Source: an uncultured Bacilli bacterium
Lineage (GTDB): Bacteria; Bacillota_I; Bacilli_A; RF39; UBA660
DNA: 35,367 nucleotides
Direction: 5' to 3'
Assembly: GCA_944350345.1 (NCBI GenBank)
Contig: CALVOP010000008.1
Span: 1 to 35,367 of the forward strand
Part shown: positions 1 to 35,367 of the stretch, in pieces
Numbering within the stretch: the stretch's first letter is position 1
Layout: every line of letters begins with the position of its first letter
Made by a program: the position numbers and the translations under genes
The notes under the pieces: model-generated
The model's input: only the letters and a program-made list of their open reading frames with translations
Told to the model about the DNA's origin: nothing
The model's database searches: none

Positions 1-2192
1 ATATCATCTTCACTTTTCCAATATCTTCTTCTATTTACTCTTATATAAAAGTTTGATACATCGTCGACGTATTTTTCGAAATTATCACAAACGTCTTTTG
101 AACTGTAATTATTCATAGCGTTTGTACTATTCTCAATAAAATCGTCTGTAATTTTAATTAGCCATTTATCGATTGTAGTAAGATCACTAATATTTGGTTT
201 GAAATTTGTTAAATCAATTTTATCTATACTAGCATAAGTGTTAAAGAATATTACCATATTCCATAATGACATTAATTTTCTTTTTGCTTCGTCTCCTAGA
301 TTAAATCCAAATCTAACGTTATTTACTGGGTTAGCACTAGCATATAGATATCTTGAAGCGTCAACTCCAATTTTATCAGTTGCTTCTTCAAAACTTATAT
401 TAAAACCTGTTTTTGAAAACTTACTTCCATCTTCTGCTTGAACCATGCCATGAGTTCCTACTGCTTCATAAGGGGGAACTCCTTCAATTACAGTGCTCAT
501 AAATAGCATTGAGTAAAACCATAATCTGATTTGTTCATGCATTTCTACAACATACTCTGCAGGAAAATAACTTTTCCAATATTCTTTATCAGTAAAGTAT
601 TTTAATGTACTAAATGGAACAATTCCTGCATCTAGCCATACATCTCCTACTTCAGAAACTCTATTTACTTCTTTACCACATACTGGGCACTTAATTTTAA
701 TTTCATCAATCCACGGCCTATGTAGTTCTTTAATGTTATCTACTAGTTGCTTATCTGTACTTAATTCTCTCAATTCTTCTTTTGATCCTACTACTGTTAA
801 ATGACCACATTCACACTTATAAAATGGTAAAGGTAAGCCATAAAATCTTTTTCTTGATATATTCCAGTTTGACATATTTTCAAGCCAGTCTATCATTCTT
901 TTCCCTTGATATTCAGGATACCATTTAACTTTCTTAGCATTTTCAATTAATTTTGGTCTAAGTTCATCTACTGCAATTGCATAGCCTTTATCTAATCTAA
1001 ATATTATATCTTCTTTACATCTCCAACAGAATGGATAACTGTGTTTTATTTTGTGTGTGAAATACAATTTATTGCGTTTTTTTAATTCTTCAAATACTAG
1101 TTCAGGAACTTCATCCGTCTTTTTACCACTGTAAAAGCCAAAACCATCATAGAATAGACCATTTTCATCTACTGGTATTACTATTGGTAAACCTATTTTT
1201 GTCCCTAAATCAAAGTCCTCAGCGCCACAACCAGGAGCAATATGAACTACACCTGAACCATCTTCGTTTGAAACATCTTCCCATAATACAATTTTATGAA
1301 TGAAGTTTTGCTTTTCAAGTTCTGGAAAACACGTTTCATATGTTAAACCTTCTAATTCAGTACCTTTAAATGTTTTTAATATTTCCCCACCATCTTTTTT
1401 GAAACGTTTTTCGTATACATCTAAACACATTATTAATGGTTTTTCTTCTTTTTCAAACTTTATACTTGCATATTCTAAATTAGGATTGACTGCAAGAGCG
1501 ACGTTAGCTGAAAGAGTCCATGGTGTAGTAGTCCATACTAAAATGTTTTCTTCTCTACCGATAATCGGTAATTTAAAGAATACTGCCTCATGTTCTACAT
1601 CATGATAACTACCACTCATTTCGTGTTCGCTTAAGCTAGTTCCGCACCTTTTACACCAAGGCATTGGTCTATAACTCTCTACAATCCATCCATTTTCATG
1701 GCATTTTTTTAAAAAATACCAAATACTTGTTATATTTTCATCAGTTAACGTGTAGTAAGAATTATCCCAATCCATCCATTGACCAAGTTTTTTTGATTGT
1801 TCAGTTATAACACCAGCAAATTTCTTAACACGATTAACACAAGCATCAGTAAACTTGTCTAACCCAAACTCTTCAATTTCTTTCTTTGTTTTGAAGCCTA
1901 GTTCTTTTTCAACCTCAACTTCTACCCATAATCCTTGTCCATCAAATCCATTTCTATAATGAGAAGTGTATCCGTTCATCGCTTTATATCTTAAAAATGT
2001 ATCTTTTAAAGTTCTACCCCATACGTGGTGGATTTTCATGCTGTTGTTTGCTGTGATAGGGCCATCAATGAATCTGTACTTTTTACCATTCTCATTTTTC
2101 TTTAATAATTTTTTAAAAGTTTGATCTTCTTCCCAATAATTTAATATTTCTTTTTCATGTTCGATAAAGTTGTAGTTATTATCTAATTTCAT
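1..2192 (-). CDS. ileS: Isoleucyl-tRNA synthetase, 3' end outside window
   Basis: Charges tRNA-Ile with isoleucine in the cytoplasm. About 730 N-terminal residues are visible; the stop lies beyond base 1. The start is ATG at 2192 after AAAGGAG. A class I synthetase is shown by a HIGH-equivalent HHVWGR near residue 45, the CP1 editing-domain strings TTTPWTLSANVALAVNP and GVVHIAPGCGAEDFDLG, zinc-ligand-like CxxC pairs (CKRCG, CPVCG), and a KMSKS-equivalent KFSKT. The last residues (NFYIRVNRRRYWKSE) match the start of the IleRS anticodon-binding domain. The variant signatures place it in the group with an altered HIGH/KMSKS rather than the E. coli type (family memory). Expression is very likely controlled by the T-box just upstream. 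Confidence 0.96.
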   Translation of the reverse strand, partial: MKLDNNYNFIEHEKEILNYWEEDQTFKKLLKKNENGKKYRFIDGPITANNSMKIHHVWGRTLKDTFLRYKAMNGYTSHYRNGFDGQGLWVEVEVEKELGFKTKKEIEEFGLDKFTDACVNRVKKFAGVITEQSKKLGQWMDWDNSYYTLTDENITSIWYFLKKCHENGWIVESYRPMPWCKRCGTSLSEHEMSGSYHDVEHEAVFFKLPIIGREENILVWTTTPWTLSANVALAVNPNLEYASIKFEKEEKPLIMCLDVYEKRFKKDGGEILKTFKGTELEGLTYETCFPELEKQNFIHKIVLWEDVSNEDGSGVVHIAPGCGAEDFDLGTKIGLPIVIPVDENGLFYDGFGFYSGKKTDEVPELVFEELKKRNKLYFTHKIKHSYPFCWRCKEDIIFRLDKGYAIAVDELRPKLIENAKKVKWYPEYQGKRMIDWLENMSNWNISRKRFYGLPLPFYKCECGHLTVVGSKEELRELSTDKQLVDNIKELHRPWIDEIKIKCPVCGKEVNRVSEVGDVWLDAGIVPFSTLKYFTDKEYWKSYFPAEYVVEMHEQIRLWFYSMLFMSTVIEGVPPYEAVGTHGMVQAEDGSKFSKTGFNISFEEATDKIGVDASRYLYASANPVNNVRFGFNLGDEAKRKLMSLWNMVIFFNTYASIDKIDLTNFKPNISDLTTIDKWLIKITDDFIENSTNAMNNYSSKDVCDNFEKYVDDVSNFYIRVNRRRYWKSEDD

Positions 2193-2411
2193 ATTTTCTC
2201 CTTTCAAAATAAAAACGCCCTTACAAAGGACGTTTAATTACGTGGTACCACCTTATTTGCTTCTCTTACTCTTAACGTGAGTTATTCGTATTTTTCTACT
2301 CTTTTCAAAAAATAACATCAGAACTGATCTATAATATATTACTTATAATTGTTTTCACCAACCACAATTTCTCTAAATAATTAATATATTACCGGTTTCC
2401 TCATTTGCTAT
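2193..2411 (-). promoter_or_regulatory. T-box riboswitch leader of ileS
   Basis: The leader runs from the inferred start site to the ileS ATG. The conserved T-box AAGGTGGTACCACG lies at 2254-2241, followed by an intrinsic terminator. Upstream it has the expected stem I features: an AGAGA element, a GGTTGGTG stretch, and complementary TAATATATTA arms. An ATC triplet followed by A (in AGATCAG, near 2329-2335) is a plausible isoleucine specifier. Uncharged tRNA-Ile should stabilise the antiterminator and allow ileS transcription. The T-box and terminator are clear; the specifier placement is a guess from position. Confidence 0.92.
2206..2233 (-). terminator. T-box-controlled terminator before ileS
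   Basis: On the minus strand ACGTCC pairs with GGGCGT (one G-T pair) around a 7-nt loop, followed by GTTTTTATTTT. It sits directly after the T-box sequence, as expected for the conditional terminator of the leader. Confidence 0.88.
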
Positions 2412-2417
2412 AGAAAG

Positions 2418-2446
2418 ATTATATACAATATTTTTTGTGTTGTCAA
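2418..2446 (-). promoter_or_regulatory. Promoter of the ileS leader
   Basis: A perfect vegetative promoter on the minus strand: TTGACA at 2446-2441, a 17-nt spacer, and TATAAT at 2423-2418. It predicts a start near 2411 and a leader of about 220 nt. Confidence 0.9.
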
Positions 2447-2496
2447 ATTAATATACAAAAGTTAGATGTAATTTAAAAGATACAAATAATAAATCT

Positions 2497-3057
2497 TTAA
2501 ATTCTGTTTAATCTTACAGTTACTCTGTTGGAACTATCACTTGTACATGTGAAGAGTGTTAAATCAAATTCACTATCAATCATCGCACTTACTTCTTCTG
2601 GTTTTAAAATTTCAATTAATTCCACTTCGTAGACATATTCATTATTATTAACATCAGTTATGATTACTTTATCTTTTTGACTTAATTTTTTCAAATTTGC
2701 AAACATACTTTTATAAGAATGAGCACATATAACAAGGTCATTTGTTTCTATTGCACCATAATATCTACATGGTGCAATTTGCATTTTTTTATAGTCCCAA
2801 TCGTTCATAATAGGTAACTTTAAATCTAAACTTTCTATATATATTACGCCTATGTAATTATTATCATCAATTTTAATTGTACTTACTTCTTTTGTTTCTA
2901 TTTCACTATTAATAATTATTTTTTCTAGTTTATTGCGCACTTCGTTAGACTTTGACTTAGCATTTTCATCACAATATATATTATAACAAAGCATACAAAT
3001 TGAAGTTAATATAAATGCTACACCAATACTTATTAATATAATTGACAATTTACGCAT
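2497..3057 (-). CDS. Second sortase of the pilus operon (class not certain)
   Basis: A 186-residue cysteine transpeptidase with one N-terminal membrane segment (residues 5-26). Catalytic His113 (CAHSY), Cys171 (FTCTS) and an Arg at 178 or 182 (NRVTVRLNRI) are all present. It lacks the C-terminal membrane helix and the DPF lid of the class C enzyme at 3918-4796, so it is probably the enzyme that attaches the finished pilus to the cell wall rather than the polymerase (inference). The TLFTCT and VTVR strings resemble class B/D-like sortases; the class is unsure. The start overlaps the stop of the basal pilin gene by 8 nt, indicating translational coupling at the distal end of the operon. Confidence 0.88.
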   Translation of the reverse strand: MRKLSIILISIGVAFILTSICMLCYNIYCDENAKSKSNEVRNKLEKIIINSEIETKEVSTIKIDDNNYIGVIYIESLDLKLPIMNDWDYKKMQIAPCRYYGAIETNDLVICAHSYKSMFANLKKLSQKDKVIITDVNNNEYVYEVELIEILKPEEVSAMIDSEFDLTLFTCTSDSSNRVTVRLNRI

Positions 3058-3928
3058 TATTAAATTCTCTTTTTAAAATGATTATACCGATAAGAATAAA
3101 TATTACTCCACTAATAATTAAGAATACTATTGGATAAAATATTTGACCTGTTTGAGGTAATTTATCGCTATTTATTATGGTAAATACATTATCAACGATT
3201 TGATAACTATCAATATATCCTTTAGGTACATTTACTTCTTTGATATAGTATTCATCGCTTGCTTCAATATCTTCAAATGTATAAGACCAGTTATTTTCTT
3301 CATTTAATACCACAGTTTCAATAACTTCATCATTTTTGTATAAATTAACTAATATTTCATGAGGTAAGTTTTCATTAACTGTGTTCCATACTTTATTTAT
3401 TATAAGATCCATTACTTTATATATGTCTGTTTTTGGTAATGCACTTATATCATAAATCCATTCATTATCAATTACATTAGGAATCATAACTAGGAAAGAA
3501 TCAATAACAGAAAAACCTTCCACTTTATTAGATTGGGTCACTATATATAACCCTAAATCTAGATTATCAAATGTAACTATTCCCTTATCGTTAGTTGATT
3601 TAGTTATACTTAATACATCTTTTGTTATACATTTTAATATTTCACTTGTAGCGTTTGAATTTTCTAAATCTTCTAGATTAAAGTCACATGATTTTATTTC
3701 ATCCACATATTCAAATTTTAAATTATTGTTATATTCTGTGGCATCAGCAACTTTATAAATAGTTATCTCAGCACCTTCAACTACAACGTTTTCTGAATTT
3801 TCTATTAAAGTTACTTTGATATTTCCTTTTTTATCAAAATCTATAATATTATCTGCATTTAACTTAAGCGTAACACCAAAAAAGATGCAAAAAATTAAAA
3901 TTAAACTTTTTATTATCTTATTTAGCAT
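3050..3928 (-). CDS. Minor (basal) pilin with LPQTG sorting signal
   Basis: A secreted, sortase-anchored protein of 292 residues. It has an N-terminal hydrophobic signal sequence (MLNKIIKSLILIFCIFFGVT), Cna-B-like modules (a GLYIVTQSNKVEGF stretch, and a C-terminal module with INKVWN as the lysine strand and YYIKEVNVPKGY as the E-box), then LPQTG, a membrane helix and a basic tail. Its single sorting signal, size and position between class C sortase and second sortase suggest the basal or anchor subunit (inference). The ATG at 3928 is chosen because GGAGG lies 8 nt upstream; a TTG 15 nt earlier is in frame but overlaps that site. It overlaps the end of the upstream sortase gene by 11 nt. Confidence 0.9.
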   Translation of the reverse strand: MLNKIIKSLILIFCIFFGVTLKLNADNIIDFDKKGNIKVTLIENSENVVVEGAEITIYKVADATEYNNNLKFEYVDEIKSCDFNLEDLENSNATSEILKCITKDVLSITKSTNDKGIVTFDNLDLGLYIVTQSNKVEGFSVIDSFLVMIPNVIDNEWIYDISALPKTDIYKVMDLIINKVWNTVNENLPHEILVNLYKNDEVIETVVLNEENNWSYTFEDIEASDEYYIKEVNVPKGYIDSYQIVDNVFTIINSDKLPQTGQIFYPIVFLIISGVIFILIGIIILKREFNNA

Positions 3929-4796
3929 ATTTCCTACCTCCAAACTCTTTTTTCATTTTAGATGGATAAATATATTTGTCAATTATATTTTTATTTTTAT
4001 TCACAGGTTTAATAACAACAATTAATAATAAAGCAATTATTATAAATGCTGCAATAAATGAAGTAACAATTATATTGCTAATCTTAAATGCTTCTGTAGT
4101 AATATATCTTGTTTTAGCTTCTCCTGTAATCCTAATTCCTCTTACTAATAATCTGTGAGTATTTATTCCATATGGTGTACATGTCATTAATGTGACATAA
4201 TCTTTTTCTTTATCTATAGCTAAGTACTTTATTTCAGTTGGTTTTATTACTTTAATTTCATCAACTTGATAAGTTAATTGCTGCTGTAAAATAGTAATAG
4301 TAAAAATGTCTCCTATTTCTAATTTATCTAAATCCGTAAATAACTTAGAAGATGGTAACCCTCGATGAGCCGATAAAACACTATGAGTTCCTATTCCACC
4401 AACAGGTAAACTTGAACCCTCTAGGTGCCCAACAGATTTACTTAACACTTCATCACTTGTTCCGTGATATATGGATAACTCTACATCTATTTTGGGTATA
4501 TGAATGTATCCCATCATGCCAGTATCAGTGATATTTAAAATATCATTATAGTTTTCTAACTTTTTATAATTATAAAACGGATCTATTAGTTTATTTAATT
4601 CGTTATTATAATCATTTGCCCTTTTAATTTCTTCTTTGTTTTTTTCTTTACTATAATCAACTAAAATTTTCTCATAACTTTTAATGGCTTTAGTTTGATA
4701 TTTTTCATTATATAGGTTGCTAAGTGAAGGGTATAAAAGAATTAAAAGCCCTATTAAGAAAAATACCAACATAATTATAACGGTCTTTTTTTTCAT
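3918..4796 (-). CDS. Class C pilin-polymerising sortase
   Basis: Joins pilin subunits covalently on the outer face of the membrane by cleaving their sorting signals and linking them to a pilin lysine. The 292 residues contain an N-terminal membrane helix (5-25), the class C lid motif DPF at 72-74, catalytic His144 (SAHRG), Cys206 (TCTPYG) and an Arg at 215 or 219, then a C-terminal membrane helix of about 20 residues and a basic tail. Two membrane segments plus the lid identify class C. It follows the backbone pilin by 27 nt (Shine-Dalgarno-like GTGGGG) and overlaps the basal pilin gene. Confidence 0.95.
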   Translation of the reverse strand: MKKKTVIIMLVFFLIGLLILLYPSLSNLYNEKYQTKAIKSYEKILVDYSKEKNKEEIKRANDYNNELNKLIDPFYNYKKLENYNDILNITDTGMMGYIHIPKIDVELSIYHGTSDEVLSKSVGHLEGSSLPVGGIGTHSVLSAHRGLPSSKLFTDLDKLEIGDIFTITILQQQLTYQVDEIKVIKPTEIKYLAIDKEKDYVTLMTCTPYGINTHRLLVRGIRITGEAKTRYITTEAFKISNIIVTSFIAAFIIIALLLIVVIKPVNKNKNIIDKYIYPSKMKKEFGGRKYAK

Positions 4797-4823
4797 TTTT
4801 TACCCCACACTTTTTACAATCTA

Positions 4824-6287
4824 TTATATTTCTTTAGCTAGTCTTAAACGTGCTACTAGTAAAATACCGAAACTTAATACCATTATTGAACCAATAGTAA
4901 TAAACAATGTTGTTCCTATTCCACCAGTACTAGGTATCATTGAACCTGTTGTATTTACTATTTGTAAACCACCGCGTACATATGTATTTTCATTAATTTC
5001 AGCATCTACATCTGAATTATCTGCTACACTAAATTCAACACGACTAGTTAATTTATTGTAACCATTTGGTGCAGTTATTTCTTCTAAGAAGTATGAAACA
5101 TCACCATCTAAACCTTTTATTGTTACTTTTCCAGCGCTTATAGTTGCTGAGTTATTAACATCTATTGTATAATCAACACGATAAACTCCGTTTCCTTCAT
5201 CTACTAATGGAACAATATTTCCGTCAGTTTTTGCATCATATAATTTAAATGTTGCACCTTCTAGAACAATATTTTCTGAATCAGTTTTTACAATATCAAA
5301 AGTATAAGTATATACTTTTGTTTGATCTTTAAGAGTTACGTGATTGTCTCCATATTCTAGCCATGTATCATTGGTATTAGCACTATTATATATAACTGCG
5401 TTTTCATTTAATTTTGCTTGATATTCAACAACAATATTATCTTGCATTGTTGACATAAATTCATTGTTAAATGTAATAGTGAAAGTAGTAGTATAACTAT
5501 TTTCTTCATATTTAACTGATTTACCATATTCTACTGTGTAAGAAGTAGTAGGTAATTCAGCACTTGTTGTTTCATTTTTTACTACTAAAGTACTATCTAT
5601 AAAAGTTAGACCAGATGACATAACGTCGTGTAAAACATAATTTTCTGCACCTTCACCAACATTAATAATTGTTCTAAAATCAATTACTTTCCCAATTGCT
5701 TCTTTGCTACTATCACCATAAATACCTGAATTATTCTCTTTTACAGTTTTATCAATAGTAGGAATACTATTTTTTTCATTAATTTCTATTTCTGAATTAG
5801 TAGTATTTAATGCACATAGACTACCTGCGCTTGAATCTACCAAATAGTATCCATAATTTAAGTTATCAAACACTAATGCGCTTGTGCCTGCTGTTTCGCT
5901 TCTAACTGCATCTATTTTATTTGTTTTAGCATAATTTAATGCATTAGAAGCAAATGCTGAAACATTAAAACCTTCACTAACTGTAACTATATAAGTATCA
6001 CTAGCCCCTCTTTGTGTTAAAGTTACTCCGTCATAGCTATTTAAAAATTCATACCATTTTGATGAATTAGAAATAGTATAAACATAAGCACCTTTTTCTT
6101 CATTCCATGACTCTAATTCAAATAGTTTGTAAAGACTATAAGTTTTACCTTCTATTGGATTAGATATTGTGATTACACCATCATTTGCATTAACACCTGA
6201 ATTTTTATCAGCAGCTAATACACTGATTGGTAAAATTTGTGTAAATAAAATTGTAATTGTTAATATTAAACTTAAAACTTTTTTCAT
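4824..6287 (-). CDS. Backbone (major) pilin, isopeptide-forming, IPSTG signal
   Basis: Probable shaft subunit of the pilus, 487 residues. An N-terminal signal peptide (about 1-25, ending SVLAAD) is followed by an N-terminal domain starting at GKTYSLYKLFELESW, a middle domain that starts after SIPTIDKTV, and a C-terminal Cna-B domain with lysine strand FDIVKTD and E-box YFLEEITAPNGY. The end is IPSTG, a membrane helix and RLRLAKEI. The usual pilin motif is not seen in standard form; the Lys of IDKTV is the best linkage candidate (inference). The Shine-Dalgarno is GGAGAGAGG. An 83-nt gap separates it from the tip adhesin gene and may allow separate mRNA control. Confidence 0.93.
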   Translation of the reverse strand: MKKVLSLILTITILFTQILPISVLAADKNSGVNANDGVITISNPIEGKTYSLYKLFELESWNEEKGAYVYTISNSSKWYEFLNSYDGVTLTQRGASDTYIVTVSEGFNVSAFASNALNYAKTNKIDAVRSETAGTSALVFDNLNYGYYLVDSSAGSLCALNTTNSEIEINEKNSIPTIDKTVKENNSGIYGDSSKEAIGKVIDFRTIINVGEGAENYVLHDVMSSGLTFIDSTLVVKNETTSAELPTTSYTVEYGKSVKYEENSYTTTFTITFNNEFMSTMQDNIVVEYQAKLNENAVIYNSANTNDTWLEYGDNHVTLKDQTKVYTYTFDIVKTDSENIVLEGATFKLYDAKTDGNIVPLVDEGNGVYRVDYTIDVNNSATISAGKVTIKGLDGDVSYFLEEITAPNGYNKLTSRVEFSVADNSDVDAEINENTYVRGGLQIVNTTGSMIPSTGGIGTTLFITIGSIMVLSFGILLVARLRLAKEI

Positions 6288-6348
6288 ATTTAACCTCTCT
6301 CCTTTTTGTTTTATATTAATTTTTATTTTTTTATCCCCTGTTGGTCCA

Positions 6349-6356
6349 CTCCTTTC
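6349..6356 (-). promoter_or_regulatory. Orphan Shine-Dalgarno-like GAAAGGAG in the backbone pilin 5' region
   Basis: GAAAGGAG lies 61 nt upstream of the backbone pilin start, which already has its own Shine-Dalgarno. It is followed only by an 11-codon ORF whose ATG overlaps it, so it has no evident coding use. Such sites can act as 5' mRNA stabilisers in Bacillus (known for STAB-SD elements). The role here is speculative. Confidence 0.3.
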
Positions 6357-6370
6357 ATATTCTATTCACT

Positions 6371-8719
6371 TTATAAATATCTTTTTTTATAAAACGAATA
6401 ACTTATATATACAATAGGTGTTACTGATAATAAACTACCTATTATAATCATTATTAACTCTAAACTACTACCAGTTTCAGGTAAAATATATAAACCTTTA
6501 TTTATAAACTTTACTGTATTTTCACTAGTATCTAGTAGTTTACACTCGTTAGAAGCATCACATGTCGCTTTTTTACCAATATATGTTGTTCCTCCATTTA
6601 ATTCATAAAATACATCAAAACCTTCAGCATTTAACTCAGTAATATTGTAAGTTGTATTAACTGGTAAACCACTTATGATTGCAGATTGATTGTGTTTTAA
6701 AGAAATTGTAGCTGCACCATTTTCAAGTACTAGTTCTTTAACTTCACTTCCAATCTTGTATTCATAAGAACCATTTAATGGTTTGTTATTATGTGTAAAT
6801 GATATTTTAAAATTAAATACCCCTGAATTTTCTATATTTCCAGTAACAATTTTTGTTATTTTTAAATCTGTTGTTTTATAGTTATTTATAAATTGGAAAT
6901 TCTCTGGAATACCACTTACGTCACCGTAAGAAATTAAAATATTATATTTATCTAAAGAAAGTTCAAATCCTTCTACAGTCTGAGTTTCTTCTAAAACATA
7001 TTTGTGTCCAGATGGAATGTTTGAAAATGTAACTAATCCGTTGCTATCAGATACTGCAGTATATGTTAAATCGGTAGGATGTTTTTTTTCTGACATACAA
7101 GCACAGTCATTTGAATGTGATAATTTAAATATTGCACCTGATAATGGATTACCTTCTATATCAACTTTTGTAAAACTTAGATTTCCTAAATATCCAACTA
7201 CTTTAGGAATTGGAAAATTAGTGTTTTTTTGTCCAGATAATACTCCATTAGTTCTAACTACATAAGATAATGTCGTTGTGTTGTTAGTTTCATATATATT
7301 GTTAACATCAAAACCTTCTAGTTCATTTTCTAATCTTATTCTATATTTAATCTCATAATTATATTTAGTCACATTCCCATTAGTAGTAGTTGTATAACTA
7401 GATTTTTTTAAATCCCATGTTATTTTATTTTCAGTAATGTTCGCTGTATCGCTTTGATTTTCATTTTCAATACTCAAACTATCATTAAGTTTATTAACAT
7501 CATCGTAAAATCCAACAAAGTCGATATGTGTAACATTACCACTCGTTCCCATTGGATCTGATACTACCCAGCTAGCATCTGCAATTTCTTCACTGCTTTG
7601 TTTAACTTGTTCAAATATTTGACTATATGCTTCAAAAAGTTCATCTTTATTTTTAACATCGTAATAAGTGCCTGAACCAATTTTAGTTCGTAACCACTCT
7701 TCATAATCACTAGTACTATTTCCAATTTCAAAATGGTAATTATTTAAACTAGGAACATTTGATTTATCCTTATCATAATCAACAAGTGAAAATTTAGTTA
7801 TTGCATTTATACCATAATTAGGATCTGGAAAACTTTGTCCATCAACGCCTACACCAATTGAATAAATTTTGGTTCCTTTATTTTTAATTTTATTTGCTAT
7901 AATTCTTGCTTTTATTGCAGCTCTATCACTATATGATGTACCATAAAGACAAGGGGCACCTGTAATTTCGTTATAAAATCTACCTTCTTTTGAACTAGTA
8001 ACATCAGAAATGTTTGTCATATATGGGTCATATCCGTTATAACCATTTCCATTTAAATATGTAGTTGGTAAGCCATCTGACAAGAAAATAATATATTTAT
8101 TTTGAACTAAAGTTTCGCTTAACATGTCGCTTGCCATTTTTAAACCGCCCTCAATATTTGTAAATCTATCATGGGACACTGAATATGATTCTAAGTTTGA
8201 AAATATGCTTCCTGTTTTATTCATCATTGTGTTTTTTAAATTTTCTTTTGTGTTATAATTGCAGTCACTTAAACTAAATATTTCATGTGCATGTGTATTA
8301 AATGCTACAAAACCTAATTTTCTAATTGCGTTTATATTTGTAGAATATTCAGAAAAATCATCAATAAATTTTTTAGCCGCCTCTTGTGCTGCTGATATGC
8401 GGGATGTACTACCAAAAGAAGTTGCCATAGTATTTGAAACGTCCATGACTATAACAATTGCCAAATCTTGATCTTTTAGTATTTCTTCTATTTTTGATTC
8501 TGTACTAACTTTTAAAGTTATATCAAAATAATTCTCAAGCGATGATTCTTTAATTATCTTGCTTACTGAAATACCATCATTGGTTCTATTTGTACCGCCT
8601 TCATAAACTACTTGTTTAGTTCCTTCTACAACATTTTCATTTATTAATGCAGTTACATTTATGAAACTTAATGATAATATAAGTAGACTTACAAAAAGTC
8701 TTTGTAATATTTTTTTCAT
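6371..8719 (-). CDS. Tip adhesin: vWA domain, Cna-B domains, LPETG
   Basis: A large surface protein of 782 residues, predicted to sit at the pilus tip and bind host or matrix ligands. A signal peptide (about 1-25) is followed by a von Willebrand A domain beginning AIVIVMDVSNTM, whose MIDAS metal site is DVSNT, with a later IIFLSDG strand. Two Cna-B-like domains follow: one starts SFTKVDIEGNPLSGA with E-box YVLEETQTVEGF, the other starts KITKIVTG with E-box YNITELNAEGF. It ends ILPETG, membrane helix, KKRYL. This architecture is typical of Gram-positive tip pilins. It starts 30 nt after the lepB stop. Its ribosome-binding region is an unusual run of eight G. Confidence 0.94.
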   Translation of the reverse strand: MKKILQRLFVSLLILSLSFINVTALINENVVEGTKQVVYEGGTNRTNDGISVSKIIKESSLENYFDITLKVSTESKIEEILKDQDLAIVIVMDVSNTMATSFGSTSRISAAQEAAKKFIDDFSEYSTNINAIRKLGFVAFNTHAHEIFSLSDCNYNTKENLKNTMMNKTGSIFSNLESYSVSHDRFTNIEGGLKMASDMLSETLVQNKYIIFLSDGLPTTYLNGNGYNGYDPYMTNISDVTSSKEGRFYNEITGAPCLYGTSYSDRAAIKARIIANKIKNKGTKIYSIGVGVDGQSFPDPNYGINAITKFSLVDYDKDKSNVPSLNNYHFEIGNSTSDYEEWLRTKIGSGTYYDVKNKDELFEAYSQIFEQVKQSSEEIADASWVVSDPMGTSGNVTHIDFVGFYDDVNKLNDSLSIENENQSDTANITENKITWDLKKSSYTTTTNGNVTKYNYEIKYRIRLENELEGFDVNNIYETNNTTTLSYVVRTNGVLSGQKNTNFPIPKVVGYLGNLSFTKVDIEGNPLSGAIFKLSHSNDCACMSEKKHPTDLTYTAVSDSNGLVTFSNIPSGHKYVLEETQTVEGFELSLDKYNILISYGDVSGIPENFQFINNYKTTDLKITKIVTGNIENSGVFNFKISFTHNNKPLNGSYEYKIGSEVKELVLENGAATISLKHNQSAIISGLPVNTTYNITELNAEGFDVFYELNGGTTYIGKKATCDASNECKLLDTSENTVKFINKGLYILPETGSSLELIMIIIGSLLSVTPIVYISYSFYKKRYL

Positions 8720-8726
8720 TTTAATT

Positions 8727-8734
8727 CCCCCCCC
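8727..8734 (-). repeat. G8 homopolymer in the tip adhesin ribosome-binding site
   Basis: Eight consecutive C on the + strand (G on the coding strand) lie 7 nt before the tip adhesin ATG at 8719. The gene has no other Shine-Dalgarno, so the G run itself must pair with 16S rRNA. I saw no other G or C run this long in this AT-rich window. Slippage could change the strength and spacing of the site. Confidence 0.9.
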
Positions 8735-8749
8735 GAAATTTATATGAAT

Positions 8750-9319
8750 TTATTTTTTTGTTGACCAAACACGAAATATAATTTTTCCAATAACATTTTC
8801 TTTAGATACGTTTCCAATTTCAGAATACCTTGAATCGTTAATGTTGTTGCGATTATCACTTAATACAAAATATGATTCATTTTCTACTTGGCACGGAAAC
8901 TCTACGTCAGTCTCTCCTAAATATATTTCACTTACATAATCTTCTTTCAAAAGTTCTCCATCAACATAAACATTACCACTTTTATCTATGTTTACAAAAC
9001 TTCCAGAAGTAGCGATAACTCTTTTGACTAAAACTTTGTTGCCGTGGTAAAACGCTATTACGTCTCCAGATGTTACATTTTGCGTTTTAATAAGTACGAC
9101 TATATCGCCTTTTTTATAAGTTGGATCCATAGACGATTCATTTATTTGAAGTACTGGTAAAAATAATGTTGCTATTAATATAGAGATTGCTAAAATAGTA
9201 ATTAATGAATATACCGTGTTTTTAATAAGTTTGTTATATCTGGATTTATAGGTTACCCTTTTTATTTCTTCTTCTATTTTTTTAGTTGTTAAAATCTTAT
9301 CATTTGCTTGCTTTTTCAT
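8750..9319 (-). CDS. lepB: Signal peptidase I of the pilus operon
   Basis: Cleaves signal peptides from exported proteins at the outer membrane face; in pilus operons a dedicated copy often serves the pilins. The 189 residues have one membrane helix (about 35-57), the catalytic serine Ser63 in SSMDPT, the general-base lysine Lys99 in KRVIA, and the conserved SDNRNNINDSR region near residue 155. The start overlaps the end of the upstream coiled-coil gene by 20 nt, with AAGGG as a modest Shine-Dalgarno. Family and active site are clear; a dedicated role for the pilins is inferred from position. Confidence 0.95.
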   Translation of the reverse strand: MKKQANDKILTTKKIEEEIKRVTYKSRYNKLIKNTVYSLITILAISILIATLFLPVLQINESSMDPTYKKGDIVVLIKTQNVTSGDVIAFYHGNKVLVKRVIATSGSFVNIDKSGNVYVDGELLKEDYVSEIYLGETDVEFPCQVENESYFVLSDNRNNINDSRYSEIGNVSKENVIGKIIFRVWSTKK

Positions 9320-9794
9320 TTTTTACCCTTTTTACTGGTTTTATTTTAGAAGTAGTTATTGGTTTTACTTTAGCGTTTTTTTCTTTTTTACTATTCTTTA
9401 AATCATTAGATAATTTTACTATTTCTTTCTGTAATTCATTTATCTTCTTTTCACAAGCATCTTCACGTTTTTTACACTTATTTTCTGTAAGTTTTAACAA
9501 TTTATTTCTTTCACTTTCCCATTGTTTTCGTAATTTTTTTTCTTCTTTTCTAACATTTTCTTTGTTATTATCAATAAATATTCTAACCGCTTCATCTGCA
9601 CTAGTGAATATTTCACTTAGTTTTAATGATGCTTCTGCTAATGTTCCACAACTTTCTATTGAAATTTTTTTATTATTTAATTTTCTTTCTAAAACTATTA
9701 ATTCTTTTTCTAAACTCTCAATTCTTTTCGTTTGTTCTAGCAGTATTTCTAATAGCTCTTTCCTGCTAAATCGCTTTAAATCTTTGTCAACCAT
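9300..9794 (-). CDS. Coiled-coil protein heading the pilus operon, function unknown
   Basis: A 164-residue, highly charged protein with no signal peptide or membrane segment. Residues 1-45 form a helix beginning MVDKDLKRFSRKELLEILLE; a middle segment reads GTLAEASLKLSEIFTSADEAV; the rest is long coiled coil with a Lys-rich tail. From memory, proteins with the same 'RkeLLEiLleQ ... aGslAEAal.l..iF..A' layout sit next to signal peptidase genes in many Firmicute pilus loci, but I know of no assigned function. The start at 9794 is chosen because AGGTGG lies 9 nt upstream; an upstream in-frame ATG would put the promoter -10 inside the gene. Confidence 0.85.
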   Translation of the reverse strand: MVDKDLKRFSRKELLEILLEQTKRIESLEKELIVLERKLNNKKISIESCGTLAEASLKLSEIFTSADEAVRIFIDNNKENVRKEEKKLRKQWESERNKLLKLTENKCKKREDACEKKINELQKEIVKLSNDLKNSKKEKNAKVKPITTSKIKPVKRVKNEKASK

Positions 9795-9820
9795 AATATA
9801 AATCCACCTTTTGGTTCCAT

Positions 9821-9849
9821 ATAATAGCAAGTTTTTCATCAAAGTTCAA
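9821..9849 (-). promoter_or_regulatory. Promoter of the pilus operon
   Basis: TTGAAC at 9849-9844, a 17-nt spacer, and TATTAT at 9826-9821 on the minus strand. The start site near 9814 gives a short leader before the coiled-coil gene. It is the only good promoter found upstream of the seven pilus genes. Confidence 0.7.
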
Positions 9850-9930
9850 GTTTTTTTTCATTTTTATCAATATTTCTTTTGCAAAAAACAAATTTTAGTT
9901 ATTTACCTAGTATTAATATATGAAATTAAA

Positions 9931-9963
9931 TTAAAAAAAGTAATACAATTTAATGTATTACTT
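9931..9963 (-). terminator. Terminator after divIVA
   Basis: On the minus strand AAGTAATACA pairs perfectly with TGTATTACTT (10 bp, 6-nt loop), followed by a run of T. It separates the cell-division genes from the pilus operon promoter. Confidence 0.92.
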
Positions 9964-9978
9964 AAATAATAAACTACT

Positions 9979-10416
9979 TTATTCATTTTTAAAATCAATC
10001 TTCTCTATTTCTTCAATTATTTCCAATTGGCTTTCAATAATTGATTTTAATCTATTTTTGTAAAGAATAATATTTCTTCTTAATTTATCTGTATCTGATT
10101 GCGCTCTTTCAGCTTTTAATAAGGCGTCATTTATAATGCGATTTGCATTTCGTTTTGCTTCATTTATCAAACTTTCTGCTTCAGTTCTAGCTACTCTTTT
10201 AATCTCGTCGCCTGCTGTTTCTGCAGTCATAATCGCGCGATTTAAAGTAGACTCAATGTTTTCGTAGTGAGCTAATCTTTCTTTTACCATTTCCAATTGT
10301 TTATCTACTGCTTTTTTCTCGTTTAATAAGTTTTCATATTGTTTTATAACGTGATCAAAATATGCCTTGACTTGTTCTTTATTATAACCACGAAATGACG
10401 TATCAAACTTATTCAT
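9979..10416 (-). CDS. divIVA: DivIVA-family polar/septal protein
   Basis: A membrane-curvature-sensing scaffold at division sites and poles, 145 residues. The N-terminal lipid-binding motif is seen as FDTSFRGYNKEQVKAYFDHV, followed by a coiled coil over most of the protein (about 25-140) and no membrane segment. Its length is near that of Bacillus DivIVA. It is the last gene of a two-gene unit with sepF, 19 nt downstream, with AGAGGTG as Shine-Dalgarno, and is closed by a strong terminator. sepF next to divIVA is a common Firmicute arrangement, which supports a division role. Confidence 0.93.
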   Translation of the reverse strand: MNKFDTSFRGYNKEQVKAYFDHVIKQYENLLNEKKAVDKQLEMVKERLAHYENIESTLNRAIMTAETAGDEIKRVARTEAESLINEAKRNANRIINDALLKAERAQSDTDKLRRNIILYKNRLKSIIESQLEIIEEIEKIDFKNE

Positions 10417-10435
10417 ATGACACCTCTTTATTTAT

Positions 10436-10837
10436 TTACCATTCTCTTAAATCTTCATTATCCTCTATATTTTTATCGTCCTCTGTTATCTTGCCTTGTA
10501 CGTTAACGTTTTTTGGAGTACATAAGTATATTCCTCCACCTATTTTTTGTAAGTCTCCACCAATAGCATATAATGTACCACTTAAAAAGTCAATAATTCT
10601 TTTTGCTTGATCACTTGTAACTCTTTTAAAATTAACTACTACAGAATTTCTGCTTTTTAAATGATCTGCAATTTGTTGGCTTTCAGAATATGCCCTTGGC
10701 TCGACCAATATCATTTTATTTCCGCCTTCGGTCCCTTTTTTTAGTGATTCTTCAGCAGAAACAGAATAGTATTCGTCTTCGCTAGCACCTTCTATTACTT
10801 CTTCACCAAAAATGCTTTTTAATTTTCCAAATGCCAT
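10436..10837 (-). CDS. sepF: Cell division protein SepF
   Basis: Anchors and bundles FtsZ at the division ring. The 133 residues begin [13 protein letters not shown], an amphipathic N-terminal helix typical of SepF membrane anchors. After an acidic linker comes the core, with [40 protein letters not shown] and [20 protein letters not shown]. The acidic C-terminal tail is short. Shine-Dalgarno GGAGAG and a recognisable promoter lie just upstream, so sepF starts the sepF-divIVA unit. Confidence 0.96.
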
Positions 10838-10866
10838 TTATAGTCACTCTCCATATCTTCTATTTA

Positions 10867-10895
10867 ATTTTAACACATATTAATTATGTAATCAA
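10867..10895 (-). promoter_or_regulatory. Promoter of sepF-divIVA
   Basis: TTGATT at 10895-10890, a 17-nt spacer and TAAAAT at 10872-10867 on the minus strand, placed right after the glyS terminator T-run. Confidence 0.7.
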
Positions 10896-10896
10896 A

Positions 10897-10927
10897 TAAA
10901 AAATTAAAAAACCACTAAAAAGTGATT
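10897..10927 (-). terminator. Terminator after glyS
   Basis: AATCACT pairs with AGTGGTT (one T-G pair) around TTTT, followed by TTTTTAATTTTTT. The hairpin contains the glyS stop codon, so the last codons of glyS are part of the terminator. Confidence 0.85.
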
Positions 10928-12294
10928 CTTTCTTTAATGTAATCTACTAGTTCTTCTACTTTTATTGTTGTTTGCTCCATTGTGTCTCTGTCTCTTACTG
11001 TGACTGTTCCTTTGTTTAATGTGTCATCATCAATTGTAACTGAGAATGGCGTCCCTACTACGTCTTGTCTTCTGTATCTTTTTCCAATACTTTGTGTTTC
11101 ATCAAATGAACACATGAATTCTTTGGATAAATTTTTATATATCTCTTTTGCTTTTTCACTATGAAATTTTTTAACTAGTGGAAGGACTGCAACTTTGTAT
11201 GGTGATAAATAAGGATGTAATTTTAATACTTCTCTTTCTTCTCCATTTTCTAGTTTTTCTTTATGATATGCATCACATAAAATTGATAAAAGTAATCTGT
11301 CTAGTCCGACTGATGGTTCTATGACATATGGCAAATATTTCTCATTCGTTTCTTGATCGTGGTAGGATAAGTCTTCTCCACTATGTGATGTGTGCACTCC
11401 TAAATCGTAATCCGTTCTGTCTGCAATTCCCCACAATTCTCCCCAGCCCATTGGAAATTTATACTCTATGTCTGTAGTGGCTTTGCTATAAAAACTTAAT
11501 TCTTCTTTCGTATGATCTCTATATCTCAAGTTTTCTTTTTGTATTCCTAATGAGTATAGAAAGTTTATACAAAATTCTTTCCAATATTTAAACCATTCTA
11601 AATCTGTACCTGGTTTACAAAAAAACTCATGTTCCATTTGCTCAAATTCTCTTGTTCTAAATATAAAGTTACCTGGTGTTATTTCGTTTCTAAATGCTTT
11701 ACCTGTTTGGCAAATTCCAAAAGGTAATTTGAGTCTCATGCTTCTTTCGACGTTTTTGAAATTTATGAATACTCCTTGTGCAGTTTCTCCTCTTAAGTAA
11801 ATTATGTTTTTGCTTTCCTCTGTGACACCTAATGATGTTTCAAATAGTAAATTAAATTTTCTTATTGGTGTGAAGTCTTCACTGCCACATTTTGGACATT
11901 TGATGTGATTTTCTTTTATGTAATTTTCTAATTTCTCGTTACTCCACCCATCTCCAGTTTCTCTTCCGTTCGTAGATTCTTCAATTAATTTGTCTGCTCT
12001 TTCACGTGCTTTGCATTTTTTACAATCTATAAGTGGATCTGCAAAACTTGCCACATGTCCACTTGCTATCCATACTTTTGGATTCATAAGTATTGCTGAG
12101 TCTATGCCTACATTGTATTCGTTTTCTTGTATAAATTTTTTCTTCCATGCATTTCTAATGTTTTCTTTTAATAGTGTACCTAATGGTCCATAATCCCAAC
12201 TATTTGCAAGTCCTCCGTAAATTTCACTTCCTTGAAAAATAAATCCATACTGCTTGCAAAAATTTACAATGTCTTCCATTTTTAAATCGTTCAT
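10915..12294 (-). CDS. glyS: Glycyl-tRNA synthetase, single-chain dimeric type
   Basis: Charges tRNA-Gly. At 459 residues it is the alpha2 class II type, not the alpha2-beta2 enzyme of Bacillus subtilis. Visible marks: N-terminal [20 protein letters not shown], a zinc-knuckle pair (CKKCKARE and CPKCGSEDF), motif 2 [17 protein letters not shown], motif 3 [10 protein letters not shown], and an anticodon-binding domain from about residue 365 ([13 protein letters not shown]). The ATG at 12294 follows AAGGAGG. An upstream in-frame start at 12363 is rejected because it would translate the T-box leader. It is controlled by that leader and closed by its own terminator. Confidence 0.97.
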
Positions 12295-12434
12295 ATTATT
12301 CCTCCTTAAATTAAAAAAACTTTTAAAATTCATTAGGACGAACAAATATGTCCGCGGTTCCACCTAATTTATTCTAAAAGAATCTCTCGCTATATATGAC
12401 TAGAAAGTTTCCAACCTTTCATCTTTGCCTCTTA
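12295..12434 (-). promoter_or_regulatory. Compact T-box leader of glyS
   Basis: The T-box core AGGTGGAACCGCGG at 12365-12352 matches the consensus exactly. Only about 68 nt lie between the predicted start site (near 12434) and the core, and I cannot find the usual AGAGA/GNUG elements of a full stem I. What is there are small hairpins: GAAAG/CTTTC around GTTGGAAA, and ATTC/GAAT. A GGC triplet in AGAGGCAA near the 5' end is a possible glycine specifier. T-box identity is strong; the mode of tRNA reading is uncertain. Confidence 0.82.
12313..12380 (-). terminator. Long terminator enclosing the glyS T-box
   Basis: The arm CTTTTAGAATAAATTAGG (12380-12363) pairs with CCTAATGAATTTTAAAAG (12337-12320), 16 pairs including one G-T with a 2x2 internal mismatch, followed by T7 (12319-12313). 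Most of the T-box core lies in the loop and its AGG lies in the stem, so the stem and the antiterminator would compete. Confidence 0.75.
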
Positions 12435-12440
12435 ATAATT

Positions 12441-12468
12441 ATTATAATATATTATTATTTTTTTGCAA
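12441..12468 (-). promoter_or_regulatory. Promoter of the glyS leader
   Basis: TTGCAA at 12468-12463, a 16-nt spacer and TATAAT at 12446-12441 on the minus strand, with the start predicted near 12434. Confidence 0.7.
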
Positions 12469-12472
12469 CAAA

Positions 12473-12514
12473 AATTAAAAAAAAGTCAAAGTAATCTATT
12501 TAGTGACTTTGATA
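12473..12514 (-). terminator. Terminator after the small coiled-coil gene
   Basis: TCAAAGT pairs with ACTTTGA across a 13-nt loop (alternatively AAAGTCA with TGACTTT), followed by a T-run. It isolates the glyS leader from upstream transcription. Confidence 0.75.
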
Positions 12515-12525
12515 TAATTTATCAA

Positions 12526-12714
12526 CTAATCTTCTAGCATACTACCTAACTTTTCATATTTTTTTAATAATAAGTCTTCTTTTTCTTCTAAATTTTTTTC
12601 TTCTCTTTTTGTCCATAAAAATCTCTTTTTTACCTTTAATCTTCTTAATCTGTTAACTTCTTCTTCTAATGGTTTTATTATATCGTTTAAATAATCTTGT
12701 TTAAAATCATACAT
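12526..12714 (-). CDS. Small charged coiled-coil protein, function unknown
   Basis: A 62-residue protein, almost entirely helical and rich in Lys, Glu, Leu and Arg (EEEVNRLRRLKVKKRF, then EEKNLEEKEDLLLKKYEKLG). No signal peptide, membrane segment or known motif is seen. AAGGAG lies 10 nt before the ATG, a promoter-like pair lies upstream and a terminator downstream, so it is an independent gene. It is divergent from the XRE regulator at 12836 and shares a control region with an imperfect dyad, so it may be that regulator's target (inference). I do not recognise the family. Confidence 0.7.
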   Translation of the reverse strand: MYDFKQDYLNDIIKPLEEEVNRLRRLKVKKRFLWTKREEKNLEEKEDLLLKKYEKLGSMLED

Positions 12715-12762
12715 ATTTTTACTGCTCCTTACATTTTAATTTTTTGTTTTCTGTATAATATT

Positions 12763-12792
12763 AGTATACCATTACCGGTAGTACTGGGTCAC
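12763..12792 (-). promoter_or_regulatory. Promoter with overlapping dyad between the coiled-coil gene and the XRE gene
   Basis: On the minus strand GTGACC (12792-12787), an 18-nt spacer and TATACT (12768-12763) form a weak promoter for the 62-residue protein. The spacer and -10 contain an inverted repeat (AGTATACC at 12763-12770 and GGTAGTACT at 12777-12785) with a perfect TACCGGTA palindrome at 12773-12780. This is a plausible operator for the divergent XRE regulator; nothing in the sequence proves it. Confidence 0.4.
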
Positions 12793-12835
12793 GAATTATT
12801 TTAATTTTTAGTGAGATAATTTACTTGGTGACGAG

Positions 12836-13099
12836 ATGATACAAGAGAAGTTTTATAATTTTAATCCCAATATTAAGGGCATTATTGCTAGCAATATAAG
12901 AAAGTACAGAAAGGCAAAAGGGTTTACACAAGAACAGCTCGCACTTTACACTGAACTATCATATGACTTCATACGAAGGATAGAAACAGGAAACGGAAAG
13001 TTTGGCTTTTCGGTAAATACTTTATATAGAATCGCAACAGTACTTGAAGTTAGCATTGATGATTTAATAAGAGAAGAAAAGGAATCCTTAAATGTCTAG
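12836..13099 (+). CDS. XRE-family helix-turn-helix regulator
   Basis: A DNA-binding transcription regulator of 87 residues, one of only two + strand genes here. The HTH_3 fold covers about residues 17-78: ASNIRKYRKAKGFTQEQLAL, then DFIRRIETGNGKFGFSVNTL, then RIATVLEVSIDDLI. No second domain follows. GGTG lies 5 nt before the ATG, a weak Shine-Dalgarno. The leader contains complementary GTCAC/GTGAC (12788-12792 and 12828-12832) and AATTAT/ATAATT arms, so its start region may be structured. It converges on recO, overlapping its stop by 4 nt. It probably controls itself and the divergent small gene (inference). Confidence 0.9.
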   Translation: MIQEKFYNFNPNIKGIIASNIRKYRKAKGFTQEQLALYTELSYDFIRRIETGNGKFGFSVNTLYRIATVLEVSIDDLIREEKESLNV

Positions 13100-13827
13100 T
13101 ATTTTTTTAGATTATTTAAGAATTCCTTACTTTTTATATATAAACCAGTATAATCCTTATAATAATGATTTAAAAAATTGTCTATTTCCATTTTTGTATC
13201 ATTTGATATATTTAGTTCGCTTATTTTTCCTATATCAACGTAATAATATAGTCTTATTGTTTTTAATGCATTTTTATTTGTAAATCCACTATTATCATAA
13301 CAGTTTTTACATAAAAATCCACCTTGTTTATGTGATATTGCAACTATGTTTTTACTTCCACATTTTGTGCAGCCATCTAAGTTTAATCCAACGCCTAGAT
13401 AGTCTAAGTATTTTATCTCCAAAATATTTGTTAGTACTAAAGGATCTAATTTTTGTTCTATTTTGAGTAGTGATGTAATAAATAGTTTATATATTTCTAT
13501 GTCATTGTTTTGCTTGTATACATCAGCTACTAGTTCAGTTAAATATGTTAAATATCCAATTAAGTTTATGTCGCTTCTTATGTATTTAAAGTAATTTATT
13601 ATATCCGCGCTTATTAATGTACTTAACTTACCTTCTTTATAATTAATGTTGAAGTTTGCATATATGAATCTTTCACTTACTGTTCTAAGTGTGTTTTTAT
13701 TTGACATACAACTTTTAGATATAACTCCAATTAATCCATAATCTTTTGTTAGAATATTTAATATTTTTGAGTTTTCACTGTATTTTGTTGTAGATATTAC
13801 AAATCCTTCTGTACTAACTATTTTCAT
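13096..13827 (-). CDS. recO: DNA repair protein RecO
   Basis: Helps load RecA on SSB-coated single strands with RecR. The 243 residues have an N-terminal OB-fold starting MKIVSTEGFVISTTKYSENSK, a helical middle, and a zinc-finger pair CTKCG and CKNCY near residues 153-178. Length and order match Bacillus RecO. The ATG overlaps the last base of the yqzL stop (TAATG), so translation is coupled in the era-yqzL-recO order found in Bacillus. Its stop overlaps the convergent XRE gene by 4 nt. Confidence 0.95.
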   Translation of the reverse strand: MKIVSTEGFVISTTKYSENSKILNILTKDYGLIGVISKSCMSNKNTLRTVSERFIYANFNINYKEGKLSTLISADIINYFKYIRSDINLIGYLTYLTELVADVYKQNNDIEIYKLFITSLLKIEQKLDPLVLTNILEIKYLDYLGVGLNLDGCTKCGSKNIVAISHKQGGFLCKNCYDNSGFTNKNALKTIRLYYYVDIGKISELNISNDTKMEIDNFLNHYYKDYTGLYIKSKEFLNNLKKY

Positions 13828-13919
13828 TAATCTTTGTTTTTGCTACCTTTCTTATATTTTAGATAATCTTCTATTTTTCCGCTTTTTTTGAATGTTTCCC
13901 ATAATTTATCTTTTTTCAT
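13827..13919 (-). CDS. yqzL: YqzL-family micro-protein
   Basis: A 30-residue ORF, MKKDKLWETFKKSGKIEDYL and then KYKKGSKNKD, between era and recO. Bacillus YqzL sits at the same place and shares the layout of a Trp near residue 6, a Phe/Ser/Gly segment and an acidic I-x-x-Y-L stretch. The Shine-Dalgarno AGGTGA lies 5 nt before the ATG, and the stop overlaps the recO start. The function of the family is unknown. Its strong Shine-Dalgarno and conserved position support a real gene. Confidence 0.78.
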   Translation of the reverse strand: MKKDKLWETFKKSGKIEDYLKYKKGSKNKD

Positions 13920-13958
13920 ATTTATCACCTAATATATATTGATGCTATTTGTGATAAT

Positions 13959-14837
13959 TTATTCATTAAATCCTAAATCTGTTAAATATTTTTCTTTATC
14001 TCTCCATTTTTTTAGTGTTTTAACGTATAATTCTAGATAAACTTGACACCCTAGTATTTTTTCTATTTCTCCTCTTGCTTTTATTCCTATCTCTTTTAAT
14101 TTTATTCCTTTTTTGCCAATAATTATTTTTTTTAAGTTTTCACGATCTACTATTATGTCCACGTATACGTTTGTTATATCTTTTTCTTTTTCAATGTTGT
14201 TGATTACGCATGTTACTGAGTATGGTACTTCATCGTTAGTTAAATTTAATATGCTTTCTCTCACCGCTTCACATATTCTAAATTCGTCGCTAGCGCTTGT
14301 TATTTCATCATCCATAAAGTATTTTACGTTGTCAGTTAAATATTTTTTTATGACGTCTATTAATCTATTTACATTGTCTTTTTTTAGTGCTGAAATGGGC
14401 ACTATATCCGCAAAATCATATACGTCTTTATATTCAGTGATTTTTAATAGTAATTCGTCATTTGTAAGCTTGTCTATCTTATTTAAAACTAGTATTACTG
14501 GTTTTAATGTGTACGATAATTTTTCAATTACGAATTTGTCCCCACTTCCTAGTTCACTGGATGCATCCATTACAAGTAATAAAACATCAACGTCATCTAT
14601 ACTGTAATAGGATTGTGCATTCATTCTATTACCTAGTTTATTTATTGGTTTATGTATTCCTGGCGTGTCTATGAATACTATTTGTGTGTCTACATCGTTA
14701 TATATCCCTTGTATTAAGTTTCTGGTTGTCTGTGGTTTATCACTTGTAATTGCTATTTTTTCACCGACAATAGTATTTAATAATGTGCTTTTCCCTACAT
14801 TTGGTCTACCTATTATGCTAACAAATCCACTTTTCAT
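13959..14837 (-). CDS. era: GTPase Era
   Basis: A GTPase that binds the 3' end of 16S rRNA and helps assemble the 30S subunit. The 292 residues show G1 GRPNVGKS (10-17), switch/G2 region DKPQTTRN, G3 DTPG, G4 NKID, and a G5-like ISALK. The C-terminal KH domain carries IIIGKKGIKLKEIGIKAR before the final VKTLKKWRDKEKYLTDLGF, both standard for Era. The start overlaps the cdd stop by 4 nt. It belongs to the ybeY-dgkA-cdd-era unit. Confidence 0.97.
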   Translation of the reverse strand: MKSGFVSIIGRPNVGKSTLLNTIVGEKIAITSDKPQTTRNLIQGIYNDVDTQIVFIDTPGIHKPINKLGNRMNAQSYYSIDDVDVLLLVMDASSELGSGDKFVIEKLSYTLKPVILVLNKIDKLTNDELLLKITEYKDVYDFADIVPISALKKDNVNRLIDVIKKYLTDNVKYFMDDEITSASDEFRICEAVRESILNLTNDEVPYSVTCVINNIEKEKDITNVYVDIIVDRENLKKIIIGKKGIKLKEIGIKARGEIEKILGCQVYLELYVKTLKKWRDKEKYLTDLGFNE

Positions 14838-15214
14838 TTTAAATCTTCCTTACTAAATTTCTTATTCATTATTTTGTCATATGTTAAAACTTCCATTTTT
14901 CCGCTTTTAGTCATTAGATTAAATATTACTTTTTCATCTAAAAATTCTAAGAATGTTTGCTTACATATATGGCATGGATAACAAATATCTTCTTTGTCAG
15001 TCATTAAATAAATTACTTTTATGTTTTTTTCTCCGTTTGCTATTACACTATTAATCGCATTTCTTTCTGCACATATTGTTCCGCCGTATGATGCGTTTTC
15101 AACATTAACTCCGCTATAAAAGTTACCATTTTCTGTTTCTACTATGCATGCAAAATGGACACCAGAATATGGTGCGTAACTATTGTTTAATAATTTTTCT
15201 AATTTTTCTTTCAT
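14834..15214 (-). CDS. cdd: Cytidine deaminase
   Basis: Converts cytidine and deoxycytidine to uridine and deoxyuridine in pyrimidine salvage. The 126 residues show substrate-side YAPYSGVHF, the zinc and catalytic motif CAERNA (Cys48, Glu50) and PCHIC (Cys81, Cys84). This is the small homotetrameric type. ATG/stop overlaps of 4 nt with dgkA upstream and era downstream match the tightly packed Bacillus dgkA-cdd-era unit. Confidence 0.97.
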   Translation of the reverse strand: MKEKLEKLLNNSYAPYSGVHFACIVETENGNFYSGVNVENASYGGTICAERNAINSVIANGEKNIKVIYLMTDKEDICYPCHICKQTFLEFLDEKVIFNLMTKSGKMEVLTYDKIMNKKFSKEDLK

Positions 15215-15615
15215 ATTATACTCCTTATAAATTCAATTACTTTTGGTATAAATACTATTAATCCAATTATTATTGAAGTAAAGCTAAACATAACTGATAC
15301 TGCAGCAGCTACGTCTTTTGCTACTTTGGCTTTTTCATTATATTTTTCTGTAACTAAATCAACTACAGCTTCAATACTTGTGTTTACTAATTCTAAACAC
15401 ATCATTATACCTATGCAAAATACAACTGCAATCCATTCTAAACTATTTATTTTAAATATTACACCAAGCATTATTACTAATATAGTAATGATTATGTGTA
15501 CTGTCATGCTTTGTTCGTTTTTATAAGCGTATTTTAATCCGTCAAAAGCAAATTTTAAACTACTTTTTAGTCTTTTAATTCCTCTTAATTTTTTTCTTTC
15601 ATCTATTTGCATCAT
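15211..15615 (-). CDS. dgkA: Undecaprenol/diacylglycerol kinase
   Basis: A small membrane kinase; the Gram-positive members phosphorylate undecaprenol to make the lipid carrier of wall synthesis. The 134 residues contain three membrane helices (about 42-60, 64-82, 108-130) and the family core FAFDGLKYAYKNEQSMTVHI and then ELVNTSIEAVVDLVTEKYNE, with the Glu and Asn of ELVNTSIE being conserved active-site residues. Two adjacent ATGs are possible starts; GGAG lies 4 nt before the first and 7 nt before the second. It overlaps ybeY by 17 nt. Confidence 0.93.
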   Translation of the reverse strand: MMQIDERKKLRGIKRLKSSLKFAFDGLKYAYKNEQSMTVHIIITILVIMLGVIFKINSLEWIAVVFCIGIMMCLELVNTSIEAVVDLVTEKYNEKAKVAKDVAAAVSVMFSFTSIIIGLIVFIPKVIEFIRSII

Positions 15616-16036
15616 ATAACTCCAATATCTTTTCTTCTTTTGTTCTCATTTTCTTTTTGTTTTCTTCTTTTTCGTGATCATATCCAAGTAGATGTAATAG
15701 CCCATGTGTAACTAAATAACATATTTCTCTTTTATTGCTGTGTCCGTATTCAATGGCTTGTTCTTTTGCTTTGTCCATACATAAATATATTTCACCAAGT
15801 ATTCTTAAACCATCTGGAGTTATTCCTCCGTTGTCTTCAAATGCAAATGAAATGACATCTGTTACTTTATCTACATTTCTGTATGTTTTATTTATTTCAT
15901 GTATTTTGTCTTTGTCAACTATAACTACACTTATATATGAATCTTTAATATTCATGTGTTTTAAACCAAGTTTTAATATATTTTCTATATCTTTTATATA
16001 AGCATCGCTGTTTGTTTCATTATATACTTCTATCAT
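15599..16036 (-). CDS. ybeY: Endoribonuclease YbeY
   Basis: A metal-dependent RNase acting in 16S rRNA 3'-end maturation and ribosome quality control. The 145 residues contain the signature HGLLHLLGYDHEKE near 112-125, holding the three zinc-binding histidines, preceded by NKTYRNVDKVTDVISFAF. Shine-Dalgarno AAGGA lies before the ATG. It overlaps dgkA as in many Firmicutes. In Bacillus, phoH and pgpH precede it; here a VanZ-like gene does. Confidence 0.96.
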   Translation of the reverse strand: MIEVYNETNSDAYIKDIENILKLGLKHMNIKDSYISVVIVDKDKIHEINKTYRNVDKVTDVISFAFEDNGGITPDGLRILGEIYLCMDKAKEQAIEYGHSNKREICYLVTHGLLHLLGYDHEKEENKKKMRTKEEKILELYDANR

Positions 16037-16040
16037 TTAA

Positions 16041-16649
16041 CTAACCAATCCTTACTGTTCCAAATAAATATAACACTATTAAAATTAGTAATATTATTGC
16101 TAATATATTATAAAATAGGTCATTTTGGAATATTTTAGGTAACTTTTTTCTTATTGCATCTAAACCAATAAATAGTAAAAAGCCAATAATACCACCTACT
16201 ATATTTAAAATTATATCGTCAACGTCAAAACTTCTACCAATAAATCTTTGAACAACTTCAATGGTAGTACTAGTTATAAATGTTACAAAAAATATGTGTC
16301 TAATCTTAGTTAATTTGGAATAATAAGTTGCAAAATAACCAAAAGGAATAAATAAAATTATGTTGCCTATTACTTGTCTATAAAATAAATCAGTGCCAAA
16401 ATCATATCTCAAAATTTCCCTAAATGGCATCCAGTTTACCCCGCCAAATTCAACATCTCTTATAGTTACAAGTTCAAAGAGTAATAATATATATGTTACA
16501 AATAGTAATAGTATTAATTCTTCATGAAATACAAACTTCTTTTTGTTTTGTTTTAAATACATTATTCTAAGCATTATTATTACAATTAGAAAAATCACTA
16601 ATGTTGGCCATGCAGTATCAATAATATCAAAAAAAGTGCTTTTTACCAT
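16041..16649 (-). CDS. VanZ-like membrane protein
   Basis: An integral membrane protein of 202 residues with about five hydrophobic segments (near 12-29, 45-63, 92-110, 118-135, 150-165) and a C-terminal one. VanZ-family marks include NWMPFREI in the first extracellular region, NIILFIPFGYFA, and EVVQRFIGRSFDVDDIILNIVGG, which carries the conserved E-x-x-Q and D-x-x-D-x-x-x-N pattern. VanZ itself gives low-level teicoplanin resistance; the general role of the family is unclear. It lies 4 nt from ybeY and 5 nt from yqfD, where phoH and pgpH sit in Bacillus. Confidence 0.85.
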   Translation of the reverse strand: MVKSTFFDIIDTAWPTLVIFLIVIIMLRIMYLKQNKKKFVFHEELILLLFVTYILLLFELVTIRDVEFGGVNWMPFREILRYDFGTDLFYRQVIGNIILFIPFGYFATYYSKLTKIRHIFFVTFITSTTIEVVQRFIGRSFDVDDIILNIVGGIIGFLLFIGLDAIRKKLPKIFQNDLFYNILAIILLILIVLYLFGTVRIG

Positions 16650-16654
16650 TACAT

Positions 16655-17815
16655 TTACTCCTCTTCATTTAAATTTGTTATTCTTCTTTCTAACTTTCCT
16701 ATGTTTTCATAAACCCTATAGAATACTTCTATTTCTATTTTACTACTAAACTCATTCTTTTTCAAAACTTTTTTATCTATTATGTGTTCGTCATCTTCTA
16801 GTTTTGCGTTTATGCTTTTATCACTTCTTTTTAATGCTTCTTCGTATGCTTCACTACTGCTTAGAGTTAGTTCTTTATATTCAAATATTTCTTTTTCTTC
16901 TTTCATTAATTTAAAGAATATGTATGGCTTGTCTATAATTGTTTCTTCTCTTATAAATACGTTGCTAGAATTGAATTTTCCTAGTATTGTCATTTTATTT
17001 CCTAAAAAGTTTATGTAGTAGTGATTGACTTTTTCTCCTGTACTTGTATATTCAATAAAATTGTACGGAACTGTTGTAGTTACTGTATACCATACTTCTC
17101 CATATATATCTCCATCTGGTATTACATTACCTACAACTTCTTCGTTTTTTATTATGTCGCCTGATATTATTACTTCACCTTTTTTTACATAATCGTTTAC
17201 ATATTTTATATCTGTTCCTTTTCTTATAATTACTTTTTGTATAAGCGCATCTTTTGTACTTACTATATCCATTATTTCGTTTTCTACACTAGGCGTTTCT
17301 TTAATTATTCTTTCTGTTAGTGATATGTTATAATATACGCCGTTTTCTATTATTTCTAGCCATTCTAATTTGTCTTTGTTGTCTTCTAATATTTTATTTT
17401 TTATTTTGGTTATTTCATTATAGTCTTTTTTAAATTTATATTTTTTTATTCCATACTCATTAAGTTCTTCTGTTATTATTTTCTTTAACTCGTTATTGTT
17501 GGTTTCTATATTTATTCCAAAACAGACATTTGAAAGAATAAGTATAACAAAGTAACTTAGTATTATTGAAATTATAAAAATATAATGTTTTTTAAGTGTT
17601 TCAATTAAACCGTATATTCCTGTTTGTTTTATTATTTTAGTATTTTTTTTGAATAATGCTTTTAATTTTTTATAATCTTTATAATTTATTTCTAGCGTTA
17701 TGCCATCTTGTTTTTTGTCTAATTTGGTGTAGTAAATATTGTATTTGGAAAGTGTTTTTATTATTTCGTAGATTTTATATTTTTTTATTTTTACTATTAC
17801 TTTTTTATCTCTCAT
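16655..17815 (-). CDS. yqfD: Sporulation protein YqfD
   Basis: A conserved sporulation membrane protein, expressed in the mother cell in Bacillus and of unknown biochemistry. The 386 residues have a cytoplasmic N-terminal part (about 1-75), one membrane helix (IFIISIILSYFVILILSNVC, about 74-93), and a large external domain with TKDALIQKVIIRKGTDIKYV, then YVKKGEVIISGDI and GDIYGEVWYTV, which match the YqfD family. Length is typical. Its start overlaps the yqfC stop by 11 nt, and the yqfC-yqfD pair is a standard sporulation unit. Confidence 0.92.
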   Translation of the reverse strand: MRDKKVIVKIKKYKIYEIIKTLSKYNIYYTKLDKKQDGITLEINYKDYKKLKALFKKNTKIIKQTGIYGLIETLKKHYIFIISIILSYFVILILSNVCFGINIETNNNELKKIITEELNEYGIKKYKFKKDYNEITKIKNKILEDNKDKLEWLEIIENGVYYNISLTERIIKETPSVENEIMDIVSTKDALIQKVIIRKGTDIKYVNDYVKKGEVIISGDIIKNEEVVGNVIPDGDIYGEVWYTVTTTVPYNFIEYTSTGEKVNHYYINFLGNKMTILGKFNSSNVFIREETIIDKPYIFFKLMKEEKEIFEYKELTLSSSEAYEEALKRSDKSINAKLEDDEHIIDKKVLKKNEFSSKIEIEVFYRVYENIGKLERRITNLNEEE

Positions 17816-18044
17816 TTATTTCTACCCTTGTTATACTTCCAGTTATGTATAACTCTATTTTATCCATCTTTTTTAATATAAAATCTTTTCCAAATATAAA
17901 TAATCTTTTATCTTTTACATCTATTATTATTTCGTTTGATTTGATATTTATTATTTTATTGTAATTATTTATGTATAATTTATTATTGGCTATTAGTATT
18001 GAATAATTTTCGTTTTTAAAGTAATTTGTAAAGGTGTTTAACAT
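17805..18044 (-). CDS. yqfC: YabP/YqfC-family sporulation protein
   Basis: A small sporulation protein of 79 residues. The pattern YSILIANNKLYINNYNKIIN followed by SNEIIIDVKDKRLFIFGKDF and a C-terminal beta-strand (KIELYITGSITRVEI) matches the YabP/YqfC fold, and its place before yqfD fits YqfC rather than YabP. AGGAGG lies 6 nt before the ATG but also forms the 3' arm of a terminator-like hairpin. In Bacillus the pair is under the mother-cell factor SigE; I could not find a convincing SigE site here. Confidence 0.85.
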   Translation of the reverse strand: MLNTFTNYFKNENYSILIANNKLYINNYNKIINIKSNEIIIDVKDKRLFIFGKDFILKKMDKIELYITGSITRVEINER

Positions 18045-18074
18045 AAAAAACCTCCTATTAATTATATGGAGATT
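18045..18074 (-). terminator. Terminator-like hairpin that contains the yqfC Shine-Dalgarno
   Basis: AATCTCC (18074-18068) pairs with GGAGGTT (18055-18049), 7 bp with one T-G pair and a 12-nt loop, followed by the rest of a T6 run that ends at the yqfC ATG. It can end murB transcription, and in a read-through mRNA it hides the AGGAGG of yqfC. Confidence 0.65.
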
Positions 18075-18082
18075 TTATTTTT

Positions 18083-18961
18083 TTATTTAATTATTTCTTG
18101 TTCTAATTCTAAATTTATTCCTTCTTTTTCTAGTGCTTCTCTCTGTACTTCTTTTATTAGTTTTATAATATCCTTGCTTTTTGCATTTCCTTTATTAATT
18201 ATAAAATTCGCGTGTTTTGTTGAAATGTATGCGTCGTTTACATTGTGTCCTTTTAAATTTAGTTTGTGTTCTATTAATGCTCCTGCGCTTATATTGTCAG
18301 GATTTTTAAATACGCTTCCTGCGTTTGGGTATTCTAATGGCTGCGTTTTTATTCTTTTTTCTGTGTATTCTTTTATTTTATCTTGTATTTCTTTTTTGTT
18401 TGAAGGTTTTAGTTTTATTTTTGTGCTTATTATAATAATGTCTTTATTTTTTTTAAAACAACTTTTTCTATAACCAAATTCTAGCTCTTCTCTTTTTTTT
18501 GTTTTTATTTCATCGTTTTCTAAATAAGTTACTTCATCTATTATATCTGACATCGCACTTCCATATGCTCCTGCGTTCATGTAAATTGCTCCGCCTACGG
18601 TTCCAGGTATTCCTGCAGCAAATTCCAAACCACTTAAGTTTTTTTCTATCGTAATGCTGACTAACTTTTGCAAACTATATCCGCTTGATACGCAAATGGT
18701 GTTTTTATTAACGAGTAAATTATTTAATTTTTTTAGATTTATAACTACTCCATCATAAAAATCGTCTGTAAAGATTATATTAGTTCCGTTACCTAGAATA
18801 AAATATTTTATGTTGTTATTTTTAATATACTTTATTAACTCAATTAAAGACTCAATAGTATTTGGATATACTAAATATTTTGCAATTCCACCTGTCTTAT
18901 ATGAAGTGTAATTGCTCATACATATGTTTTCTAAAATTTCTAAATCTTTTATTTCTTTCAT
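18083..18961 (-). CDS. murB: UDP-N-acetylenolpyruvoylglucosamine reductase
   Basis: Reduces the enolpyruvyl ether to UDP-MurNAc in peptidoglycan synthesis, using FAD and NADPH. The 292 residues show the FAD-binding strings YFILGNGTNIIF and GLEFAAGIPGTVGGAIYMNA, the short YRKSCF loop of type II enzymes that lack the E. coli insertion, and PNAGSVFKNP. The catalytic Ser is in NAGSVF. There is no Shine-Dalgarno: TATAAT ends 6 nt before the ATG, so the mRNA may be leaderless. It lies downstream of the yqeY terminator and has its own promoter. Confidence 0.96.
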   Translation of the reverse strand: MKEIKDLEILENICMSNYTSYKTGGIAKYLVYPNTIESLIELIKYIKNNNIKYFILGNGTNIIFTDDFYDGVVINLKKLNNLLVNKNTICVSSGYSLQKLVSITIEKNLSGLEFAAGIPGTVGGAIYMNAGAYGSAMSDIIDEVTYLENDEIKTKKREELEFGYRKSCFKKNKDIIIISTKIKLKPSNKKEIQDKIKEYTEKRIKTQPLEYPNAGSVFKNPDNISAGALIEHKLNLKGHNVNDAYISTKHANFIINKGNAKSKDIIKLIKEVQREALEKEGINLELEQEIIK

Positions 18962-18967
18962 AATTAA

Positions 18968-18996
18968 ATTATATTTTATTTAATAAAAAAAGTAAA
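18968..18996 (-). promoter_or_regulatory. Promoter of murB, inside the yqeY terminator
   Basis: TTTACT at 18996-18991, a 17-nt spacer and TATAAT at 18973-18968. The -35 lies in the 3' arm of the upstream terminator hairpin and the spacer includes its T-run. The predicted start falls on the A of the murB ATG. Confidence 0.62.
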
Positions 18997-19011
18997 CTAG
19001 TTAAGTTTACT
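18984..19011 (-). terminator. Terminator after yqeY
   Basis: AGTAAACT pairs perfectly with AGTTTACT (8 bp, 5-nt loop), followed by T7. It includes the last codons and stop of yqeY. Confidence 0.9.
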
Positions 19012-19446
19012 CATTACTATTTCATTTACTGTTTTCATATCAGCTTTGCCTTTTAATAGTACGTTTGCTTCTTTCATTATTTTACCCATATCGCTTTTAC
19101 CAGTTGGTTTTACTTTCTCAAAAATATCATTTATTATTTTTTCAATTTCTTCTCTACTTAATTGCTCAGGTAAATATTTTTCTATAATTTTAATCTCATA
19201 TTCAAGTTTTGAAGCTAAATCTTCTCTTCCGGCATTTCTAAATTCAATAATGCTTTCTTTATGAGTTTTAACTTGTTTTGCAGCAACATCTATTACAACA
19301 TCATCACTGACTGTATCTCTATCCATTTTATTATTAATTTTATATAAATCAATCGCACTTTTAAGAAGCCTTATAGTACTTAACGTTTCTTTATCTTTAT
19401 TTTTCATAGCTTCTTTCATATCATTTGTTAATTGTTCATATAACAT
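18997..19446 (-). CDS. yqeY: GatB/YqeY-domain protein
   Basis: A 149-residue protein of the YqeY family, which resembles the tail domain of the GatB amidotransferase subunit and is thought to act on or near tRNA; the exact role is unknown. Marks: MLYEQLTNDMKEAMKNKDKE, TIRLLKSAIDLYKI, REDLASKLEYEIKIIEKYLP, GKSDMGKIMKE. The ATG at 19446 has AGGTGA 5 nt upstream; an in-frame GTG 9 nt earlier is less likely. It follows rpsU by 9 nt, the same order as Bacillus rpsU-yqeY. Confidence 0.94.
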   Translation of the reverse strand: MLYEQLTNDMKEAMKNKDKETLSTIRLLKSAIDLYKINNKMDRDTVSDDVVIDVAAKQVKTHKESIIEFRNAGREDLASKLEYEIKIIEKYLPEQLSREEIEKIINDIFEKVKPTGKSDMGKIMKEANVLLKGKADMKTVNEIVMSKLN

Positions 19447-19455
19447 ATTATTCAC

Positions 19456-19647
19456 CTATCTATTGTTTTTACTTTTTTTTCTAGCATTTTTAATAGCTTC
19501 TTTTTTAGCTTCTCTTCTTACTACGCCTGGTTTTGAATATTCTTTTCTTTTTTTCATTTCAGAAGGGATACCACTACGTTGCACTTTTACTTTGAATTTT
19601 TTCAAAGCAACTTCAACATTACCATTTTTAACATCCACATGAGTCAT
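19456..19647 (-). CDS. rpsU: Ribosomal protein bS21
   Basis: A small basic protein of the 30S subunit that helps initiation. The 63 residues contain the family core EVALKKFKVKVQRSGIPSEM and a Lys/Arg-rich tail (EAIKNARKKSKNN). GGGAGG lies before the ATG, and a near-perfect promoter is 30 nt upstream. It begins the rpsU-yqeY unit, which ends in a strong terminator. Confidence 0.97.
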   Translation of the reverse strand: MTHVDVKNGNVEVALKKFKVKVQRSGIPSEMKKRKEYSKPGVVRREAKKEAIKNARKKSKNNR

Positions 19648-19676
19648 TTTTCTACCCTCCCTTCAATCTCGCATCA

Positions 19677-19705
19677 ATTATAACACTATTTGAAAAATAT
19701 GTCTA
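19677..19705 (-). promoter_or_regulatory. Promoter of rpsU-yqeY
   Basis: TAGACA at 19705-19700, a 17-nt spacer and TATAAT at 19682-19677 on the minus strand, just after the asnS stop. Confidence 0.82.
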
Positions 19706-19718
19706 GTTTTGTCAGTGA

Positions 19719-21095
19719 TTAAAATTCACAGTTCCCTGGTGTTCTAGGATATGGTATTACATCTCTTATGTTTTCTACTCCTGTTATATATATTAGAAGC
19801 CTTTCAAATCCCATTCCAAAACCACTATGAACACATCCTCCAAATTTTCTAAGGTTTAAATACCAATCTAAATCTTTATCTGGCACGTTCATTTCTTTCA
19901 TTCTGGTAATTAAGTTTTCATAATTCTCTTCTCTTTGACTTCCGCCCATTAATTCACCTGCACCTGGAACTTCTAGATCAACTGCAGCTACGGTTTTTCC
20001 GTCATCATTTAATTTCATGTAAAATGCTTTTATGTCTTTTGGCCAATTTGTAATGAATACAGGTCCATCAAAATATTCAGTTATATATTTTTCATGTTCT
20101 TTGGCAATGTCTTCTCCATATTCTGGAGTAAATTCCCATTTTACAGGTGCGTTTTTTAATATTGTTATTACTTCTTCGTGTGTTATTCTTGTAAATTTAC
20201 TATTAATTAATTTTTTTAATTTTTCAATTAATCCGTTTTCTACAAATTTATCAAAGAAATTCATTTCGTCTTGACAGTTTTCAAGTACATATTTTACAAC
20301 ATATTTAAGCATGTCTTCCATTACATCCATGTCACCATTTAAATCACAGAATGCAATTTCTGGTTCGATCATCCAAAATTCTGCAGCGTGTGTCTGTGTA
20401 TGTGAGTTTTCTGCTCTAAAGGTAGGACCAAATGTGTAAATTTTCTTGAATGCCAATGCAAATGTCTCACCTTCTAGTTGCCCAGTAACCGTTAAATTTG
20501 TCCTTTTTCCAAAGAAATCTTTTTTATAATCTATTTCTTTTCCATTTATTTTTTCTAAATCTAAAGTTGTTACTTGAAACATATCTCCAGCACCTTCACC
20601 ATCATTAGATGTTATAAGTGGCGTGTGTACGTATAAATAGCCATTTTCATTAAAATATTTGTGTATTGCAAATGCAGCGACACTGCGAACTCTAAATACT
20701 GCTTGAAATAAATTGACTCTTGGTCTTAAATAAGCTAAACTTCTTAAAAATTCTCTTGTATGTCTTTTTGGTTGCATAGGATAATCTTCTGGCGAATCTC
20801 CAAGTAAAGTTACGTCTTCTGCTTCTACTTCTATGCTTTGCCCACTTCCAATAGATTTAATTAATTTTCCTTTAACTTCTATAGATGATCCTATTCTTAT
20901 TTTAGTTATTTCTTCAAAATTTGTTAGTTTATTTGTATAGACTATTTGTAATGTTTTAAAACATGTTCCATCGTAAAAATCTATAAATCCAAATTCTTTT
21001 TGCTTTCTGTGATTTCTAACCCATCCGTTTAAAATAACTGTTTTTTCTAATAATTCGTTTTCTTTTTCATATAATTCTTTTAAATCTAATTTCAT
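19719..21095 (-). CDS. asnS: Asparaginyl-tRNA synthetase
   Basis: Charges tRNA-Asn. The 458 residues have an N-terminal OB-fold anticodon domain (VILNGWVRNHRKQKEFGFID) and a class IIb catalytic core with motif 2 FRAENSHTQTHAAEFWMIEP and motif 3 GFGMGFERLLIYITG. The Asn-type GGSQREENYENL stretch is present. Its ATG overlaps the fic stop (ATGA), so it is translated as the third gene of the antitoxin-fic-asnS unit; no separate promoter was seen. ATGAAATT is tandemly duplicated at the junction. Confidence 0.97.
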   Translation of the reverse strand: MKLDLKELYEKENELLEKTVILNGWVRNHRKQKEFGFIDFYDGTCFKTLQIVYTNKLTNFEEITKIRIGSSIEVKGKLIKSIGSGQSIEVEAEDVTLLGDSPEDYPMQPKRHTREFLRSLAYLRPRVNLFQAVFRVRSVAAFAIHKYFNENGYLYVHTPLITSNDGEGAGDMFQVTTLDLEKINGKEIDYKKDFFGKRTNLTVTGQLEGETFALAFKKIYTFGPTFRAENSHTQTHAAEFWMIEPEIAFCDLNGDMDVMEDMLKYVVKYVLENCQDEMNFFDKFVENGLIEKLKKLINSKFTRITHEEVITILKNAPVKWEFTPEYGEDIAKEHEKYITEYFDGPVFITNWPKDIKAFYMKLNDDGKTVAAVDLEVPGAGELMGGSQREENYENLITRMKEMNVPDKDLDWYLNLRKFGGCVHSGFGMGFERLLIYITGVENIRDVIPYPRTPGNCEF

Positions 21096-21691
21096 AATTT
21101 CATACCTCTTTCTATTGAATCTAGTAATATTTTTTCTAAATATTTTGGCTCTTGATATACTGACATAACTAATCCATCTCTTATATAAGCAAAGTTTTGA
21201 AGTAGTAAATCTTCATCTATTTTTAATCCACTATGTCTGATATATTTCATTGTATATGTTATTATACTTCTGGTGTTTCCTTCTCTAAATGGATGTATTT
21301 CCCATATGCTACTCATAAAATCTACTAATTGTGCGACTATTTCTTCTTTTGTTGCTTCAAAGTTTATTTCTTTTTCTTTAAATACTTTTTTTAATTTTTT
21401 TGATACTTGTGATTTGTCTCCAAAAAACATCGAAAATCCAGATAATATTTTTTCACTTTTTTCCATATCTATCTTTCTTAATTCTCCAGCAAATGGGTAA
21501 ATATCTTGAAACATTTGTTGGTGAAGATTTAAATATGAATCATATCCATATGTAAACTCATTATTTTCAAGTATTTCTTTTAAACGAACAATTAACATGT
21601 CAGACTCTACTTGACTTAATAATTTTGGATCAGTTATTCCTAGTTTATTAATTAAGACTCCTGTATTTTCATCAATATAAATATCACGCAT
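21092..21691 (-). CDS. fic: Fic-domain AMP-transferase toxin
   Basis: Fic enzymes attach AMP (or another nucleotide part) to target proteins; bacterial toxins of this group often modify topoisomerases. The 199 residues contain the complete catalytic motif HPFREGNTR (His133), the upstream YPFAGELRKIDMEKSE substrate-flap region, and no inhibitory helix at its own N-terminus, as in class I Fic proteins whose antitoxin is separate. The start at 21691 is chosen because GGTGA lies 7 nt upstream; an ATG 12 nt earlier has no site. It overlaps the antitoxin by 8 nt and asnS by 4 nt. Confidence 0.93.
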   Translation of the reverse strand: MRDIYIDENTGVLINKLGITDPKLLSQVESDMLIVRLKEILENNEFTYGYDSYLNLHQQMFQDIYPFAGELRKIDMEKSEKILSGFSMFFGDKSQVSKKLKKVFKEKEINFEATKEEIVAQLVDFMSSIWEIHPFREGNTRSIITYTMKYIRHSGLKIDEDLLLQNFAYIRDGLVMSVYQEPKYLEKILLDSIERGMKL

Positions 21692-21845
21692 TTTTTTCAC
21701 CATAATGTTCTTTTAATAATTTTATTATTTCTTCTGTCGTTATTAGACCTTTTTTTTCTTTTTCAATTAATTCTTTAAGATATGAAGAAGCTTCTAATCC
21801 GTCTATTTGATTTATTTTTTCAGCTAATTGCCATATTTCTTCCAT
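21684..21845 (-). CDS. VbhA-like Fic antitoxin
   Basis: A 53-residue helical protein, MEEIWQLAEKINQ at the start and GLITTEEIIKLLKEHYG near the end. The tail matches the 'G-I/L-x-T/S-x-E-E-x-I-x-x-x-K-x-x-Y-G' ending of VbhA-type antitoxins (family memory). The inhibitory motif [S/T]xxxE[G/N] would be SYLKEL, with Leu in place of Gly/Asn, so ATP-site blocking is plausible but not certain. AGGTGA precedes the ATG at 21845; a longer in-frame form would read through the rpmA terminator and is rejected. It stops at TGA inside the fic start region. Confidence 0.82.
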   Translation of the reverse strand: MEEIWQLAEKINQIDGLEASSYLKELIEKEKKGLITTEEIIKLLKEHYGEKNA

Positions 21846-21861
21846 AAAATCACCTAAATGT

Positions 21862-21890
21862 ATTATATAAAAAAAAAGTGTTTTTAACAA
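21862..21890 (-). promoter_or_regulatory. Promoter of antitoxin-fic-asnS, inside the rpmA terminator
   Basis: TTGTTA at 21890-21885, a 17-nt spacer and TATAAT at 21867-21862. The -35 spans the loop of the rpmA terminator hairpin and the spacer is its 3' arm plus T-run. Confidence 0.6.
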
Positions 21891-21896
21891 CACTTT
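21869..21896 (-). terminator. Terminator after rpmA
   Basis: AAAGTGTT pairs perfectly with AACACTTT (8 bp, 6-nt loop), followed by T6. It ends the rplU-prp-rpmA unit. Confidence 0.9.
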
Positions 21897-22185
21897 ATTC
21901 AGTTACTGCATATACACTTACTTGCTTTTTATCTTTTCCTTTTCTTTCGTATTTAACAATGCCATCTATTAAAGCAAATAAAGTATGATCTTTTCCCATT
22001 CCAGTATTAACTCCTGGATAAATTTTAGTGCCTCTTTGGCGATATATAATTGAACCTGCTTTTACTCTTTCACCATCACTAGCTTTTGCCCCTAATCTAC
22101 GTCCAGCACTATCTCTACCGTTTTTAGTAGATCCAACACCTTTTTTAGATGCGAATAATTGAAGGTTTAAAAACATTTTCTTCAT
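21895..22185 (-). CDS. rpmA: Ribosomal protein bL27 with cleavable N-terminus
   Basis: A protein of the 50S subunit near the peptidyl-transferase centre, 96 residues. The N-terminus [16 protein letters not shown] carries the Firmicute pre-sequence, with the [11 protein letters not shown] site cut by the Prp protease (known in Staphylococcus). The core has [19 protein letters not shown] and [13 protein letters not shown]. The start overlaps the prp stop (ATGA) with AGGAGG 7 nt upstream, so the protease and its substrate are co-translated. Confidence 0.97.
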
Positions 22186-22490
22186 AAATTTTCCTCCTTA
22201 ACTTTGATATTTTTGCCATATTGTTTTTGAGTTTCTTTTAATACTTCTACTAAATTTTCAAGTAATTTGTTAGTTATATTATCTTTTTTTATATTTTCTA
22301 ATTCAAATATATTTTCTTTATAACTAATTGCATTTTCATCAAAACTTATTATAGCATTTATAGTGGTAATTAATGAAGAACTAACACCCGCGCATACGAT
22401 ATCTTTACCATATGTATCAAACATTGCATGCCCTTTAATAGTTAATTTTTCGATAATTCCATCTTTTCTTTTAACGTCTACTGAAATCAT
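22182..22490 (-). CDS. prp: Ribosomal-processing cysteine protease Prp
   Basis: Removes the N-terminal extension of bL27, an essential step for 50S function in Firmicutes. The 102 residues have the catalytic His21 in [10 protein letters not shown] and Cys33 in DIVCAGVSS. It sits between rplU and rpmA as in Bacillus (ysxB) and shares one base with the rplU stop (TAATG). Its presence fits the cleavable LNLQLFA site in the neighbouring bL27. Confidence 0.95.
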
Positions 22491-22792
22491 TATTTCACTT
22501 CGATCTTTTTGATAATAATTTTTGTATAAGGTTGTCTATGTCCTTGTTTTTTTCTAAATTTCTTTTTAGGTTTATATTTGAACACAACAATTTTCTTTTG
22601 TTTTCCGTGTTTTACAACTAGAGCTGTAACTTTAGCGCCTTTAACATAAGGATTACCAACTTTACCATCTACGTATAAAACTTCCTCAAAAGTAATTTCT
22701 TTGTTAGGTTCAACGTCTAATTTTTCAACATATAGTTCAGAACCTTCTGTAACTAAATATTGTTTACCACCTGTCATAAAAATTGCTTTCAT
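22490..22792 (-). CDS. rplU: Ribosomal protein bL21
   Basis: A 50S subunit protein that binds 23S rRNA, 100 residues. Family marks: [20 protein letters not shown], then [15 protein letters not shown], then [20 protein letters not shown]. It is the first gene of rplU-prp-rpmA, with AGGAGG before the ATG and a structured leader upstream that is likely autoregulatory. Confidence 0.97.
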
Positions 22793-22883
22793 TTTTTACC
22801 TCCTTCAATAAGACTCGCCATTAAGGTACATTTCTGTTTTATTCTAACCTTTTCAGCGCGGTTGTAGAGAAGAATCTACAAAC
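22793..22883 (-). promoter_or_regulatory. L21-type ribosomal protein leader
   Basis: A structured 5' region of about 90 nt. TGTAGA pairs with TCTACA in a first hairpin. Then CCGC and AAGGT pair with ACCTT and GGCG in a longer, interrupted stem that ends just before GAGTCTTATTGAAGGAGG. Position and layout match the L21 leader known in Firmicutes, thought to be bound by a ribosomal protein. Identity is by memory of that motif, not alignment. Confidence 0.72.
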
Positions 22884-22889
22884 AAATAG

Positions 22890-22918
22890 ATTTTAGCAAA
22901 AATTGTAGTTAATGTCAA
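22890..22918 (-). promoter_or_regulatory. Promoter of rplU-prp-rpmA
   Basis: TTGACA at 22918-22913, a 17-nt spacer and TAAAAT at 22895-22890. The -35 overlaps the TGA stop codon of spoIVFB. Confidence 0.85.
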
Positions 22919-23685
22919 TTAAAACAACGGTTTTTTGTTGAAAAATAAAGGTTTAGATATTCTTTTTCACTTAATAAGTTACCATTATAGTATATATCAA
23001 AGTTTTTATCTCTTTTTACGTTATTTATGTTTTTAATTAATGTTCTTTTTTTAAATTTATAATTGTTTATATATCTTTCAATTAGTAATTTATTAAAACT
23101 GTAATTTTTGTTTTTTATTTCAATTATTAGTTCTTTTATTATGAATATAATTATTGTTATTGCTAAGTATTTATTAAATATATAAAAAGTTATTGGTAAT
23201 GATATAATGCTAATTATTAATGATATGTTAAATGATGTTTTGTATGAAAATATTTTGTTTAGTATTAAATTTATTAATTTTCCTCCATCTAAGTTTAATA
23301 TAGGCAATAAGTTAAAGGAAAAAAGTATTTTGTTTAAATATATAAATTCGTTATATGTGTTTTCGTTTATGTATAAGTTTAATTTTTTGATTATTAATAG
23401 TAATATTATTTGAAATATTGGGCCTCCTATTAATATGAATAGTTCTTTATTTATACTTATATTTATTGGAATATTGTATTTTGTTATTCCTCCAAAGGCA
23501 TATATTATTATTTTGCTTGCACTTATATTTATAATGGACGCAAAGAGGAGATGCCCGAGTTCATGAAATGTTATTATGAACATGAGTAAAAACATGGCTT
23601 CAAATCTTCCTGCTAAGAATGAAATAAGAAGAAATATATATGTTGTAGAGTGTAGTTCTATTTTATTTGATATAGTCTTCGTAAT
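22915..23685 (-). CDS. spoIVFB: SpoIVFB-like intramembrane metalloprotease, apparent ATT start
   Basis: A site-2-type membrane zinc protease; in Bacillus it cuts pro-SigmaK in the outer forespore membrane. With the start at 23685 it has 256 residues: first helix YIFLLISFLAGRFEAMFLLM, zinc motif HELGH at 41-45, and NLLPILNLDGG with Asp133. This is close to the Bacillus positions His43, Glu44, His47 and Asp137. No ATG, GTG or TTG lies in frame before 23595, which would remove helix 1. ATT at 23685 has GGAGAG 7 nt upstream, and the codons after it read KIELHSTTYIFL, like the Bacillus N-terminus. It overlaps spoIVFA by 23 nt. Confidence 0.88.
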   Translation of the reverse strand: MTKTISNKIELHSTTYIFLLISFLAGRFEAMFLLMFIITFHELGHLLFASIINISASKIIIYAFGGITKYNIPINISINKELFILIGGPIFQIILLLIIKKLNLYINENTYNEFIYLNKILFSFNLLPILNLDGGKLINLILNKIFSYKTSFNISLIISIISLPITFYIFNKYLAITIIIFIIKELIIEIKNKNYSFNKLLIERYINNYKFKKRTLIKNINNVKRDKNFDIYYNGNLLSEKEYLNLYFSTKNRCFN

Positions 23686-24238
23686 TTAATATCTCTCCAT
23701 TTTTTTGAAACACTAAATAAAGTGTTTTATTTGCATTACCAATTATTGTTCCTTTTTCTATGTAATCATATATTTTAACGTCAACGTTTTCAATATTTCC
23801 GTACCAAGCATCTATGCCATTGCTTTGTTGTACGATTATTGTGTTTCCATACCCTTCTTTTTCTCCAATATATACAACTATGCCACTTTCTAATAAGTTA
23901 ACGTTATAGTTTTCACTAACAGTTAGCTTTACTCCATCATTGTACTTTTCTTTGCTTGTGTATTCTAGTAACTGGTTCCCACTTACTACTTCTGTATTTT
24001 CATCGGTTAGTTTTCCAATGTATTTGTTGTAAAGTGTATTTATTTTGCTAAATTCAAAATTGGTTTCTAATAAATACTTTTTAATATAACTTCTCCCTGT
24101 TTCACTCATTAAACTTATTGCTAGCACGAGCAGTACAAATACAAAGCAAATCATTGTCCTTTTCACTAGACCATTAAGATATTTATTAGATCCAACAGTT
24201 TGTCCTTTTTTCTTACTCTTATATTCTTCTAAAGTCAT
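23663..24238 (-). CDS. spoIVFA: SpoIVFA-like protein, degenerate M23 domain
   Basis: In Bacillus it stabilises and inhibits SpoIVFB and sets the timing of SigmaK release. The 191 residues have a basic cytoplasmic start, one membrane helix (about 28-45), and an external M23/LytM-like domain: GIVVYIGEKEGYGNTIIVQQ, then IDAWYGNIENVDVKIYDYIE and KGTIIGNANKTLYLVF. The zinc-binding histidines of active M23 enzymes are absent (WYGN replaces the usual YxH), as expected for SpoIVFA. It is directly upstream of spoIVFB and overlaps it. Confidence 0.87.
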   Translation of the reverse strand: MTLEEYKSKKKGQTVGSNKYLNGLVKRTMICFVFVLLVLAISLMSETGRSYIKKYLLETNFEFSKINTLYNKYIGKLTDENTEVVSGNQLLEYTSKEKYNDGVKLTVSENYNVNLLESGIVVYIGEKEGYGNTIIVQQSNGIDAWYGNIENVDVKIYDYIEKGTIIGNANKTLYLVFQKNGEILNYEDYIK

Positions 24239-24271
24239 ATTATCACCTAATGAATTATATGTTGCTTTGTT

Positions 24272-24949
24272 TTATTTATTTCTACTTTCTTCATAAAAAC
24301 TAAAATATTTATCTTGTCCAATAATTATGTGATCCAGAAAATTAATTCCCATTATTTTTGATATTGTATTTATTTGATTAGTTAAATCTACATCAGGTTT
24401 ACTAGGTAATGGGTCGCCACTTGGATGATTATGTATTATTATAAATGAGGCTGCATTTAATAAAAACGCTTCTTTAAATATGTCTCTTGGGTGTACTGTT
24501 GTAACGTTTAGTGTACCTTTAAATAGTAATTTATAATCGATTAAGTTTTGTTTTGTATCAAAATATAATGCAAAGAAATTTTCTTGCTTTTCGTCTTTAA
24601 TTAAGTCTTTAAATCCTTCGTATATTTTGTTTACGTTTTCATATTTTTTGTAAATATTTGGTATTGTTTCATATACTCTTTTTCCTAGTTCAATCGCAGC
24701 AATTAATTCTATACTTTTTATTTTTCCCATTCCTTTTATTGTCGTTAAATTGCTTATATTTGCATTTCTAAGTTCGCTGATATTTTTAAATTTACTTAAA
24801 ATTTTTGTTGCAAGCATTTTTGAACTGATTTCTTTTGTACCAGTTCTTAAAACAATCGCGATTATCTCCTCATTTGATAGATTTTCTTTTCCATTATTTA
24901 ATAATCTTTCTCTAGGCTTTTCTAATTCAGCCATTTCTTTAATAATCAT
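24272..24949 (-). CDS. radC: RadC-family JAB1/MPN protein
   Basis: A 225-residue protein with an N-terminal helix-hairpin-helix segment (LTTIKGMGKIKSIELIAAIE) and a C-terminal JAB1/MPN-type metal site HNHPSGDPLPSKPD with the following D-x-x-LTNQ. RadC was once linked to DNA repair, but its role is unproven. Shine-Dalgarno AGGTGG lies before the ATG. In Bacillus radC is followed by mreBCD and minCD before spoIVFA; here spoIVFA follows after 33 nt, so those genes are missing from this place. Confidence 0.95.
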   Translation of the reverse strand: MIIKEMAELEKPRERLLNNGKENLSNEEIIAIVLRTGTKEISSKMLATKILSKFKNISELRNANISNLTTIKGMGKIKSIELIAAIELGKRVYETIPNIYKKYENVNKIYEGFKDLIKDEKQENFFALYFDTKQNLIDYKLLFKGTLNVTTVHPRDIFKEAFLLNAASFIIIHNHPSGDPLPSKPDVDLTNQINTISKIMGINFLDHIIIGQDKYFSFYEESRNK

Positions 24950-24993
24950 ATTACCACCTATAATTATTATTATCTTAAGTTATATGTAACTCT

Positions 24994-25416
24994 TTAAAAT
25001 ATCTCATCATATTTGTTTAATACTTTGTGATTTATTTCTTTAATTGTTTCACTATTATTGGTTTCATTTAGTAAATAATCGTATTTAGTCAAGTAATCTA
25101 AAAATTCTTTATTGTCTATTTGTTCTTCTCGTATGTATATGTTCTCATAACTTTGTTTTAATTTTTCTAAATTATTATTGTCTTTTGTTATTCCAACAAT
25201 TATTTTTGCTGTTTCGTCTTCTTCAATTATTACATAATTTGGTAATGTCTTTGTTACCTTTACTACGTTTTCATAATTTTGATATGCACCTATTTGTATT
25301 AAATATACTGTCTCTGTATTTACAATACCTTTGTCTTTGTTTTTATATTTATAAAGTAGAAAACTTGCAAAAACTATTCCCATTAACATTACTATTAATA
25401 ATGCTTTTTTGTTCAT
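24994..25416 (-). CDS. SPOR-like membrane protein, SpoIIB position
   Basis: A 140-residue protein with one N-terminal membrane helix (about 4-22) and an external part whose VYLIQIGAYQNYENVVKVTK and then IIVGITKDNNNLEKLKQSYE follow the pattern of a SPOR domain, which binds denuded septal peptidoglycan. The last 40 residues are helical and charged. In Bacillus the SPOR protein SpoIIB lies just before maf-radC, and here this gene lies just before radC, so a SpoIIB-like sporulation-septum role is a reasonable guess. The ATG at 25416 has GGTGA upstream; a longer in-frame start at 25464 is rejected. Confidence 0.72.
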   Translation of the reverse strand: MNKKALLIVMLMGIVFASFLLYKYKNKDKGIVNTETVYLIQIGAYQNYENVVKVTKTLPNYVIIEEDETAKIIVGITKDNNNLEKLKQSYENIYIREEQIDNKEFLDYLTKYDYLLNETNNSETIKEINHKVLNKYDEIF

Positions 25417-25462
25417 GTTATCACCAAGAGTAAAGTAACACAATTTATCCGATATTTTTGTC

Positions 25463-25496
25463 AAAAAAAAGAAAAGTTATCTATTTTTTAACTTTT
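25463..25496 (-). terminator. Terminator after ylbL
   Basis: AAAAGTTA pairs perfectly with TAACTTTT (8 bp, 9-nt loop), followed by C and T8. It contains the ylbL stop codon. Confidence 0.88.
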
Positions 25497-26478
25497 CTAC
25501 TACTTCTTTAAATGTCGTTGCTTCAATTATTTCTATGTCATAGTTGTTTTCTTCTTTTACTTTTAATGCTTCTTCGTAGTTATTAGTAGGTGCGATAAAT
25601 ACGTCTGCTCCATTTTTTACAGCTCCAATGAGTTTGTATTTTATACCAGAAATTTCTCCAACAGTACCATCAAGCTCTATTGTGCCTGTGCCGGCTATTA
25701 CGTCTCCTTTTGTTATGTCCTCACTTATTAGTGTGTTATATATCTGTAAAGTACTCATAAGCCCACCTGAGGCGCCATTTTCGTTTGCTTTATAGTTAAA
25801 TGTGACTTTTGGAGTTGTTTCAACGTCTAGTATGCTGTGAAGATATAAACCAATTATTTTTTCTCCTTCGCTTTCGTATATTACTCCACTACATTTTTCT
25901 TCTTTATCGTTTCTTAATACTGTAAAACTAACTTCTTCTCCTACTTCATATTCAATTATTTTGCTTTTTAACTCTTCTAAACTATTTACTTTTACACCGT
26001 TTATATGTGTTATAATGTCTCCAACTTTTAAATCTGTAGTTGCTTCTTCAAATATATAATATACAGCAATCTCTTCTTTATTGATTTTATATTCGTATCC
26101 TGCTTCTTCAAATGCAACTATTAAGGCATTTTGGTTTACACTTGCTAAATCTATTTGCCCACGTTTTACAATATCTGTGTACTCTTCTTCTCCTATTCTC
26201 ATTTCATCCACACTTACTATGTCCCAATTTGGAATTATGTATGAAAGCAATAATAATGGTATTGTTCCTTTTTTCCCTCCTACGTACGTTAAATTTAAGT
26301 CACCTTTTTCTTCGTAGCCTTCAACGTCCAATCTATCACTTAATTTGATTAAACCTCCAGGTGTATATATTTCATAGTCTAATGGTACAGTAAAAGCTGC
26401 AATTAAAACTACATAAAGTATAATAACTTTTATATTATTTTTTATAAATTTTTTTGTTTTTACATATATTTTTTTCAT
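25477..26478 (-). CDS. ylbL: PDZ-Lon membrane protease YlbL/SepM
   Basis: A membrane-anchored serine protease; relatives process signal peptides in Streptococcus (SepM) and act in the Bacillus DNA-damage checkpoint. The 333 residues have an N-terminal membrane helix (about 15-33), a PDZ domain (KVGDIITHINGVKVNSLEEL near 151-170), and a Lon-type domain with catalytic Ser237 in GASGGLMST and Lys282 in GIKYKLIGA. The ATG has no Shine-Dalgarno; an extended -10 ends 7 nt before it, so the transcript may be leaderless. It is divergent from ylbJ with a 31-nt gap, and both genes cluster in Bacillus too. Confidence 0.94.
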   Translation of the reverse strand: MKKIYVKTKKFIKNNIKVIILYVVLIAAFTVPLDYEIYTPGGLIKLSDRLDVEGYEEKGDLNLTYVGGKKGTIPLLLLSYIIPNWDIVSVDEMRIGEEEYTDIVKRGQIDLASVNQNALIVAFEEAGYEYKINKEEIAVYYIFEEATTDLKVGDIITHINGVKVNSLEELKSKIIEYEVGEEVSFTVLRNDKEEKCSGVIYESEGEKIIGLYLHSILDVETTPKVTFNYKANENGASGGLMSTLQIYNTLISEDITKGDVIAGTGTIELDGTVGEISGIKYKLIGAVKNGADVFIAPTNNYEEALKVKEENNYDIEIIEATTFKEVVEKLKNR

Positions 26479-26485
26479 ATTTAAT

Positions 26486-26494
26486 ATTATAACA
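26486..26494 (-). promoter_or_regulatory. Extended -10 promoter of ylbL
   Basis: TGTTATAAT (TGn plus a perfect TATAAT) on the minus strand with no good -35. Start sites 6-8 nt downstream fall at or next to the A of the ylbL ATG. Confidence 0.6.
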
Positions 26495-26509
26495 TAAAGG
26501 GGCTAAACT

Positions 26510-27427
26510 ATGACTTATAAATTAAAAAATATCTTAACTTTTGCTTTTTTCTTTATGCTTATATGTTTAATAATTACAAATACTAAAGTAGTTTCTAATT
26601 CAGTCATTAGTAGTGCTAATATATTTTTTTATAAGTTATTTCCTAGTTTATTTCCTTTTTTTATATTAAGTGAATTTTTAATAAATTATAATTTTGCATA
26701 TTGTATTAACTTGGTTGCTTCTAAATTTTTCACTTTTTTGTTTAAGATTAATCCTAATGCTTCTTATATAGTTATTCTTTCTTTGTTTAGTGGTTTACCT
26801 AGTAATGCTAAATTTATAAGTGATGCTTATAATAATGGTGTTATTAATGAAGAAGAAGCTACTAAATTGCTTGCTTTTACTTTTTTTCCTAATCCTTTAT
26901 TTGTCATTAATACTATTGGAATTATTATGTTTAATTCATTTTTAATTGGTATTAAAATTTTAATTTCAATTTATCTTTCTAATTTTATCTTAGGTTTTAT
27001 TATTCGTAATAAATATATTAATAATAATTCAAATAAAATAATTAAAAGAAGTAAATTGAGTTTTTCTGAAACATTAAAAAATAGCATTATGAATGCTTTT
27101 TCTTCTTCGATGATTATATTAGGTAGCATAGTTGTTTTTACTACTTTATATAATTTATTTCTACCATTAATGCCTTTTAATAGTTTAGTTAATTCTATTA
27201 TTCTTTCATTTGTTGAAATGACTAGTGGAATTAATATGTTATCTATTTTAAATATTAGTAATAGTTTAAAAATTATTTTAATCGGGTCAAGTTTATGTTT
27301 TACTGGACTTTGTGTTTTATCTCAAGCAAAAAGTATGTTGGATTTTAAAATTGACACTAAATTTGTTATTCAATGTAGAATTATAGCTATGGTTATAAAT
27401 GTAATTATACTTAGTTTAATAATCTAA
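26510..27427 (+). CDS. ylbJ: Sporulation integral membrane protein YlbJ
   Basis: A multi-pass membrane protein needed for spore cortex formation in Bacillus, with a nucleoside-transporter-like gate fold. The 305 residues have around eight hydrophobic segments and the family strings KLFPSLFPFFILSEFLINY, LSLFSGLPSNAKFISDAYNN and FTFFPNPLFVINTIG, all characteristic of YlbJ. Shine-Dalgarno AAAGGGG lies 7 nt before the ATG. It is one of two + strand genes, divergent from ylbL, and its 3' end overlaps the last pseudopilin gene by 12 nt. Confidence 0.93.
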   Translation: MTYKLKNILTFAFFFMLICLIITNTKVVSNSVISSANIFFYKLFPSLFPFFILSEFLINYNFAYCINLVASKFFTFLFKINPNASYIVILSLFSGLPSNAKFISDAYNNGVINEEEATKLLAFTFFPNPLFVINTIGIIMFNSFLIGIKILISIYLSNFILGFIIRNKYINNNSNKIIKRSKLSFSETLKNSIMNAFSSSMIILGSIVVFTTLYNLFLPLMPFNSLVNSIILSFVEMTSGINMLSILNISNSLKIILIGSSLCFTGLCVLSQAKSMLDFKIDTKFVIQCRIIAMVINVIILSLII

Positions 27428-27874
27428 CAATTCTATTTTATAGTCGGAATATCCTACTACATCTATTGTTATTATTCTAAGTGTGCCGCCTGTATAATTT
27501 AAAAATTCTTCGACTTCTATATTTTCATATGTGCTTTTGGGCAACGTTCTCGTAAATTCTACGTTTTCTTCATTTTCATATTTTATCGTTTTCTTATTAT
27601 TTGTCAAAGTTAAAGTTTTTTTCACTTCATTATTAAAAGTGAAGTCACATTTAACTGTAGTACAATTTAATAATTTTATTCCGTCGTTGTTAATTATATC
27701 TCCATTTATTTTTTTAGAAACAAATGCTTGGTTTAAAGCCATATCTGTATCAGTATCTAGGCTCGTCTCTTTTTCTTTTAATACTACTAAAAGGTTTAAT
27801 GCAAAAACTAGCACTATTGATAATATTGCAACACTAATTATTAATTCTACAATAGTAAAACCATTTTTGTTCAT
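27416..27874 (-). CDS. Type IV pseudopilin, PilW/GspJ-like
   Basis: A 152-residue protein with a type III prepilin leader MNKNG/FTIVELIISVAILS: a short basic leader, Gly before the cut, Phe at +1 and Glu at +5, then one long hydrophobic helix to about residue 31. The rest is a soluble domain with two cysteines (NCTTVKCDF). After peptidase cleavage it would join a pilus-like or secretion fibre. It is the last of three small genes of this type. No pilus ATPase, platform or prepilin peptidase gene is in the window. The PilW/GspJ likeness is by order and size only. Confidence 0.8.
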   Translation of the reverse strand: MNKNGFTIVELIISVAILSIVLVFALNLLVVLKEKETSLDTDTDMALNQAFVSKKINGDIINNDGIKLLNCTTVKCDFTFNNEVKKTLTLTNNKKTIKYENEENVEFTRTLPKSTYENIEVEEFLNYTGGTLRIITIDVVGYSDYKIELLDY

Positions 27875-27877
27875 ATA

Positions 27878-28321
27878 TTACCTCAATTCTAGTGATGAAT
27901 AGTAGTTTTCTCCACTCCTATTAAAACGAACGATTAAAGATTCTTCGTTTTTATTTATTGTTTTTAAATATTCTTTCATTGTATTTGAAATATCTATATC
28001 TAAATCTATTATTGTTTGTATATTATTTCCAGTGATTAATACTTCGGAAACTGCTAACTCACTAAATACTTCTTTACAATCGCTATTCATGTAATTTGTA
28101 CAGTTACTGTTATTTATAACAGTATAAGTGCCTGATGGCTCGTTCACTATTAAATCTTTTATGATTTTAACTTTATATACGTCATTGATATTGTCGTATT
28201 GTTTTCTTTTTTCAATATTGTTTATTACAGAGGAAAATGTTGAATATAAGCCTATTAAAGATGCAGCTAATACTACTAAGACTACAACTGTTTCAATAAA
28301 TATGAATCCCTTATTCGACAT
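27878..28321 (-). CDS. Type IV pseudopilin, PilV/GspI-like
   Basis: A 147-residue protein with the prepilin leader MSNKG/FIFIETVVVLVVLA (Gly, Phe +1, Glu +5), a single hydrophobic helix, and a soluble domain with a cysteine pair (NCTNYMNSDCKE). The ATG at 28321 is chosen over an upstream in-frame start because GAGGAAA lies 7 nt before it and the leader length then fits. It overlaps the preceding small gene by 11 nt and is 3 nt from the next pseudopilin, a tight unit. Confidence 0.8.
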   Translation of the reverse strand: MSNKGFIFIETVVVLVVLAASLIGLYSTFSSVINNIEKRKQYDNINDVYKVKIIKDLIVNEPSGTYTVINNSNCTNYMNSDCKEVFSELAVSEVLITGNNIQTIIDLDIDISNTMKEYLKTINKNEESLIVRFNRSGENYYSSLELR

Positions 28322-28466
28322 TATAGATTTCCTCTTTCGCTTCACTTATTACTTCTTTTACTAGGTTGTTTCTTATTATGTATGAACTTAATATTGTAGT
28401 CATTGTTAAAATAAATAATATTAAAAATGTATAAATAACTGACATAGATATAATACCTTTCTTCAT
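28311..28466 (-). CDS. Small membrane protein leading the pseudopilin unit, PilX-like
   Basis: A 51-residue protein, MKKGIISMSVIYTFLILFIL and onward, with a basic start, Gly4, one membrane helix and a charged tail ending KEEIYNVE. It resembles the N-terminal part of PilX/GspK-type pseudopilins, which also lack a strict Glu +5, but has no soluble domain. GGAGG lies before the ATG at 28466. It overlaps the next gene by 11 nt, so it is probably needed with it. The assignment is tentative. Confidence 0.65.
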   Translation of the reverse strand: MKKGIISMSVIYTFLILFILTMTTILSSYIIRNNLVKEVISEAKEEIYNVE

Positions 28467-28498
28467 ACTTCCTCCTATTTTGATTATATCACGTGTAT

Positions 28499-28544
28499 AA
28501 AAAAAAAGAAATATTATATCCATCTAGGTATATAAATATTTCTT
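28499..28544 (-). terminator. Terminator after the 120-residue unknown gene
   Basis: AAGAAATATT pairs perfectly with AATATTTCTT (10 bp) across a long loop that can pair further, followed by T7. Its 5' arm and loop encode the last ten residues of the upstream gene. Confidence 0.85.
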
Positions 28545-28876
28545 GTATAATTTTCTAAATATTCATCAAAAATTTCTATTATGTTATTTACTACAAATTC
28601 TGTAATGTTTTCAATCTTTGATTTAACTTTTACATTTCTTAATTTATTTGCTAATTCTTTTTTAAATCTAAAATCATTAAAATATTCGTTTAATACTTTA
28701 TCTATTCTAGTTACTTTTTTTGCTTGATCTTTTTCTCTCAAGTCAACACTGAAGAGATAGTCTTCATATATTCTTACTAGTTTTTCACTAACTTTGTCAG
28801 ATTCATCTATAGGCGTATTTACTATTTTATAGTAATTTGGACATAATTTAATTATTTCTTTTGCTTCCGCTTTCAT
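28514..28876 (-). CDS. Helical protein of unknown function
   Basis: A 120-residue soluble protein, mostly helical and charged, beginning MKAEAKEIIKLCPNYYKIVN and ending NYTRNIYIPRWI. No membrane segment, signal peptide or familiar motif is seen. It has its own near-perfect promoter, the Shine-Dalgarno AGGAGAG and a terminator, so it is a single-gene unit between rseP and the pseudopilins. The C-terminal residues are encoded within the terminator stem. I do not recognise the family. Confidence 0.75.
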   Translation of the reverse strand: MKAEAKEIIKLCPNYYKIVNTPIDESDKVSEKLVRIYEDYLFSVDLREKDQAKKVTRIDKVLNEYFNDFRFKKELANKLRNVKVKSKIENITEFVVNNIIEIFDEYLENYTRNIYIPRWI

Positions 28877-28895
28877 ATTACTCTCCTATAATTAA

Positions 28896-28924
28896 ATTAT
28901 ATATAGTTTAGTTATCATTGTCAA
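28896..28924 (-). promoter_or_regulatory. Promoter of the 120-residue unknown gene
   Basis: TTGACA at 28924-28919, a 17-nt spacer and TATAAT at 28901-28896, both hexamers perfect. Confidence 0.9.
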
Positions 28925-28929
28925 ATATT

Positions 28930-29976
28930 TTAGAATATTTTTATTATATCATTAAGTGTCACGTATACAAATAATATTATTAGAAGAATTACTCCAATGT
29001 TATTTAACATTATTTCAATATTTGGATTTAATTTGCTTCCTTTTATTTTTTCTGCTGTGCTAAGCACAACTCTTCCTCCATCAAATACTGGAATAGGAAT
29101 TAAATTTATTATTCCCACATTTATGCTCAAGTAGGCAGTTAGATAGATTATACTTTCTAAACCAGTTTCTTTTATTTGATCAATAACGCTAAATACACCA
29201 ACTGGGCCACTTAAATTATCTACTCCTATTTTACCGGTAAATAAGTTTCCTAATATTTTGAATAATGAAGTAAACATTTCGCCAAAACCTACTACACTGT
29301 ATTTTAATGCTGCAGTAAAACCGTATTCCTTTTTTGTACTAGTTCCAAATCCAAATGTTTTGACAACACCATCTTCTGTTTCTTCAATTTCTGGTATTAC
29401 TGTTATACTAAGTTCTTTATCTTCCCTTAATACTAAAAAGTTATATTCATCATTCTCGTTTTGTACATAGTTTAGTTCAAGTATCACGTCATCCCATGAC
29501 GATACTTTCTTACCATTTATTTCAATTATTTCATCATTTGTTTTTAACCCTGCTATTTCTGAGGGACTATTTTCTTGAATTTCGCCTACTACCGCGCCTG
29601 TCTGTGGTGAACCATATGCTAAACCATTTATAAACAAAAGTACAACAGTTAATATAAAATTAAAAAATATTCCCATTAAGAGTATTAGTAATTTTTGATA
29701 ATATTTTTTATTATCTAATACTTGATTTTTATCAACTTTAAAATCTTCTTCTGTCATCGCAAGTGCTGTAAATCCACCTAATGGCAATAATCTTAACGAG
29801 TAAGTTGTCTCATCGTTTTTTCTTTTAAAACTAAAAATTTTTGGACCCATTCCTATTGCAAATTCGTGTACATATACGCCACATTTTTTGGCAGCAATAA
29901 AATGTCCAAATTCATGTACAAATACTATAACTCCTAATATAACTATTAGTATAATTAATGTAATTATGAGGTTCAT
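28930..29976 (-). CDS. rseP: Site-2 membrane protease RseP/RasP
   Basis: An intramembrane zinc protease that cuts anti-sigma factors and leftover signal peptides. The 348 residues show HEFGH at 21-25 in the first helix, a PDZ domain (SPSEIAGLKTNDEIIEINGK near 137-156), and NLIPIPVFDGGRV near 295-307 carrying the third zinc ligand. Length is typical. It lies 12 nt after cdsA with AGGAGA before the ATG, the same pairing as in most bacteria. Confidence 0.96.
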   Translation of the reverse strand: MNLIITLIILIVILGVIVFVHEFGHFIAAKKCGVYVHEFAIGMGPKIFSFKRKNDETTYSLRLLPLGGFTALAMTEEDFKVDKNQVLDNKKYYQKLLILLMGIFFNFILTVVLLFINGLAYGSPQTGAVVGEIQENSPSEIAGLKTNDEIIEINGKKVSSWDDVILELNYVQNENDEYNFLVLREDKELSITVIPEIEETEDGVVKTFGFGTSTKKEYGFTAALKYSVVGFGEMFTSLFKILGNLFTGKIGVDNLSGPVGVFSVIDQIKETGLESIIYLTAYLSINVGIINLIPIPVFDGGRVVLSTAEKIKGSKLNPNIEIMLNNIGVILLIILFVYVTLNDIIKIF

Positions 29977-29988
29977 ATTTTTGTCTCC

Positions 29989-30786
29989 TTATATAAGTCT
30001 AACTATAAAACTAAATGCTAACACAACAAATATAATGCTATCTAGTCTATCTAATACACCGCCATGACCCGGCATAATATTACCAAAATCCTTTATTTTA
30101 TAATATCTTTTCGTTGAACTAAATACTAAGTCCCCTAATTGTCCAATTGTACTTAACAATGCAACAACTAAAATCAAAAGAAATATATTTCCAGTATATT
30201 CAAATGCTGCATAATAAAACATTGTACTTATGAATGTTCCAAATACTAAACCACCAACAAATCCTTCCCATGTTTTTTTAGGACTTACTGTAGGCGCTAA
30301 TTTATGTTTTCCAATTAAACTACCTGTTATGTATGCAAATGTATCTGTAAATATTGTAAGCAAGCATAAAAATATCAAGTAATTTAAATCATATATTCTT
30401 ACATTTATTAAGTATTTAAAGCCAAGTCCCAAAAAGAATATTGCCCCGAATAAGAATAAAGCATCTTCTATATTGTATTTGTTTCTATTATAAAATACTA
30501 TTGGAATCATCACTAAGAATATAATGCTAGTTAATATTTTATAATCCGTATAAAAATCTAATCCTATTTGATTCATATTAGATAAAACTAAAAATACAAA
30601 TGCTATTACACCAATCATTTTCATTAAAATCGGTAATTTTTTTTCTTTTTCTTTTAATGTTATAAACTCCCAAAATCCTAATAATCCAATTGTTGCAACT
30701 GCAAAACAATATAATTTTCCGCCTACTAATATGATAGGTATGACAACTATTAATGCAACTATAGCACTGATAACTCTTGTTTTCAT
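29989..30786 (-). CDS. cdsA: Phosphatidate cytidylyltransferase
   Basis: Makes CDP-diacylglycerol, the precursor of membrane phospholipids. The 265 residues have about seven membrane helices and the CdsA signature SPKKTWEGFVGG followed by QLGDLVFSSTKRYYKIKDFG and then MPGHGGVLDRLDS. Shine-Dalgarno AGGAGAG lies before the ATG. It is the first gene of cdsA-rseP. In Bacillus, uppS and dxr flank it; here dnaE lies upstream, so that block has been broken. Confidence 0.97.
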   Translation of the reverse strand: MKTRVISAIVALIVVIPIILVGGKLYCFAVATIGLLGFWEFITLKEKEKKLPILMKMIGVIAFVFLVLSNMNQIGLDFYTDYKILTSIIFLVMIPIVFYNRNKYNIEDALFLFGAIFFLGLGFKYLINVRIYDLNYLIFLCLLTIFTDTFAYITGSLIGKHKLAPTVSPKKTWEGFVGGLVFGTFISTMFYYAAFEYTGNIFLLILVVALLSTIGQLGDLVFSSTKRYYKIKDFGNIMPGHGGVLDRLDSIIFVVLAFSFIVRLI

Positions 30787-30810
30787 TTTTCTACTCTCCT
30801 ATTTGTCTTA

Positions 30811-30838
30811 ATTATAACATATGTTTCGTTTTATTAAA
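30811..30838 (-). promoter_or_regulatory. Promoter of cdsA-rseP
   Basis: An extended -10 TGTTATAAT at 30819-30811 with a weak -35 TTTAAT at 30838-30833 (16-nt spacer to TATAAT). It lies right after the dnaE stop. Confidence 0.6.
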
Positions 30839-30845
30839 ATATTTT

Positions 30846-33740
30846 TTAATTTAATAATTCTATTCTTGATGCTATCATTTGATAATTATTCATTCTTCTT
30901 TCTATTTTTCCAAATATTTTATAAACATTTCCGCTTTCAATATTTTTGAACTGTTCGTATACTCTTGGAAATAATATAACAGATAATTTACTGTATTCGT
31001 CACTTATCGTTAAAAATGACATCATTTCTTTATTTTTTGTCTTAATTTCTTTAATATTTTCTACTAATCCAATAATTGTAATATATTTGTCAAAATATTT
31101 TTGCACGTCATTAAGCAAACAGACCCCGTCTCTTCTATATTTTGTTATTGGGTGATTTTGTAAGTAAAAACCAAATAATTCATACTCGTTTTTCATTAGT
31201 TCATTTTTACTATAGTCTTGCTCGATTTTTATTTCGGGTTTTATAACAAATGATTCATCTAAGTCTTTTGTTAGTTCAGCATAATTATATAAATTTTCTA
31301 TATTTGTTATAAGTGTTTTTTTATTATATCCAAATGTATCAAACGCACCACTTAATATTAAACTATTAATTACATTTTTATTTATTTTTATTTTCACTAA
31401 TCTTGGTATTGCATCATATATATCTATAAATTCCCCGTTTTTTTGTCTTTCCTCTACTATGTCTTTACTCGCTTCATAACCGATATTTTTTATTATATTA
31501 AATGGGACAATTATTTCATTATCTAATATATAGTAATGAACTGAACTTTTATTAATGTCTATATTTGAAACTTTTATGTTATTTATTCTTGCTTCATCTA
31601 TATATTCTTTTGTTTTAACGGTACTATCTATAACTATATTTAGTTGCTCGGTTATAAAATATTTTTTAAAGTGTGCTTTTAAATAGGCCATTTGAAAAGA
31701 TACCATTGAATATGCTACAGAATGGCTTTTATTAAACCCATAGTTTGCAAATTTTAGTACTAAATCATATATTTGATTTGATATGTTTTCGTTTATTCCT
31801 TGTTTTATAGATCCATCTACGAATTTTTTTCTATAGTCTAAAATGATGTTTTCTTTTTTCTTGCTCATCGCTCTTCTTATTGTGTCAGCTTCAGAATATG
31901 TAAATCCACCTATTACTTTTAGTATTTCAATTATTTGTTCTTGATATATTATTATTCCGTATGTATCTTTTAGTATTGGCTCAAGTAAAGGGTGCAAATA
32001 AGTTATTTTTTCAGTTCCTTTTTTCCTTTTTATGTATGACGATATGTTTTCTCTTGGCCCTGGCCTATATAATGCTATTGCTGAAACTATATCAGAAAAT
32101 GTTTGAACTTGTAAATTTCTTAAAAAGCCTTTCATTCCTTCACTTTCAAATTGAAAAATTCCCACAGTATCTACATCATGAAATAGTTTAATAGTTTCTT
32201 TGTCTTCTAATGATATTTGTTCTAATTTAATATCGATATTTTCGTATTTTTTTATACTTTTTAATACTTTATCTATTATTGTTAAGTTTCTAATTGCTAA
32301 TAAATCCATTTTAATAAGTCCTAAACTTTCTAAGTATTCCATACTATATGCTGTCATTATTGTCTCTCCACTTTTATAAAGCGGTATTCTATTTGTTAAG
32401 TCTTCTCCTGATAATACTATTCCTGCCGCATGTGTACTTGTATGTCTTTTTAAGTTTTCTAGTTTTTTACTTATTAAAAATAGTTTTCTATATTCTTCTT
32501 TAGAATTAATTAAATTCATGAATTCTTTGTTATTTTCTAAAGATTTTAATGGTTCTTTATTTTTAATAAATTTACTTATTTTATCAATTTCATTTAATGG
32601 TATTTCTAGTACTCTTCCTACATCTCTTATTGCTTGTTTACTTAGTAATGTTCCAAAAGTAATTATATTGGCAACTTTATTTTGCCCATATTTGCTTTTT
32701 ATGTATTCTAGTACTTCGTTTCTTCTTAAATATTCAAAATCTGTATCTATATCTGGTAATGTAATTCTATCTTTATTTAGAAATCTTTCAAATATTAAAT
32801 CATATTTTAGCGGATCAACTTCTGTAATACCAAGTGTGTAGCTTACTAAACTTCCGGCAGCGCTACCACGTCCAGGGCCTACTACGATTTTATTTTTTTT
32901 GGCATATAAAATAAAATCGTATACGATTAAAAAGTAATCTATGAATCCCATATCTTTAATTACTTTTAATTCGCTTTTAAGTCTTAGAGCATATTTAATG
33001 GAAACATTGTTATTTAATCTTTTTTTAAGCCCTCTAGTACAAAGTGATATTAATAAATTTTCACTATTATTTGAATATTTTGGTAATGATAGAGGATATG
33101 ATGGTAATTTTATGTCAATCTTGTCAACAAAATTTTTAGTGATTTCATAGTCAACTGCGTCTATTTCAAAAAGTAAAACGTTATCATATTCTTTAGCTTC
33201 ATAGTTATCTATAGTTTTTCCTTCTCTAATCATATCAAGATATTTCATGTATTCTTTATCTTTTTCTTCTAAATATAAACTTTCTTTGAGGAATAAAATT
33301 TTTTGAGTTTTTAGTAAAGCATTTACTTTTTCATTTTTATTACTATAACTTATGTACGTGCTATATATTTGACTGAGTTTATCATAATTTTCATAATTTG
33401 TGACACATAAAATATTGCTGGAATATTTTTTTAAAAATTCAAAATCAAGTGAACCAGTATTTTTTTCGCTAACTATTCTACATAAATTACTATATCCGTC
33501 ATTGTTTATTGCATAAAGTATAAATGATAATCCATCAATATTTAAATCAGCACCAATTACTGGTTTAATACCGTTTTTCTGGCATTTGTCAATAAATTCC
33601 ATTGTCCCAAACATGTCTGAATCGGTAACACCTAATATAGTTATTCCATTATTTTTGGCATATGAAATAAGTTCGTCTATTTTAATGAGACTACGCAGTA
33701 ATTGATAATGTGTTTTTATATTAATCGGAATACACTTCAT
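30846..33740 (-). CDS. dnaE: DNA polymerase III alpha subunit, DnaE type
   Basis: A replicative polymerase; in low-GC Firmicutes DnaE extends primers beside PolC. The 964 residues contain the polymerase core PGRGSAAGSLVSY and the catalytic aspartates in LPDIDTDFE, then ALYRPGPRENI, IIYQEQIIEILKVIGGFTYS and GFNKSHSVAYS, an HhH segment, and a C-terminal OB domain (ITIIGLVENIKEIKTK). It is shorter than the 1,100 or more residues common for DnaE. The N-terminal PHP domain has lost the HxH motif (NIKTHYQLL where HVHSxYSLL is usual), so it should have no metal-dependent nuclease activity. It has its own promoter. Confidence 0.96.
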   Translation of the reverse strand: MKCIPINIKTHYQLLRSLIKIDELISYAKNNGITILGVTDSDMFGTMEFIDKCQKNGIKPVIGADLNIDGLSFILYAINNDGYSNLCRIVSEKNTGSLDFEFLKKYSSNILCVTNYENYDKLSQIYSTYISYSNKNEKVNALLKTQKILFLKESLYLEEKDKEYMKYLDMIREGKTIDNYEAKEYDNVLLFEIDAVDYEITKNFVDKIDIKLPSYPLSLPKYSNNSENLLISLCTRGLKKRLNNNVSIKYALRLKSELKVIKDMGFIDYFLIVYDFILYAKKNKIVVGPGRGSAAGSLVSYTLGITEVDPLKYDLIFERFLNKDRITLPDIDTDFEYLRRNEVLEYIKSKYGQNKVANIITFGTLLSKQAIRDVGRVLEIPLNEIDKISKFIKNKEPLKSLENNKEFMNLINSKEEYRKLFLISKKLENLKRHTSTHAAGIVLSGEDLTNRIPLYKSGETIMTAYSMEYLESLGLIKMDLLAIRNLTIIDKVLKSIKKYENIDIKLEQISLEDKETIKLFHDVDTVGIFQFESEGMKGFLRNLQVQTFSDIVSAIALYRPGPRENISSYIKRKKGTEKITYLHPLLEPILKDTYGIIIYQEQIIEILKVIGGFTYSEADTIRRAMSKKKENIILDYRKKFVDGSIKQGINENISNQIYDLVLKFANYGFNKSHSVAYSMVSFQMAYLKAHFKKYFITEQLNIVIDSTVKTKEYIDEARINNIKVSNIDINKSSVHYYILDNEIIVPFNIIKNIGYEASKDIVEERQKNGEFIDIYDAIPRLVKIKINKNVINSLILSGAFDTFGYNKKTLITNIENLYNYAELTKDLDESFVIKPEIKIEQDYSKNELMKNEYELFGFYLQNHPITKYRRDGVCLLNDVQKYFDKYITIIGLVENIKEIKTKNKEMMSFLTISDEYSKLSVILFPRVYEQFKNIESGNVYKIFGKIERRMNNYQMIASRIELLN

Positions 33741-33756
33741 ACTTCACCTTAATATC

Positions 33757-33785
33757 AATATATCAAACGAACAAAAGTGTGTCAA
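33757..33785 (-). promoter_or_regulatory. Promoter of dnaE
   Basis: TTGACA at 33785-33780, a 17-nt spacer and TATATT at 33762-33757, followed by AAGGTG and the dnaE ATG. Confidence 0.85.
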
Positions 33786-33809
33786 CATATATAATTAGAA
33801 ATTAAAAGC

Positions 33810-33835
33810 AAAAAAAACATCAAAATAGATGTCTT
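33810..33835 (-). terminator. Terminator after the repetitive surface protein gene
   Basis: AAGACATC pairs with GATGTTTT (8 bp with one G-T pair, 6-nt loop), followed by further T. Confidence 0.75.
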
Positions 33836-33840
33836 TTATT

Positions 33841-35367
33841 TTAATTCACCGCACTTGAGCACGCACTAGAAACACTTACTGTATATGGGTTGCTTGCCGT
33901 TCCATTTCCTCCTGATACCGTCACACATGCTTTAAGTGAAATTACTGGACGCACGCCACGCTTACTAGTGACGTAAGTATGAGTAAATTGGCCAGCGCTA
34001 GTAGCCCCACCCACGATGAACAAGCGGGCATCATCATTGTCTTTACTCCAGTAGTATGGACTCATCGTCCACCACCATGCTGCTCCACTTGATGTATTCT
34101 GGGCTATATAATAACTTGAATTATTTCTTTGCCATAGGCCTCCCGCGTAGCTTAGTTCATCTGCTGTTATCATTCCTATTGGATATGTTAATTTTCCATT
34201 CCCTGTTGTCGTACTTGCTGTAAATCTATCATTTGCATTACTACATACGAACGTTGGTGTTTTATTTGTCCTTAGTCTTGTATATGCAGCATAGTGGAAT
34301 GAACTTCCTGTTGCACTCCAGCTTCCACTTCCTACCGTCCTATCGTTACAGTATATTGCCGTCTTACTGATATACCCTGAATAACTATTCAAGTTACTTG
34401 TGTACCAGTTATCTAATACTGTCTTTATTGGACTATTCGTCCCTGTTCCATATTGCTGACTTGTTGTATACATATATCCTACGTATGCACTATTATTTTT
34501 CTTTGTATTATATGCTTGGCTCGTACTAATAAATGCAGCTGTATCTGTTGCACTTGTCCCTGCATATATTAGTCTTACACTATTATCTTCGTTTATTCTT
34601 ACTATTCTCCAGTACTTATTAGCAAATTTTACATAGTTATTTGTAACAGCTCCCGCAAAATAATATGTTGTTTTACCGTTTTGCCCGCTTGCTTTATATA
34701 TTGTGTTTCCATTATTACTTGTTGTAAATATACTACTAAAGCTGCTCCTTGTACTTACATTCGGGTTATTTGCAAGGATTTGTTTATATAACCTATTTTT
34801 ACTAAAATTAACCACACATGATCTATTACTTGTTACATTACTTACTGTTAATTTATTTGTACTTGTGTTATAACTTCCTCCTGTACAATTGCTTAAACTA
34901 CTATATTCGTATCCTGTTTTTACACTAAATGTGAATGTATAACTTCCTCCATGACTTACCGATACTGATGCAGGGGCATTTACTGTTGCATAACTCGTAC
35001 TATTTGGTGCTGCACTTACTGTATATGTCTTTAATTTAAAGTTAACTTGACATGTTGTATTACTCGTTACATTGCTTACTGTTACTGTGCTTCCACTTAT
35101 ACTTCCACTTACTCCGTTTGTACAACTTACTGTTGCTCCTGTTGTTGTATACCCTGTACTTGCTGTTACAGTAAATGTTTTACTTGAGCCATGACTCACT
35201 GTTGCGCTCGTTGGACTTATTGTTCCTCCGCTTCCACTCATAGTAACTGTATATGTCTTTGATGGTAATGTTACTGTACATGTCGTGTTACTTGTTACAT
35301 TACTTACTGTTACTGTGCTTCCACTTATACTTCCACTTACTCCGTTTGTACAACTTACTGTTGCTCC
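33841..35367 (-). CDS. Repetitive extracellular protein, 5' part outside window
   Basis: The C-terminal 508 residues of a larger protein; the frame stays open past 35241 to the window edge, so the ATG there is internal. First come Ser/Thr-rich repeats of about 76 residues (YTVTMSGSGGTISPTSATVS, then GYTTTGATVSCTNG, then TVSNVTSNTTCQVNF), each with a Cys pair, resembling InlB-B or Ig-like wall-protein repeats. A C-terminal domain follows (KYWRIVRINEDNSVRLIYAG, then YPIGMITADELSYAGG, WWWTMSP, GVRPVISLKACVTVSGGNGT). From memory this resembles DUF6273-like domains with a C-type-lectin or sulfatase-modifying-factor look. No sorting signal or membrane helix ends it. Base composition is much richer in G+C than its neighbours. 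Confidence 0.82.
   Translation of the reverse strand, partial: GATVSCTNGVSGSISGSTVTVSNVTSNTTCTVTLPSKTYTVTMSGSGGTISPTSATVSHGSSKTFTVTASTGYTTTGATVSCTNGVSGSISGSTVTVSNVTSNTTCQVNFKLKTYTVSAAPNSTSYATVNAPASVSVSHGGSYTFTFSVKTGYEYSSLSNCTGGSYNTSTNKLTVSNVTSNRSCVVNFSKNRLYKQILANNPNVSTRSSFSSIFTTSNNGNTIYKASGQNGKTTYYFAGAVTNNYVKFANKYWRIVRINEDNSVRLIYAGTSATDTAAFISTSQAYNTKKNNSAYVGYMYTTSQQYGTGTNSPIKTVLDNWYTSNLNSYSGYISKTAIYCNDRTVGSGSWSATGSSFHYAAYTRLRTNKTPTFVCSNANDRFTASTTTGNGKLTYPIGMITADELSYAGGLWQRNNSSYYIAQNTSSGAAWWWTMSPYYWSKDNDDARLFIVGGATSAGQFTHTYVTSKRGVRPVISLKACVTVSGGNGTASNPYTVSVSSACSSAVN
35051..35139 (-). repeat. Tandem repeat copy in the surface protein gene, 228-bp period
   Basis: This 89-bp stretch recurs at 35279-35367 with four base differences, all in its first 30 bases; the later 60 or so bases are identical. 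The offset of 228 bp equals 76 codons, one protein repeat. Confidence 0.93.
35279..35367 (-). repeat. Second tandem repeat copy, running to the window edge
   Basis: Partner of the copy at 35051-35139. The repeat continues out of the window, so further copies are likely upstream in the gene. Confidence 0.9.

Follow-up and report, generated by a model that had tools for sequence, protein, structure and literature searches.

The window analysed here is the whole stretch of 35,367 nucleotides of contig CALVOP010000008.1, from an uncultured Bacilli bacterium. It contains a run of eight G just before the gene of a pilus adhesin, and the question raised by this locus is whether the tract acts as a phase-variation switch, as proposed in a first-pass annotation, or as an ordinary translation signal. 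A homopolymer before an adhesin gene need not be a switch. We consider it likely that the G8 tract is a strong G-run Shine-Dalgarno (SD) site, within a pilus operon that was recently exchanged, and that it is no dedicated length switch.

The G8 tract in the sortase pilus operon

Direct reading of the sequence gives eight C on the plus strand at positions 8727-8734. The minus strand reads ATTTC-GGGGGGGG-AATTAAA-ATG, where the tract (8727..8734, minus strand) is separated from the ATG (8719..8717) by the 7-nt spacer AATTAAA (8720..8726, minus strand). The arrangement G8-AATTAAA-ATG before a vWA adhesin, as first annotated, is present as described, and no GGAGG-type site is found at this start, again in agreement with the annotation. 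The tract is included in the 30-nt gap between the stop codon of the signal peptidase gene and the start codon of the tip pilin gene. In the frame of the tip pilin, no ATG, GTG or TTG start is present further upstream of 8719.

The gene behind the tract (6371..8719, minus strand) encodes a protein of 782 amino acids that begins with the signal-peptide-like N-terminus MKKILQRLFVSLLILSLSF, displays the Pfam domains VWA_2, GBS104-like_Ig, SpaA and DUF7601, and ends with an LPETG motif and a membrane anchor. The gene directly upstream in the operon encodes a signal peptidase I (Peptidase_S26; 8750..9319). The other genes, identified by Pfam and also located on the minus strand, encode the backbone (shaft) pilin with the domains GramPos_pilinBB and SpaA (4824..6287), a sortase (3918..4796), a second, minor pilin with SpaA and Cna_B (3050..3943) and a second sortase (2497..3057). 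A protein bearing vWA, GBS104-like Ig and a sorting signal is encoded here next to two sortases and a backbone pilin, which makes the locus a sortase pilus operon with a GBS104-like tip pilin and supports the identification of the gene product as a pilus tip adhesin. Elsewhere in the window, a ribosomal protein L21 leader RNA (RF00559) was detected at positions 22801-22873 of the minus strand with 41.7 bits.

The 16S rRNA of the same genome terminates in GGATCACCTCCTTT, and the anti-SD partner of the G8 leader in this 3' end is CACCUCCUUU. The computed pairing is of -10.4 kcal/mol, against -10.2 kcal/mol when AGGAGG is substituted at the same spot and -7.6 kcal/mol for the genome median. Given this pairing, the usual distance of 7 nt and the signal-peptide-like N-terminus that begins at the ATG, the tract very probably serves as the ribosome-binding site of the gene, as had been proposed. 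Concerning the other pilus genes, to which sites of normal form had been attributed, this holds for the shaft pilin (AAGGAGAGAGG, -9.2 kcal/mol) and for the second pilin (GGAGG, -10.7 kcal/mol), whereas the remaining three have weaker sites: GTGGGG for one sortase (-6.1 kcal/mol), AAGGG for the signal peptidase (-4.7 kcal/mol) and AAGAGAA for the last sortase (-2.9 kcal/mol). The site GTGTGGGG of the sortase at 3918..4796 is likewise a G-run SD site.

In the reading that we prefer, the G run, placed 7 nt before the ATG within the operon, would form G-C and G-U pairs with the CCUCC of the 16S rRNA and would set a constant and fairly high translation rate of the tip adhesin. We infer from the sequence both the use of the G8 for initiation in the cell and the stable length of the tract.

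G runs as Shine-Dalgarno sites and the predicted effect of tract length

As the first-pass annotation had observed, no other G/C run in the window reaches the length of the G8 tract, the next longest being of 5, and this tract is also the sole G/C run of at least 8 in the 898-kb genome. Runs of G7 or more are found at four places in the whole genome and G8 at one, when a first-order estimate from 435 kb predicts 3.3 and 0.53 per genome, respectively. These counts are near the expectation, so there is no genome-wide excess of G tracts. In dinucleotide shuffles of the window, 0.22 matches to a run of at least 7 are expected per shuffle.

The annotation had judged chance to be a weak explanation for the tract, a conclusion that does not hold once the selection of SD sites for G is taken into account. 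SD statistics were computed from 347 ORFs of the window and of 400 kb of other stretches of the same genome, the SD window being defined as positions -20 to -4 before the start. The ORF starts were chosen heuristically as those with the best SD in the first 40 codons, which lifts the SD strength of all genes alike. GGGG or more is present in the SD window of 23 of the 347 genes (about 7%), and GGGGG or more in 10, against 0.33 expected under random placement of runs of at least 5. This enrichment of about 30-fold indicates that G runs are a regular form of SD site in this genome, and the G8 tract would represent the long tail of this kind. From the extrapolated run-length distribution, 0.4-1.0 G8 SD sites are expected per genome, which corresponds to a chance of 35-62% of finding at least one.

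The annotation had also proposed that both spacing and pairing change when one G is gained or lost. In the energy model, the 3' edge of the tract keeps its distance of 7 nt to the ATG whatever the length modelled, and the anti-SD can slide along the tract. The pairing computed in silico is of -5.7 kcal/mol for G4, -8.6 for G5, -9.4 for G6, -9.9 for G7, -10.4 for G8, -10.6 for G9 and -10.7 for G10 to G14. One G gained or lost near G8 shifts the pairing by 0.2-0.5 kcal/mol. This small change at a constant edge spacing predicts that a one-base slip would be nearly silent, which is the opposite of what a switch requires. Since the anti-SD can shift its position on a poly-G SD site, such a site should tolerate the slippage of one base, and a change of expression with a one-unit change of length is not predicted by this model, which leaves out initiation kinetics.

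A phase-variation rheostat, with the translation of the tip adhesin tuned by one or a few G gained or lost through slipped-strand mispairing, is unlikely in our view. With 8 G, the tract is long enough for slippage (7-8 G or more), and it is within the length range of the varying tracts of Campylobacter jejuni, for which a cut-off of 7 is used (PMC6321876) and where G8 tracts change at an insertion rate of about 4e-4 per division (PMC8224891). The sortase pili of Bifidobacterium breve are switched by an intragenic G tract, and mixtures of lengths can be hidden by consensus assemblies (PMC9187656). Against the rheostat, about four G would have to be lost before the pairing drops to -5.7 kcal/mol, the genome is not enriched in G tracts, and both MutS and MutL are intact in it, although relatives that bear MutS do carry poly-G promoters with lengths that differ between copies. 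The presence or loss of mismatch repair was abandoned as an argument: all 18 tract-poor relatives have MutS and so do 18 of the 22 tract-rich ones, so that the two groups are not set apart by it.

Poly-G tracts in the relatives

The pilus operon is held by two of the six genomes of the genus, that of the window and one other uncultured Bacilli MAG (G003, contig CALVQQ010000012.1), the only close relative among the GTDB 220 contigs. The tract of G003 is also G8, so that no variation in length was seen, but it is included in a near-identical block (window positions 1..10290) that, leaving aside an element inserted in G003, displays only five substitutions over 10.3 kb, and it is not an independent copy. 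The next 14 kb of the window beyond the block differ by about 7% from G003. These comparisons suggest that two species recently came to share at least 10.3 kb with the pilus genes, or else that this block was collapsed in assembly. Since the block is near-identical throughout, the equal length in G003 is weak evidence either way: it counts only as a non-independent point against the rheostat, and its use as proof of fixation was dropped. The edge of the block is located at or before 10291, near a divIVA gene. Just downstream of the pilus operon, G003 has an insertion of about 1.6 kb (L011:4925-6510; window about 2454-2471) that carries a UPF0236 (PF06782) gene and is probably a transposable element.

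The next ortholog of the tip pilin, in genome G063, shares 48% identity over query residues 3-778 and carries AGGAGG at a distance of eight nt from the ATG. None of the other GBS104-like Ig or related vWA genes of the family with a readable start has six or more G, and their sites are mostly of the types GGAGG, AGGAG, GAGG or GGGGGAGG. Judging from these sequences, the G8 tract is not a conserved feature of the tip adhesin, and this lack of conservation in orthologs also speaks against a rheostat. Scanning the DNA of IMG/VR with a variable gap, so as to admit tracts of other lengths, gave 0 hits.

Poly-G tracts before start codons were searched with the pattern G8-N4-9-ATG in 386 genomes of the family to which the window belongs. 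Matches were found in 90 of the 386 genomes, some of them with dozens, and they form two classes: tracts directly before a real start, and tracts located between TTGAC and TATAAT, where the ATG is incidental. The genes of the first class that can be named by Pfam encode an Aminotran_5 protein (SufS-like), RsgA, a dCMP deaminase, a GGDEF protein, a phosphodiesterase, a BRO-N protein and a DUF2304 membrane protein. G8-9 at the SD position is found before ordinary cytosolic genes in this family (RsgA, Aminotran_5, dCMP deaminase and GGDEF), and the direct-start tracts fit plain SD sites as far as their sequences indicate. Two genomes (G065 and G196) match this pattern 53 and 45 times but the TTGAC pattern only once and not at all, respectively, which points to another poly-G architecture. 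In four others (G077, G211, G173 and G380), 24 to 44 matches per genome to the reversed control GTA-N4-9-G8 reveal a second recurrent poly-G context.

The second class was delimited with the promoter pattern TTGAC-N0-11-G7-N0-9-TAWRAT, for which a few matches count one site twice. This pattern has recovered 542 matches in 98 of the 386 family genomes, against 1 match for the control read backwards. The highest count is 45, in genome G359, and 35 genomes contain five or more, and none was found in the genus of the window among its members in the family table. In a class-wide sample, 43 of 386 genomes match; outside the family of the window, the hits are thinner and clustered in one other family (f21). 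Examples with G7-G12 spacers are the loci L216 (G029:C3:3500-10000), L145-L149 (G187), L136-L141 (G123), L180-L184 (G063) and L195-L199 (G377), all from the same family (f1).

Most of these promoters precede genes of proteins that are secreted or located in the membrane. An N-terminal hydrophobic segment is present in 57 of the 66 ORFs that could be read behind the fetched sites, compared with 123 of 363 ORFs of the genome of the window, the criterion being rough and the control ORFs coming from another genome. The domains detected behind the poly-G promoters are Peptidase_M73 (camelysin-like), Laminin_G_3, BspA-type LRR_5 and a pectate-lyase-like adhesive domain, together with the N_methyl pilin motif, DUF285, Big_2 and a weak Cadherin-like match. 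In G029, an array of tandem paralogs with a common N-terminus has promoter tracts of G7, G8, G7 and G8. The tract lengths differ in 15 of 16 groups of promoters with identical flanks, which were hand-picked by eye and illustrate existence and not frequency. The locus L216 (G029:C3) and the region G300:C6:8343-27066 both consist of tandem arrays where each gene or repeat has its own promoter with a G7-G9 spacer, and the proteins of L216, with their one common N-terminus, resemble a variable surface antigen family. In G241, G312, G123 and G158, many poly-G promoters are no further than about 150 bases from the end of a contig; the sequence just behind these promoters is thus probably repeated, and the copy counts are lower bounds.

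From their sequences, the TTGAC-Gn-TAWRAT tracts look like candidate promoter-spacer phase-variation loci with the porA-type architecture. If this is true, as many as about 45 candidate phase-variable promoters would precede surface proteins in a single genome of this large family, whose members are uncultured Bacilli and have small genomes. No report of poly-G promoter phase variation in this uncultured Bacilli group was found among the open-licence papers searched.

This use of poly-G tracts at other surface genes by relatives of the same family weighs against a fixed SD site in the window, as does the fact that the G8 is the longest such site of its genome and precedes a surface adhesin, where switches occur. 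A homopolymeric SD site whose length drifts by slippage and sets the output of tip adhesin, as a counterpart at the level of translation to the poly-G promoters of the family, nevertheless appears improbable.

The tract might alternatively be the target of a C/U-rich small RNA, with its length setting the strength of repression, as in Helicobacter pylori, where RepG targets the G-repeats of 7-12 of the tlpB leader (PMC8295292). Any CCUCC-like RNA loop could mask a G8 SD site, but no small-RNA family was found within the window and the tlpB tract lies upstream of the ribosome-binding site while the tract of the window is that site itself, which makes this alternative very improbable. Finally, the similarity of G8-AAT-TAAAAT-G to G10-TG-TAAAAT-G of genome G187 would allow the tract to be a promoter spacer of the TTGAC-Gn-TAWRAT class with TAAAAT as -10 box, the least probable reading of all and one that we rejected: there is no upstream TTGAC, the pattern has 0 matches in the genome of the window, no sigma-70-like or other promoter-like site spans the G8 with -35 and -10 boxes around it, and the transcript would begin within the ORF, without the start codon and the signal peptide.

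Comparison with known homopolymeric systems

The preferred reading, a strong G-run SD site, places the tract among the other G-run SD sites of its genome, which it resembles in CCUCC pairing, 7-nt spacing and strength and from which it differs as the longest. The sortase pilus switch of B. breve (PMC9187656) is comparable in that a poly-G tract adjoins a sortase pilus gene of a gut commensal. However, the B. breve tract (e.g. G11/G12) lies inside the first pilin gene, acts by frameshift and has measured mixtures of lengths, whereas the G8 of the window is upstream of the start and one G is predicted not to matter. The G-repeat of H. pylori tlpB (PMC8295292) is likewise a poly-G in a leader upstream of the coding region, but unlike the G8 it is located well upstream of the ribosome-binding site, varies among strains and is recognized by a small RNA. 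The homopolymer in the espR leader of Mycobacterium tuberculosis (PMC11898584) shares with the G8 its position in an untranslated leader and the ability of such a poly-G to affect translation; it is located 144 bp upstream and acts through the folding of the leader and not as an SD site. Concerning the poly-G promoter spacers of the Neisseria porA type (van der Ende 1995, as cited in PMC11898584), the architecture given there is shared by the TTGAC-Gn-TATAAT tracts of the relatives and not by the G8 of the window.
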